Assembly (NCBI RefSeq): GCF_023266035.1
Contig: NZ_JAHFRY010000018.1
Location: 1 to 45,777 of the forward strand
Source of the DNA: Nevskia sp.
GTDB lineage: Bacteria; Pseudomonadota; Gammaproteobacteria; Nevskiales; Nevskiaceae
Direction of reading: 5' to 3'
Length of the DNA: 45,777 nt
Part shown: positions 1-45,777 of the stretch, piece after piece
How positions within the stretch are numbered: position 1 is the first letter of the stretch
Layout: each line of letters opens with the position of its first letter
Program-made: the position numbers and the translations under genes
The notes under the pieces: model-generated
The model's database searches: none
Told to the model about the DNA's origin: nothing
The model's input: the letters and a program-made list of their open reading frames with translations, nothing else

Positions 1-581
1 CGTTCATCTTCGGTGACAGGGTTAGCCGCAACCTGAGACCACGTTATACCACCATCAGTGGTGGACAAAAAGAGGCCATAGGCCCCAACTGCATATCCTC
101 GATTAGCATCGATGAACAACACATCGAAGAGAGGTTTATTCAAATCCGGCTGGAAGTTCTGCAGTATCCAGGTTATGCCGCCATCAGAGGTATGAAGTAT
201 CACCGAATCGTGACCAACAGCCCAACCATTTTTTGTATCTGTAAAGGTCACACTCGTCAAAAGACTGTCCACAGGCGTTTTAGCCTGCAACCATTTTCTT
301 GCATCCGCCGACACAAGAATATGCCCCCGGTTGCCAACAGCAACATAGCGTTCGCCGGTATTGACGACTTTAACGAGTGGACTACTGGGTGCCTTGACAG
401 CCATTTCCACAACATGAGGCTGCGTCGAAGATGAAGCAACCGATGAGGCTTGAATTTCCGCTGTATCCAGACTTCCTGCCGCAACATCAGGTGCCTCCCC
501 TTGAGACATCGCCGACATTGACAGGGCAACGAGGCTTAGCCCGAAGCTCATGCTTACCGATTTTTTACAGTGCTCAGTCAT
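1..581 (-). CDS. YCF48/BNR-repeat protein, partial (3' end outside window)
   Basis: This reading frame is absent from the ORF track because it runs off the window edge. Read from ATG at 581 it gives MTEHCKKSVSMSFGLSLVAL, a short basic and hydrophobic secretion signal, then a low-complexity Ser/Ala stretch. After that come repeats of the form 'GWAVGHDSVILHTSDGGITW' and 'GYAVGAYGLFLSTTDGGITW', the beta-propeller blade signature of the YCF48/photosystem II assembly-factor-like family. Such proteins in non-photosynthetic bacteria are commonly encoded beside DUF1302, DUF1329 and MMPL-type RND genes, as here. The start lies 41 nt after the DUF1302 stop on the same strand, so it is probably the last gene of that unit. 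A periplasmic or outer-membrane accessory role is inference; the C-terminal blades are missing only because the window ends. Confidence 0.85.
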   Translation of the reverse strand, partial: MTEHCKKSVSMSFGLSLVALSMSAMSQGEAPDVAAGSLDTAEIQASSVASSSTQPHVVEMAVKAPSSPLVKVVNTGERYVAVGNRGHILVSADARKWLQAKTPVDSLLTSVTFTDTKNGWAVGHDSVILHTSDGGITWILQNFQPDLNKPLFDVLFIDANRGYAVGAYGLFLSTTDGGITWSQVAANPVTEDE

Positions 582-622
582 TATCTTTGCCCGATAGCAG
601 GATCTGTTACAGCGGAAGTTCT

Positions 623-3130
623 TTAGAACTGATATTTGAGGAAGAAGCCGATGTTGTCACGATCGCGAATGCTGTTGTTTGCACCACCACGCGTGTACAT
701 ATTGTAAGTAATGGACAACGACGTGGCCTTCTCGTAGCGGATCTCAAAAATCGAATTCAGCTGAATACGGCCCTCGACGAAGTTAGCACCTGGCCCCGGC
801 GAGTTATGGTAGACGTCGTGCTGAAAGATCAGAATGGGCTGAATCGAAATGCCGGGAAGCACGGATTCATAACTGATTCTGCTGACCACGCGATACCCAC
901 CTGCTAGTGCATGCGCGAACTGATTGCGGCTTGCCTGGTAGGGGTTGAAGCGCAAGCCATCCCCACCGATCGAACATGCTGGATTTGTCGAGCAAGCAAG
1001 TCTGGAACCATCGGCACCACTGCCATCGGCACCCGCCGAGGCATGTGTCGACGCGCCAAACGGCCCCTCAATCTGCAATTGATCATACTTCGGGAGATTC
1101 AGGACATGGGTCGCAGCCACTTCGTACAACAAAATGACTTGATCCGCGCCAATCCAGTTTTCCGAGCCACCCAAGACACGCGTGGCCCCAAAAGCGTATT
1201 GCATGACCTTGCCAGGAATCCAGCCCTGGATGTAGGAGTTCGGTGCATTCTCGCCGATAGTTCCACCACGATACGGAGTAATGAAATTGGGAAAGGAGCG
1301 AGCCGAACCGGGAACCGATCCCACGAGCAGGCTTAGATTGTCCGGATACGGGTTATTGCCATTCTCGTCAACAAAGTTATTACTTGGATATAGAGAATAA
1401 GAATTTCCTCCATTTTCAGTGAATGCAATGGTATTGGTGGTTCCACGGCAGCCGATGGTCTGGTCATGGCATCGAGACAATGTAGGCCCAAACGCCGCAA
1501 AGGCAAGATCCACTACTGATACCTGCAAAGGCAAATTTGGCCGATACGAGATTTCACCTTGATAGGAGTAATCACCATAAGTCGTATTGAAGCTGAATCC
1601 GAATAATTTTCTATTTTCAGGATAAGACAACTGGATGCGTGCTGTATCGAACGGCACAGCGTCAGAAATTTGCAGCCCAGGGCGTGGCAGGAGAAGATTT
1701 GCAAATCCCAGCAGAGAACCACCCAAGTCTTGCAAAACCAGTGGGTTCGTGGCAATCAATTGCGCAGCCTCTTGAACAATCTGACTGCTGCTGCTCGTGT
1801 TCAATGCAATTGGAAGATTCGGACAGTAAGAAAGAAACGTCGTGGAACTGACAGCATCCATACCGAACGCATTCCCTTCACGGCGCGCGCAACTGGCATC
1901 CGTTGCATACGTACTCGCATAAGGAAGTTTGGAATGATAGTTCATGAAGTACAGACTGAGATCTGTACCGTTATTCAACCATTCGGCAAAATGCGTCAAT
2001 TTGAAACCGAACTGCCCGCTGTCCTTGGCCTCACGATCGGGCAGACGCGGGATGCGTAGAGCCGTTGGCGTGATTGTAGTCAACGGGTTGTCCAGCCTGC
2101 CGCCTGCCAAGCCTTCGAGATCATCCGCTGCGGAGCCAAAACTGGCGTTAACTGCATCACGCTGATTGGGGGTGCCAACATCAATGAACGAGTTGAATGT
2201 CCCCGGTGTCGGCACCTCAACGATGCGGGACTCGAATTGGTAATAACCTTCGATCGAAAGGCTGTCTACGATGTTCGTGGACATCCGCAGCATGTTGACC
2301 GGAATATAAAGATCTTCCAATAGGCCGTTGCCGCTGCGGAAGAACGCATTTGCATTGATAGGCTGGGCCTGATTGATTGAATTCACGATCGCGACGGTAG
2401 CTTCACCCCATTGCACCGTCTGGCGCCCCAGACGAACCTGCAGTTGCCGATCACCTGGAAGGGAAAACCTACCGAAGAAGTTGGTGTCAAGCGGCTGATA
2501 CCTCAAGCCGATCTGCTGGGCTTCGTCCTCGTTGCGGGCTTCCTCAAAGGCACCACCGGGTCCGTAAACCTGATCATAGTAGCGATTCGAAGGGCTGCCG
2601 CCGTTGATGCCGACTCCACCGCCGGATATTCCGACACTAGAAAAATTTCCACTCGTGATCCGATTCCGGTATTTCACTTTGCCGTGGTACAGCGCCGGAT
2701 CGTAGATGGCTCGTCCTCGATAGAAAAAGCCATAGTCGCCGGATTCGATCTTGAGATCATGCGTCCAGACGATCGGGGACTGTGTGATGTCGCCGCGGTC
2801 GAAATTAAGATCGCCGTCATCAAAGTTAAGGGATGGTGCGCCCGGAGACCGACGCAATTGCTCGGCAGGATAAGTCTGCGTTCGGTTCAAGCCCTGGCAA
2901 AGCTGATAGACACCCGTGCATACGTTGGGATTAATGTTTGCCTTTCCTATCAGGCGGCTATCCCGTTCTTCGATACGAAACGCTGCACCTGCGGTTAGCG
3001 TCTGATTGAGAACCGCGTTGAAATCCTGATCCAGAAACTTCACATCCAGTTCAACCGCCGATGCAGCCATCGACCAAAATCCAACTCCCAAAGCACCAAA
3101 TATCCAAACGTGAGCACTTTTCTGCTTCAT
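623..3130 (-). CDS. DUF1302 family outer-membrane protein
   Basis: The protein is about 835 residues. I prefer the start MKQKSAHVWIFG over the ORF-track start 11 codons upstream, because GGGGGAAA lies just ahead of it and the shorter form begins directly with a signal peptide (hydrophobic core, cleavage near AASA-VELDV). The mature protein is rich in alternating polar and aromatic strands. It contains DUF1302 hallmarks such as 'GRQTVQWGEATV' and ends in ...FFLKYQF, a terminal Phe typical of outer-membrane beta-barrels. It is the partner of the DUF1329 and RND genes upstream in the same direction. A role as outer-membrane channel or receptor for a hydrophobic compound is inference; no substrate is visible. 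Base composition is noticeably more AT-rich than in the rest of the window. Confidence 0.9.
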   Translation of the reverse strand: MKQKSAHVWIFGALGVGFWSMAASAVELDVKFLDQDFNAVLNQTLTAGAAFRIEERDSRLIGKANINPNVCTGVYQLCQGLNRTQTYPAEQLRRSPGAPSLNFDDGDLNFDRGDITQSPIVWTHDLKIESGDYGFFYRGRAIYDPALYHGKVKYRNRITSGNFSSVGISGGGVGINGGSPSNRYYDQVYGPGGAFEEARNEDEAQQIGLRYQPLDTNFFGRFSLPGDRQLQVRLGRQTVQWGEATVAIVNSINQAQPINANAFFRSGNGLLEDLYIPVNMLRMSTNIVDSLSIEGYYQFESRIVEVPTPGTFNSFIDVGTPNQRDAVNASFGSAADDLEGLAGGRLDNPLTTITPTALRIPRLPDREAKDSGQFGFKLTHFAEWLNNGTDLSLYFMNYHSKLPYASTYATDASCARREGNAFGMDAVSSTTFLSYCPNLPIALNTSSSSQIVQEAAQLIATNPLVLQDLGGSLLGFANLLLPRPGLQISDAVPFDTARIQLSYPENRKLFGFSFNTTYGDYSYQGEISYRPNLPLQVSVVDLAFAAFGPTLSRCHDQTIGCRGTTNTIAFTENGGNSYSLYPSNNFVDENGNNPYPDNLSLLVGSVPGSARSFPNFITPYRGGTIGENAPNSYIQGWIPGKVMQYAFGATRVLGGSENWIGADQVILLYEVAATHVLNLPKYDQLQIEGPFGASTHASAGADGSGADGSRLACSTNPACSIGGDGLRFNPYQASRNQFAHALAGGYRVVSRISYESVLPGISIQPILIFQHDVYHNSPGPGANFVEGRIQLNSIFEIRYEKATSLSITYNMYTRGGANNSIRDRDNIGFFLKYQF

Positions 3131-3190
3131 TTCTGTTTCCCCCAATTCGCACAAGATAGCCAAGGTTCCCGGCTTTATTGAAAGCCAGTG

Positions 3191-3221
3191 AAAATCCGGG
3201 TTACAACTTTCGTAACCCGGA
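3191..3221 (-). terminator. Intrinsic terminator or attenuator between DUF1329 and DUF1302 genes
   Basis: There is a perfect 10-bp inverted repeat, TCCGGGTTAC / GTAACCCGGA, with a 7-nt loop. Read on the minus strand it is followed directly by TTTT, as in a Rho-independent terminator. It lies 27 nt beyond the DUF1329 stop and about 60 nt before the DUF1302 start. It would reduce read-through from the RND-DUF1329 transcript into DUF1302-YCF48. The T run is short, so partial attenuation is likelier than a full stop. Confidence 0.7.
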
Positions 3222-3247
3222 CTCGTGCCTACTGCGCAGCCTTAACT

Positions 3248-4609
3248 TTACTTCGATGTCCGCTTCTGAACCGTATCAGCACTGAAGTCGTCATCACTGA
3301 AAGTCACCGTCTGGTCATACGGCTGATCTTCGTTATTCATCGCCGTCACGAAGTAACGACCTGAATCGAAGTGATAGATCACTTCTGGCTGCGTCGTCGC
3401 AGCGAGTACGTTCGCATACTGAATCAGGTGGCCTTCCTGGAACTGCAGGAGTTTGCCCTGCTGATCATAGTCATCGATCGCGACGATATTCCAGGTATCT
3501 TCATCGAAATACATCGTCCGCTTCTTGAAAGTATGGCGCTGTTCCGGTTTGTTGTTTGCTTCAACAACCCAGACACGATGCAGCTCGTAGCGCGGAAGAT
3601 CAGTATTGACGTGATTCGGACGCGCAATATCCTTGTACTTGACCGATGGCCCCGCGATCTTGTAGCTGTTATACGGGATATACATTTCCTTCTTGCCGAC
3701 GAGCTTCCATGTAAAGCGCTCGAGCACGCCGTTGTACATATCGACCTGATCGTAGAACTGATGGCCGTCGGTGCCTTCATACGGGTTATCGCAGCAGACT
3801 GCTGGTGCGCGGCGGATGCGCTTCAGCACCGGCGCATACAACCATGCGGACCGGCCCTCAGGTCCAAACCCTGCCTTTTCGTGGACCAGAATGAAAGTTC
3901 CGGCAACACGCGGCGGCGAGATCGTTTCCGACAGATAGCGCAGGAAGTCCGCACCCGGCTTCAACTCGATCGGCGTCTTGTTATTGATATTCGAGTAGTA
4001 GAACTTAACATCCTCGACCACTTTGGTCTGAGAGAATTTTCCGTCCTGCTGAACAATCATCTGATTGTTATAACGCCGTTGGGCGCCACCGCGGTACTTC
4101 ACGCGATGATTCCAAACCGGCTCTGCTCCGCTTTGTGGAATCGGGAACGGGAAGCCTACGAAAGCGCCCTTCGGATTGTCGACGCCGTCGAGCTCAGCGC
4201 GCGTTGCGTTCAGCTTTGTCTCATCAAGCAGCTTGTCCGGGAACGTATACTTTCGGTGTGATGGGTATACCTGCATCTTGTAGGTGCCTGGATAACGCTT
4301 GAACAATTCCTTGTGGCCTTCGGACAGTTTGTCCGCGTACTTGGCGACGTCTTTCGCCTCGATCACCATCAACGGCTTTTCATTGGCCAACTCCGGATCG
4401 TTCGCATACTCGCCCTTGAGTGCGCCGCGCGCCTTCTGCGGTGTCCAGGCCGGAATCGTGCCTTCCTTGTTGCCAGCCTTTTCGGCACCGACTGGCGTCA
4501 GCTCCTTGCCGAGCTTGGCGGCTTCCTCAGGGCTGACCTTCGCGTATGCCGGTGCGGTCATTGCCACCAACGCCGCCATCAATGACGACATCCAAATTCG
4601 CTTCTTCAT
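3248..4609 (-). CDS. DUF1329 family periplasmic/outer-membrane lipoprotein-sorting-like protein
   Basis: The protein has 453 residues. It starts with a clear Sec signal peptide (MKKRIWMSSLMAALVAMTAPAYA), then KVSPEEAAKLGKELTPVGAEKAGN, the characteristic start of DUF1329 proteins ('GxELTPxGAExAGN'). The rest fits the family: a region ending 'WLYAPVLKRIRRAP' and a C-terminal part with 'TMYFDEDTWNIVAIDDYD'. DUF1329 is related to the LolA/LolB fold, which binds lipid in a half-barrel. It lies 189 nt downstream of the RND gene and upstream of DUF1302. The inferred role is a periplasmic shuttle between the RND pump and the DUF1302 barrel. The family call is secure; the cargo is unknown. Confidence 0.92.
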   Translation of the reverse strand: MKKRIWMSSLMAALVAMTAPAYAKVSPEEAAKLGKELTPVGAEKAGNKEGTIPAWTPQKARGALKGEYANDPELANEKPLMVIEAKDVAKYADKLSEGHKELFKRYPGTYKMQVYPSHRKYTFPDKLLDETKLNATRAELDGVDNPKGAFVGFPFPIPQSGAEPVWNHRVKYRGGAQRRYNNQMIVQQDGKFSQTKVVEDVKFYYSNINNKTPIELKPGADFLRYLSETISPPRVAGTFILVHEKAGFGPEGRSAWLYAPVLKRIRRAPAVCCDNPYEGTDGHQFYDQVDMYNGVLERFTWKLVGKKEMYIPYNSYKIAGPSVKYKDIARPNHVNTDLPRYELHRVWVVEANNKPEQRHTFKKRTMYFDEDTWNIVAIDDYDQQGKLLQFQEGHLIQYANVLAATTQPEVIYHFDSGRYFVTAMNNEDQPYDQTVTFSDDDFSADTVQKRTSK

Positions 4610-4798
4610 CTATCGATCTCTCTTGCTCGTTGAACGACTGTTGGTTACCGCGTCCCATCGTCGGCGCACCAGCGACATTGACGCGGCATCGCACAAACCG
4701 GATTACTCCGATTTCCTCCTGCTGAGCTGCGGGTGCCAAAGCTCAGAGCCATCGACCCCTCAGCCTATCTCGTAAGACAATTTGTAATTTTTCTTGCG

Positions 4799-7426
4799 CT
4801 ACTTCGCAGAGGCCTTAGCTGCTGCAGCCTCAGCCTTTGCAGCTTCCTTCGCAGCCTTCGCTATCAGCTTCTCGGGCTTAAGCAAAAAGTAGGCAAAAGC
4901 TGGCAGCAGCAGAACCGCAGCGACAGCATTGGCTACGAACATGATGGTCAACAGAATGCCCATGTCGACCTGGAACTGCAGGCCCGAAAACAACCAGGTG
5001 CAGACCGAACCAGCCAGCGCCAACGAGGTGAACACCACCGCCTTGCCGGTCTGGTGCAGGGTCTGCTTGTAGGCATCGCGCAGGCTCATGCCGTTCTTCA
5101 CGCACTCCTCGAGCACCGAATAGATGTAAATGCCGTAGTCGACTCCGATGCCCGCCGCAAAAGCAGCCACCGGCAATGTCGAGACCTTTACACCGATCTG
5201 CAGCCAGACCATCACGGCATAGGACATCACCGACACCAATGCCAGCGGGAACAGCACACAGATGACGCTTGAAATGGTGCGGAACGAGATGAACACGCAC
5301 AGCGCGATGCCGGCGTAGACCCAGAACAGCACGGTCGGCTCGGTTTCGGCGACGACATCATTAACCGCCGCCATGACGCCGACATTGCCTGTCGCCTTGC
5401 TGAACTTGACCGGCGAGTCAGCGGGCTGTTCGGCAATGAACTTGTCGATTCCGGAGACGATCCCGTCTATGGTTTCTGCTTTATGGTCGGCAGTGAAGAT
5501 GAACACCGGAATGGCGCTGCAGTCTTCATTCAGTAAACCCGTAGAGCTAGGAAAAGGTTGGACCGTGATTACCAGCGCCCCACTCTCCCGAGGAAGAACG
5601 TTCCATTTCGGATTCGATTCGCCATAGGCATTGAATACTTTCCTCTGAGCCTGCGGCAGCGACAGCGTCGACTGCACGCCAGGCGTGTTCTGCATTCGCC
5701 ACGAAAAACGATCGATATTCTCGATGATGCCATGGTCGATGCAACCATCAGCTTTCGACTCTGCGATCACCTTCATCACGTCAACGCCGATCGAGAAATT
5801 GTCGACAATCGTCTTAGAGTCGCGATTGTAACGAGAATCAGGACGCAGCTCTGGAACGCCGTCAAGCAACTCGCCGATCTTCAGATCCTTCGCAACGTGA
5901 TCATTGTAGAGATAGAAACCGATGGACAACACAATGGTGCCGATCGCAAAAGGCTTCAGAGTAAGCGTGGAAACAGCGCTCCAGATTGGCTCGAAGATGC
6001 GGTCACGACGCGCCTGGTGAGCCCGGAATTCGACCGGGTTGCTGATCTTCGCGTAGGACAGCAGACAGGGCAGCAGCATCTTCTTGCAGAAGATGATCGC
6101 GACAAGGCCGAACATGGCGTTGACCGCCATTTCCTGAACGATGCCGATCGGCACCAGCAAGATGGTGCCGAAGCCGACGACATTGGTCAGCACCGCTGAA
6201 ATACCCGGCACGACAAGACGCCGGTAGGTCGCCCGCGACGCTGCAAAACTGTCGAGACCATGATCGGCGACTTCGTAAAGCCAGAAGCTGGTGATCTGGA
6301 TGCCATGCGACACACCGATCGACAGCACCAGAAACGGCACCAGGATACCGAACGGATCCAGCGCATAGCCGAACAGATGCAGCATGCCGAGTTCCCAGAT
6401 TACCGCCAGCACTGCGCAGGACAACGGGATCAGCGCGATCAGCGCGGAGCCGGTGTACAGCGTCAGCAGCATCCAGGTCAGCGCCAGAGTGAGAAAGAAA
6501 AACCCAACCACTTCGAGCAGCGAGTCGGCAACGTCGCCAACGACCTTCGCAAAGCCGATAATGTGAATATCAATATCGGGATTGAAATTCGGGTTGGCGA
6601 CTTCGGCAACATCGAAATCACTGCCTTCCAGTTCAAACACCTGGCTACTTCCATCGGCAGCCTCGGTATCGACGACGATGGTCTTGAACCGGAAAAAGAG
6701 GCTGCGCGGGTCGTGATACTCCCGCCTGACCACCTCGCCCGCCTTCAAAGGCTCGTGGTCGGCCTTCAACCGGTATTCGTACATCTTCGAATTAATGTAC
6801 TTCTGGCGGATGTCCTCGATGACACCTGCCGTCTTGATGTAGTCGATGGTTTTTCCGGTGATCGGGTCTTTTTCGAGCAGTTCCGAAAAGATCATCGCGC
6901 CGCGCTGATCGTTGGCGACCAAGCGACCGATGATGCCGGCCTTCGATACATTGGCCTTGACCTTGTCGAGGTTCTCCGGCGTCGGCGTGAAATCCGCCGA
7001 GATCACGTTGCCGCCGGCGAAGCCTTCTTCGACGACTTCCAGATAACGCACGTCCGGCGTGAAGATCGAACTGACTCGAGCGCGATCGGTGCCCGGCAGG
7101 AAGGTGACCGAGTCGGTTACTGCCCTCAGCGTGTTCATGAACGCCGGGTTGTAGATGTCCTTTTCCTTTTTCTCAGTGACTGCGAACAACACCACGTTCG
7201 CACCACCGAATTCCTTTTCGTACTGCTTGAATACCTTGATGTACGGATGGCCAAGCGGCAACTGCTTCTCGAAGCCGGAATCGACCTTGAGGTGAAGCGC
7301 CTGCCAGACCATGAAAATTGTTACCGCCGCCAATACCAGCAAGGTGCGGCCGCGGTTACCAAACACGATCGGCTCAGTGACACGGACAAACAGTTTGGAA
7401 AATTTGCCTTGCGCTTCTGAATGCAT
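4799..7426 (-). CDS. RND-superfamily transporter, MMPL type
   Basis: The protein has 875 residues with the MmpL/HpnN-like layout: one N-terminal membrane helix, a large periplasmic domain, a block of helices (around 'FGILVPFLVLSIGVSHGIQI'), a second periplasmic domain and a second helix block ('AAFAAGIGVDYGIYIYSVL'). The motif GVDYGIY matches the conserved GxDYxxx segment of the proton-relay helices. The C terminus is an Ala/Lys-rich tail (AKEAAKAEAAAAKASAK), probably cytosolic. GGGGG lies 6 nt before the start. As first gene of the envelope module it is likely the energised inner-membrane component working with DUF1329 and DUF1302 proteins. Transport direction and cargo cannot be read from sequence; a lipid or lipid-like substrate is inferred from the family and from the catabolic genes next door. 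Confidence 0.93.
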   Translation of the reverse strand: MHSEAQGKFSKLFVRVTEPIVFGNRGRTLLVLAAVTIFMVWQALHLKVDSGFEKQLPLGHPYIKVFKQYEKEFGGANVVLFAVTEKKEKDIYNPAFMNTLRAVTDSVTFLPGTDRARVSSIFTPDVRYLEVVEEGFAGGNVISADFTPTPENLDKVKANVSKAGIIGRLVANDQRGAMIFSELLEKDPITGKTIDYIKTAGVIEDIRQKYINSKMYEYRLKADHEPLKAGEVVRREYHDPRSLFFRFKTIVVDTEAADGSSQVFELEGSDFDVAEVANPNFNPDIDIHIIGFAKVVGDVADSLLEVVGFFFLTLALTWMLLTLYTGSALIALIPLSCAVLAVIWELGMLHLFGYALDPFGILVPFLVLSIGVSHGIQITSFWLYEVADHGLDSFAASRATYRRLVVPGISAVLTNVVGFGTILLVPIGIVQEMAVNAMFGLVAIIFCKKMLLPCLLSYAKISNPVEFRAHQARRDRIFEPIWSAVSTLTLKPFAIGTIVLSIGFYLYNDHVAKDLKIGELLDGVPELRPDSRYNRDSKTIVDNFSIGVDVMKVIAESKADGCIDHGIIENIDRFSWRMQNTPGVQSTLSLPQAQRKVFNAYGESNPKWNVLPRESGALVITVQPFPSSTGLLNEDCSAIPVFIFTADHKAETIDGIVSGIDKFIAEQPADSPVKFSKATGNVGVMAAVNDVVAETEPTVLFWVYAGIALCVFISFRTISSVICVLFPLALVSVMSYAVMVWLQIGVKVSTLPVAAFAAGIGVDYGIYIYSVLEECVKNGMSLRDAYKQTLHQTGKAVVFTSLALAGSVCTWLFSGLQFQVDMGILLTIMFVANAVAAVLLLPAFAYFLLKPEKLIAKAAKEAAKAEAAAAKASAK

Positions 7427-7509
7427 CGATTACCCCCGTTAACGAATGATCTCGGCCTATTGCCCATGGCTGACCGTATTTTTTTAATGCCGTTTTTATA
7501 CGACGGTTT

Positions 7510-7523
7510 CTAACGAACGTTAG
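7510..7523. promoter_or_regulatory. Inverted repeat CTAACG-AA-CGTTAG, candidate operator
   Basis: The repeat has 6-bp perfect arms with a 2-nt spacer and sits in the 354-nt divergent intergenic region between the RND gene and the aldehyde dehydrogenase. On the minus strand it is followed 9 nt later by TATAAA, a possible -10 box for the RND unit, so a bound protein would cover the -35 region. A related sequence (CTAACATTCGTT) occurs upstream of the esterase/BVMO genes at 39.46 kb. Dyad shape and position suit a TetR-type operator. Apart from this repeat and the plus-strand promoter, I see nothing gene-like in 7427-7780. Confidence 0.4.
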
Positions 7524-7722
7524 CTTATTTTGATCGCATCTTCAAGCCTATTCGAGATGAGGCGTTCGGTCTGCTGTCGTAATTTTGGCTTTGCCGGTCA
7601 ATCGAAGGTGCCTTTGCCGCAGAGCCAACCATCTCCGTGGGCTTGTCGAGCAATGGCACCGCTGAATTTCCTGCACATGAAGGCCCTTGGTAGCATAGGT
7701 TATAGAAATAACTAACAGTAGT

Positions 7723-7751
7723 TTGATTTTTTGCCAAGTTTCGCTTTTAAT
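7723..7751 (+). promoter_or_regulatory. Candidate sigma70 promoter for the aldehyde dehydrogenase unit
   Basis: TTGATT and TTTAAT are separated by exactly 17 nt, giving -35 and -10 boxes close to consensus. They end 29 nt before the ATG at 7781. The surrounding sequence is AT-rich compared with the genes. No strong Shine-Dalgarno sequence follows, so translation initiation may be weak. Confidence 0.45.
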
Positions 7752-7780
7752 GTCTGCCTTCGCGGCTCGATCAAATCAGC

Positions 7781-9256
7781 ATGCCAACGGAAACTGACCT
7801 CTTGACAACCTCGGTACCGCTTGTCCGTCCCGACAACCTGCACCTGGCAGGCGGCCATTCAGTTCGTGCCGTGTTCGAGTCACAGCAGACGACAGCACTG
7901 CGCTGGCGCTTATCGACGGTGGGGCAGCGAATCGCGAGGATCCGAAAATTGCGCGATGCGGTACTGGCAGCTGCGCCAGCGCTGCGAATCGCTGCAGCCG
8001 CTGACTTCCGCAAGCCGGAGGCCGAAGTCAATCTGACCGAGATTTTCACCGTAGTCTCCGAAGCCAACATGGCCATCCGTCGGCTGAAACGCTGGATGAA
8101 GCCAACGCGTGTCGGATTTTCTCCGTTGATGGCCGGAACGCGTGGAAGCATCGAGTACCAGCCACGTGGGCGCTGCTTAATCATCGCCCCCTGGAATTAC
8201 CCGGTGAACCTCAGCTTCTGCCCACTGGTCCTGGCACTCGCTGCTGGCAATACCGCGATTATCAAGCCTTCGGAAATGACGCCCAATCTTGCTGCTGAGA
8301 TGCAGAAGATCATTGATGAAAGCTTTCCGTCAGATGAAGTCGCGATGTTTCAGGGCGAATCCGACGTCGCTCAAGCGCTTCTCGATCTGCCATTTGATCA
8401 CATCTTCTTCACCGGAGCACCAGCTCTCGGCAAGGTGGTGATGGCTGCGGCGGCGCGACACCTCACCAGCGTGACCCTTGAACTGGGAGGCAAGAGTCCG
8501 ACCATCATCGATGCCAGCGCCGATCTCAAGGCCGCTGCACACAATGTGTGCTGGTCCAAGTTCATGAACAACGGCCAGACCTGCATCGCGCCCGACCACT
8601 TGTTCGTGCACGACTCGGTCGCCGACGAGTTCCTGGATCTGGTGCGCGAGCGGCTTGCGGAAGTCTTCGGCAAAGATGACGACGCGCGCTTCCGGTCGCC
8701 CGACCTCGCCCGCATCGTCAATGCCCGACACACATCGCGCGTGCGACGACTGCTGGACGATGCACGTGCGCGCGGTGCCACGGTCGTCGTCGGCGGCGAC
8801 GTAAGGGAAGAACACTGCTACGTCTCACCAACGGTGCTCGAAGGCGTACCCGCCGATGCCGCCATCCTGCAGGAGGAAATTTTCGGACCGCTGCTACCGG
8901 TGATCCGGTTTGACGAACTCGACGCGGTCATCGACCGCATCAACGGCGGCGACAAACCGCTTGCGCTGTACGTCTGGGGCAAGGACCGTGCACGCATCCG
9001 CCGCGTGCTGGACCGCACCTCCTCGGGCGGAGCCTGCGTCAACAACACCGTCGTCCAAGCATTGCATCCCCTGCTGCCATTTGGTGGCGTCAATTATTCG
9101 GGGCTTGGCAGCACGCACGGGGAGTTCGGATTTCGAGCGTTCTCTCATGCCAGAGCAATTGCCGACACCCGCGTCGGGATGGTGCATCTGTTCTTTCCGC
9201 CGTATACAGCGCGCGTGAAGCGGATCATCGAGATGACTTTGCGCTGGCTCACATGA
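7781..9256 (+). CDS. Class 3-type aldehyde dehydrogenase
   Basis: The protein has 491 residues. ALDH motifs are all present: IIAPWNYPV near 134-142, the glycine turn TGAPALGK (211-218), the general base in LELGGKSP (Glu234) and the catalytic Cys268 in NGQTCIAP. The tail ...MVHLFFPPYTARVKRIIE is typical of the ALDH3/coniferyl-aldehyde dehydrogenase group, which oxidises medium and long-chain or aromatic aldehydes to acids with NAD(P)+. It is the first plus-strand gene after the divergent intergenic region and leads into the thiolase operon. It probably feeds an aldehyde-derived acid into the downstream acyl-CoA pathway. The ATG at 7781 lacks an obvious Shine-Dalgarno, so the exact start is less certain than the family. 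Confidence 0.93.
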   Translation: MPTETDLLTTSVPLVRPDNLHLAGGHSVRAVFESQQTTALRWRLSTVGQRIARIRKLRDAVLAAAPALRIAAAADFRKPEAEVNLTEIFTVVSEANMAIRRLKRWMKPTRVGFSPLMAGTRGSIEYQPRGRCLIIAPWNYPVNLSFCPLVLALAAGNTAIIKPSEMTPNLAAEMQKIIDESFPSDEVAMFQGESDVAQALLDLPFDHIFFTGAPALGKVVMAAAARHLTSVTLELGGKSPTIIDASADLKAAAHNVCWSKFMNNGQTCIAPDHLFVHDSVADEFLDLVRERLAEVFGKDDDARFRSPDLARIVNARHTSRVRRLLDDARARGATVVVGGDVREEHCYVSPTVLEGVPADAAILQEEIFGPLLPVIRFDELDAVIDRINGGDKPLALYVWGKDRARIRRVLDRTSSGGACVNNTVVQALHPLLPFGGVNYSGLGSTHGEFGFRAFSHARAIADTRVGMVHLFFPPYTARVKRIIEMTLRWLT

Positions 9257-9264
9257 TCCCACGC

Positions 9265-9292
9265 CGGGCGGGCCTCACCCCGCTCCCGTTTT
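9265..9292 (+). terminator. Possible intrinsic terminator after the aldehyde dehydrogenase
   Basis: CGGGCGGG can pair with CCCG-CT-CCCG (2-nt bulge) around a CCTCAC loop, followed directly by TTTT. It begins 9 nt after the stop codon. The stem is GC-rich but bulged and the T run is only four long, so termination may be partial. Confidence 0.4.
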
Positions 9293-9354
9293 GGTCTCGT
9301 CAATCGAGGCCTTCTTTATATTTATAGTCGATTTTTCTCATTCTGGAGAAGCAC

Positions 9355-10533
9355 ATGAGTCAAGCTGTGATTGTTGCTGGTGTCGGCATGGTCCCCTTTG
9401 CAAAACCCGGGATGTCTGCACCTTATTACGAGATGGGTGCCGAGGCAGCCCGCCGCGCACTCACTGATGCCGGTGTTGATTATCGGCTTGTGCAACAAGC
9501 CTATGTGGGTTACGTCTACGGTGATTCCACCTGCGGTCAGCGCGCGCTATACCCAGTAGGGATGACTGGCATTCCGGTGATCAATGTCAACAACAATTGC
9601 TCTACCGGCTCGACTGCACTGTTTCTTGCTCGTCAGGCCGTACAAAGCGGTGCTGCTGACTGCGTGATCGCGCTCGGTTTCGAGCAAATGAAGCCGGGAG
9701 CACTAGGTTCCTATTACGCGGATCGCCCGACGCCGTTCGAGCCGTTCGACAAAGTCTGCGACCAGCTCGTCGGCCAGCCTGAAGTGCCGATGGCGATCCG
9801 CTACTTCGGCGGCGCCGGCATGGCGCACATGGAAAAGTACGGGACCAAGGCCGAGACCTTCGCGAAGATCCGCGCCAAGGCCAGCCGTCATGCCATGAAC
9901 AATCCTGTAGCGCTCTTTCGCAAGGAAGTGACGGTCGATGAAGTGATGGCTTCGCCGACTCTGATCGGCCCGCTGACGCGCTTGATGGCCTGCCCGCCGA
10001 CATGCGGTGCTGCGGCTGCCATCGTCTGCTCGGAAAAATTTGCCAAGACTCACGGGCTCGATTCGCGCGTGAAGATCGTCGCTCAGGCGATGACCACTGA
10101 CACACCGGCTACCTTCGACGCAGGAAACATGATGCAGCTGGTCGGCTACGACATGACCCGCGCCGCCGGCGATCAGGTCTATGCGTCAGCAGGCGTGGAT
10201 CCGACGGACGTCGATGTCGTGGAACTTCACGACTGCTTTGCGACCAATGAACTGCTCACCTATGAAGGCCTGCGTCTTGCCCCGGAAGGCGGTGCGGAAA
10301 AAATGATCCGCGACGGCGATAACACTTATGGCGGACGGGTGGTAACCAATCCCTCCGGTGGCCTGTTGTCGAAGGGCCATCCGCTGGGTGCAACCGGACT
10401 TGCGCAGTGCACCGAACTGGTCCAGCAGCTGCGTGGGACTGCGGAGGCGCGACAGGTCAAGGGTGCGCGCATTGCGTTGCAGCACAACCTCGGTCTCGGT
10501 GGTGCTTGCGTCGTGACGATGTACCAGGTCTGA
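9355..10533 (+). CDS. SCP2/lipid-transfer-type thiolase
   Basis: The protein has 392 residues, preceded by GGAGAAG. It matches the SCPx-type thiolase family often annotated as 'lipid-transfer protein'. Visible catalytic features are Cys82 in NNNCSTGS, His292 in LHDCFATNE, His342 in SKGHPLGATG and Cys385 in GLGGACVV. Because both cysteines and the GHP histidine are kept, thiolytic cleavage of a 3-ketoacyl-CoA is likelier than the retro-aldol reaction of Ltp2-type homologues, which lack them. The next genes encode two hot-dog hydratases, a ketoreductase-like SDR and an acyl-CoA dehydrogenase, so one operon holds a whole beta-oxidation cycle. SCP2-type thiolases usually act on branched or steroid-derived chains; the substrate here is inferred, not shown. 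Confidence 0.92.
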   Translation: MSQAVIVAGVGMVPFAKPGMSAPYYEMGAEAARRALTDAGVDYRLVQQAYVGYVYGDSTCGQRALYPVGMTGIPVINVNNNCSTGSTALFLARQAVQSGAADCVIALGFEQMKPGALGSYYADRPTPFEPFDKVCDQLVGQPEVPMAIRYFGGAGMAHMEKYGTKAETFAKIRAKASRHAMNNPVALFRKEVTVDEVMASPTLIGPLTRLMACPPTCGAAAAIVCSEKFAKTHGLDSRVKIVAQAMTTDTPATFDAGNMMQLVGYDMTRAAGDQVYASAGVDPTDVDVVELHDCFATNELLTYEGLRLAPEGGAEKMIRDGDNTYGGRVVTNPSGGLLSKGHPLGATGLAQCTELVQQLRGTAEARQVKGARIALQHNLGLGGACVVTMYQV

Positions 10534-10546
10534 GAGGGGAATTTTC

Positions 10547-11005
10547 ATGATCGACACCAAGCACATCGGTCGGCAGCTCGCGACCACTTTTTTCGAAGTG
10601 GAGAAGGGGCGCTTGCGCTTCTTCGCCAAGGCCACTGGAGAGACCCGGCCTGAATACATCGACGAGGCCGCGGCCAAGGCTGCGGGGTATCGCAGCCTGC
10701 CGGTGCCGCCCACCTTCCTGATGGGGGCGGACCTGGACGCGGGCATCATGTTCACGCTGCTCGATGAGCTGGGCGTGCCCATCGGCAACATCCTGCACGG
10801 CGAACAGAGCTTCACCTACCACGCGCAGGTCTGCGCCGGCGACGTACTGAAAGTGGAGTCGCGCATCGCCGACATCTACCACAAGAAAGGCGGCGCACTG
10901 GAATTCATCGTGAAGGACTCGGTCATCACCGACCTGAACGGTGTGAAGGTCATGGAGGCCCGCAGCGTCATCGTGGCCCGCAACCCCAAGGAGAAGTCGG
11001 CATGA
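10547..11005 (+). CDS. FAS1-like/MaoC N-terminal-type hot-dog dehydratase subunit
   Basis: The protein has 152 residues, with GAGGGG before the ATG. The sequence (LRFFAKATGETRPEYIDEAAAK, then PVPPTFLMG and LHGEQSFTYHAQVCAGD) is that of the MaoC_dehydrat_N / FAS1-like dehydratase family. It is the non-catalytic-motif partner in two-component (R)-specific hydratases such as mycobacterial HadAB-type and ChsH1-ChsH2-type enzymes. It lacks the D-x(4)-H active-site motif carried by the next gene, with which it overlaps by 4 nt. The two are therefore expected to be translationally coupled and to form a heteromeric enoyl-CoA hydratase. Unlike ChsH2, neither subunit has a DUF35 domain. Confidence 0.9.
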   Translation: MIDTKHIGRQLATTFFEVEKGRLRFFAKATGETRPEYIDEAAAKAAGYRSLPVPPTFLMGADLDAGIMFTLLDELGVPIGNILHGEQSFTYHAQVCAGDVLKVESRIADIYHKKGGALEFIVKDSVITDLNGVKVMEARSVIVARNPKEKSA

Positions 11006-11421
11006 GCGTCCCAACATTCGATCAGGTCAAGGTCGGCGACGAACTCCCCGCGCTGAAGCTGCCGCGCGTCACGCGTACCACGCTAGCGCTGTTTGCGGGT
11101 GCGTCCGGTGACCACAACCCGGTCCACATTGATCTGGATTTCGCCAAGGCCGCAGGCATGCCGGACGTGTTCGCGCACGGCATGTTGCCGATGGCATACC
11201 TCGGCCGCTTCCTTACTAACTGGGCGCCTCAGACGCAGCTCCGGCAATACGCGGTGCGCTTCTCGGCCATCACGCCGATCGGCGCCAAGCTGACCTGCGG
11301 CGGCAAGGTGGTGGAGAAGCTCGAACGCAACGGTGAACGGGTCGTGAAGCTGGAGATCGGCGTCGTTGACGACAAGGGGGAGCTCAAGCTCTCCGGCGAC
11401 GCGCTGGTCGCGCTGAAGTAA
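11002..11421 (+). CDS. MaoC family (R)-specific enoyl-CoA hydratase subunit
   Basis: The protein has 139 residues and overlaps the previous gene by ATGA. It contains the hydratase-2 motif GDHNPVHID, with Asp37 and His42 as the expected catalytic pair, then FAHGMLPMAYLGRFL. It would hydrate a 2-enoyl-CoA to the (R)-3-hydroxyacyl-CoA, with the upstream subunit supplying the other half of the double hot-dog. This stereochemistry calls for an SDR-type dehydrogenase, which is the next gene. Confidence 0.93.
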   Translation: MSVPTFDQVKVGDELPALKLPRVTRTTLALFAGASGDHNPVHIDLDFAKAAGMPDVFAHGMLPMAYLGRFLTNWAPQTQLRQYAVRFSAITPIGAKLTCGGKVVEKLERNGERVVKLEIGVVDDKGELKLSGDALVALK

Positions 11422-11450
11422 TCACATTCAACACTCAGGAATCAGACTCC

Positions 11451-12275
11451 ATGAAACTCGCAGGCAAGGTTGCACTCGTCACCGGGTCGGGCCGCGGCAT
11501 CGGCCGTGAAATCGCTCTGAAGCTCGCATCGGAAGGGGCCAGTGTTGTCGTCAACGATCTCGATCCCGTTCCAGCGGAGGAAACCGTCGCGGCCATTGTC
11601 GCAATGGGTGGAAAAGCGGTGGCCTGTGCAGGCAGCGTGACTGAGAAGGGCTTCGCCGAACGCTTCGTCAATACCGCTATCGAGCAGCTAGGTGGCCTGG
11701 ACATCATCGTCAACAACGCTGGCTATACCTGGGACAACGTCATCCACAAGATGACCGACGAGCAGTGGCACGCGATCATTGACGTGCACGTCACCGCGCC
11801 GTTCCAGATCCTGCGTGCGGCTTCCGAGTATCTTAGGGTGCAGACCAAGAAGGAAGCGATGGAAGGCCGCGAGGTGTTCCGCAAGGTCGTCAACATCTCG
11901 TCGATTGCAGGCACCGGCGGCAATGCCGGCCAGGCCAATTACTCGGCCGGCAAGGCCGCAATCATCGGCCTGACCAAGGCCATGTCCAAGGAGTGGGGCC
12001 GCTACAAGGTCAACGTCAACTGCGTGGCCTTCGGCCTGATCAAGACGCGCTTGACCGAGGCGGCCGCCGGCACCGACGCCAGCATCGACGTCGAAGGCCG
12101 CAAGATCAAGGTCGGGGTCAATCCGGATCTGCTCAAGACCATGGAAGCCATGGTGCCTTTGGGTCGTGCGGGAACGCCGACTGAGGCAGCGGGTTCCGTT
12201 TACCTGTTCTGCATCCCGGAATCCGACTACGTCAGCGGCCAGGTGCTGATCTGCGGCGGTGGCTTCTCGATGTGA
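11451..12275 (+). CDS. Short-chain dehydrogenase/reductase, FabG/3-hydroxyacyl-CoA dehydrogenase-like
   Basis: The protein has 274 residues. It shows the cofactor motif TGSGRGIG (11-18), NNAG (88-91), a catalytic Ser near 150-151 and YSAGK (Tyr164, Lys168). Asp36 after the second strand (VVNDLD) suggests NAD(H) preference. It is slightly longer than FabG, with an inserted segment QTKKEAMEGREVF before the serine strand, seen in SDRs that act on 3-hydroxyacyl-CoA in MaoC-containing operons. It probably oxidises the (R)-3-hydroxyacyl-CoA made by the hydratase pair, giving the substrate of the thiolase. The stop codon overlaps the candidate GTG start of the next gene. Confidence 0.93.
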   Translation: MKLAGKVALVTGSGRGIGREIALKLASEGASVVVNDLDPVPAEETVAAIVAMGGKAVACAGSVTEKGFAERFVNTAIEQLGGLDIIVNNAGYTWDNVIHKMTDEQWHAIIDVHVTAPFQILRAASEYLRVQTKKEAMEGREVFRKVVNISSIAGTGGNAGQANYSAGKAAIIGLTKAMSKEWGRYKVNVNCVAFGLIKTRLTEAAAGTDASIDVEGRKIKVGVNPDLLKTMEAMVPLGRAGTPTEAAGSVYLFCIPESDYVSGQVLICGGGFSM

Positions 12276-13435
12276 GCGCGACCATGAAAAAGGCAGAATC
12301 GCCATGGATGAACGAGGAACTGACGCTATTCCGCGATAACGTCCGCAAGTTCATCGCTGCGGAAATCACGCCACACGAGGAGCAGTGGGCCGAACGGCAG
12401 TACGTGGACCGCGATCTCTGGCACAAGGCCGGTGCGGCAGGGCTGCTGTGCACGGATGTGGCCGAGGAATACGGTGGCGCCGGCGGCACGTTCGCGCACG
12501 AGGCGGTGATCCTCGAGGAACAGGCCTATGCCGGCAACACGGCTTGGGCCAAGGGCGTGCATGAAATCGTCACGCACTACATTGTTGGCTGCGCCACGCC
12601 AGAGCAGAAGAAGCGCTGGCTGCCAAAGCTGGCGTCGGGTGAAATGGTCGGCGCCATCGCCATGACCGAGCCCGGCACCGGTTCGGATCTGCAGGCGGTA
12701 CGCACGCGCGCCGAGCGGGACGGCGACAGCTATCTCATCAACGGCTCCAAGACCTTCATCTCCAATGGCCATCATTGCGGGCTGCTGATCATCGTCTGCA
12801 AAACGGATCTGTCTGCAGGTGCCAAGGGTATCTCCCTGATCGCGGCCGAAAATCCGACGGAGCTACCAGGCTACAAACGTGGCCGACTGCTGCACAAGAT
12901 CGGCCAGAAGGGTCAGGACACTGCAGAGCTGTTTTTCGAGAACCTGCGGGTGCCGGCAGAAAACCTGCTGGGCGGACGCGAGGGCCAGGGCTTCTACCAA
13001 CTCATGAATCAGTTGCCCCGCGAGCGCCTGATCATCGGCGTCGGCGCCATCGCTGCGGCGGAAGCGGCGATGCATCACACGCTGGACTACGTCCGTCAGC
13101 GCAAGGCTTTTGGCAAGACCCTGCTGGAATTCCAGAACACGCGCTTCAAGCTGGCAGAGCGACAGACCGAACTCACCATCGGCCGGGTGTTCATCGACCA
13201 CTGTATTCAGAAATTGCTGGATGGCAAGCTCGATGCGGCGACCGCCTCGATGGCCAAGTGGTGGGGTACGCAGAAGCAGTGCGAGATCGTCGACGAATGC
13301 CTGCAGTTCTTCGGCGGTTTCGGCTACATGACCGAGTATCCGATCGCACGCATGTACCAGGATGCACGCGTACAGAAGATCTACGGCGGCACCAACGAAA
13401 TTATGAAAGAACTGATCGCTCGGTCGCTGGAATAA
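12272..13435 (+). CDS. Acyl-CoA dehydrogenase, long-chain/LCAD-like
   Basis: The protein has 387 residues. The track start is a GTG overlapping the SDR stop; an ATG 12 nt downstream (12284, MKKAESPWMNEE) is an equally possible start. FAD-binding motifs AMTEPGTGSDL and FISNG are present. The C-terminal 'KIYGGTNEIMKE' has Gly where MCAD has its catalytic Glu, while 'LPRERLIIGVGAI' carries the Glu used by LCAD and isovaleryl-CoA dehydrogenases, with 'RQRKAFGK' following. A long or branched substrate with the LCAD-type base is therefore expected. It would open the beta-oxidation cycle completed by the hydratases, SDR and thiolase just upstream. Confidence 0.93.
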   Translation: MSATMKKAESPWMNEELTLFRDNVRKFIAAEITPHEEQWAERQYVDRDLWHKAGAAGLLCTDVAEEYGGAGGTFAHEAVILEEQAYAGNTAWAKGVHEIVTHYIVGCATPEQKKRWLPKLASGEMVGAIAMTEPGTGSDLQAVRTRAERDGDSYLINGSKTFISNGHHCGLLIIVCKTDLSAGAKGISLIAAENPTELPGYKRGRLLHKIGQKGQDTAELFFENLRVPAENLLGGREGQGFYQLMNQLPRERLIIGVGAIAAAEAAMHHTLDYVRQRKAFGKTLLEFQNTRFKLAERQTELTIGRVFIDHCIQKLLDGKLDAATASMAKWWGTQKQCEIVDECLQFFGGFGYMTEYPIARMYQDARVQKIYGGTNEIMKELIARSLE

Positions 13436-13472
13436 GCCCGACCAATTCACCACCTTGGCCCTCACCAAAACG

Positions 13473-14087
13473 ATGCGTAATTTTTACGAACGCAACATCC
13501 TGCCCTCGATGATTGACGTGATGTGCGGTATGCCGATGTTCGAGCGCCATCGTCAGCGTCTGGTACCGCAGGCCTCGGGGCGGGTGCTGGAAATCGGGAT
13601 CGGTACTGGACGCAATATCGCCCATTACCGTCCAGAACAGATCCAATGCCTGTGCGCTGTTGATCCCGGCCTTCATCGCAAGGCTCGGAGACGGGCACGC
13701 AAGCGTGGAATGGAGATCCTAGAAGTACCGTTGACGGCCGAGAAGATTCCTGTCGCCGATGCCAGCTTCGATTGTGTGGTCTGCACTTTCAGCCTGTGCA
13801 CGATCTCCGACCCTAACGCAGCGCTGTCCGAAATGCGTCGCTTGCTTGCCCCCGGCGGCAGGATGCTGTTTGCCGAACACGGTTCAGCGCCTGAAGCCTG
13901 GGTGCGTCGCTGGCAGGAAGGGATCACCCCGTATTGGAAGCTGATCGGGGGCGGCTGCCACCTCAATCGCAACATTCCTGCACTGATCGAGAGATCCGGC
14001 TTCCGCATCGAGGGACTGAAGGCCGGTTATGAACGTGGGCCACGCGTACTCAGTTACCTCTATTCCGGGACCGCTGTGCCCCGCTGA
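13473..14087 (+). CDS. Class I SAM-dependent methyltransferase
   Basis: The frame on the track starts at a TTG; I prefer the ATG at 13473 (MRNFYERNILPSMIDVMC), giving 204 residues. Motif I is LEIGIGTGRNI, followed by an acidic strand end (CAVDP), 'VVCTFSLCTISDP' and 'MRRLLAPGGRMLFAEHG'. This pattern is typical of UbiE/phosphatidylethanolamine N-methyltransferase-like small-molecule methyltransferases. It lies 37 nt after the acyl-CoA dehydrogenase and just before a hydrolase and a MAPEG gene. Its substrate is not evident, and its presence in a catabolic operon is unusual. Confidence 0.88.
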   Translation: MRNFYERNILPSMIDVMCGMPMFERHRQRLVPQASGRVLEIGIGTGRNIAHYRPEQIQCLCAVDPGLHRKARRRARKRGMEILEVPLTAEKIPVADASFDCVVCTFSLCTISDPNAALSEMRRLLAPGGRMLFAEHGSAPEAWVRRWQEGITPYWKLIGGGCHLNRNIPALIERSGFRIEGLKAGYERGPRVLSYLYSGTAVPR

Positions 14088-14105
14088 TACTTCCGATCAT
14101 TCCCC

Positions 14106-14999
14106 TTGGCACACGACCCTATTGCACCCGCTACTCTCAAGCCCATTCAACTCCTGGGGCTGAACGGCCTTCGTCTGGCCGGCGAGTCAGCCGGCAACCC
14201 GACGCATGTGCCGGTGGTTCTCCTGCATGGCGGAGGACAAACTCGCCATGCATGGGCGAGCACGGCGATCCGGCTGGCTGAAGCCGGCTATTACGCCCTG
14301 GCCTACGACGCTCGTGGACATGGTGACAGCGCCTGGTCAGAGTGCGGTGATTACAGCCCCGAAGCGCTGATTGGCGACCTGCGCGCGGTCACCTCCAGGC
14401 TGAGTGCGCGACCCATCCTGGTCGGCGCATCGATGGGCGGACTCACTTTGATGGTGGCTCTCGGCGAGGCTGAAGAGGACTATGCGAGGGCGCTGGTGCT
14501 GGTGGACATCGCCGCCCGTCTCGAGGCGAGCGGCGTGGCACGCGTACTCGAGTTCATGCGAGCGCACACGTCCGGCTTCGCCACTCTCGACGAGGCGGTG
14601 GACGCGGTCGCCGCCTACAACCCGCACCGGCCCCGCCCGCGCGGCACCGAGGGCCTGCGCAAGAACCTCCGACACCGCGACGGGCGCTGGTACTGGCACT
14701 GGGACCCGCGCTTCCTTGACCATGCCACGCGCACGCAGGCCGGTGAAGCGCTGATTCAGCAAGAGCGCCGCGAGAATGCTGCGAGGCGTATCCGCGTTCC
14801 GACCCTGCTGGTGCGTGGCGGCAGCAGTGACGTGGTCAGCCCAGCAGGTGCTCGCGCCCTGCAGGAATTGATTCCGCACGCGGAACTGGCCGATGTCGCA
14901 GAGGCAGGCCACATGGTGGCCGGGGACCGCAACGATCTGTTCAGCGAGGCAGTGATCGCATTCCTGCATTGCCATGCCCCCCCGCACCAGAGTGCCTGA
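14106..14999 (+). CDS. Alpha/beta hydrolase
   Basis: The protein has 297 residues from a TTG start; no ATG lies near the conserved N terminus and no clear Shine-Dalgarno is visible, so the start is uncertain. Alpha/beta-hydrolase landmarks are the oxyanion HGGGQTRHAW (from His41), YDARGHGDS, the nucleophile elbow GASMGG (Ser109) and a C-terminal EAGHMVAGD histidine. The family includes esterases, C-C hydrolases and haloperoxidase-like enzymes. It overlaps the following MAPEG ATG by one base (TGATG), a coupling arrangement. The substrate may be an ester or thioester of the operon's pathway; this is inference. Confidence 0.88.
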   Translation: MAHDPIAPATLKPIQLLGLNGLRLAGESAGNPTHVPVVLLHGGGQTRHAWASTAIRLAEAGYYALAYDARGHGDSAWSECGDYSPEALIGDLRAVTSRLSARPILVGASMGGLTLMVALGEAEEDYARALVLVDIAARLEASGVARVLEFMRAHTSGFATLDEAVDAVAAYNPHRPRPRGTEGLRKNLRHRDGRWYWHWDPRFLDHATRTQAGEALIQQERRENAARRIRVPTLLVRGGSSDVVSPAGARALQELIPHAELADVAEAGHMVAGDRNDLFSEAVIAFLHCHAPPHQSA

Positions 15000-15405
15000 T
15001 GTCTACCCTGATCTATCCCGCAGCGTTTTACGTCCTGTACATCTTCGCTCTGTTCCTGAGCCTGATGGTGGTGCGCGTGCGCGCGGTGAAATCCGGCAAG
15101 GTGGCGATGGCCTATTTCGCGACGTATTCCGGCGAAGGTCCGCCGGAATGGACGTGGTGTTGGGCCGTCATTACGACAACCAGTTCCAGGTGCCCCTGCT
15201 CTTCCTGCTCACCTGCAGCGTGCTCATGCACGCCGGCGTGCAGGATGGATTGACACAGGGGCTTGCCTGGCTGTTTGTAGCCTCGAGGCTCGCGCATTCA
15301 TGGGTGCACTTGCGCGGCAATGTTGTCGTGAGACGCCTGCAGGCCTATGCGCTGGGCTGGTTCACCATCGTTGCTCTTTGGATCCGACTGCTGCTGGCGG
15401 CCTAA
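14999..15405 (+). pseudogene. MAPEG family membrane protein gene with a single frameshift
   Basis: Two overlapping frames together encode one MAPEG protein (about 130 residues). Frame 1 starts at ATG 14999 and gives MSTLIYPAAFYVLYIFALFL, one membrane helix, to GEGPPEW. The continuation VVLGRHYDNQFQVPLLFLLT, the MAPEG signature region with further membrane helices, is in another frame and runs to the stop at 15405. The switch lies within about 15143-15155, and a single missing base would join the frames. MAPEG proteins are eicosanoid/glutathione-metabolism relatives of unknown role in bacteria. Either the gene is broken in this strain or the assembly has a one-base error; the unbroken rest of each frame suggests a recent event. 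Confidence 0.8.
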
Positions 15406-15427
15406 ACCGACGAGCGCCTGCCACGGC

Positions 15428-15451
15428 GCTTCACGCCGCCTGGTGTGAAGC
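15428..15451 (+). terminator. Hairpin between the MAPEG gene and the next acyl-CoA dehydrogenase
   Basis: GCTTCAC and GTGAAGC form a perfect 7-bp stem with a 10-nt loop, 23 nt beyond the MAPEG stop. No T run follows, so it may be a transcript-stabilising or weak terminator structure rather than a full intrinsic terminator. It divides the long plus-strand run into two possible units. Confidence 0.3.
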
Positions 15452-15513
15452 CGATCCGATACCGAATTGCGGTACCCAATTATCTCATCATCTCTATCTG
15501 AGGATATCTCCCC

Positions 15514-16671
15514 GTGGATCTTGATTTTTCACCAGAGGACCAGGCGTTCCGCGCCGAAATCCGCACCTGGATGCAGGCCAATGTTCCGCCGAAGGCTGGC
15601 CCAGAAATTGGCCTGCCGAACCACCGGGAAACGCAGGCCGCCTGGGAGCACAAGCTCGGCAAGAAAGGCTGGCTGGCCTGCAACTGGCCCGCTGAGTACG
15701 GCGGGCCAGGCTGGACCGCGACGCAGCGTTACATCTTCGATACCGAGCGGGCACTGGCCGGCGCCCCGCCGTTCAGCCCCTTCGGACTGATGATGCTGGG
15801 GCCGGTGCTGATGGCCTACGGCACGCCGGAACAGCAGTCACGCTACCTGCCGAAGATCGCCAGCGGCGAGGAATTCTGGTGTCAGGGCTATTCGGAACCA
15901 GGCTCCGGTTCCGATCTGGCCAGCCTGAAGACCCAGGCGGTTCGGCACGGTGACCGCTATGTCGTCAATGGCCAGAAGATCTGGACGACCCAGGCGCACT
16001 GGGCGAGCTACATGTTCTGTCTGTGTCGTACCAATACCGATGTGCCCAAGCAGCAAGGCATTTCCTTCCTGCTGATCGATATGCGTGCGCCGGGGATCGA
16101 GATCCGGCCTATCACCACCATTGATGGCGAGCACCATCTGAACGAAGTTTTTCTGACTGATGTTCAGGTGCCGGTTGGCAATCTGGTCGGCCAGGAAGGC
16201 CAGGGCTGGACCATTGCGAAGTACTTGCTCACTCACGAGCGAACGGGTTTGGCCGGAATCGCGGACAGCTACTTCCAGATCGGCGAACTGCATGGTGCCG
16301 TCAACCGCGATGCGAGCCTTGCTGATGACCCTCTGGTGCGACGGCGATTGGCGGCACTGGAGGTTGATCTTCTTGCGCTCGAATTCACCAATCTGCGCAC
16401 CTTGGACCGTGTTGCCCGAGGCGAGCCGCTGGGTGCAGGGTCATCAGGCCTCAAGATTCGCGGCAGCGAGCTGCAGCAGGCGATTTCTGAAGCACAGGTG
16501 GAACTCGGAGGGCTTTCGGCCTTGCCGTGGCTCGGCGAGGTGTCGACTGGAGACCCGGTATTCCGCACTGCAACCCAACGCTACAACTTTCTGCGCGCCT
16601 GCACCATCTACGGCGGCAGCACCGAAATCCAGAAGAACTTGCTTGCCAAGCTGCTGCTTGGCACTAATTGA
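15514..16671 (+). CDS. Acyl-CoA dehydrogenase, catalytic-type subunit of a pair
   Basis: The protein has 385 residues from a GTG start (MDLDFSPEDQAFRAEIRTWM). It has the FAD/substrate motifs CQGYSEPGSGSDLASL and KIWTTQAHWA, and ends ACTIYGGSTEIQKNLLAKLLLG, the usual complete ACAD C terminus. It is followed 15 nt later by a second ACAD gene with a degenerate C terminus. This is the pattern of heteromeric alpha2beta2 dehydrogenases of steroid side-chain catabolism (ChsE-type/FadE28-29-type). Long N-terminal sections such as 'WACNWPAEYGGPGW' are typical of that subgroup. The inferred role is dehydrogenation of a bulky or branched acyl-CoA; steroid specificity is not proven. Confidence 0.92.
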   Translation: MDLDFSPEDQAFRAEIRTWMQANVPPKAGPEIGLPNHRETQAAWEHKLGKKGWLACNWPAEYGGPGWTATQRYIFDTERALAGAPPFSPFGLMMLGPVLMAYGTPEQQSRYLPKIASGEEFWCQGYSEPGSGSDLASLKTQAVRHGDRYVVNGQKIWTTQAHWASYMFCLCRTNTDVPKQQGISFLLIDMRAPGIEIRPITTIDGEHHLNEVFLTDVQVPVGNLVGQEGQGWTIAKYLLTHERTGLAGIADSYFQIGELHGAVNRDASLADDPLVRRRLAALEVDLLALEFTNLRTLDRVARGEPLGAGSSGLKIRGSELQQAISEAQVELGGLSALPWLGEVSTGDPVFRTATQRYNFLRACTIYGGSTEIQKNLLAKLLLGTN

Positions 16672-16686
16672 GACGGAGGCGGAACA

Positions 16687-17826
16687 ATGGACTTTTCCCT
16701 TAACTCCGAGCAGCAGCTGCTGCAGGACAGTGCCAACAAGTTCGCGGTCAAGGGCTACGGATTCGATCGCTACCGGACGACGTTGAAGCTCGATGGACAC
16801 CTCGATCCAGCCGCCTGGGCTCAGATGGCAGAATTCGGCTGGCTCGCCCTTCCCCTGCCGGAATCCGCTGGCGGCCTCGGCGGCAGCAGCACCGACGTAA
16901 CCCTGGTTGCCGAAGCACTGGGTGCTGGCATGGTGCTGGAACCCTACGTCTCTGGTCTGGTGCTCCCGGGCAGGCTGCTGACCCTGGCCGGCAATGATCG
17001 GCAGCAGCAACGGTTGGAGGCGCTTGCGGCAGGCAACCTGCAATTGGCGGTTGGATGGGCTGAACCCGGCGACCGTCAGAATCCGGCTCACTGTGCAACC
17101 CGGGCGGTGGCGAAGGGCTCGGGCTACGTGATCAATGGCAGCAAGCTATGCGTGCTGAACGCCCCCAACGCGCAGGGCCTGATCATCAGTGCACGAACCT
17201 CGGGCAAGCCCGGCGACCACGGCGGGATCAGCCTGTTCGAGATCGACCCCGCAGCCCCGGGTGTCAGCCTCGTCCGCTACCCGCTTATGGGCGGAGGCTC
17301 GGCTGCGAACGTGATCATGGATGGGGCAAGTGTGTCCGCCGATGCTTTGCTGGGTTCAATCGGGGAAGGCTTTGAACTGCTGGATGACGCTCTCGACCAT
17401 GCAACAGTTGCTGCCTGCGCGCAGGCACTGGGGGCCATGCAGGCGCTGGTCGAACGTACCGCCGCGTACCTGCGGGTTCGCAAGCAGTTCGGGGTTCCAA
17501 TCGGTAGTTTCCAGGTGTTGCAGCATCGCTTGGTCGACATGTATGTCGACGTCGAACAGAGCCGTTCGATGGTGTTGATGGCTTCAGTGCGCGTCGGCAG
17601 CGCCAACGTGGCCGATCGCCGGCGAGCGGTTTCTGCGGCCAAGGCTTATCTTGGCCAGACGAGCAAATTCGTGGCGCAGCATGCCGTGCAGCTGCACGGC
17701 GGGATCGGTGTCACCGAAGAGCTTGACGTCGGCCATTACTTCCGCCAGCTCACTGCATTCGGGATCCTCTACGGCGATCGCGAGCGGCATCTTGACCGCT
17801 ACGCCAGCTTGCCGCGCGCGGCATGA
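16687..17826 (+). CDS. Acyl-CoA dehydrogenase, partner subunit
   Basis: The protein has 379 residues, preceded by GGAGGCGGAAC. The fold is clearly ACAD (MDFSLNSEQQLLQDSANKF; 'RKQFGVPIGSFQVLQH'; 'AVQLHGGIGVTEELDVGHYF'), but the C terminus is 'AFGILYGDRERHLDRYASLP' and lacks the YGGxxEI segment. In known alpha2beta2 ACADs one subunit keeps the catalytic base and FAD contacts while the other supplies a degenerate site, so this is most likely the partner of the gene immediately upstream. The middle domain is also weak in the usual 'TEPGxGSD' motif (here WAEPGDRQNPAH), supporting a structural or FAD-sharing role. Confidence 0.9.
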   Translation: MDFSLNSEQQLLQDSANKFAVKGYGFDRYRTTLKLDGHLDPAAWAQMAEFGWLALPLPESAGGLGGSSTDVTLVAEALGAGMVLEPYVSGLVLPGRLLTLAGNDRQQQRLEALAAGNLQLAVGWAEPGDRQNPAHCATRAVAKGSGYVINGSKLCVLNAPNAQGLIISARTSGKPGDHGGISLFEIDPAAPGVSLVRYPLMGGGSAANVIMDGASVSADALLGSIGEGFELLDDALDHATVAACAQALGAMQALVERTAAYLRVRKQFGVPIGSFQVLQHRLVDMYVDVEQSRSMVLMASVRVGSANVADRRRAVSAAKAYLGQTSKFVAQHAVQLHGGIGVTEELDVGHYFRQLTAFGILYGDRERHLDRYASLPRAA

Positions 17827-17851
17827 TTCCGGCACGAAGAAGGCAATGATC

Positions 17852-19003
17852 ATGATCCATGTCGCGCCACACCCTTTCCTGACCAACGATCACGACATCT
17901 ACCGCCAACAGCTGCGCCGTTTTGTGCAGCTGGATTGCGAGCCCAACATCGAGGCCTGGGAACAGGCAGGCGAGTTGCCCCGGTCCCTGCAGCGCAAGGC
18001 TGCAGAAGCCGGGGTGCTGGGCATCGGCTTCCCGGAGGAGTACGGCGGCAGCGGAGACAGTGATCCATTTTTCCAGTCGATCATGGCGGAGGAGCTGGCA
18101 CGGACCGGGTCCGGCGGGCTGATCGCCGCTCTCGTCAGCCATCGGATCGGCAGCCCGCCAATCGCAGTCCATGGCAGCGCAGACCAGAAGGAACGCTTTC
18201 TGCGCCCCGTGCTGGACGGCAGCAGGATCGCCGCGCTGGCAATCACCGAACCGGGAGGGGGCTCCGATGTCGCCAGCCTGCGGACCACTGCCCGGCGCGA
18301 TGGCGATCATTACATCGTCAACGGCTCCAAGACCTTCATCACGTCTGGAATGCGTGCCGACTACATCACGGTCGCCGTCCGTACCGGCGGCACCGGTATG
18401 GGAGGTATTTCGCTGCTGGTGGTGGAAGCGGGCACGCCAGGATTTTCCCGCAGCCCGCTTCAGAAAATGGGCTGGTGGTGCTCGGATACGGCGACACTGT
18501 ATTTCGATCAGTGCCGGGTGCCAGTAAGCAACCGTATCGGCGAAGAAGATCGCGGCTTCATGGCGATCATGGACAACTTCAACAACGAGCGTCTGATGCT
18601 GGCCGCTCAGGCCTGGGGTCTGGGTCAAGTCTGCTACGAGGAGTCACTGAACTATGCGCGCCAACGCCAGACGTTCGGCCAGCCGCTCATCGTCCGTCAA
18701 GTGATCCGCCACAAGCTGGTCGACATGAAGATGCAACTCGACGCCATCAAGGCGCAGCTTGATCTGTTGTGTTGGCAGGTTCGAGAGGGCCACATGCCCG
18801 TCGCGGAAATCTGTCTGCTGAAGAACCTGTCGACGTCGGCACTCGAACAGATTGCCGGCGAAGCAGTGCAGATCTTCGGTGGTGCCGGCTATCTGCGTGG
18901 GACAAAGGTGGAACGCATATTTCTCGAGACCAAGGTGATGTCGATCGGCGGCGGTGCCAGCGAGATCATGAAGGATCTGGCTTCACGTCAGCTTGCCTAC
19001 TGA
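17852..19003 (+). CDS. Acyl-CoA dehydrogenase, LCAD/citronellyl-CoA-dehydrogenase-like
   Basis: The track frame begins far upstream inside the previous gene; the real start is in the ATGATCATG cluster. AGAAGG lies 8 nt before the second ATG (17852, MIHVAPHPF), which I chose; 17846 is possible. Motifs are ITEPGGGSDVASL, FITSG, 'NNERLMLAAQAWG' (Glu in the LCAD/IVD catalytic position), 'RQRQTFGQPL' and a C-terminal 'MSIGGGASEIMKDLASRQ'. The IGGG/GASEIM ending resembles AtuD-type enzymes of acyclic terpene catabolism. With the Liu/Atu-like carboxylase cluster next door, a methyl-branched acyl-CoA substrate is plausible, but this is inference. Confidence 0.92.
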   Translation: MIHVAPHPFLTNDHDIYRQQLRRFVQLDCEPNIEAWEQAGELPRSLQRKAAEAGVLGIGFPEEYGGSGDSDPFFQSIMAEELARTGSGGLIAALVSHRIGSPPIAVHGSADQKERFLRPVLDGSRIAALAITEPGGGSDVASLRTTARRDGDHYIVNGSKTFITSGMRADYITVAVRTGGTGMGGISLLVVEAGTPGFSRSPLQKMGWWCSDTATLYFDQCRVPVSNRIGEEDRGFMAIMDNFNNERLMLAAQAWGLGQVCYEESLNYARQRQTFGQPLIVRQVIRHKLVDMKMQLDAIKAQLDLLCWQVREGHMPVAEICLLKNLSTSALEQIAGEAVQIFGGAGYLRGTKVERIFLETKVMSIGGGASEIMKDLASRQLAY

Positions 19004-19137
19004 GGGCAATCGATTCGACCGAATGAAGCTCATGGCGCCAGTCACCACTTCTGTCCAACAGCTCCAGATGCCTCGCTCACCCTAAAGTCCGCACACGTTC
19101 AATTGGCGGTCACAATATAAACAGGAGGAGACAAAAA

Positions 19138-20544
19138 ATGACGACCCGATTCGTTCCTGCACTTGATCTCGGCTGGTTGCTGCTGGAAACCGTCGATACC
19201 CCCAACCATGTTGGCGCGCTGATGATCTTCGAGCCGCCGGAGTCCGCTGGGCCAAGTTACATGAGGGATCTGACGGCCCATCTTCGCGCGGTCGATACTC
19301 TCGTCCAGCCTTGGAACCTGCACCTGCGGGATGGGCTGTTCAAGTCTGTCTTGCCGATGCTGGATACCTCGGGGAAACCGGACATGGAGTATCACGTCCG
19401 CCGGCTTGCGCTTCCCCAGCCCGGCGGCGAGCGTGAACTGGGTGAACTGGTGTCGCGCCTGCACGCAAACGCGCTCGATCTGCGCCGACCGATGTGGGAG
19501 TGTCATGTCATCGAAGGACTCGAAGGCAATCGATTTGCCCTGTTCATCAAGATCCATCATGTGCTGATCGATGGCGTCGCCGGCATGCGCATGTTCCAGC
19601 GGGCGATGTCACCCAATGCGCGGGACATCCGTCCCGCTCCCTGGGGCTATGTGCATCAGCTTCGGGGATCGAAAAAGGAAAAGGTGATCGGGAACCGAAA
19701 TCACACTGCGCCACCGGCTGTTGCCAGTCGCAGAGGCCTGGTGCTCAAGTCGATCGCCAATCTCTATCCAATGCTGAGGCCTCGCAACAGGCGAGTGAAA
19801 GATCTGGTCACCGGCTTTTCAGCGCCTAGCACAGTGCTCAATACGCGTATCACCGTTCAGCGGCGCGTTTCGACGCAGCGCTATTCGCTGCTTCGCCTCA
19901 AGCGCATTGCCGACGCCGCAAAGGTGTCGGTCAACGATGTGGTACTTGCATTTTGCGGCGGGGCTCTTCGGCGACTGCTATCAGAAGCGGGCGAACTGCC
20001 GAGCAAAAACAGCCTCAATACGTGCGTTCCCATCAGTCTCCGCTCCGCCGACGACGATATCAGCGTTGGAACGGCGATCAGCTTCGGCTTTGCGGATCTC
20101 GCGACCAATGAATCCAATCCATTGCGCCGACTTGAAAAGGTACACGCTTCAACCCGCGCGCTCAAGGAGGAATTGAGCACCCTTCCGAAAACCACTGTCG
20201 GCGCATTTTCCCTTGCCGTCATGGGTCCCTACGCAGCGCAACAGGCTGTAGGCCTCGCTGGACGGATGCGGCCGATGTTCAACGTGGTGATCTCGAATGT
20301 ACCGGGCCCAACCGACGATCTGTACCTGTTCGGTGCACGAATGGATGCCATGTACCCGGCATCGGTGCTTTACCACGGGCAGGCACTGAACATCACCTGT
20401 GTCCGCTACGGCGACCATCTTAACTTCGGCTTCACGGCATGGCGCGACGCATTACCCCATGTTCAGCGCATTTCCGTGTACTGCGCCGATGCAGTGGCCG
20501 AGCTGGAACAAGCTTTGGGATTATCTGCAGACCCTGTGAGCTGA
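19138..20544 (+). CDS. Wax ester synthase/diacylglycerol acyltransferase (WS/DGAT)
   Basis: The protein has 468 residues with a strong GGAGGAG Shine-Dalgarno. The active-site motif HHVLIDG (His140-His141-x3-Asp145-Gly) is intact, and RPMWECHVIEGL matches the family's PxW motif. The C-terminal half has 'NVVISNVPGPTDDLYLFGARM', also diagnostic. The enzyme esterifies acyl-CoA with long-chain alcohols or diacylglycerol, making wax esters or triacylglycerol at the membrane or lipid-droplet surface. It follows the acyl-CoA dehydrogenases by 134 nt and converges on the TetR gene with a 50-nt gap and no clear terminator. Its place after a beta-oxidation run suggests storage of excess acyl-CoA, or esterification of an alcohol intermediate. 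Confidence 0.95.
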   Translation: MTTRFVPALDLGWLLLETVDTPNHVGALMIFEPPESAGPSYMRDLTAHLRAVDTLVQPWNLHLRDGLFKSVLPMLDTSGKPDMEYHVRRLALPQPGGERELGELVSRLHANALDLRRPMWECHVIEGLEGNRFALFIKIHHVLIDGVAGMRMFQRAMSPNARDIRPAPWGYVHQLRGSKKEKVIGNRNHTAPPAVASRRGLVLKSIANLYPMLRPRNRRVKDLVTGFSAPSTVLNTRITVQRRVSTQRYSLLRLKRIADAAKVSVNDVVLAFCGGALRRLLSEAGELPSKNSLNTCVPISLRSADDDISVGTAISFGFADLATNESNPLRRLEKVHASTRALKEELSTLPKTTVGAFSLAVMGPYAAQQAVGLAGRMRPMFNVVISNVPGPTDDLYLFGARMDAMYPASVLYHGQALNITCVRYGDHLNFGFTAWRDALPHVQRISVYCADAVAELEQALGLSADPVS

Positions 20545-20594
20545 TCACCGTCGAGCGACTGGGGATAGAAGTCATCGGCATGAATCTGGAGGAT

Positions 20595-21236
20595 TCACGC
20601 AGATTCGACCAAAAAGGCACCTTCGGAAATCAGCGATGCGATCTGCCGTGCAAGCTGCTCTACCGATCCTTTTTTGGGATCGTACCATTCTACCGTCCAG
20701 TTGACTGCCCCGAGCATCACCAGACGCGCAAGATGGATATCAATCCCCGGCCGCAATTCACCCTTGACTGCCGCTTCAGTCAGCAGCTCATCCCAGAAAT
20801 CGCTGTACGACCTTCGCAGTTTCTGGTTGGCTTTCCTCAGCTTGTCTGGCAACTGCCCGTAGTTCCTGATGTTCGCCGACGTGAAGTCCCCGTGTTCAAG
20901 CAGACCGAAGAGGTGACCCTCGACAGCAGCCGCAATCTTGAGTCTTGAACTTGCATCTTCGGGCAGCGTGGCCAGACGCGCATTTACCGAATTTTGAACA
21001 GCGTTGATCCCGGCATCGAGAATCTCCAGCAACATCTCCTCCTTGGAACCGAAATGGTAGTAGACGCTGCCCGCCTGGATTCCAGCCGCGCCGGCAATCT
21101 GGCGAACCGTAGTTGCCGAATAACCCTGATTACGAATCAGTCGGGCTGCCGAAGTCAGCAGGAGCCTGCGGGTGACGTCGGCAATTGCTTCAGGAGCCTT
21201 CTTTTTCTTGACAGACCTGCGCGTCGCGATTGCCAT
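20595..21236 (-). CDS. TetR-family transcriptional regulator, KstR2-like
   Basis: I start at MAIATRRSVKKKK (ATG at 21236), 14 codons inside the track ORF, because AAGGA lies just upstream; this gives 213 residues. The N-terminal helix-turn-helix reads SAARLIRNQGYSATTVRQIA then GIQAGSVYYHFGSKEEML. The C-terminal domain contains 'LVMLGAVNWTVEWYDPKKG', close to the KstR2/TetR_C_41-type ligand domain (usually 'GAxNWxxxWYxPxG'), whose known members sense CoA thioesters from steroid breakdown. It is at the 3' end of the minus carboxylase operon and is likely the local repressor. Candidate binding sites are the dyad just ahead of its own start and the palindrome at 30.8 kb. The ligand is inferred. 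Confidence 0.9.
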   Translation of the reverse strand: MAIATRRSVKKKKAPEAIADVTRRLLLTSAARLIRNQGYSATTVRQIAGAAGIQAGSVYYHFGSKEEMLLEILDAGINAVQNSVNARLATLPEDASSRLKIAAAVEGHLFGLLEHGDFTSANIRNYGQLPDKLRKANQKLRRSYSDFWDELLTEAAVKGELRPGIDIHLARLVMLGAVNWTVEWYDPKKGSVEQLARQIASLISEGAFLVESA

Positions 21237-21244
21237 TTTTCCTT

Positions 21245-21260
21245 GCCAATATGTTTTGGC
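21245..21260. promoter_or_regulatory. Imperfect dyad upstream of the TetR gene, possible autoregulatory site
   Basis: GCCAA and TTGGC are separated by 6 nt, with one further matching pair inside, immediately upstream of the TetR Shine-Dalgarno. Position fits autorepression. The short arms make this weak evidence, and it does not match the 30.8-kb palindrome well. Confidence 0.25.
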
Positions 21261-21499
21261 TGCGATTTTGACACGCATTTGCCGAAAGCGGCTTCCAGCG
21301 CGAGGATCAGCTTGCGACGCCCTCCTTGCGGCCGGTGCCGATCGGCGATGATCGTCGCCCGCATCGGGGCGTAATCCGCACCGATGCTGCGGCCTTCGCC
21401 GATAGCGGTACCGGTGCGCGCGAGGTACGCGTCTGGTGCGCGCCAGCAGAGGATCTCGCCGCAGTTGACAATCAACAGCGTCGAGAAACCCACGCCACT

Positions 21500-22315
21500 T
21501 CAGCCCAGACTCGGCCAGCGCGGTTTGCGCTTTTCGAGAAAAGCCTGCTGCCCCTCCACGCCCTCGGGGCCGCGGTTGAGTTCACCGAAGCGACGACCCG
21601 CATATTCGATCAGCGCATCCAGCGGCATCTCACCGACCCGGTTCATGATCGCCTTGGTCGCCGAGCAGGCCATCGGCCCGCAGGCGTCGATGTCGTCCAG
21701 CATGCGCGCGAGCCTGGCTTCCAGTTCGGCCGTAGTCTGCGCGACCTCATGCGCTACGCCCAGGCGCACGGCCTCCTCGCCGTTGAGACGACGGCCGGTG
21801 AGACCGAGATAGCGCGCGTTGGACAGGCCGACGCGGCGCACCACGTGCGGTGCGATCTGCGCCGGTGCGACGCCGATGCGGGTCTCCGACATGCCGATCT
21901 GCACGTCGTGCATCACCAGCGTGATGTCGAAGGTGCAGGCGAAGCCGAAGCCGCCACCGAGCGCGAAACCTTCGACCACCGCGACCGTGGTCTGCGGCAG
22001 CTTTGCGAGGCGCAGGAACATGCGGCCGGCGCGGATGTTGCGCTCCATGGCGATGTCCGCGCCGGGACGCGACTCGTTGGTCTGCGCGCGGCGCTCGCGA
22101 ATGTCGCCACCGGCGCAGAAATGCCCGCCTGCGCCGCGCACGATTACCGAGCGCACGGAAGGATCGTCCTCCAGTCGCGTGATGAGGTTCTCCAGTTGCA
22201 TCAGCATCGCGTCGTTGAGCGCGTTGCGGCGCTCGGGACGATTGAAGGTGACGAACAGACGCGCGCCGTCCTGCTTCAGCAGTAGCGTCGGGGATTCCGT
22301 TTCCGAGTTCTGCAT
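21500..22315 (-). CDS. Enoyl-CoA hydratase/isomerase, LiuC-like
   Basis: The protein has 271 residues. Crotonase landmarks are FNRPERRNALND, the oxyanion segment GHFCAGGDI, GFALGGGFGFAC and 'MSETRIGVAPAQIAPHVVRRVG'. The last segment (xETRxGxxPAxIxPxVxxxxG) is characteristic of methylglutaconyl-CoA and isohexenylglutaconyl-CoA hydratases (LiuC/AtuE type). It is the last gene of the six-gene minus run headed by the carboxylase. It probably hydrates the product of the biotin-dependent carboxylase. A second hydratase of the same type lies two genes upstream, which suggests two successive or parallel substrates. About 180 nt between this stop and the TetR leader holds no recognisable gene. Confidence 0.9.
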   Translation of the reverse strand: MQNSETESPTLLLKQDGARLFVTFNRPERRNALNDAMLMQLENLITRLEDDPSVRSVIVRGAGGHFCAGGDIRERRAQTNESRPGADIAMERNIRAGRMFLRLAKLPQTTVAVVEGFALGGGFGFACTFDITLVMHDVQIGMSETRIGVAPAQIAPHVVRRVGLSNARYLGLTGRRLNGEEAVRLGVAHEVAQTTAELEARLARMLDDIDACGPMACSATKAIMNRVGEMPLDALIEYAGRRFGELNRGPEGVEGQQAFLEKRKPRWPSLG

Positions 22316-22343
22316 GGACTTTCTCGCGTGCTTGATGGCGGAT

Positions 22344-24326
22344 TCAGGACGGCTGCATGCGTCGACGCAGGTCGTCCACTGCCTGCGGATTCACCAGCGC
22401 CGACAGGTCCCCCGGATCGCTGCCCTGGTAGACGGCGCGCACCACGCGGCGCATCACCTTGAGGTTGCGTGTCTTGGGCAATTCATCGGCGAACACCACG
22501 GATTTCGGACGGTAGGACGTGCCCATGCCGTCGACCACGGCTTTCGACAGACGCTGACGCAGGGCCTCGTCAGCGACCTCACCCGGCATCGGCACACAGA
22601 CGCAGACCAGCGCCGAGCCTTTCGATTCGTCCGGCACGCCGATCACCGCGACTTCTGAAACGGTGCCGGTGGCGGTGAGGAGATTCTCGATTTCGGTCGG
22701 GCCGGTGCGCTTGCCGGAAACCTTGATGGTGTCGTCGGAGCGGCCGAGCACGTAGTACATGCCGTCGGCGTCGTGGCGCACGAAGTCGCCGTGTACCCAC
22801 AGGCCGGGCAGCAGGTTCCAATAGCTGTCGAGGTAACGCGCGTCGTCCTTCCACAGGCTCTTGGTCATGCCGATGCTGGCCTGGCGCAGCACCAGTTCAC
22901 CCACCTGTCCCAGCGGCACCGGATCGCCTGATTCGCTGACGATGCCGAGGCCCACGCCGAGACCCGGTCCGGCGAAGGAACTCGGGCGCTGCGGATGGTG
23001 CAAGGTACTGACCAGATTGCAGCCACCGACTTCGGTGCCCCCGACGATGTTGAGAATCGGCAGCCGACGCTTGCCTACGTGTTCGAACATCCATCGCCAG
23101 GGTGCGGCGGTCCAGGCTTCGCCACCGGAATGCAACATGCGCAGGCTCGAAAGATCGTAGCGTTCCACGTCCTCGTTGCCGTAGCGCATCAGGTTGCGGA
23201 TCAAGGTGGGAGCGACCCCCAGATAGGTGACCTTGTGATTCTGGATCAGGCGCCAGAAGCGGCCGGTATCGGGATAGTCAGGGGTGCCTTCCGCAACCAG
23301 CAGGCTGCCGCCGAAGTAGCTCGGAATGCAAGCGCACATCGCGCCGACCATCCAGCCCATGTCACTGAGGAAGAAGTAGCGGTCGCTGCCGCGAAAGTCG
23401 GCGCAGATGTGCATGTCGCGCGTGACCATCGAGCCTAGAAAACTCACGTGCGTCCACACGCAGCCCTTGGGCTTGCCGGTGGTGCCGGAGGTGTAGAGCA
23501 GCACGGCCGCAGCTTCGGCATCCATCGGTTCGGTCGCGAGCGCGGCGGGCTGCGGCGTGACCCGCTCGTGCCACCAGTGATCGCGCCCGGCCTGCATCGC
23601 CACCGGCAGCTTGTCGCCAAGCCGCCGCACGACGATGACGTGCTCCACGGTCGGCACTTGCGGCAGCGCCTCGTCCAGCACCGGCTTCATCGCACCCAGG
23701 CTGCCACGCCGCCAGGTACCGTCGGCCGTGATCACCGCGCGCGCGCCGCCGTCATTCAGCCGCGTGATCAGTGGCTGCGGGCCGAAGCCCGAGAACAGCG
23801 GCATGACGATGGCGCCGATCTTGAGGATGGCGAAGAAGGCGACGAAGGTTTCCGGCAGGTTGGGCATGTAGATGCCCACGACGTCGCCCTCGCCGACCCC
23901 GAGTTGCTTGAGCGCGTTCGCGAGCCGGCAGATCTCGGCGTCGAACTCGGCATAGCTGAGCTTGCGCTGTTCTTCCGGTTTCTCGCCCTCCCACACGAGG
24001 AAAGTCTGATCCCACACCGGCGTGCCGCGATGGCGATCAATGCAGTTGAGCACGATGTTGGTGGTGCCGCCGATGCACCAGCGCGCCCAGGGCTGGCCGC
24101 GCGACACGTCGAGCATCTGCGTGCAGGGCTGATAGAAACGGAAATCGCTGAACTGGAACACCTGTTCCATCAGCCAGCCCGGATCGGCGTCGGCGCGTGC
24201 GCTCAGGGATTCGAAGCTCGCCTCGCCGACGTGGCGCAGGAAGGCAGTGAGCACGCTGCCCGCGATCAGCTCGGGGGTGGGCGTCCAGTCGAAGGGCGCA
24301 TCGGGTGCAGCGGCGTTCGGGTTCAT
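22344..24326 (-). CDS. Acyl-CoA synthetase, acetoacetyl-CoA-synthetase type
   Basis: The protein has 660 residues, the length and layout of the ACS/acetoacetyl-CoA synthetase family. It has an N-terminal ACAS_N-like region, 'PWARWCIGGTTNIVLNCIDRH', the P-loop LLYTSGTTGKPKG, 'NIVGGTEVGG', the hinge 'YYVLGRSDDTIKVSGKRTGPTEIE' and the C-terminal catalytic Lys in LPKTRNLKVMRR. It adenylates a carboxylate and transfers it to CoA. It lies between two LiuC-like hydratases with gaps of 12 and 28 nt. It may activate the operon's entry acid, as acyl-CoA synthetases do in terpene utilisation clusters, or acetoacetate released at the end of a leucine/isoprenoid pathway. The sequence does not decide between these. 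Confidence 0.92.
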   Translation of the reverse strand: MNPNAAAPDAPFDWTPTPELIAGSVLTAFLRHVGEASFESLSARADADPGWLMEQVFQFSDFRFYQPCTQMLDVSRGQPWARWCIGGTTNIVLNCIDRHRGTPVWDQTFLVWEGEKPEEQRKLSYAEFDAEICRLANALKQLGVGEGDVVGIYMPNLPETFVAFFAILKIGAIVMPLFSGFGPQPLITRLNDGGARAVITADGTWRRGSLGAMKPVLDEALPQVPTVEHVIVVRRLGDKLPVAMQAGRDHWWHERVTPQPAALATEPMDAEAAAVLLYTSGTTGKPKGCVWTHVSFLGSMVTRDMHICADFRGSDRYFFLSDMGWMVGAMCACIPSYFGGSLLVAEGTPDYPDTGRFWRLIQNHKVTYLGVAPTLIRNLMRYGNEDVERYDLSSLRMLHSGGEAWTAAPWRWMFEHVGKRRLPILNIVGGTEVGGCNLVSTLHHPQRPSSFAGPGLGVGLGIVSESGDPVPLGQVGELVLRQASIGMTKSLWKDDARYLDSYWNLLPGLWVHGDFVRHDADGMYYVLGRSDDTIKVSGKRTGPTEIENLLTATGTVSEVAVIGVPDESKGSALVCVCVPMPGEVADEALRQRLSKAVVDGMGTSYRPKSVVFADELPKTRNLKVMRRVVRAVYQGSDPGDLSALVNPQAVDDLRRRMQPS

Positions 24327-24338
24327 GACGGGGCTCTT

Positions 24339-25142
24339 TCAGCGCGAAGCGTGGCGGCGGTTCCACGAGGGCTTGCGCTTGTCGAAGAAACTCTGCATGC
24401 CTTCCTTGGCCTCCTCGGTTTCCCAGAAGTCGGCGAGGCGATCCACGGTGTAGATGAGGTTGTCCGCCTCGTTGTGGCGGGCGACGTACTGCGCGAGGCG
24501 CTTGGTCATGGCCACCGCTCCCGGGGCGCAGGACAGCGCAAGGTCCAGCTCGGCGTCGATCGCATCATCAAGCCGTGCCGCGGGCACCACTTCATGCACC
24601 AGGCCCAGGCGCTGCGCCTCGGTCGCCGTCATCGGCCTGGCGTTGAGCATCACGCGACGCACCTGGCTGGGGCCGAGCTTGGCGGCGACGTAGGGCGAAA
24701 TGGTCGCGGGCACCAGTCCCAGACGCACCTCGGTGAGCGCGAAGCGCGCGCTGTCCACCGCAACGGCGACGTCGCAGACCGCGATCATGCCGACGCCGCC
24801 GCCGTAAGCCGGGCCGTTGATGCGGCCGATGACCAGGCGCGGAAACGTGTCGAGCCGCGCCAGGATGTCGGCCAGGGGACGGCCGTTCCTGATGCGCTGC
24901 GCACGTGGCTGTTCACGCTGGCTTTGCTGCCAGCGGAAGTCGCCACCGGCGCAGAAGCTCTCGCCCTCGCCGGACAGCACCAGCACGCGCACGGCAGGGT
25001 TGGCCTCCAACAGATCCAGCGCCGCAGAAATCTCCGCGAACATGGTCTGGTTGAGCGCGTTGTGTACCTCGGGGCGCGCGAGTGTGAGGCGCGCAACGCC
25101 GGCTTCGTCGACGGCGAGCTTGATGGTTTCAAAATTTTCCAT
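24339..25142 (-). CDS. Enoyl-CoA hydratase/isomerase, LiuC-like (second copy)
   Basis: I start at MENFETIKLAVDEAG (ATG 25142), 31 codons inside the track ORF. The longer version overlaps the upstream gene and has no crotonase similarity in its extension. The protein has 267 residues with LARPEVHNALNQ, ESFCAGGDF, GPAYGGGVGM and FALTEVRLGLVPATISPYV, again the LiuC/AtuE-type segment. It starts 7 nt after the biotin-carboxylase subunit stop, so coupling is probable. Its neighbours suggest it hydrates the carboxylated enoyl-CoA. Confidence 0.92.
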   Translation of the reverse strand: MENFETIKLAVDEAGVARLTLARPEVHNALNQTMFAEISAALDLLEANPAVRVLVLSGEGESFCAGGDFRWQQSQREQPRAQRIRNGRPLADILARLDTFPRLVIGRINGPAYGGGVGMIAVCDVAVAVDSARFALTEVRLGLVPATISPYVAAKLGPSQVRRVMLNARPMTATEAQRLGLVHEVVPAARLDDAIDAELDLALSCAPGAVAMTKRLAQYVARHNEADNLIYTVDRLADFWETEEAKEGMQSFFDKRKPSWNRRHASR

Positions 25143-25149
25143 GGTGCTT

Positions 25150-27141
25150 TCAGCCCGCCTTACCGATTCTGACGACCACCGCATTGCGTTCCACCGTCTG
25201 GCCTTCCGTGCAGTGCGTGGACTCGACCACGCCATCAGCCTCGGCGCAGATGCGCATTTCCATCTTCATGGATTCGAGGATCGCAACAACATCGCCGGTC
25301 TTCACCGCGTCGCCGCTCTTCACGTTGACCTTGAGAATCATCCCCATCATCGGCGCGCGAAGCTCGCCGCTCGCCTCGCTGGTGGCGCTGATGTAGCTGA
25401 GATAGGGCAGCGCCTCGAAGGCGTGCGTGCCAGCGTCGTCCTGCACGTGGACCGTATCGCCGTCCTGGATCACGCGCACGTTGAGGCGGCGGTTGCCGAG
25501 GATGGCGAGATAGCGGTGGTCACCGAGGGGGCGCAGGTTCAGTTCCGTGGGCGCGTCGTCCACCGCGAGCCGCTGGCTGCCGTCGGCAGCCAGCGGGGCG
25601 AAGCGGATCGCGGCCGAGACCACTCCGCTTTGCAGATGCAGCGCGGGGATCGGCGCCAGGCCATCGCCGGAATCGGCCATCTGCCAGCCGGTGAGTGCAG
25701 CTGCGGACCACACGCCGGCCGCGGGCTCGGCGCGATTGCGCAGCAGCCAGACGTAGGCAGCAATCGCGAGCGTGCCATGGTCGTGCAGTGCGGTCTTCAG
25801 TGACCACGAGGCTATCTGCTCGTCGATGAGCCGCGTGTGGAAGCTGGCGTCGCGCGTCTGCGGCAAGGACAACAGGCGCTTGAGGAACGCGCGGTTGGTG
25901 ATGACGCCGAACACGCTCATCTCGTCCAGTGCGAGCTGCATGCGGTCCATCGCCTGGTCGCGTGTCGGCGCGTGGGTGATGAGCTTGGCCAGCATCGGGT
26001 CGTACCAGGGCGTGACCTCGCTGCCGGTATCTACGCCGGCCTCCACGCGCACGCCTCGGGCCGGGAAACTCACGTGCGCGAGCCGTCCGGTGGAGGGCAG
26101 GAAGTTGGCGGATGGGTCCTCGGCACAGATGCGCGTCTCGACCGCGTGACCGCTGACCTTCACATCGCTCTGGTTCAGCGCCAGCCCTTCACCCGAGGCG
26201 ATGCGCAGCATCAGTTCCACGACGTCCAGCCCGGTCACCTCCTCGGTGACGGGATGCTCCACCTGCAGGCGCGGGTTCACCTCCAGAAAATAGTAGTGAT
26301 CGCCCTGCACGATGAATTCCACCGTGCCGACGTTGCGATAGTTCAGGCGCTCGCCGAGGCGCACGGCGTCGGCCAGCAGGCGCTCGCGCAGACCTGGCGC
26401 GAGCGGCGCAGCGGGTGCTTCCTCGACCAGCTTCTGGTGGCGGCGCTGCAGGGTGCATTCGCGCTCGAACAGGTGAATAACCTTGCCCTTTCCGTCGCCG
26501 ACGATCTGCACTTCGATGTGTCGCGCCCGCTCGATCATCTGTTCGACGATCAGCGAGGGCGAGCCGAAGGAGTTCTTCGCCTCGCGCATCGCCGACTCGA
26601 TGTCCGCAGCCAGCGTGTCCAGCGTGTCCAGCGCACGCATGCCCTTGCCACCGCCGCCGGCCGCGGCCTTGAGCATCACCGGCAGGCGCAGGCCGCGCAC
26701 GGTGTCGGCGATTTTCATGGCGTCATCGCTGGCGCCCTCGCTGCCCGGCACCACCGGCACGCCGGCCGCTATGGCCTCGCGCTTGGCCATGGCCTTGTCG
26801 CCGAGCCGGTCGATGACCTCTGGCGTGGGGCCGATGAAGGCGAGGCCCGCGGCCTCGACCGCGCGCGCGAAAGCCGCGTTCTCGGCGAGAAAGCCGAAGC
26901 CCGGATGGATGGCCTCTGCGCCTACGCTTTTGGCCGCCTCGATCACGCGCTCCATGCGCAGGTAGCTCTCGGCGGCAGGCGCACCGCCGATCTCGATGCT
27001 CTGGCCGATCTCGCGCACATGCAGCGCGTCGCGATCCGCTATGGAATGCACGCCGGCCGCGCCGACGCCGAGGCGGCGGCAGGTGCGGGCGATGCGGCAG
27101 GCGATTTCGCCGCGGTTGGCGATCAGGATTTTCTTGAACAT
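25150..27141 (-). CDS. Biotin-dependent acyl-CoA carboxylase alpha subunit
   Basis: The protein has 663 residues, the size of MCC/GCC alpha subunits (LiuD/AtuF type). Biotin carboxylase landmarks are FKKILIANRGEIACRI, the glycine-rich ATP loop KAAAGGGGKGM (from residue 158) and EVNPRLQVEHPVTE. The C-terminal biotinyl domain has ESMKMEMR, with Lys626 the expected biotinylation site. It lies 31 nt after the second carboxyltransferase gene and 7 nt before a LiuC-like hydratase. It carboxylates biotin with bicarbonate and ATP and hands the carboxyl group to one or both beta subunits. The gene context points to a 3-methylcrotonyl-, geranyl- or related 3-methyl-2-enoyl-CoA carboxylase, but the exact acyl-CoA cannot be told. 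Confidence 0.95.
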   Translation of the reverse strand: MFKKILIANRGEIACRIARTCRRLGVGAAGVHSIADRDALHVREIGQSIEIGGAPAAESYLRMERVIEAAKSVGAEAIHPGFGFLAENAAFARAVEAAGLAFIGPTPEVIDRLGDKAMAKREAIAAGVPVVPGSEGASDDAMKIADTVRGLRLPVMLKAAAGGGGKGMRALDTLDTLAADIESAMREAKNSFGSPSLIVEQMIERARHIEVQIVGDGKGKVIHLFERECTLQRRHQKLVEEAPAAPLAPGLRERLLADAVRLGERLNYRNVGTVEFIVQGDHYYFLEVNPRLQVEHPVTEEVTGLDVVELMLRIASGEGLALNQSDVKVSGHAVETRICAEDPSANFLPSTGRLAHVSFPARGVRVEAGVDTGSEVTPWYDPMLAKLITHAPTRDQAMDRMQLALDEMSVFGVITNRAFLKRLLSLPQTRDASFHTRLIDEQIASWSLKTALHDHGTLAIAAYVWLLRNRAEPAAGVWSAAALTGWQMADSGDGLAPIPALHLQSGVVSAAIRFAPLAADGSQRLAVDDAPTELNLRPLGDHRYLAILGNRRLNVRVIQDGDTVHVQDDAGTHAFEALPYLSYISATSEASGELRAPMMGMILKVNVKSGDAVKTGDVVAILESMKMEMRICAEADGVVESTHCTEGQTVERNAVVVRIGKAG

Positions 27142-27172
27142 GGTCGGGTATCAGGTATTGGTCGGCCGCGCA

Positions 27173-28780
27173 TCACATGCGGAACACGCCCATGCGGGTC
27201 GGAATGGCCTTGGTGCGGCCGGCGAGATCGAGCAGCAACGCCATCACCTCGCGCGTCTCGGTGGGTTCGATGACCATGTCGCACCACAGGTTGCGCGCGT
27301 AGTTGTACGGGCTCACGAAGTCGGTGAACTCCTGCCGGATTGGCGCCTCGTAGGCGGCGCGCTCGTCGGCCGTCCAGCTCTTGCCTTCGCGCTGCTGGAT
27401 GGTCTCGCGCACCATCGACATCGTGGTCGCCGCCTGGTCCGGCCCCATCAGTCCGGCGTGCGCCGTCGGCCACATCATCATGCAGTGCGGGCTGAAGCCG
27501 CGGCCGCACATTGCCATGTAGGCCGCAGCATAGGACGCGCCGGTGATCAGCGTGTACTTGGGCACGTTGGCCGAGGCCATCGCGGTCATGAACTTGGCGC
27601 CGTGCTTGGCGATACCCGCGCGCTCCACCGTGGTGCCCACCATGAAGCCGGGGGTATCGACCAGGAACAGCATCGGCACATCGCGCTTGCAGCACATCTC
27701 CATGAAATGCGCGCCCTTGACCGCGCTTTCGGGGAACATCACGCCATTGCTGGCGAGAATGCCGATGGGATAGCCGTGGATGTTGGCGAAGCCGCAGATG
27801 AGTGTTTCGCCAAACAGCGGCTTGAATTCCTGCAGCACGCTGCCATCCACCAGCCGCGCAAGAATCTCGCGGGTGTTGTTCGGCACACGACGATCAGCGC
27901 TGAACAGGCCGTAGATTTCGGCAGGGTCGTACAGCGGCCGCTCGGGCTGCGCGAGCGGCCAGCGCAGCGCCGGACGCGGCTCCAGCCGGGCGACAATGTC
28001 GCGCGTGATGGCCAGCGCATGGCTGTCGTTCTCGGCCATGTGATCGGTCACGCCGCTGATGGTGCTGTGCATCAGCGCGCCGCCGAGCGATTCGATGTCG
28101 CTCACCTCCTTGGTCGCGGCGTAGACGAGCTGCGGGCTGCCGAGAAACATCGCGCCCTGGTTGCGGATGATGACCACCTCATCGCACAGCGCCGGGATGT
28201 ACGCCCCGCCCGCGGTGGACGGCCCGTGGACGATGGCGATCTGCGCGATGCCCTCGGCCGACATGCGCACCTGGTTGTACATGATCGAACCGGCCTGGCC
28301 CTCGTCCGGGAAGATGTTCGCGAGGTCGGGCAGAAATCCGCCACCGGACTGGACCATGGTGATGCACGGCAGTCGGTGCTGCCACGCAAACTGCTGCGCC
28401 CGCGTGTGGCGCTTGGTGGTCATGCCGAACATGGTGCCGCCCTTCACCGTCGCCTCGTTGACGATGAGCATGCAGGCGCGGCCCTGCACCATGCCGACGC
28501 CGGTGATGATGGTGGCGCCGGGCGGCACCCCCTCGTACATTCCCTCGCCCGCCATGTGGCCGAATTCGAGGAAGGGCGAACCGGGATCCAGCAGCGCGCT
28601 GATGCGCTCGCGCGGCAGCATCTGCCCGCGGCTCTTGTGCAGCGCGCGGGCTTTTTCCGATCCGCCGACGCTCGCCGCAGCGCGGCGTGTCTTCAGCTCG
28701 GCGATCTGTGCGAGATAGGCCGCGCGGTTGCGCGAGAATTCTTCTGACGAAGTCGATACATGGGAAGTCAGGACGCTCAT
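27173..28780 (-). CDS. Acyl-CoA carboxylase beta subunit (carboxyltransferase), divergent copy
   Basis: The protein has 535 residues and aligns without any gap to the neighbouring 535-residue paralogue. MCC-type landmarks are MLPRERISALLDPGSPFLE, STAGGAYIPALCDE and 'GPDQAATTM'. Two places depart from the common family pattern. SGGGF (145-149) replaces SGGAN, and GASYAAA (414-420) replaces GASYGAG, changing two glycines in the C-terminal oxyanion-hole segment. It is the second gene of the operon, 13 nt after the first copy. It may form mixed hexamers with the first copy or recognise a different acyl-CoA. No frameshift or stop is seen, so it is probably expressed. Confidence 0.93.
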   Translation of the reverse strand: MSVLTSHVSTSSEEFSRNRAAYLAQIAELKTRRAAASVGGSEKARALHKSRGQMLPRERISALLDPGSPFLEFGHMAGEGMYEGVPPGATIITGVGMVQGRACMLIVNEATVKGGTMFGMTTKRHTRAQQFAWQHRLPCITMVQSGGGFLPDLANIFPDEGQAGSIMYNQVRMSAEGIAQIAIVHGPSTAGGAYIPALCDEVVIIRNQGAMFLGSPQLVYAATKEVSDIESLGGALMHSTISGVTDHMAENDSHALAITRDIVARLEPRPALRWPLAQPERPLYDPAEIYGLFSADRRVPNNTREILARLVDGSVLQEFKPLFGETLICGFANIHGYPIGILASNGVMFPESAVKGAHFMEMCCKRDVPMLFLVDTPGFMVGTTVERAGIAKHGAKFMTAMASANVPKYTLITGASYAAAYMAMCGRGFSPHCMMMWPTAHAGLMGPDQAATTMSMVRETIQQREGKSWTADERAAYEAPIRQEFTDFVSPYNYARNLWCDMVIEPTETREVMALLLDLAGRTKAIPTRMGVFRM

Positions 28781-28793
28781 GGTGTTCTCGTCC

Positions 28794-30401
28794 TCACATC
28801 CGGAACACGCCGAACTCGGTGGGCTCGGCCGGCGTGCGGCCCGCGAGCTCCAGCAACAGGCCCATCACCGTGCGCGTTTCCAGCGGGTCGATCACCATGT
28901 CGCACCAGGTGTTGCGGGCAAAGTTGTAGGCATTGGCGAATTCCTCGAAGGTCTTGCGCGTCGGCGCCATGTAGGCCTCGCGCTCCTCGGGCGTCCAGCT
29001 CGTGCCCTCGCGCTTGTGGATGTCGTCCTTGACCATCGCCAGCGTGGTCGCCGCCTGATCCGGACCCATGATCGCCGCGCGACCGCTGGGCCACATCAGC
29101 ATCGCGTTGGGCTTGAACGCGCGGCCGCACATCGCGAGATACCCGGCGCCGTAAGACGCGCCGATGATCAGCGTGTATTTGGGCACCGAGGCGCAGGCCA
29201 TCGCCGTGATCATCTTGGCACCGTGCTTGGCGATGCCGGCTTCCTCGGCCTCACGCCCGACCATGAAGCCGGTGACGTCGGCCATGAACAACAGCGGGAT
29301 GTCGCGCTTGCAGCAGATGTCGATGAAGTGCGTGGCCTTCATCGCACACTCGGCGAACAGCACGCCGTTGTTGCACAAGATACCGACCTCGAAACCCATC
29401 ATGCGACCCCAGCCGCAGATCAGGGTCTCGCCGTACAGCGGTTTGAATTCGCGGAACTCGCTGCCGTCCATGAGCCGCGCGACGATCTCACGGTTGTCGG
29501 TGGGCACGCGGGTGTCGCGGCTGACGATGCCGTAGATGTCCTTCGGGTCGTGGACCGGCGGACGCGGCGGCAGCGCCTTCCAGCGCTGCGTCGGCGGCGT
29601 GCCCAGATTGGCAACCAGGTCGCGGACGATGGCGATGGCGTGTCCGTCGCTCTCGGCGAGATAGTCGGTGACGCCGCTGACCCGCGAGTGCATCTCGCCG
29701 CCGCCGAGTGTCTCTTCGTCCACCACGTCCTTGGTCGCCGCGTAAACGAGCTGCGGGCCGCCGAGAAACATGCGGCCCTGGTTGCGCACGATGACGTTCT
29801 GGTCGCACAGCGCCGGCATGTAGGCGCCGCCAGCGGTGGATGTGCCATGCACCGTCGCGATCTGGGCGATGCCCTCGCCGGACATGCGGATCTGGTTCCA
29901 GAAAATGGTGCCGAACTGGCCCCAGTCCGGGAACACGTGGGGCTGGTCCGGCAGGTTGGCGCCACCGGACTGGACCAGGGTGATGCAGGGCAGGCGGTGC
30001 TGCCAGGCGAAGCGCTGGGCGCGCACGTGCTTCTTGCAGGTGATGCCGTAGTAGGTGCCGCCTTTCACGGTGGCGTCGTTGGCCATGATCATGCACGGAC
30101 GACCGGACACCAGGCCCACGCCGGTGATGATGCTGCCACCCGGCGGCACGCCCTCGTACAGGCCCTCGCCCGCCAGGTGCGAGAACTCCAGGAACGGCGA
30201 GCCGGGATCGATCAGCGCTGCCACGCGCTCGCGCGGCAGCATCTGCTTGCGCTGCTTGTGCAGTCGCCGCGCGCGCTCGGGGCCGCCGGCGCTGGCTTCA
30301 GTGCGGCGCCGCTGCAGGTCGGCCACGCGGGCGAGATAGGCCTCGCGATTGAGGCGAAAGTCCTCGGTGGAGGACGACACCCGGGAAGACATCAGGGCCA
30401 T
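28794..30401 (-). CDS. Acyl-CoA carboxylase beta subunit (carboxyltransferase)
   Basis: The protein has 535 residues and is the first gene of the minus carboxylase operon. It carries the complete MCC/GCC-type signature: MLPRERVAALIDPGSPFLE, NDATVKGGTYYGIT, VQSGGANLP, STAGGAYMPALCDQ, GASYGAGYLAMCGRAF and MGPDQAATTL. With the biotin-carboxylase subunit three genes on it should form an alpha6beta6-type carboxylase for a 3-methyl-2-enoyl-CoA. It has the canonical glycines that the second copy lacks. Upstream lies a 726-nt intergenic region with a strong palindrome, so transcription probably begins there. The distance from palindrome to start (about 400 nt) implies a long leader or a further promoter closer in. 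Confidence 0.94.
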   Translation of the reverse strand: MALMSSRVSSSTEDFRLNREAYLARVADLQRRRTEASAGGPERARRLHKQRKQMLPRERVAALIDPGSPFLEFSHLAGEGLYEGVPPGGSIITGVGLVSGRPCMIMANDATVKGGTYYGITCKKHVRAQRFAWQHRLPCITLVQSGGANLPDQPHVFPDWGQFGTIFWNQIRMSGEGIAQIATVHGTSTAGGAYMPALCDQNVIVRNQGRMFLGGPQLVYAATKDVVDEETLGGGEMHSRVSGVTDYLAESDGHAIAIVRDLVANLGTPPTQRWKALPPRPPVHDPKDIYGIVSRDTRVPTDNREIVARLMDGSEFREFKPLYGETLICGWGRMMGFEVGILCNNGVLFAECAMKATHFIDICCKRDIPLLFMADVTGFMVGREAEEAGIAKHGAKMITAMACASVPKYTLIIGASYGAGYLAMCGRAFKPNAMLMWPSGRAAIMGPDQAATTLAMVKDDIHKREGTSWTPEEREAYMAPTRKTFEEFANAYNFARNTWCDMVIDPLETRTVMGLLLELAGRTPAEPTEFGVFRM

Positions 30402-30748
30402 CGGCTTCGAAACTCCTGGAACGGTCGACCCGGCACCGGGCGGCGTCGGGGAAAACGGTATTGACGCCGTCTAGTGGACGACGCGGCCCCCGATCACTGC
30501 GCAGTCGAGGCGGGTCGCAGGCTTGCGCTGACCCGCCGACACCCGGTACCCGCCTCGCAAGTCGCGCAGAGGTCTGGGTCGCACACGCTGCCTGAACTGC
30601 CACTGCATCGGCCAGGCTGATGCATTCGACGCGGCGCGATGCTTCGGCGAACGACTACTGCCCGCCGCAATCCGGTCCCTGCCCTCCGCAGGCCGCGCTC
30701 GGCGGGAAGGCCGGCAGCCTCGCTGCACCAAACTTGCGCAACAGCCCC

Positions 30749-30767
30749 GGAACACCGGGCCGGTTCC
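30749..30767. promoter_or_regulatory. GGAAC-N9-GTTCC inverted repeat upstream of sigma54 regulator
   Basis: The half-site sequence is the same as in the presumed enhancer at 37.29 kb, but the spacing differs (9 nt here, 6 and 0 nt there). It could let the sigma54 activator control its own gene about 360 nt downstream. Five-base arms in GC-rich DNA can arise by chance. Confidence 0.25.
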
Positions 30768-30803
30768 CTGGTGACCCTGCCCGACCCGGTCCATGATTTC
30801 ATT

Positions 30804-30825
30804 TTCTATCAAACGCTTGATAGAA
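30804..30825. promoter_or_regulatory. Perfect 9-4-9 palindrome, TetR/KstR2-like operator candidate
   Basis: TTCTATCAA and TTGATAGAA flank ACGC. The inner 14 bases ATCAAACGCTTGAT agree with the published KstR2 motif AnCAAGnnCTTGnT at 9 of 10 defined positions (recalled, not looked up). The window encodes a KstR2-like TetR protein at the far end of the same carboxylase operon. The site lies between two outward-facing units, so it could control either or both. An AT-rich surround suggests a promoter overlaps it. Confidence 0.6.
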
Positions 30826-31127
30826 TTTATGACGATTTTCGGTCGCAGCTCAATGGACATCGACAATGCTTTCCCCTGGGTTTCCGCGTCGTTCGGATGT
30901 CCGCGGAAGGGACATCGACGCTGTCTTTAAGGCTATGAGAGTGCCCGCGCAAGCTCGCAAGCGCAAGCCCTTCCGGGATCGCGCGATGCCCTGCGCAGAC
31001 CCTACACGCTGCACCCGCGACCGGAGTCGCAGCGCAGCCTGCATCAAGGTGCGCTGATTCGAGGACACTTGCTGATCAGCAGGGACACAAGGTATTCCGT
31101 CGCACCGCGTCAGCTCAGGAGCAGACC

Positions 31128-33167
31128 ATGAACCACCGCAGCGCATCGCCCGTGATGGATCGGGGTCAGTCCCTGAAAATCACCCGCGCTTGGGAAGCGT
31201 TTCTCAGCGGTGAGCCGGTGCCGGACGAGGGCTTGCGTCATCTGGTGCTGGCGTCCTGGCAGCGCAGCCACCTGCATCAGGTGGACCCGAAGTTGAGCAA
31301 GGCACCGGTCGATCCTGATCGACTGGCCAGCGCCCGACTGGCCCACAGCGAACTGATCGAATCGGCGATTCCGGTCCTGTGCGAAACCGAGCGACTGTTG
31401 CACGAGGCCGGTGTCATCGTCCTGCTGTGCAGCCCCAGCGGCCTGATCCTGGAATCGCGCGGCTCGCGCAAGATCCTGGATCTCGGACTCGACGCCAACA
31501 TCATCCCGGGCGGCATCTGGCATGAGGACGTGTGCGGCACCAATGCCGTAGGCACCGCCATCACGGCGGACCGGCCGATCCAGCTCAACGGACCGGAGCA
31601 TTTCTGCGAGGGCATCAAGCGCTGGACCTGCGCCGCCAGCCTGGTCAAGGACCCGCTCGACGAGCGGCTGCTGGGTGCACTCGACATTTCGTACAGCGAA
31701 GCGCAGCTCGACCGGCATGCCCTGCCCCTGGTGATTTCCGCCGCCAGGCGCATCGAGGCCAACCTGTACGGCCGCGAAATGAAGCGGCAGCACTTCCTGC
31801 TGGAAAGCTACCTGGATCGCTACGCACATCGCGCGCACGACGGCCTCCTGCTGCTCGACCGCCGCGACCGTCTGCTGCGCTGGAACGAGAATGCACCGCT
31901 GGCCCTGGCCCGCCGAGGCATCACCCTGCCGCTGAAGCGCGGTGCGGCGCTCGATGAGGGCCTGGCTGCACGGGGCATGATTGACGATCGCTGCGACTCG
32001 ACGCTGCCGCCGTGGATCGCCCCGGACTGGGTGCAACCCCTGATCCTGGATGGCCGTCGCGAGGGGTCCGTGGTCATCATTCCGTTTCGACCGCCCGCCC
32101 GCCCCATGGCAGCGTCCGGAAGTACCACCGACACCGGGCATGGTGTCCGCGATCCGCGCCTGGCCGGGCATCGCAGCCCCGGTATGCGCCGCGCGCTGGA
32201 GCAGGCCGAGCGGGTCGCCGCACTCGATATTCCCGTGCTGATCGAAGGCGAAACCGGTACCGGCAAGGAGTTGCTGGCGCACGAGATTCATCAGTGCAGC
32301 GCCCGGAGCGGCAAGCCCTTCGTCGCGGTGAACTGCGGCGCGATTCCGCGCGAGCTGCTGGCGAGCGAGCTGTTCGGCCACACGGAGGGGGCGTTCACCG
32401 GCGCGCGCCGCGGCGGCCACGCCGGCAAGTTCGAGCAGGCCCACGGCGGCACCTTGTTTCTGGATGAGCTGGGTGAACTGCCGCTGGACCTGCAGCCCTA
32501 CCTGCTGCGCGTGCTCGAGTGCAAGGACCTGGTTCGATTGGGCAGTGCGAGCAGCCGGCCCATCGACGTCAGGATCATCGCCGCGACCAACCGTTCACTG
32601 CGCACACAGATGGAACGCGCGCAGTTCCGCGACGATCTGTTCTACCGCTTTCACGTCAGCCTTGTCCTGCCGCCGCTGCGCGAACGCAGGGAGGACATGG
32701 ATCGCTACATCGCGCACTGCCTCGACGAGCTGGCGCGGCGTCACGGCCTGGACCGATCCCTGAGCCCGCGGCTCATCGCCGCGCTGAAACGCTATTCATT
32801 CCCCGGCAATCTGCGCGAGATGCACAACCTGGTCGAGCAGATGGCGGTCATGAGCGACCGTCACGAACTCGACATGCCCGACCTTCCCGAACCTTTGCGC
32901 AGCCAGCTGGATCGGCCGGATCCCGCGCAGGGGCTTCAGGTGGAACGCCCCCAGTCCCTCCGACACGCCGAGCGTCAGGCCATCCTCGCGGCCCTGAGCG
33001 CCGAGCGTGGCAATCGCGGCCACGCAGCGCAACGCCTGGGCATCTCGCGCACGACGCTGTACCGCCGGCTGATCGAGTACGACCTCGTTGAGGTCCTGAC
33101 TGCGGACACGGACGCCGCCGATTCGACGATGCATCCGATGCCCCGGGGCGCGAGCGCCATGCAGTAA
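31128..33167 (+). CDS. Sigma54-dependent Fis-family activator, AcoR/DhaR type
   Basis: The protein has 679 residues. The N-terminal part has a GAF-type sensor with the AcoR-family signature '[15 protein letters not shown]' (131-145), followed by a PAS-like stretch near 230-320. The AAA+ domain has Walker A GETGTGKE (374-381), the sigma54-contact loop GAFTGA (421-426) and Walker B GTLFLDE (441-447). A Fis-type helix-turn-helix ([17 protein letters not shown]) is near the C terminus. It should bind an enhancer, sense a small molecule directly through the GAF domain and remodel sigma54 polymerase. It converges with the CoA-ligase gene with a 9-nt gap. The only consensus sigma54 promoters I found in the window are at 37.15 and 37.43 kb and are its probable targets. 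Confidence 0.95.
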
Positions 33168-33176
33168 TCGCGAGTC

Positions 33177-34823
33177 CTAGGAAATGGTGGCCTCGCGCAA
33201 CTCGCGCTTGAGGATCTTGCCGACCGGGTTGCGCGGAATGACCTCGACCACACGCAGCGATTCAGGGAGCTTGTAGCTGCCGAAGCCCTGCTCGCGCATC
33301 CATCCGGTGACCTCGCCCAGCGTCGGCGGAAGCCGAGTGTCACGCGCCACCACGCAGAGGCAGACCTTCTCGCCCATGATCTCGTCCGGCACCGCGATGG
33401 CCGCGCAGTCGGCAATGGCCGGATGTCCCAGCGCCATGTTCTCCACTTCGGCGGCGCTGATGTTGAAACCGCCGCGGATGATGATGTCCTTCTTGCGATC
33501 GAAGAAGCTGAGGAAATTGCCTTCCAGGATCTTGAATGTGTCGCCGGTGTAGAAGTAGCCGTCGGCGTCGAAGGATCGAGCATTGACGTCGGGCTGATTG
33601 AAGTAGCCTGGAAAGACGTTCGGCCCCCTGTATGCCAGTTCGCCCACGCCGCCGGGCTCGGTCACGAGCGCGCCATCCTCGCCGACGATCTTGACCTGCA
33701 CGCCGGGAATGGCCGACGCCCACTGCACGCCCTCGCGGCCCCACCATGGCAGGTGATCGACGCGCTGCGACGGGTCGGGCACATCATGCGGCCCGGCGAC
33801 CAGCGCAGTGCCCTCGTTCTGGCCCCAGAGGTTGATGATCTCGATGTCCCAGCGGCGCTTGAATTCCTGGATCGCGTAGGCCGAAGGCGGCGCCGAGCCG
33901 ACTGCCAAAGTACGGATGTGACTCAGGTCGATCTGGTCCACGTTCGGCAGCTTGCAGATCATGTTGAGCATGGCCGGCACCAGGCTGGAAAACTGCACGT
34001 TCTCCGTCGCGAGCTGCCTGACAAACAGGTCCAGGTTCAGCGGGTGATGCAGGATCAGGGTGCCGGCACGGAACAGCCAGGGCAGCAGCATCGCGCCGAC
34101 CCCGGTCATGTTGACGATGGGCGCGGCGCAGAGAATGCGATCACCATCCCGCACGTCGACGAGTGCCAGCACGCGACCGGACTGAAAGAACCAGTTGTTG
34201 TGCGACAGCGGCGTGCCCTTGGGCAGCGACTCGGTGCCGGAGGTCCAGCACAGCGTGAACACATCATTGGCGTCGAGCGAGACCTGTGACAGCAGGCCAG
34301 GCTTCGATGCGCCACTGGCCCACCTCGTCAGTTCCGCAAGACCGATGCGATGCTCGATCCGGTGCGCGCCACGCAGCTTGTCCACCAGGCCCAGATACTC
34401 CGTGCCCTTGAACGAGTCGGCTGCGATGTAGAAGCGGGCGGCCGTGGTTTCGGCAACGTGTCCGAGCTCGTGCTGGCGCCACTGCATGGCCAGCGGCGAA
34501 GGAATTCCGCCGGCCATGCTGACGCCGAAATACAGCGCGATGAGTTCCCAGACATTGGGCAACTGGATGATGACCACCTCATCCTTGTTCAGGCCCAGCT
34601 CCAGCAGACGGCTGGCGATGGCCTCTGCCGCCGCGCCGATCTGCGCCCAGGTCTTCTGCTGCGGCGCGGTCCCGACCAGAGCCACGCGATCGGCCGGATC
34701 GATCACCGCCATGCGATCGCCGTACGCGGCCACCTGTTCGCGAAAGGCATCGACCAACGTCCGCGTCCCCCAGTAGCCCGCGGCGACGTTTTCACGAATG
34801 ATTTTTTCGTGGTTCAGGATCAT
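33177..34823 (-). CDS. AMP-forming acyl-CoA ligase, cyclohexanecarboxylate/aryl-CoA ligase-like
   Basis: The track ORF (699 aa) includes a non-coding extension over the next gene. The real start is MILNHEKIIREN at 34823, preceded by GGAGAAACAAC, giving 548 residues. ANL-family motifs are TSGTESLPKG (P-loop), 'NLWGQNEGTA', 'YTGDTFKILEGNFLSFFDRKKDIIIRGG' and a C-terminal Lys in 'PRNPVGKILKREL'. The N-terminal region, with 'YWGTRTLVDAFREQVAAYGDRMAVID', resembles ligases for alicyclic and aryl acids (AliA/DHB-AMP-ligase-like group) more than fatty-acid ligases. It is the last gene of the minus three-gene unit, after two acyl-CoA dehydrogenase subunits. It probably makes the CoA ester that those subunits oxidise. 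Confidence 0.9.
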   Translation of the reverse strand: MILNHEKIIRENVAAGYWGTRTLVDAFREQVAAYGDRMAVIDPADRVALVGTAPQQKTWAQIGAAAEAIASRLLELGLNKDEVVIIQLPNVWELIALYFGVSMAGGIPSPLAMQWRQHELGHVAETTAARFYIAADSFKGTEYLGLVDKLRGAHRIEHRIGLAELTRWASGASKPGLLSQVSLDANDVFTLCWTSGTESLPKGTPLSHNNWFFQSGRVLALVDVRDGDRILCAAPIVNMTGVGAMLLPWLFRAGTLILHHPLNLDLFVRQLATENVQFSSLVPAMLNMICKLPNVDQIDLSHIRTLAVGSAPPSAYAIQEFKRRWDIEIINLWGQNEGTALVAGPHDVPDPSQRVDHLPWWGREGVQWASAIPGVQVKIVGEDGALVTEPGGVGELAYRGPNVFPGYFNQPDVNARSFDADGYFYTGDTFKILEGNFLSFFDRKKDIIIRGGFNISAAEVENMALGHPAIADCAAIAVPDEIMGEKVCLCVVARDTRLPPTLGEVTGWMREQGFGSYKLPESLRVVEVIPRNPVGKILKRELREATIS

Positions 34824-34860
34824 GTTGTTTCTCCGTTGCAGCGATCGGGGTGTGCGCGGT

Positions 34861-35907
34861 TCAGGCGTTTGCGGTGCTGCCGAGCCGGGTGATGAAAGGC
34901 CACAGCCCCTCGCCTCCCACTTCCAGCGCCTTCCTGCCGAGCAGCGTGTTCCAGTACACCTCGGTGCCGAAGTCGTCGCGCCAGCTCCACAGCCGCTTGG
35001 TGTAGTGGTGCAGGCGGTGTTCGTAGGTGAAGCCCATCGCGCCATGCACCTGGTGTGCAATCCGGGTCGCCGATTCCACCGCCATGCTGGCGCGCGCCTT
35101 GGCCACCGCGATGTCGAACAGGGCGTCGCCGACACTGTGACCGTACTGGGCAGCGTCGGCCGCTGCATCCACCGCAGCATCCACCGCCGCCACTTCCGCA
35201 GCCAACAGGGCCAGCTCCTGCTGGATCGCCTGGAATGCCGCAAGCGGGCGGCCGAACTGCTTGCGCTCCAGCACATACGCGGAAGCCAGCGCGAGGCAAC
35301 GCTGCAAGGCGCCGGCCATCTGCGCGCTGCGCATCAGCGCGCCTCGCGCGAGCCAGGGCATGGCGTCGATGGACGAGGTCACATCGAGACTGAATTCGGA
35401 ACCCGCAAGGTTCAGTTCGTCACTCGGTTCGCCAGCGAGATTGGCACCTTGCTTGATGACCAGCGCTCGCGGATACAGCCTCAGACGCCGTTGGCCATCG
35501 ACGCCGCCGAGCGCGACGACCGGCAGGCTGCGGCCCCAGGGCACGCGCTTGTGTGTACCCGGCAACGGGCCGCTCGCGGCATCGGGCGGCGCAATCGTCA
35601 AGGCACCGCCGGGCAAGGACTGTCCCGCGTCGACCAGCGCCAGGCCGGCAAGCCAGTGTTCGGCCAGCGGCACCGGAGCGGCGTGGTAGCCCGCGACCTT
35701 GAGCAGGGCCACACCGTCGCCGAGGTCCAGGTCGCTGCCGCCGCAGGCCATCGGCAACAGTGCGTTGGCGAGCCCATTCTGTTCCAGCGCATCCCACAGA
35801 ACCTGGGCCCACTCGCCCTGTTCCAGGCGGTTCACCTGCTCGACCGTGCTGAGGTCGGTGAAGATGCGGTGGGCAGTCTGCAACAGCAGTTCGGTCGATT
35901 CGCTCAT
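34861..35907 (-). CDS. Acyl-CoA dehydrogenase, short partner subunit
   Basis: The protein has 348 residues, shorter than a standard ACAD. It retains 'YVLERKQFGRPLAAFQAIQQ' and 'IAHQVHGAMGFTYEHRLHHYT', but the middle domain lacks the TEPGxGSD and W(I/K)T segments and the C terminus lacks the catalytic GGTxEI ending. This is the degenerate half of a heteromeric ACAD. The complete half is the gene immediately upstream, overlapping it by 4 nt. An Ala-rich helix (AAEVAAVDAAVDAAADAAQ) is inserted near residue 245. It is the middle gene of the minus unit driven by the sigma54 promoter at 37.15 kb. Confidence 0.9.
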   Translation of the reverse strand: MSESTELLLQTAHRIFTDLSTVEQVNRLEQGEWAQVLWDALEQNGLANALLPMACGGSDLDLGDGVALLKVAGYHAAPVPLAEHWLAGLALVDAGQSLPGGALTIAPPDAASGPLPGTHKRVPWGRSLPVVALGGVDGQRRLRLYPRALVIKQGANLAGEPSDELNLAGSEFSLDVTSSIDAMPWLARGALMRSAQMAGALQRCLALASAYVLERKQFGRPLAAFQAIQQELALLAAEVAAVDAAVDAAADAAQYGHSVGDALFDIAVAKARASMAVESATRIAHQVHGAMGFTYEHRLHHYTKRLWSWRDDFGTEVYWNTLLGRKALEVGGEGLWPFITRLGSTANA

Positions 35908-37082
35908 CTCAGTCCCAGTCCTCTTGCAATTGCACCGCGCAGGATTTCGTTGGTACCACCACGCAAAGTTGACGAGGGCGCGCGCAGCACGGCCTCCGCC
36001 AGCAGCCGGCCGAACTCGCCTTCGTGCAGTGGCATTCCCGCGGCGGCGGCAATCAGGCGCGCCTGTTCCGGCAAAAGGCGCTCGAAGCGCGTGCCGAGGT
36101 CCTTGACCACCGCGGCCTCGATTTCCAGCGAAGCGCCAAGCTGCAGGCGACCGGCGACCGACAGCGACATCTGCCGGAGGGTCGCGAGCTGCGTGACCAG
36201 CGCGCCGACCGCCGTGGTCAGCGGACCGTCCGACTCGCCGATCTGCGCCGCCAGCGGGCCGAGCAGGCTGGCGAGCACCGGGTAGTAGCTGAGAAAGCGT
36301 TCCGGCCCGCTGCGTTCGTAGGCGAGTTCACTGACCACCTGCTTCCAGCCCCCGCCGATGTCACCGATCACGCGCGCGTCCGGCACCAGCACATCGTCGA
36401 ACACCACCTCGTTGAAGTGGTGATGACCGGTGAGATTGAGGATCGGGCGCATCTGGATGCCCGGCGAGTCCAGTTCCACCAGCAACTGGCTGAGCCCGGC
36501 GTGGCGATCGTCCTCCTTGGGGGAGGTTCGGCACAGCACGATCATGCAATGCGCATCGTGCGCAAAGCTGCTCCAGATCTTGCGGCCGTTCAGGCGCCAG
36601 CCGCCGTCCACCCGATCGGCGCGGGTACGCACGGCGGCCAGATCGGAGCCCGCATCGGGCTCGCTCATGCCGATGGCGAAAAAGCATTCGCCGCGCGCGA
36701 TTCCCGGCATGAAGCGCAGGCGCTGTTCCTCGGTGCCGTAGCGCAGCAGCATAGGGCCGGTCTGCCGGTCCGATATCCAGTGCGCGCCCACCGGCGCGCC
36801 GGCCGAAAGCAGTTCCTCGGTGAGGACATAGCGTTCCAGCGAGCTGCGCTCCGCCCCGCCGTACTTCCTGGGCCAGGTCATGCCCAGCCAGCCGGCGCGG
36901 CCGAGCTTGCGCGAGAATTCCGGCGAGGCATTCATCCAGGAATCACTTGCGGGCAGGAAGTGGCCCGCCGCCAGTTCTTCGCGCAGGAACGCGCGAACCT
37001 GGTGGCGCAGCGTCTCCGCCACCGCAGGCAGGCGCTCGTGGGGAAACAGTAATCGCTCGGTCATCAATCTCGTCGCTCTCAT
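35904..37082 (-). CDS. Acyl-CoA dehydrogenase, catalytic-type subunit
   Basis: The protein has 392 residues; an alternative start (MTERLLFPHERLPA) lies 6 codons in, and neither has a strong Shine-Dalgarno. Motifs are AIGMSEPDAGSDLAAV, KIWSSFAHDAHC, 'YERSGPERFLSYYP' and the full C-terminal STLRGGTNEILRGAIARGLGL. It overlaps the partner subunit by ATGA, so the two are probably made in equal amounts. As first gene of the minus unit it begins about 62 nt downstream of a consensus sigma54 promoter. It is a second alpha/beta-type ACAD in the window besides 15514-17826, with clearly different sequence, so it was not copied recently. Confidence 0.92.
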   Translation of the reverse strand: MRATRLMTERLLFPHERLPAVAETLRHQVRAFLREELAAGHFLPASDSWMNASPEFSRKLGRAGWLGMTWPRKYGGAERSSLERYVLTEELLSAGAPVGAHWISDRQTGPMLLRYGTEEQRLRFMPGIARGECFFAIGMSEPDAGSDLAAVRTRADRVDGGWRLNGRKIWSSFAHDAHCMIVLCRTSPKEDDRHAGLSQLLVELDSPGIQMRPILNLTGHHHFNEVVFDDVLVPDARVIGDIGGGWKQVVSELAYERSGPERFLSYYPVLASLLGPLAAQIGESDGPLTTAVGALVTQLATLRQMSLSVAGRLQLGASLEIEAAVVKDLGTRFERLLPEQARLIAAAAGMPLHEGEFGRLLAEAVLRAPSSTLRGGTNEILRGAIARGLGLR

Positions 37083-37143
37083 CGGGGCTTGTCGCGCGAA
37101 TGGCTTCGCATCGATTTTCTTGAAGGACAGTCAACGCGAATCC

Positions 37144-37158
37144 GCAACCGCCGTGCCA
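37144..37158 (-). promoter_or_regulatory. Sigma54 (-24/-12) promoter for the ACAD/CoA-ligase unit
   Basis: On the minus strand the sequence is TGGCACGGCGGTTGC, matching TGGCACG-N4-TTGC exactly with correct GG-N10-GC spacing. A start about 12 nt downstream of the GC leaves a leader of roughly 50 nt before the ATG at 37082, a normal length. It points toward the acyl-CoA dehydrogenase pair and lies about 140 bp from the inverted-repeat cluster at 37291-37321. Confidence 0.8.
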
Positions 37159-37290
37159 TGCACATGCGGGCGACCCACTTGATGCCGGACGCTGGCGCAG
37201 AGTGCGCCCACCGACGGGCTTTGTATCCGGCGACGAGTCCTGTTCGCGCCCATGCACCTGCTGGCATCCCGGCGGCAAAATGTTTCAGGA

Positions 37291-37321
37291 TGGAACGTGG
37301 TTGTTCCAGATGTTCCGGAAC
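37291..37321. promoter_or_regulatory. GGAAC/GTTCC inverted-repeat cluster, presumed enhancer (UAS)
   Basis: TGGAAC-N6-GTTCCA is followed two bases later by TGTTCCGGAAC, whose last 10 bases are a perfect palindrome, so four half-sites lie within 31 bp. The cluster is between two outward-facing sigma54 promoters, about 110 bp from one and 140 bp from the other, the usual range for enhancers of sigma54 activators. The Fis-type regulator at 31.1 kb is the natural candidate to bind it. No clear IHF site was seen on either side. Confidence 0.65.
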
Positions 37322-37425
37322 GACCCACTGCATTCAGGGCGGCCGATGCGCCAGACGCGGCGTGGCAGCGCGCACTACGCGGTTGTTGCAGGGTTCTCTT
37401 CGAACGGGGATTTCGATTCCGTCAA

Positions 37426-37440
37426 TGGCACGAGCCTTGC
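37426..37440 (+). promoter_or_regulatory. Sigma54 (-24/-12) promoter facing the aldehyde dehydrogenase/BVMO genes
   Basis: TGGCACGAGCCTTGC matches TGGCACG-N4-TTGC exactly. It points to the plus strand, toward the ligase remnant and then the aldehyde dehydrogenase at 37943. The predicted start near 37452 leaves a leader of about 490 nt, much of it remnant sequence. This long leader is the weak point; the exact motif and the mirrored partner promoter are the strong points. Confidence 0.7.
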
Positions 37441-37456
37441 GCCTTCGGGCATCGAC

Positions 37457-37661
37457 ATGCAGCTAAACCTGAAAAGCTTCTTCGAACGCACCCGCACCGA
37501 ACAATATTTTCCTCGCAACGAGGCAGCGCAACCGGTATCGGCACTCGATGGCGCTGTGCATCGCCGACGTCATGGGCCTGGCCGAGCGCGACACCCTGCT
37601 CCCCGTGGTGCCGATGTTCCACGCCAATACCTGGGGCCTGCCCTACGCGGCCTCGCGGTAG
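37457..37661 (+). pseudogene. Remnant of a fatty-acyl-CoA ligase gene
   Basis: ATG at 37457 begins MQLNLKSFFERTRTEQYFP, which resembles the first residues of AMP-dependent acyl-CoA ligases. In a different frame, 37548-37661 reads MALCIADVMGLAERDTLLPV then MFHANTWGLPYAASR and stops. 'LPVVPMFHANTWGLPY' is a hallmark segment normally found about 200 residues into AlkK/FadD-type ligases. The intervening adenylate-binding region, the frame and everything after the stop are lost. The gene was therefore reduced by internal deletion and truncation. An intact CoA ligase on the opposite strand (33177) may have replaced it. Family assignment rests on short segments but these are distinctive. Confidence 0.65.
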
Positions 37662-37681
37662 GCGCGAAGAGGTTTGCCGAG

Positions 37682-37867
37682 ATGCAGGCACGTCCGCGCA
37701 ATATTTCCAGCCTGCGCCAGTTGATGCTCGGCGACCTCGCCACCATCACCCATGTGCCGCGCGACTTGCTCGACGCAGGACACGAGGCTTGCCTGGACGT
37801 GCGCGTCCGCCAGGGCATCCCCATGCGCAAACTGCGCAAGCAGGTCTTGCGCGACGTCGTGCGCTGA
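37682..37867 (+). CDS. Small orphan ORF, possibly the 3' end of a decayed gene
   Basis: This 61-codon frame begins MQARPRNISSLRQLMLGDLA and ends LRKQVLRDVVR. Its amphipathic, Arg-rich composition and codon use look like real protein rather than a shadow. No Shine-Dalgarno precedes the ATG, and the frame is open well upstream into the ligase remnant. I do not recognise the family. It could be the C-terminal tail of a gene whose front was removed by the same deletion that destroyed the ligase. The stop is 75 nt before the aldehyde dehydrogenase. Confidence 0.3.
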   Translation: MQARPRNISSLRQLMLGDLATITHVPRDLLDAGHEACLDVRVRQGIPMRKLRKQVLRDVVR

Positions 37868-37942
37868 TCCGCTGCCAGGTCATCCGAGTCGCAGCGCCCG
37901 ACGATCCGACAAATTCTTTACCTGAGAGAGAGAACGGTACCC

Positions 37943-39394
37943 ATGGAAAACGACATCGCGCTGCCCGATTGCACCAGGCTGTTCATCGGCGGCCACTGGG
38001 AGGAGCCGGCCGTTGCCGCGTCCTACACCAACGAGAACCCCGCGCTGCGCAAGGGACTGTGCGAAGTCGCCATTGCCGGCGAGAAGGATGTCGATCGCGC
38101 GGTGAAAGCGGCGCACGCGGGTCTGGCCAGCAAGGAGTGGGCGGGTCTGCCGGCGGCGGATCGCGGCCGCCTGCTCTGGAAGGTGGGTCAGATCATCCGC
38201 GAGCGCGCCAAGGAGCTCGCCACGCTGGAATCGCTGGACACCGGCAAGCTCTATGTCGAAGCCCTGTACGGCGACATGGAAAACGCCGCAGGCGCATTCG
38301 AGTACTACGGCGGCTGGAGCAACAAGATCACCGGACAGGTGCTGCCGGTGCCGCCCAAATTCCTCGACTACACACGGCGCGAGGCGGTGGGCGTGGTCGG
38401 CGCGATCATTCCCTGGAACTTCCCGCTGATGATGGCGGCGATGAAGATTGCGCCGGCTCTGGCGATGGGCAACGCGGTGATTCTGAAACCCGCCGAGCAG
38501 ACGCCGCTGACGGCTATCGCCCTGGCGCGCATCCTCGAAGAAGTGGGACTGCCCAAGGGCATCCTCAGCGTGCTGACCGGGTTCGGCGATACCGGCAAGG
38601 CGATGGTTGCGCACCCGGGCATCGACAAGATCACCTTCACCGGCTCCACCGCGGTGGGCAAGGCGATCATGCGTGGCTGCGCCGACACGCTGAAGCGCGT
38701 TTCGCTGGAGCTGGGCGGCAAGTCGCCGAACATTGTGTTCGAGGATGCGGACATCAAGCGCGCCGTGCGCGGCGTCACGACCGGCATCTATTACAACCAG
38801 GGCCAGATGTGCACAGCCGGATCGCGCGTTCTGGTGCACGAGAGCATCCACAACCAATTCATGGATGCCTTCCTCGCAGCGGTGAAGGAAATCGAAACCG
38901 GCAGCCCTTTCGACAAGACCTCGCGCATGGGCTCGCTGGTGTCCAAGGAGCAGTTCGAGAGAGTCAGCGGCTATGTCGAGCTGGGCCGGAAGGAAGGTGC
39001 GACCTTGGCCCTCGGTGGCACGCCCGGCGGCAGCGAGGGCTACTTCTTCCGCCCCACCGTGTTCACCGACGTGCAGCCGCATCACCGCATCGCGCAGGAG
39101 GAAATCTTCGGGCCGGTGGTCGCCACCTCGACGTTCAAGACCGAGGAGGAAGTGCTGGCCGTGGCCAACAACGTCAGCTACGGACTGGCCGCCGGCATGT
39201 GGACCAACGACTTGGCGCGCGCGCATCGCATGGCGCATGCGCTCAAGGCGGGCACGGTCTGGGTCAACACCTACAACGCCATGTGGCGCGAGTCGCCCTT
39301 CGGCGGCTACAAGCAGAGCGGCCACGGGCGCGAAGGCGGCCAGGATGGTGCCGAGCTGTACACCGAGGTCAAGAACATCTGCATTTCGATCTGA
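37943..39394 (+). CDS. NAD(P)-dependent aldehyde dehydrogenase
   Basis: The protein has 483 residues, the standard length for the betaine/phenylacetaldehyde-type ALDH group. Motifs are GAIIPWNFPL (153-162), TFTGSTAVGK, SLELGGKSPN with Glu256, GQMCTAGSR with the nucleophile Cys290, EEIFGPVV and SPFGGYKQSGHGRE near the C terminus. GAGAGAGAA lies before the ATG. It is the first intact gene of the plus unit that includes the esterase, BVMO and two alcohol dehydrogenases. The natural role is oxidation of the aldehyde formed from the hydroxy acid by one of those alcohol dehydrogenases, as ChnE does in cyclohexanol breakdown; this is inference by pathway analogy. Confidence 0.94.
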   Translation: MENDIALPDCTRLFIGGHWEEPAVAASYTNENPALRKGLCEVAIAGEKDVDRAVKAAHAGLASKEWAGLPAADRGRLLWKVGQIIRERAKELATLESLDTGKLYVEALYGDMENAAGAFEYYGGWSNKITGQVLPVPPKFLDYTRREAVGVVGAIIPWNFPLMMAAMKIAPALAMGNAVILKPAEQTPLTAIALARILEEVGLPKGILSVLTGFGDTGKAMVAHPGIDKITFTGSTAVGKAIMRGCADTLKRVSLELGGKSPNIVFEDADIKRAVRGVTTGIYYNQGQMCTAGSRVLVHESIHNQFMDAFLAAVKEIETGSPFDKTSRMGSLVSKEQFERVSGYVELGRKEGATLALGGTPGGSEGYFFRPTVFTDVQPHHRIAQEEIFGPVVATSTFKTEEEVLAVANNVSYGLAAGMWTNDLARAHRMAHALKAGTVWVNTYNAMWRESPFGGYKQSGHGREGGQDGAELYTEVKNICISI

Positions 39395-39466
39395 AACCCG
39401 GCGCGGCCCGGACGCCCTTCAGGAGGCACCACAGCCGCTCCGTTTCAGGTACGCTCGTCTACCTAA

Positions 39467-39487
39467 CATTCGTTCAAATTACGAATG
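39467..39487. promoter_or_regulatory. Inverted repeat CATTCGT-N7-ACGAATG upstream of the esterase
   Basis: This has 7-bp perfect arms with a 7-nt spacer, 54 nt before the esterase ATG, in an AT-rich pocket of otherwise GC-rich DNA. The left part, CTAACATTCGTT, is nearly the same as CTAACGTTCGTT seen on the minus strand at the RND-gene operator. It may be an operator or promoter element that starts a second transcript inside the plus unit. Confidence 0.45.
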
Positions 39488-39540
39488 AGTGACGTGGGCC
39501 TCGCCGTTCACGCGACACCTCATCACTGGAGTGAGAAATC

Positions 39541-43129
<3,589 letters not shown>

Positions 43130-43168
43130 AGCCCGACTAGAACTGCAACCGACCGAGAACCCCAAGCC

Positions 43169-44275
43169 ATGCGAATTACCGCCGCCGTGCTGCGCGAGGT
43201 GGGCAAGCCGTTCCAGATTGAAGAACTGGAACTGGCTGCGCCCAAACAGGACGAGGTCCTGGTCAGGACCGTCGCCAGCGGCATCTGCCACAGCGACTAC
43301 TCGATTGCCCACGGCGTGCTGCGCGCGCCGATGCCGATCGTGCTCGGCCACGAGGGCGCGGGCGTCGTCGAGGCGGTCGGCCCCGGCGTGACGCATCTGA
43401 AGCCCGGCGACAAGGTGATCGGCTCGCTGACGCCGAGTTGCGGCGAGTGCGCCATGTGCAAGGAGCACAAACACTTCATGTGCGTGCAGATGGGCGCGCT
43501 GCTCAACAACTGCACCTACATCGACGGCACCACGCGCCACAAGACGCTGGAGGGCCAGGACGTGTACGCGATGTGCGGCCTGGCCTCGTTCGGCTCGCAC
43601 ATGGTCATGCCGGCGGGTTCGGCCATCAAGGTGCCGCACGATACCGCGCTCGAATCCACCTGCCTGATCGGCTGCGGCGTCACCACCGGCGCCGGTGCCG
43701 CGCTCAATACCGTGAAGGTCAAGCCGGGCGACGCGGTCGCGGTGGTCGGCTGCGGCGGCGTGGGCCTGTCGATCATCCAGGGCGCGCGCATCGGCGGCGC
43801 GAGCATCATCATCGCGGTCGATCCGATGCCGGAGAAGCGCGAGCTGGCCCTGCGCATGGGCGCCACGCACACGGTGAATCCCTTCGAGGAAAATCCCATG
43901 GCCAGCGTGCGCAAGATCAGCGGCGGGCTGGGCGTTCACTACGCCTTCGAGGCGCTGGGACGGGTGGAAACGATGGAGCAGTGCTGGGGCATGATCCGGC
44001 CCACCGGGCGCGCCGTCATCGTCGGGATCGCCGCGCTCAATCAGTCCGTGCGCCTGTCCGCGGCCGGCCTGCTGGCCGAATACGAAATCCAGGGCAGTTG
44101 CTACGGCTCCTCGTCGCCGGCCGTGGACATCCCGCGCTTCGTCGAACTGTACAAGAAGGGCGATCTGCTGCTGGACGAAATGATCACGCAGCGCATCAGG
44201 CTCACCGACATCAACCGCGCGTTCGAGGAGATGGGCCGCGGTGTCGGCGCCCGCTCCGTGATCATGTACGGCTGA
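43169..44275 (+). CDS. Zinc-dependent alcohol dehydrogenase (first of tandem pair)
   Basis: The protein has 368 residues. MDR/class-III-like ADH ligands are all visible: catalytic zinc Cys40 (GICHSD), His61 (GHEGAG) and Cys169 (LIGCGVTTG), and structural zinc Cys91, 94, 97 and 105. The NAD-binding motif GCGGVG spans 194-199, and the Asp after strand beta-B (AVDPMPEKR) favours NAD+. The next gene is a clear paralogue with the ligands at the same residue numbers. In this unit the two could oxidise the starting cyclic alcohol to the BVMO's ketone and the hydroxy acid to an aldehyde; which does which cannot be told. Confidence 0.94.
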   Translation: MRITAAVLREVGKPFQIEELELAAPKQDEVLVRTVASGICHSDYSIAHGVLRAPMPIVLGHEGAGVVEAVGPGVTHLKPGDKVIGSLTPSCGECAMCKEHKHFMCVQMGALLNNCTYIDGTTRHKTLEGQDVYAMCGLASFGSHMVMPAGSAIKVPHDTALESTCLIGCGVTTGAGAALNTVKVKPGDAVAVVGCGGVGLSIIQGARIGGASIIIAVDPMPEKRELALRMGATHTVNPFEENPMASVRKISGGLGVHYAFEALGRVETMEQCWGMIRPTGRAVIVGIAALNQSVRLSAAGLLAEYEIQGSCYGSSSPAVDIPRFVELYKKGDLLLDEMITQRIRLTDINRAFEEMGRGVGARSVIMYG

Positions 44276-44349
44276 TCCCGCCCTCGGGTCGCAGCGAATT
44301 TGCGCCTACGAATTCAAGCCGGTCGCGAATCGGTGGAGAACATCAAGAC

Positions 44350-45453
44350 ATGAAAACCAAAGCAGCCGTGCTCTATGCCATCGGCCAGCCCCTGGTCATC
44401 GAGGAGCTGGAACTGGAGGCGCCGCGCGAGAAGGAAATCCTCGTCAAGTGGGTCGCCAGCGGCATCTGCCACAGCGACTACTCGGTGCGCGACGGCACCC
44501 TGGGCCTGACCCTGCCCGCCGTGCTCGGCCATGAAGGCGCAGGCATCGTCGAAGCCGTCGGCCCCGGTGTGACCCAGCTCGCGGTCGGCGATCACGTCAT
44601 CGTCTCGCTCACCCCGCAGTGCGGCAACTGCGTGTTCTGCAAAGAAGGCAAGCCCTATCTCTGCGCGCAGATGAGCAGGGGTCTCACCAAGGGCCTGCAA
44701 ACCGATGGCAGCAAGCGCCTGAAAAACAGCAGGGGCGAAGAGATCGGCCAGTTGCTAGCCCTGGGCACGTTCTCCGAACGCACCGTGGTGCCGGCCGGTG
44801 CCGCGGTCAAGGTGCAGCACAACCTGCCGCTGGAAACCGCCTGCCTGATCGGCTGCGGCGTGACCACCGGCGTCGGTGCCGCGCTCAACACGGTCAAGAT
44901 CAACCCGGGCGACAGCGTCGCGGTGATCGGTTGCGGCGGCGTGGGGCTGTCGATCATCCAGGGCGCGCGCATCGCGGGCGCGACGACCATCATCGCCATC
45001 GATCCCGTGGCGGAGAAGCGCCTGCTGGCGATCGAGGTCGGCGCCACCCATGCGCTCGACCCGAGCGGGGAAAACGTGGTCAAGCAGGTGCGCAAGATGA
45101 CCGGCGGCGGCGTTCATTTTGCGTTCGAAGCCCTGGGTCGCAAGGAAACCATCGAGCAGGCCTGGGCCATGCCGCGCCTCACCGGCACCGCCGTCATCGT
45201 CGGCGTGCCGAAGAAGGACACGATGCTCGAACTGCCGGTGCTCGGCTTCTTCGGCGAGAAGCACTTCAAGGGCTCGGCCTACGGCAGTAGCGTGCCCTCG
45301 CGCGATATTCCGAAGTACGCGGAGATGTTCATGAGCGGCGAGCTGAAGCTCGACGCCCTGATCACGCAGCGCATCGCGCTTGAACAAGTCAACGAGGCGC
45401 TGGACCAGATGGGGCGTGGCGAAGGCGCACGTTCGGTGATCGGATATCGCTGA
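44350..45453 (+). CDS. Zinc-dependent alcohol dehydrogenase (second of tandem pair)
   Basis: The real start is MKTKAAVLYAIGQPLVIEEL at 44350 with GGAGAA 9 nt before it; the longer track ORF runs through the previous gene in another frame. The protein has 367 residues. Catalytic zinc ligands Cys40, His61 and a Cys in LIGCGVTTG, and structural Cys91, 94, 97 and 105, match the first copy. GCGGVG and 'IAIDPVAEKR' indicate NAD+. The region around residues 106-135 (SRGLTKGLQTDGSKRLKNSR) differs most from the first copy and borders the substrate cleft in this family, so the copies probably differ in substrate. It is joined to the next hydratase by a TGATG overlap. Confidence 0.94.
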   Translation: MKTKAAVLYAIGQPLVIEELELEAPREKEILVKWVASGICHSDYSVRDGTLGLTLPAVLGHEGAGIVEAVGPGVTQLAVGDHVIVSLTPQCGNCVFCKEGKPYLCAQMSRGLTKGLQTDGSKRLKNSRGEEIGQLLALGTFSERTVVPAGAAVKVQHNLPLETACLIGCGVTTGVGAALNTVKINPGDSVAVIGCGGVGLSIIQGARIAGATTIIAIDPVAEKRLLAIEVGATHALDPSGENVVKQVRKMTGGGVHFAFEALGRKETIEQAWAMPRLTGTAVIVGVPKKDTMLELPVLGFFGEKHFKGSAYGSSVPSRDIPKYAEMFMSGELKLDALITQRIALEQVNEALDQMGRGEGARSVIGYR

Positions 45454-45777
45454 TGACGGTCAGGCTCGACATCGTCGGCGGGATCGCGCGCATCGTGCTG
45501 GCGAGGCCGGAGCGCTTGAACGCCTTCAGCGACGAGATGAAGGACCGGCTGATCGAGATCACTCGTCAGCTGCAGCTCGATGACCGTATCCGCGCCGTGC
45601 TGCTGTGCGCCGAAGGCCGCGCGTTCTGTGCGGGTGGCGATATCGACACGATGGGCGCTGCGGACGTGGTGGCGACGCGCGCGCGCATCCAGCAGGCGCA
45701 TCGCGCGATCCTCGGTCTGGCGAATCTCGACAAGCCGGTGGTCGCCGCCGTTCGCGGTCCGGCTCTGGGCGTGGGCT
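45453..45777 (+). CDS. Enoyl-CoA hydratase/isomerase, partial (continues beyond window)
   Basis: This frame is missing from the track because it runs off the end. The ATG overlaps the previous stop by one base (TGATG). The 108 visible residues begin MTVRLDIVGGIARIVLARPE and include LNAFSDEM, the oxyanion segment GRAFCAGGDIDTMG and GPALGVG, enough for a secure crotonase call. The catalytic glutamate region lies outside the window. It extends the plus catabolic unit past the window edge, so more pathway genes are likely there. Confidence 0.88.
   Translation, partial: MTVRLDIVGGIARIVLARPERLNAFSDEMKDRLIEITRQLQLDDRIRAVLLCAEGRAFCAGGDIDTMGAADVVATRARIQQAHRAILGLANLDKPVVAAVRGPALGVG

Follow-up and report, generated by a model that had tools for sequence, protein, structure and literature searches.

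A candidate two-way sigma-54 control region between two opposing catabolic operons in Nevskia sp.

Does one activator switch on two opposing gene sets in Nevskia sp. from a single intergenic spacer? The original prediction, made from a 45,777-nucleotide stretch of contig NZ_JAHFRY010000018.1 (hereafter the window), placed two outward-facing TGGCACG-N4-TTGC sites on opposite strands of this spacer, and both are present. The sigma-54 -24/-12 site TGGCACGGCGGTTGC (37144..37158, - strand) faces an operon of two acyl-CoA dehydrogenases (ACAD1 and ACAD2) and an acyl-CoA ligase. The second site, TGGCACGAGCCTTGC (37426..37440, + strand), faces an operon of aldehyde dehydrogenase, esterase, Baeyer-Villiger monooxygenase (BVMO), enoyl-CoA hydratase (ECH) and alcohol dehydrogenase (ADH) genes. 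Both match the pattern exactly, with GG and GC elements at the standard spacing (TGGCAC-N5-TTGC), and their -24 elements are 268 bp apart. Transcripts are predicted to start near 37132 from the - site and near 37452 from the + site. Nothing else in the window matches TGGCACG-N4-TTGC with 0 or 1 mismatch.

Under a first-order Markov model of the window, 0.065 exact sites are expected, and the probability of finding at least two is 0.002. The chance estimate originally offered (0.02) was about threefold too low, but the conclusion drawn from it, that the pair is unlikely to be accidental, stands. Divergent pairs within 400 bp are expected 9e-6 times in the window and approximately 9e-4 times in 4.5 Mb (first-order model). 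The whole Nevskia sp. assembly (G000; 4.5 Mb, 243 contigs) was also scanned, and the exact TGGCACG-N4-TTGC pattern was found at 5 sites, compared to 3 for a reversed-pattern control; the corresponding numbers for TGGCAYRNNNNTTGC were 19 and 5. Since the exact pattern is barely more frequent than its control, a lone exact match means little, whereas a divergent pair means much.

Scored with a matrix built from 29 Salmonella sigma-54 sites, the two sites ranked 2nd and 3rd in the window, level with a few chance matches, because the base after TTGC (position -11) is G in both and not the usual, though not strict, A or T. One known Salmonella sigma-54 site also has G at this position (PMC3844500). 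What argues for promoters is how the sites are arranged and conserved, and not the score of either site. The Nevskia sp. genome harbours three full-length rpoN genes (contigs C98, C42 and C100; loci L006-L008). Scanning of 37000-38000 gave no sigma-70 promoter-like site, no IHF-like site was detected in the window spacer at up to 2 mismatches, and an Rfam search of the whole window gave no match.

The - arm starts with ACAD1 (acyl-CoA dehydrogenase, 35904..37082), followed by ACAD2 (acyl-CoA dehydrogenase-like protein, 34861..35907) and an intact AMP-binding acyl-CoA ligase (33177..34829), all on the - strand and assigned with Pfam. The first intact gene of the + arm encodes an aldehyde dehydrogenase (37943..39394, + strand, Pfam). 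It is followed on the same strand by an alpha/beta hydrolase (esterase, 39541..40455, Pfam), whose nearest NCBIfam model is the GESAG HSL subfamily, with a score below the cut-off, and by the Baeyer-Villiger monooxygenase (40488..42227; best solved relative 6jdk, E 1.6e-231). The enoyl-CoA hydratase (42242..43129) and two tandem zinc alcohol dehydrogenases (43169..45453, comprising 43169-44275 and 44341-45453) complete this arm and were identified by domain or family profile matches. Read from these enzyme families, the two arms together look like a route that would lead from alcohol to ketone to ester, split the ester, and pass the acid as a CoA thioester into CoA-linked breakdown. A further gene set on the - strand at 25150-30401, next to the activator gene described below, comprises one biotin carboxylase gene and two different carboxyltransferase subunit genes. 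It resembles methylcrotonyl/geranyl-CoA carboxylases and suggests a branched or isoprenoid substrate.

A sigma-54-dependent activator (bEBP) gene had been predicted to lie 4 kb from the spacer, and it was located there, at 31128..33167 (+ strand, 679 aa). The protein contains a GAF domain, a sigma-54 AAA+ domain and a Fis-type HTH (Pfam), and its AAA+ domain carries the Walker A motif GETGTGKE and the GAFTGA motif. It could be assigned to no named functional subfamily (AcoR, DhaR, PrpR etc.), as its NCBIfam equivalog scores are far below the cut-offs. Close relatives of the activator are few: a search of approximately 1,190 genomes and one scan of GTDB contigs yielded three intact members, including that of the window, and samples of the class, the phylum and the Extensimonas family contained no additional ones. 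Plasmid homologues are at most 42% identical. The two plasmid neighbourhoods inspected, those of Cupriavidus pinatubonensis and Neorhizobium petrolearium, are not orthologous, since they hold acetone-carboxylase-like or hydantoinase/oxoprolinase genes. A sigma-54 factor is also encoded on the N. petrolearium plasmid (L081, 6087-7385), adjacent to a related sigma-54 activator and to hydantoinase/CoA-transferase genes.

Besides the window, the cluster was found in a genome of the same family (G035; 83-95% protein identity over the shared genes), in a genome of the same order (G068) and, one-sided, in Extensimonas vulgaris. ACAD1 is 90% identical in G035 and 74% in G068; the aldehyde dehydrogenase is 95% identical in G035, 76% in G068 and 69% in Extensimonas; the esterase is 75% identical in G068 and 69% in Extensimonas. 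The activator homologues of G068 and Extensimonas are 54% and 52% identical to that of the window, and the G068 gene is located approximately 21 kb away from the spacer. The G068 spacer (about 0.4 kb) shows no detectable DNA similarity to that of the window except at the ligase start, and it also harbours two outward-facing sites. One, TGGCATATCGCTTGC, faces the acyl-CoA dehydrogenase gene (L059, 8524-8510) and is the positional equivalent of the - site; the other, TGGCACGGCCGTTGCT, faces a ligase gene (L059, 8773) and is the equivalent of the + site. Two of the 8 such sites of this genome fall in this one spacer (P = 3.6e-7), which also contains two weak IHF-like sites. In Extensimonas, the equivalent of the + site, TGGCACAAGCTTTGCT (L011, 514), precedes the orthologous ligase gene, and a sigma-54-like site, TGGCATTCGATTTGCT, lies upstream of a BVMO gene.

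The situation is different in G035. No match to the activator was detected in this genome, and the genes that flank the activator in the window are separated there by only about 500 bp. The - site has decayed to CGGCCCAGCGGTTGC (L058, 12508), with loss of the -24 element. Alignment with the window persists in the outer part of the spacer, but the enhancer region and the plus-strand site are missing, and the aldehyde dehydrogenase gene is retained without any sigma-54 site. Loss of the motifs from an orthologous spacer had been named beforehand as an observation against the model; as the activator gene is absent as well, the loss counts in its favour. Across the genomes compared, the activator is either present along with enhancer and promoters or lost along with them, and the contrast of G068 and Extensimonas with G035 supports a function for the candidate control region.

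The enhancer had been described as a cluster of half-sites in the middle of the spacer. Four GGAAC/GTTCC half-sites do lie within 31 bp (at 37292, 37303, 37312 and 37317), and this cluster is the densest in the window, which contains 115 such half-sites; the conserved unit is nevertheless a different one, TGTTYC-N5-GRAACA. In the window it corresponds to the predicted activator-binding box (UAS) TGTTTCAGGATGGAACG at 37281..37297, which fits this consensus with 1 mismatch and pairs TGTTTC at 37281 with GGAACG at 37292. The box thus uses one of the four half-sites together with a TGTTTC just outside the 37291-37321 cluster. The -24 elements lie 131 and 137 bp from its centre. UAS elements are commonly found approximately 70-150 bp from sigma-54 promoters (PMC3844500), and the distances in the window fit this range, as had been anticipated for a central enhancer. 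The remaining half-sites (37291..37322) form the dyads TGGAAC-N6-GTTCCA (37291-37308) and TGTTCCGGAACG (37311-37322), where a second dimer might bind, about 28 bp away from the conserved box. Their spacing differs from that of the conserved box, so any role assigned to them is conjectural.

The consensus was drawn from the window, G068 and the Extensimonas ligase promoter. In G068 the box lies between the divergent promoters, 107 and 142 bp from the -24 elements. In Extensimonas two boxes, 30 bp apart, precede the ligase gene, and this type of box is found upstream of both sigma-54 sites: the spacer between the activator and BVMO genes, a locus outside the consensus-building set, contains a perfect box, TGTTCCACTCTGGAACA, 105 bp from the sigma-54-like site. 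The co-occurrence of box and site is therefore partly circular, the consensus being partly derived from the same loci, except at the Extensimonas BVMO site. Per genome, the boxes number 8 to 16 (allowing up to 1 mismatch) and the promoter sites 6 to 19. Genome-wide scanning, proposed originally as a check, found a box no more than 250 bp away from a consensus sigma-54 site only in the activator's gene cluster in G000, G068 and Extensimonas; G035, which lacks the activator gene, has no such place. Conservation in relatives, the other comparison proposed, likewise bore the prediction out, as genomes that retain the activator retain the elements too (G068, and Extensimonas with one arm each for the ligase and the BVMO). 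The Nevskia sp. assembly contains a second divergent sigma-54 consensus pair, 238 bp apart (G000:C239:17869-18121; L085, 6869-7121), between a molybdenum-type dehydrogenase-like gene set and a TonB-dependent receptor-like gene. This pair has no TGTTYC box and presumably answers to another activator.

The + promoter does not directly precede an intact gene, a feature missed in the original prediction. Between it and the aldehyde dehydrogenase gene lie about 490 bp, most of them pseudogene sequence. Comparison with the intact G068 and Extensimonas ligases (tblastn/blastn) identified an acyl-CoA ligase pseudogene (37457..37849, + strand), in which the start codons are kept and are followed by three short pieces; several deletions and a frameshift have disrupted an original reading frame of approximately 544 codons. 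The intact ligase behind the + promoter has 544 codons in G068 and 537 in Extensimonas. The start codon follows the predicted transcript start by about 5 nt in the window, compared to about 33 nt in G068. As G035 has also lost the ligase from the corresponding position, real decay of the gene is likely, and an assembly error the less probable reading. In another genome of the same genus as the window (G019; L062, 8316-10200), a decayed activator, an aldehyde dehydrogenase tail and pieces of the esterase lie in a row. This row is a dismantled copy of the window's locus, and the locus is eroding in this lineage.

Very probably, the spacer works as a sigma-54 control region in both directions, with one activator driving both arms, a proposal supported by the co-conservation and co-loss of its elements across species. 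The GAF-domain activator (31128-33167) would sense an inducer and bind the TGTTYC-N5-GRAACA box at 37281-37297, perhaps helped by the half-sites just downstream. Looping of the DNA by approximately 130 bp either way would bring the AAA+ domain to both promoters, where it would remodel the RNA polymerase-sigma-54 waiting at either one. A single signal would thereby induce the - arm (two acyl-CoA dehydrogenases plus the acyl-CoA ligase) together with the + arm (aldehyde dehydrogenase, esterase, Baeyer-Villiger monooxygenase, enoyl-CoA hydratase and alcohol dehydrogenases). From the DNA we infer binding, looping, start sites, RpoN dependence, inducer and substrate alike. Several points speak against the two-way model: the G at -11 weakens the match at both promoters, the box consensus derives in part from these very loci, the G068 activator is some 21 kb off, the activator has few relatives, and pseudogene sequence separates the + promoter from the first intact gene.

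In a rival reading, only the - promoter still works, the + promoter being a relic that served the pseudogenised ligase and the aldehyde dehydrogenase having its own promoter. The destruction of the ligase, the shortened space between promoter and start codon compared to G068, and the persistence of the aldehyde dehydrogenase gene in G035 without a sigma-54 site all agree with this reading. However, the + site is still an exact consensus while the adjacent gene is shredded, as expected if it serves the intact genes downstream, and a search upstream of the aldehyde dehydrogenase gave no sigma-70-like promoter. We consider a relic + promoter unlikely.

Both promoters could also be genuine sigma-54 promoters controlled by another bEBP, or by one for each arm, and not by the nearby activator. 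Sigma-54-like regulators are numerous in this genome (27 candidates in an initial search), and the distance of the activator in G068 allows for such an arrangement. Against this, G035 has lost the activator, the box and both promoters together, and this cluster, in activator-bearing genomes, is the one place where a box accompanies a consensus site; control by a different bEBP is, on balance, quite unlikely. Least plausible, and very improbable, is that the sites are chance matches and that the two operons use other promoters. The G at -11, the modest matrix scores and the occurrence of sigma-54 patterns inside genes would be compatible with chance, but a divergent pair is expected only about 1e-5 times in the window, the pair recurs in G068 with the P value of 3.6e-7 given above, and the 37000-38000 region offers no sigma-70-like site in its place.

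Beyond the two-way control region itself, we tentatively propose a broader picture, which we hold to be possible but doubtful: in this little-sampled activator subfamily, one symmetric central enhancer would coordinate the two halves of a Baeyer-Villiger-type route, and the route would have been dismantled piecemeal in relatives. Here the ligase would have been the first to go, since the other arm has a ligase of its own, and regulator, enhancer and promoters would have followed together, as in G035. The analysis gives an uncharacterised activator subfamily a candidate binding box and a target of two operons. The comparison of G068 and Extensimonas with G035 amounts to a natural experiment on the decay of a sigma-54 control region after activator loss, and, combined with its two promoters, the sensor might be put to use as an inducible control element acting in both directions.

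Pairs of divergent sigma-54 promoters governed by a single bEBP are already known; the activator, box and target set of this probably functional region are undescribed. We found no paper tying a sigma-54 bEBP to a Baeyer-Villiger operon, within incomplete literature coverage. The plasmid pRK1-1 of Cupriavidus basilensis resembles the window in its esterase (69% identical), BVMO, and alcohol and aldehyde dehydrogenases beside a sigma-54 activator gene. It differs in that this activator is only 34% identical and that the same scan found no box or consensus site in the spacer, and it was rejected as a further test case. AcoR/DhaR-type bEBPs share the GAF domain, the AAA+ domain with GAFTGA, the Fis-type HTH and the nearby catabolic operons, but the window activator falls below the NCBIfam equivalog cut-offs, and gene cluster and ligand differ. 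In the SoxR/sox system of Bacillus thuringiensis, one sigma-54 activator and one inverted repeat control two opposing catabolic units (PMC4941409); that repeat has 11-bp arms and a 7-bp gap, the pathway is another one and the host is a firmicute. The hycA/hypA spacer carries FhlA-dependent divergent sigma-54 promoters (Salmonella sites 2999639-2999622 and 2999753-2999770; PMC3844500), and E. coli RpoN binds the hyc/hyp spacer (PMC8743547). As in the window, two outward sigma-54 sites share one spacer, and both hyc/hyp operons depend on one bEBP; activator, genes and box are different, and the -24 elements are 114 bp apart compared to 268 bp in the window.
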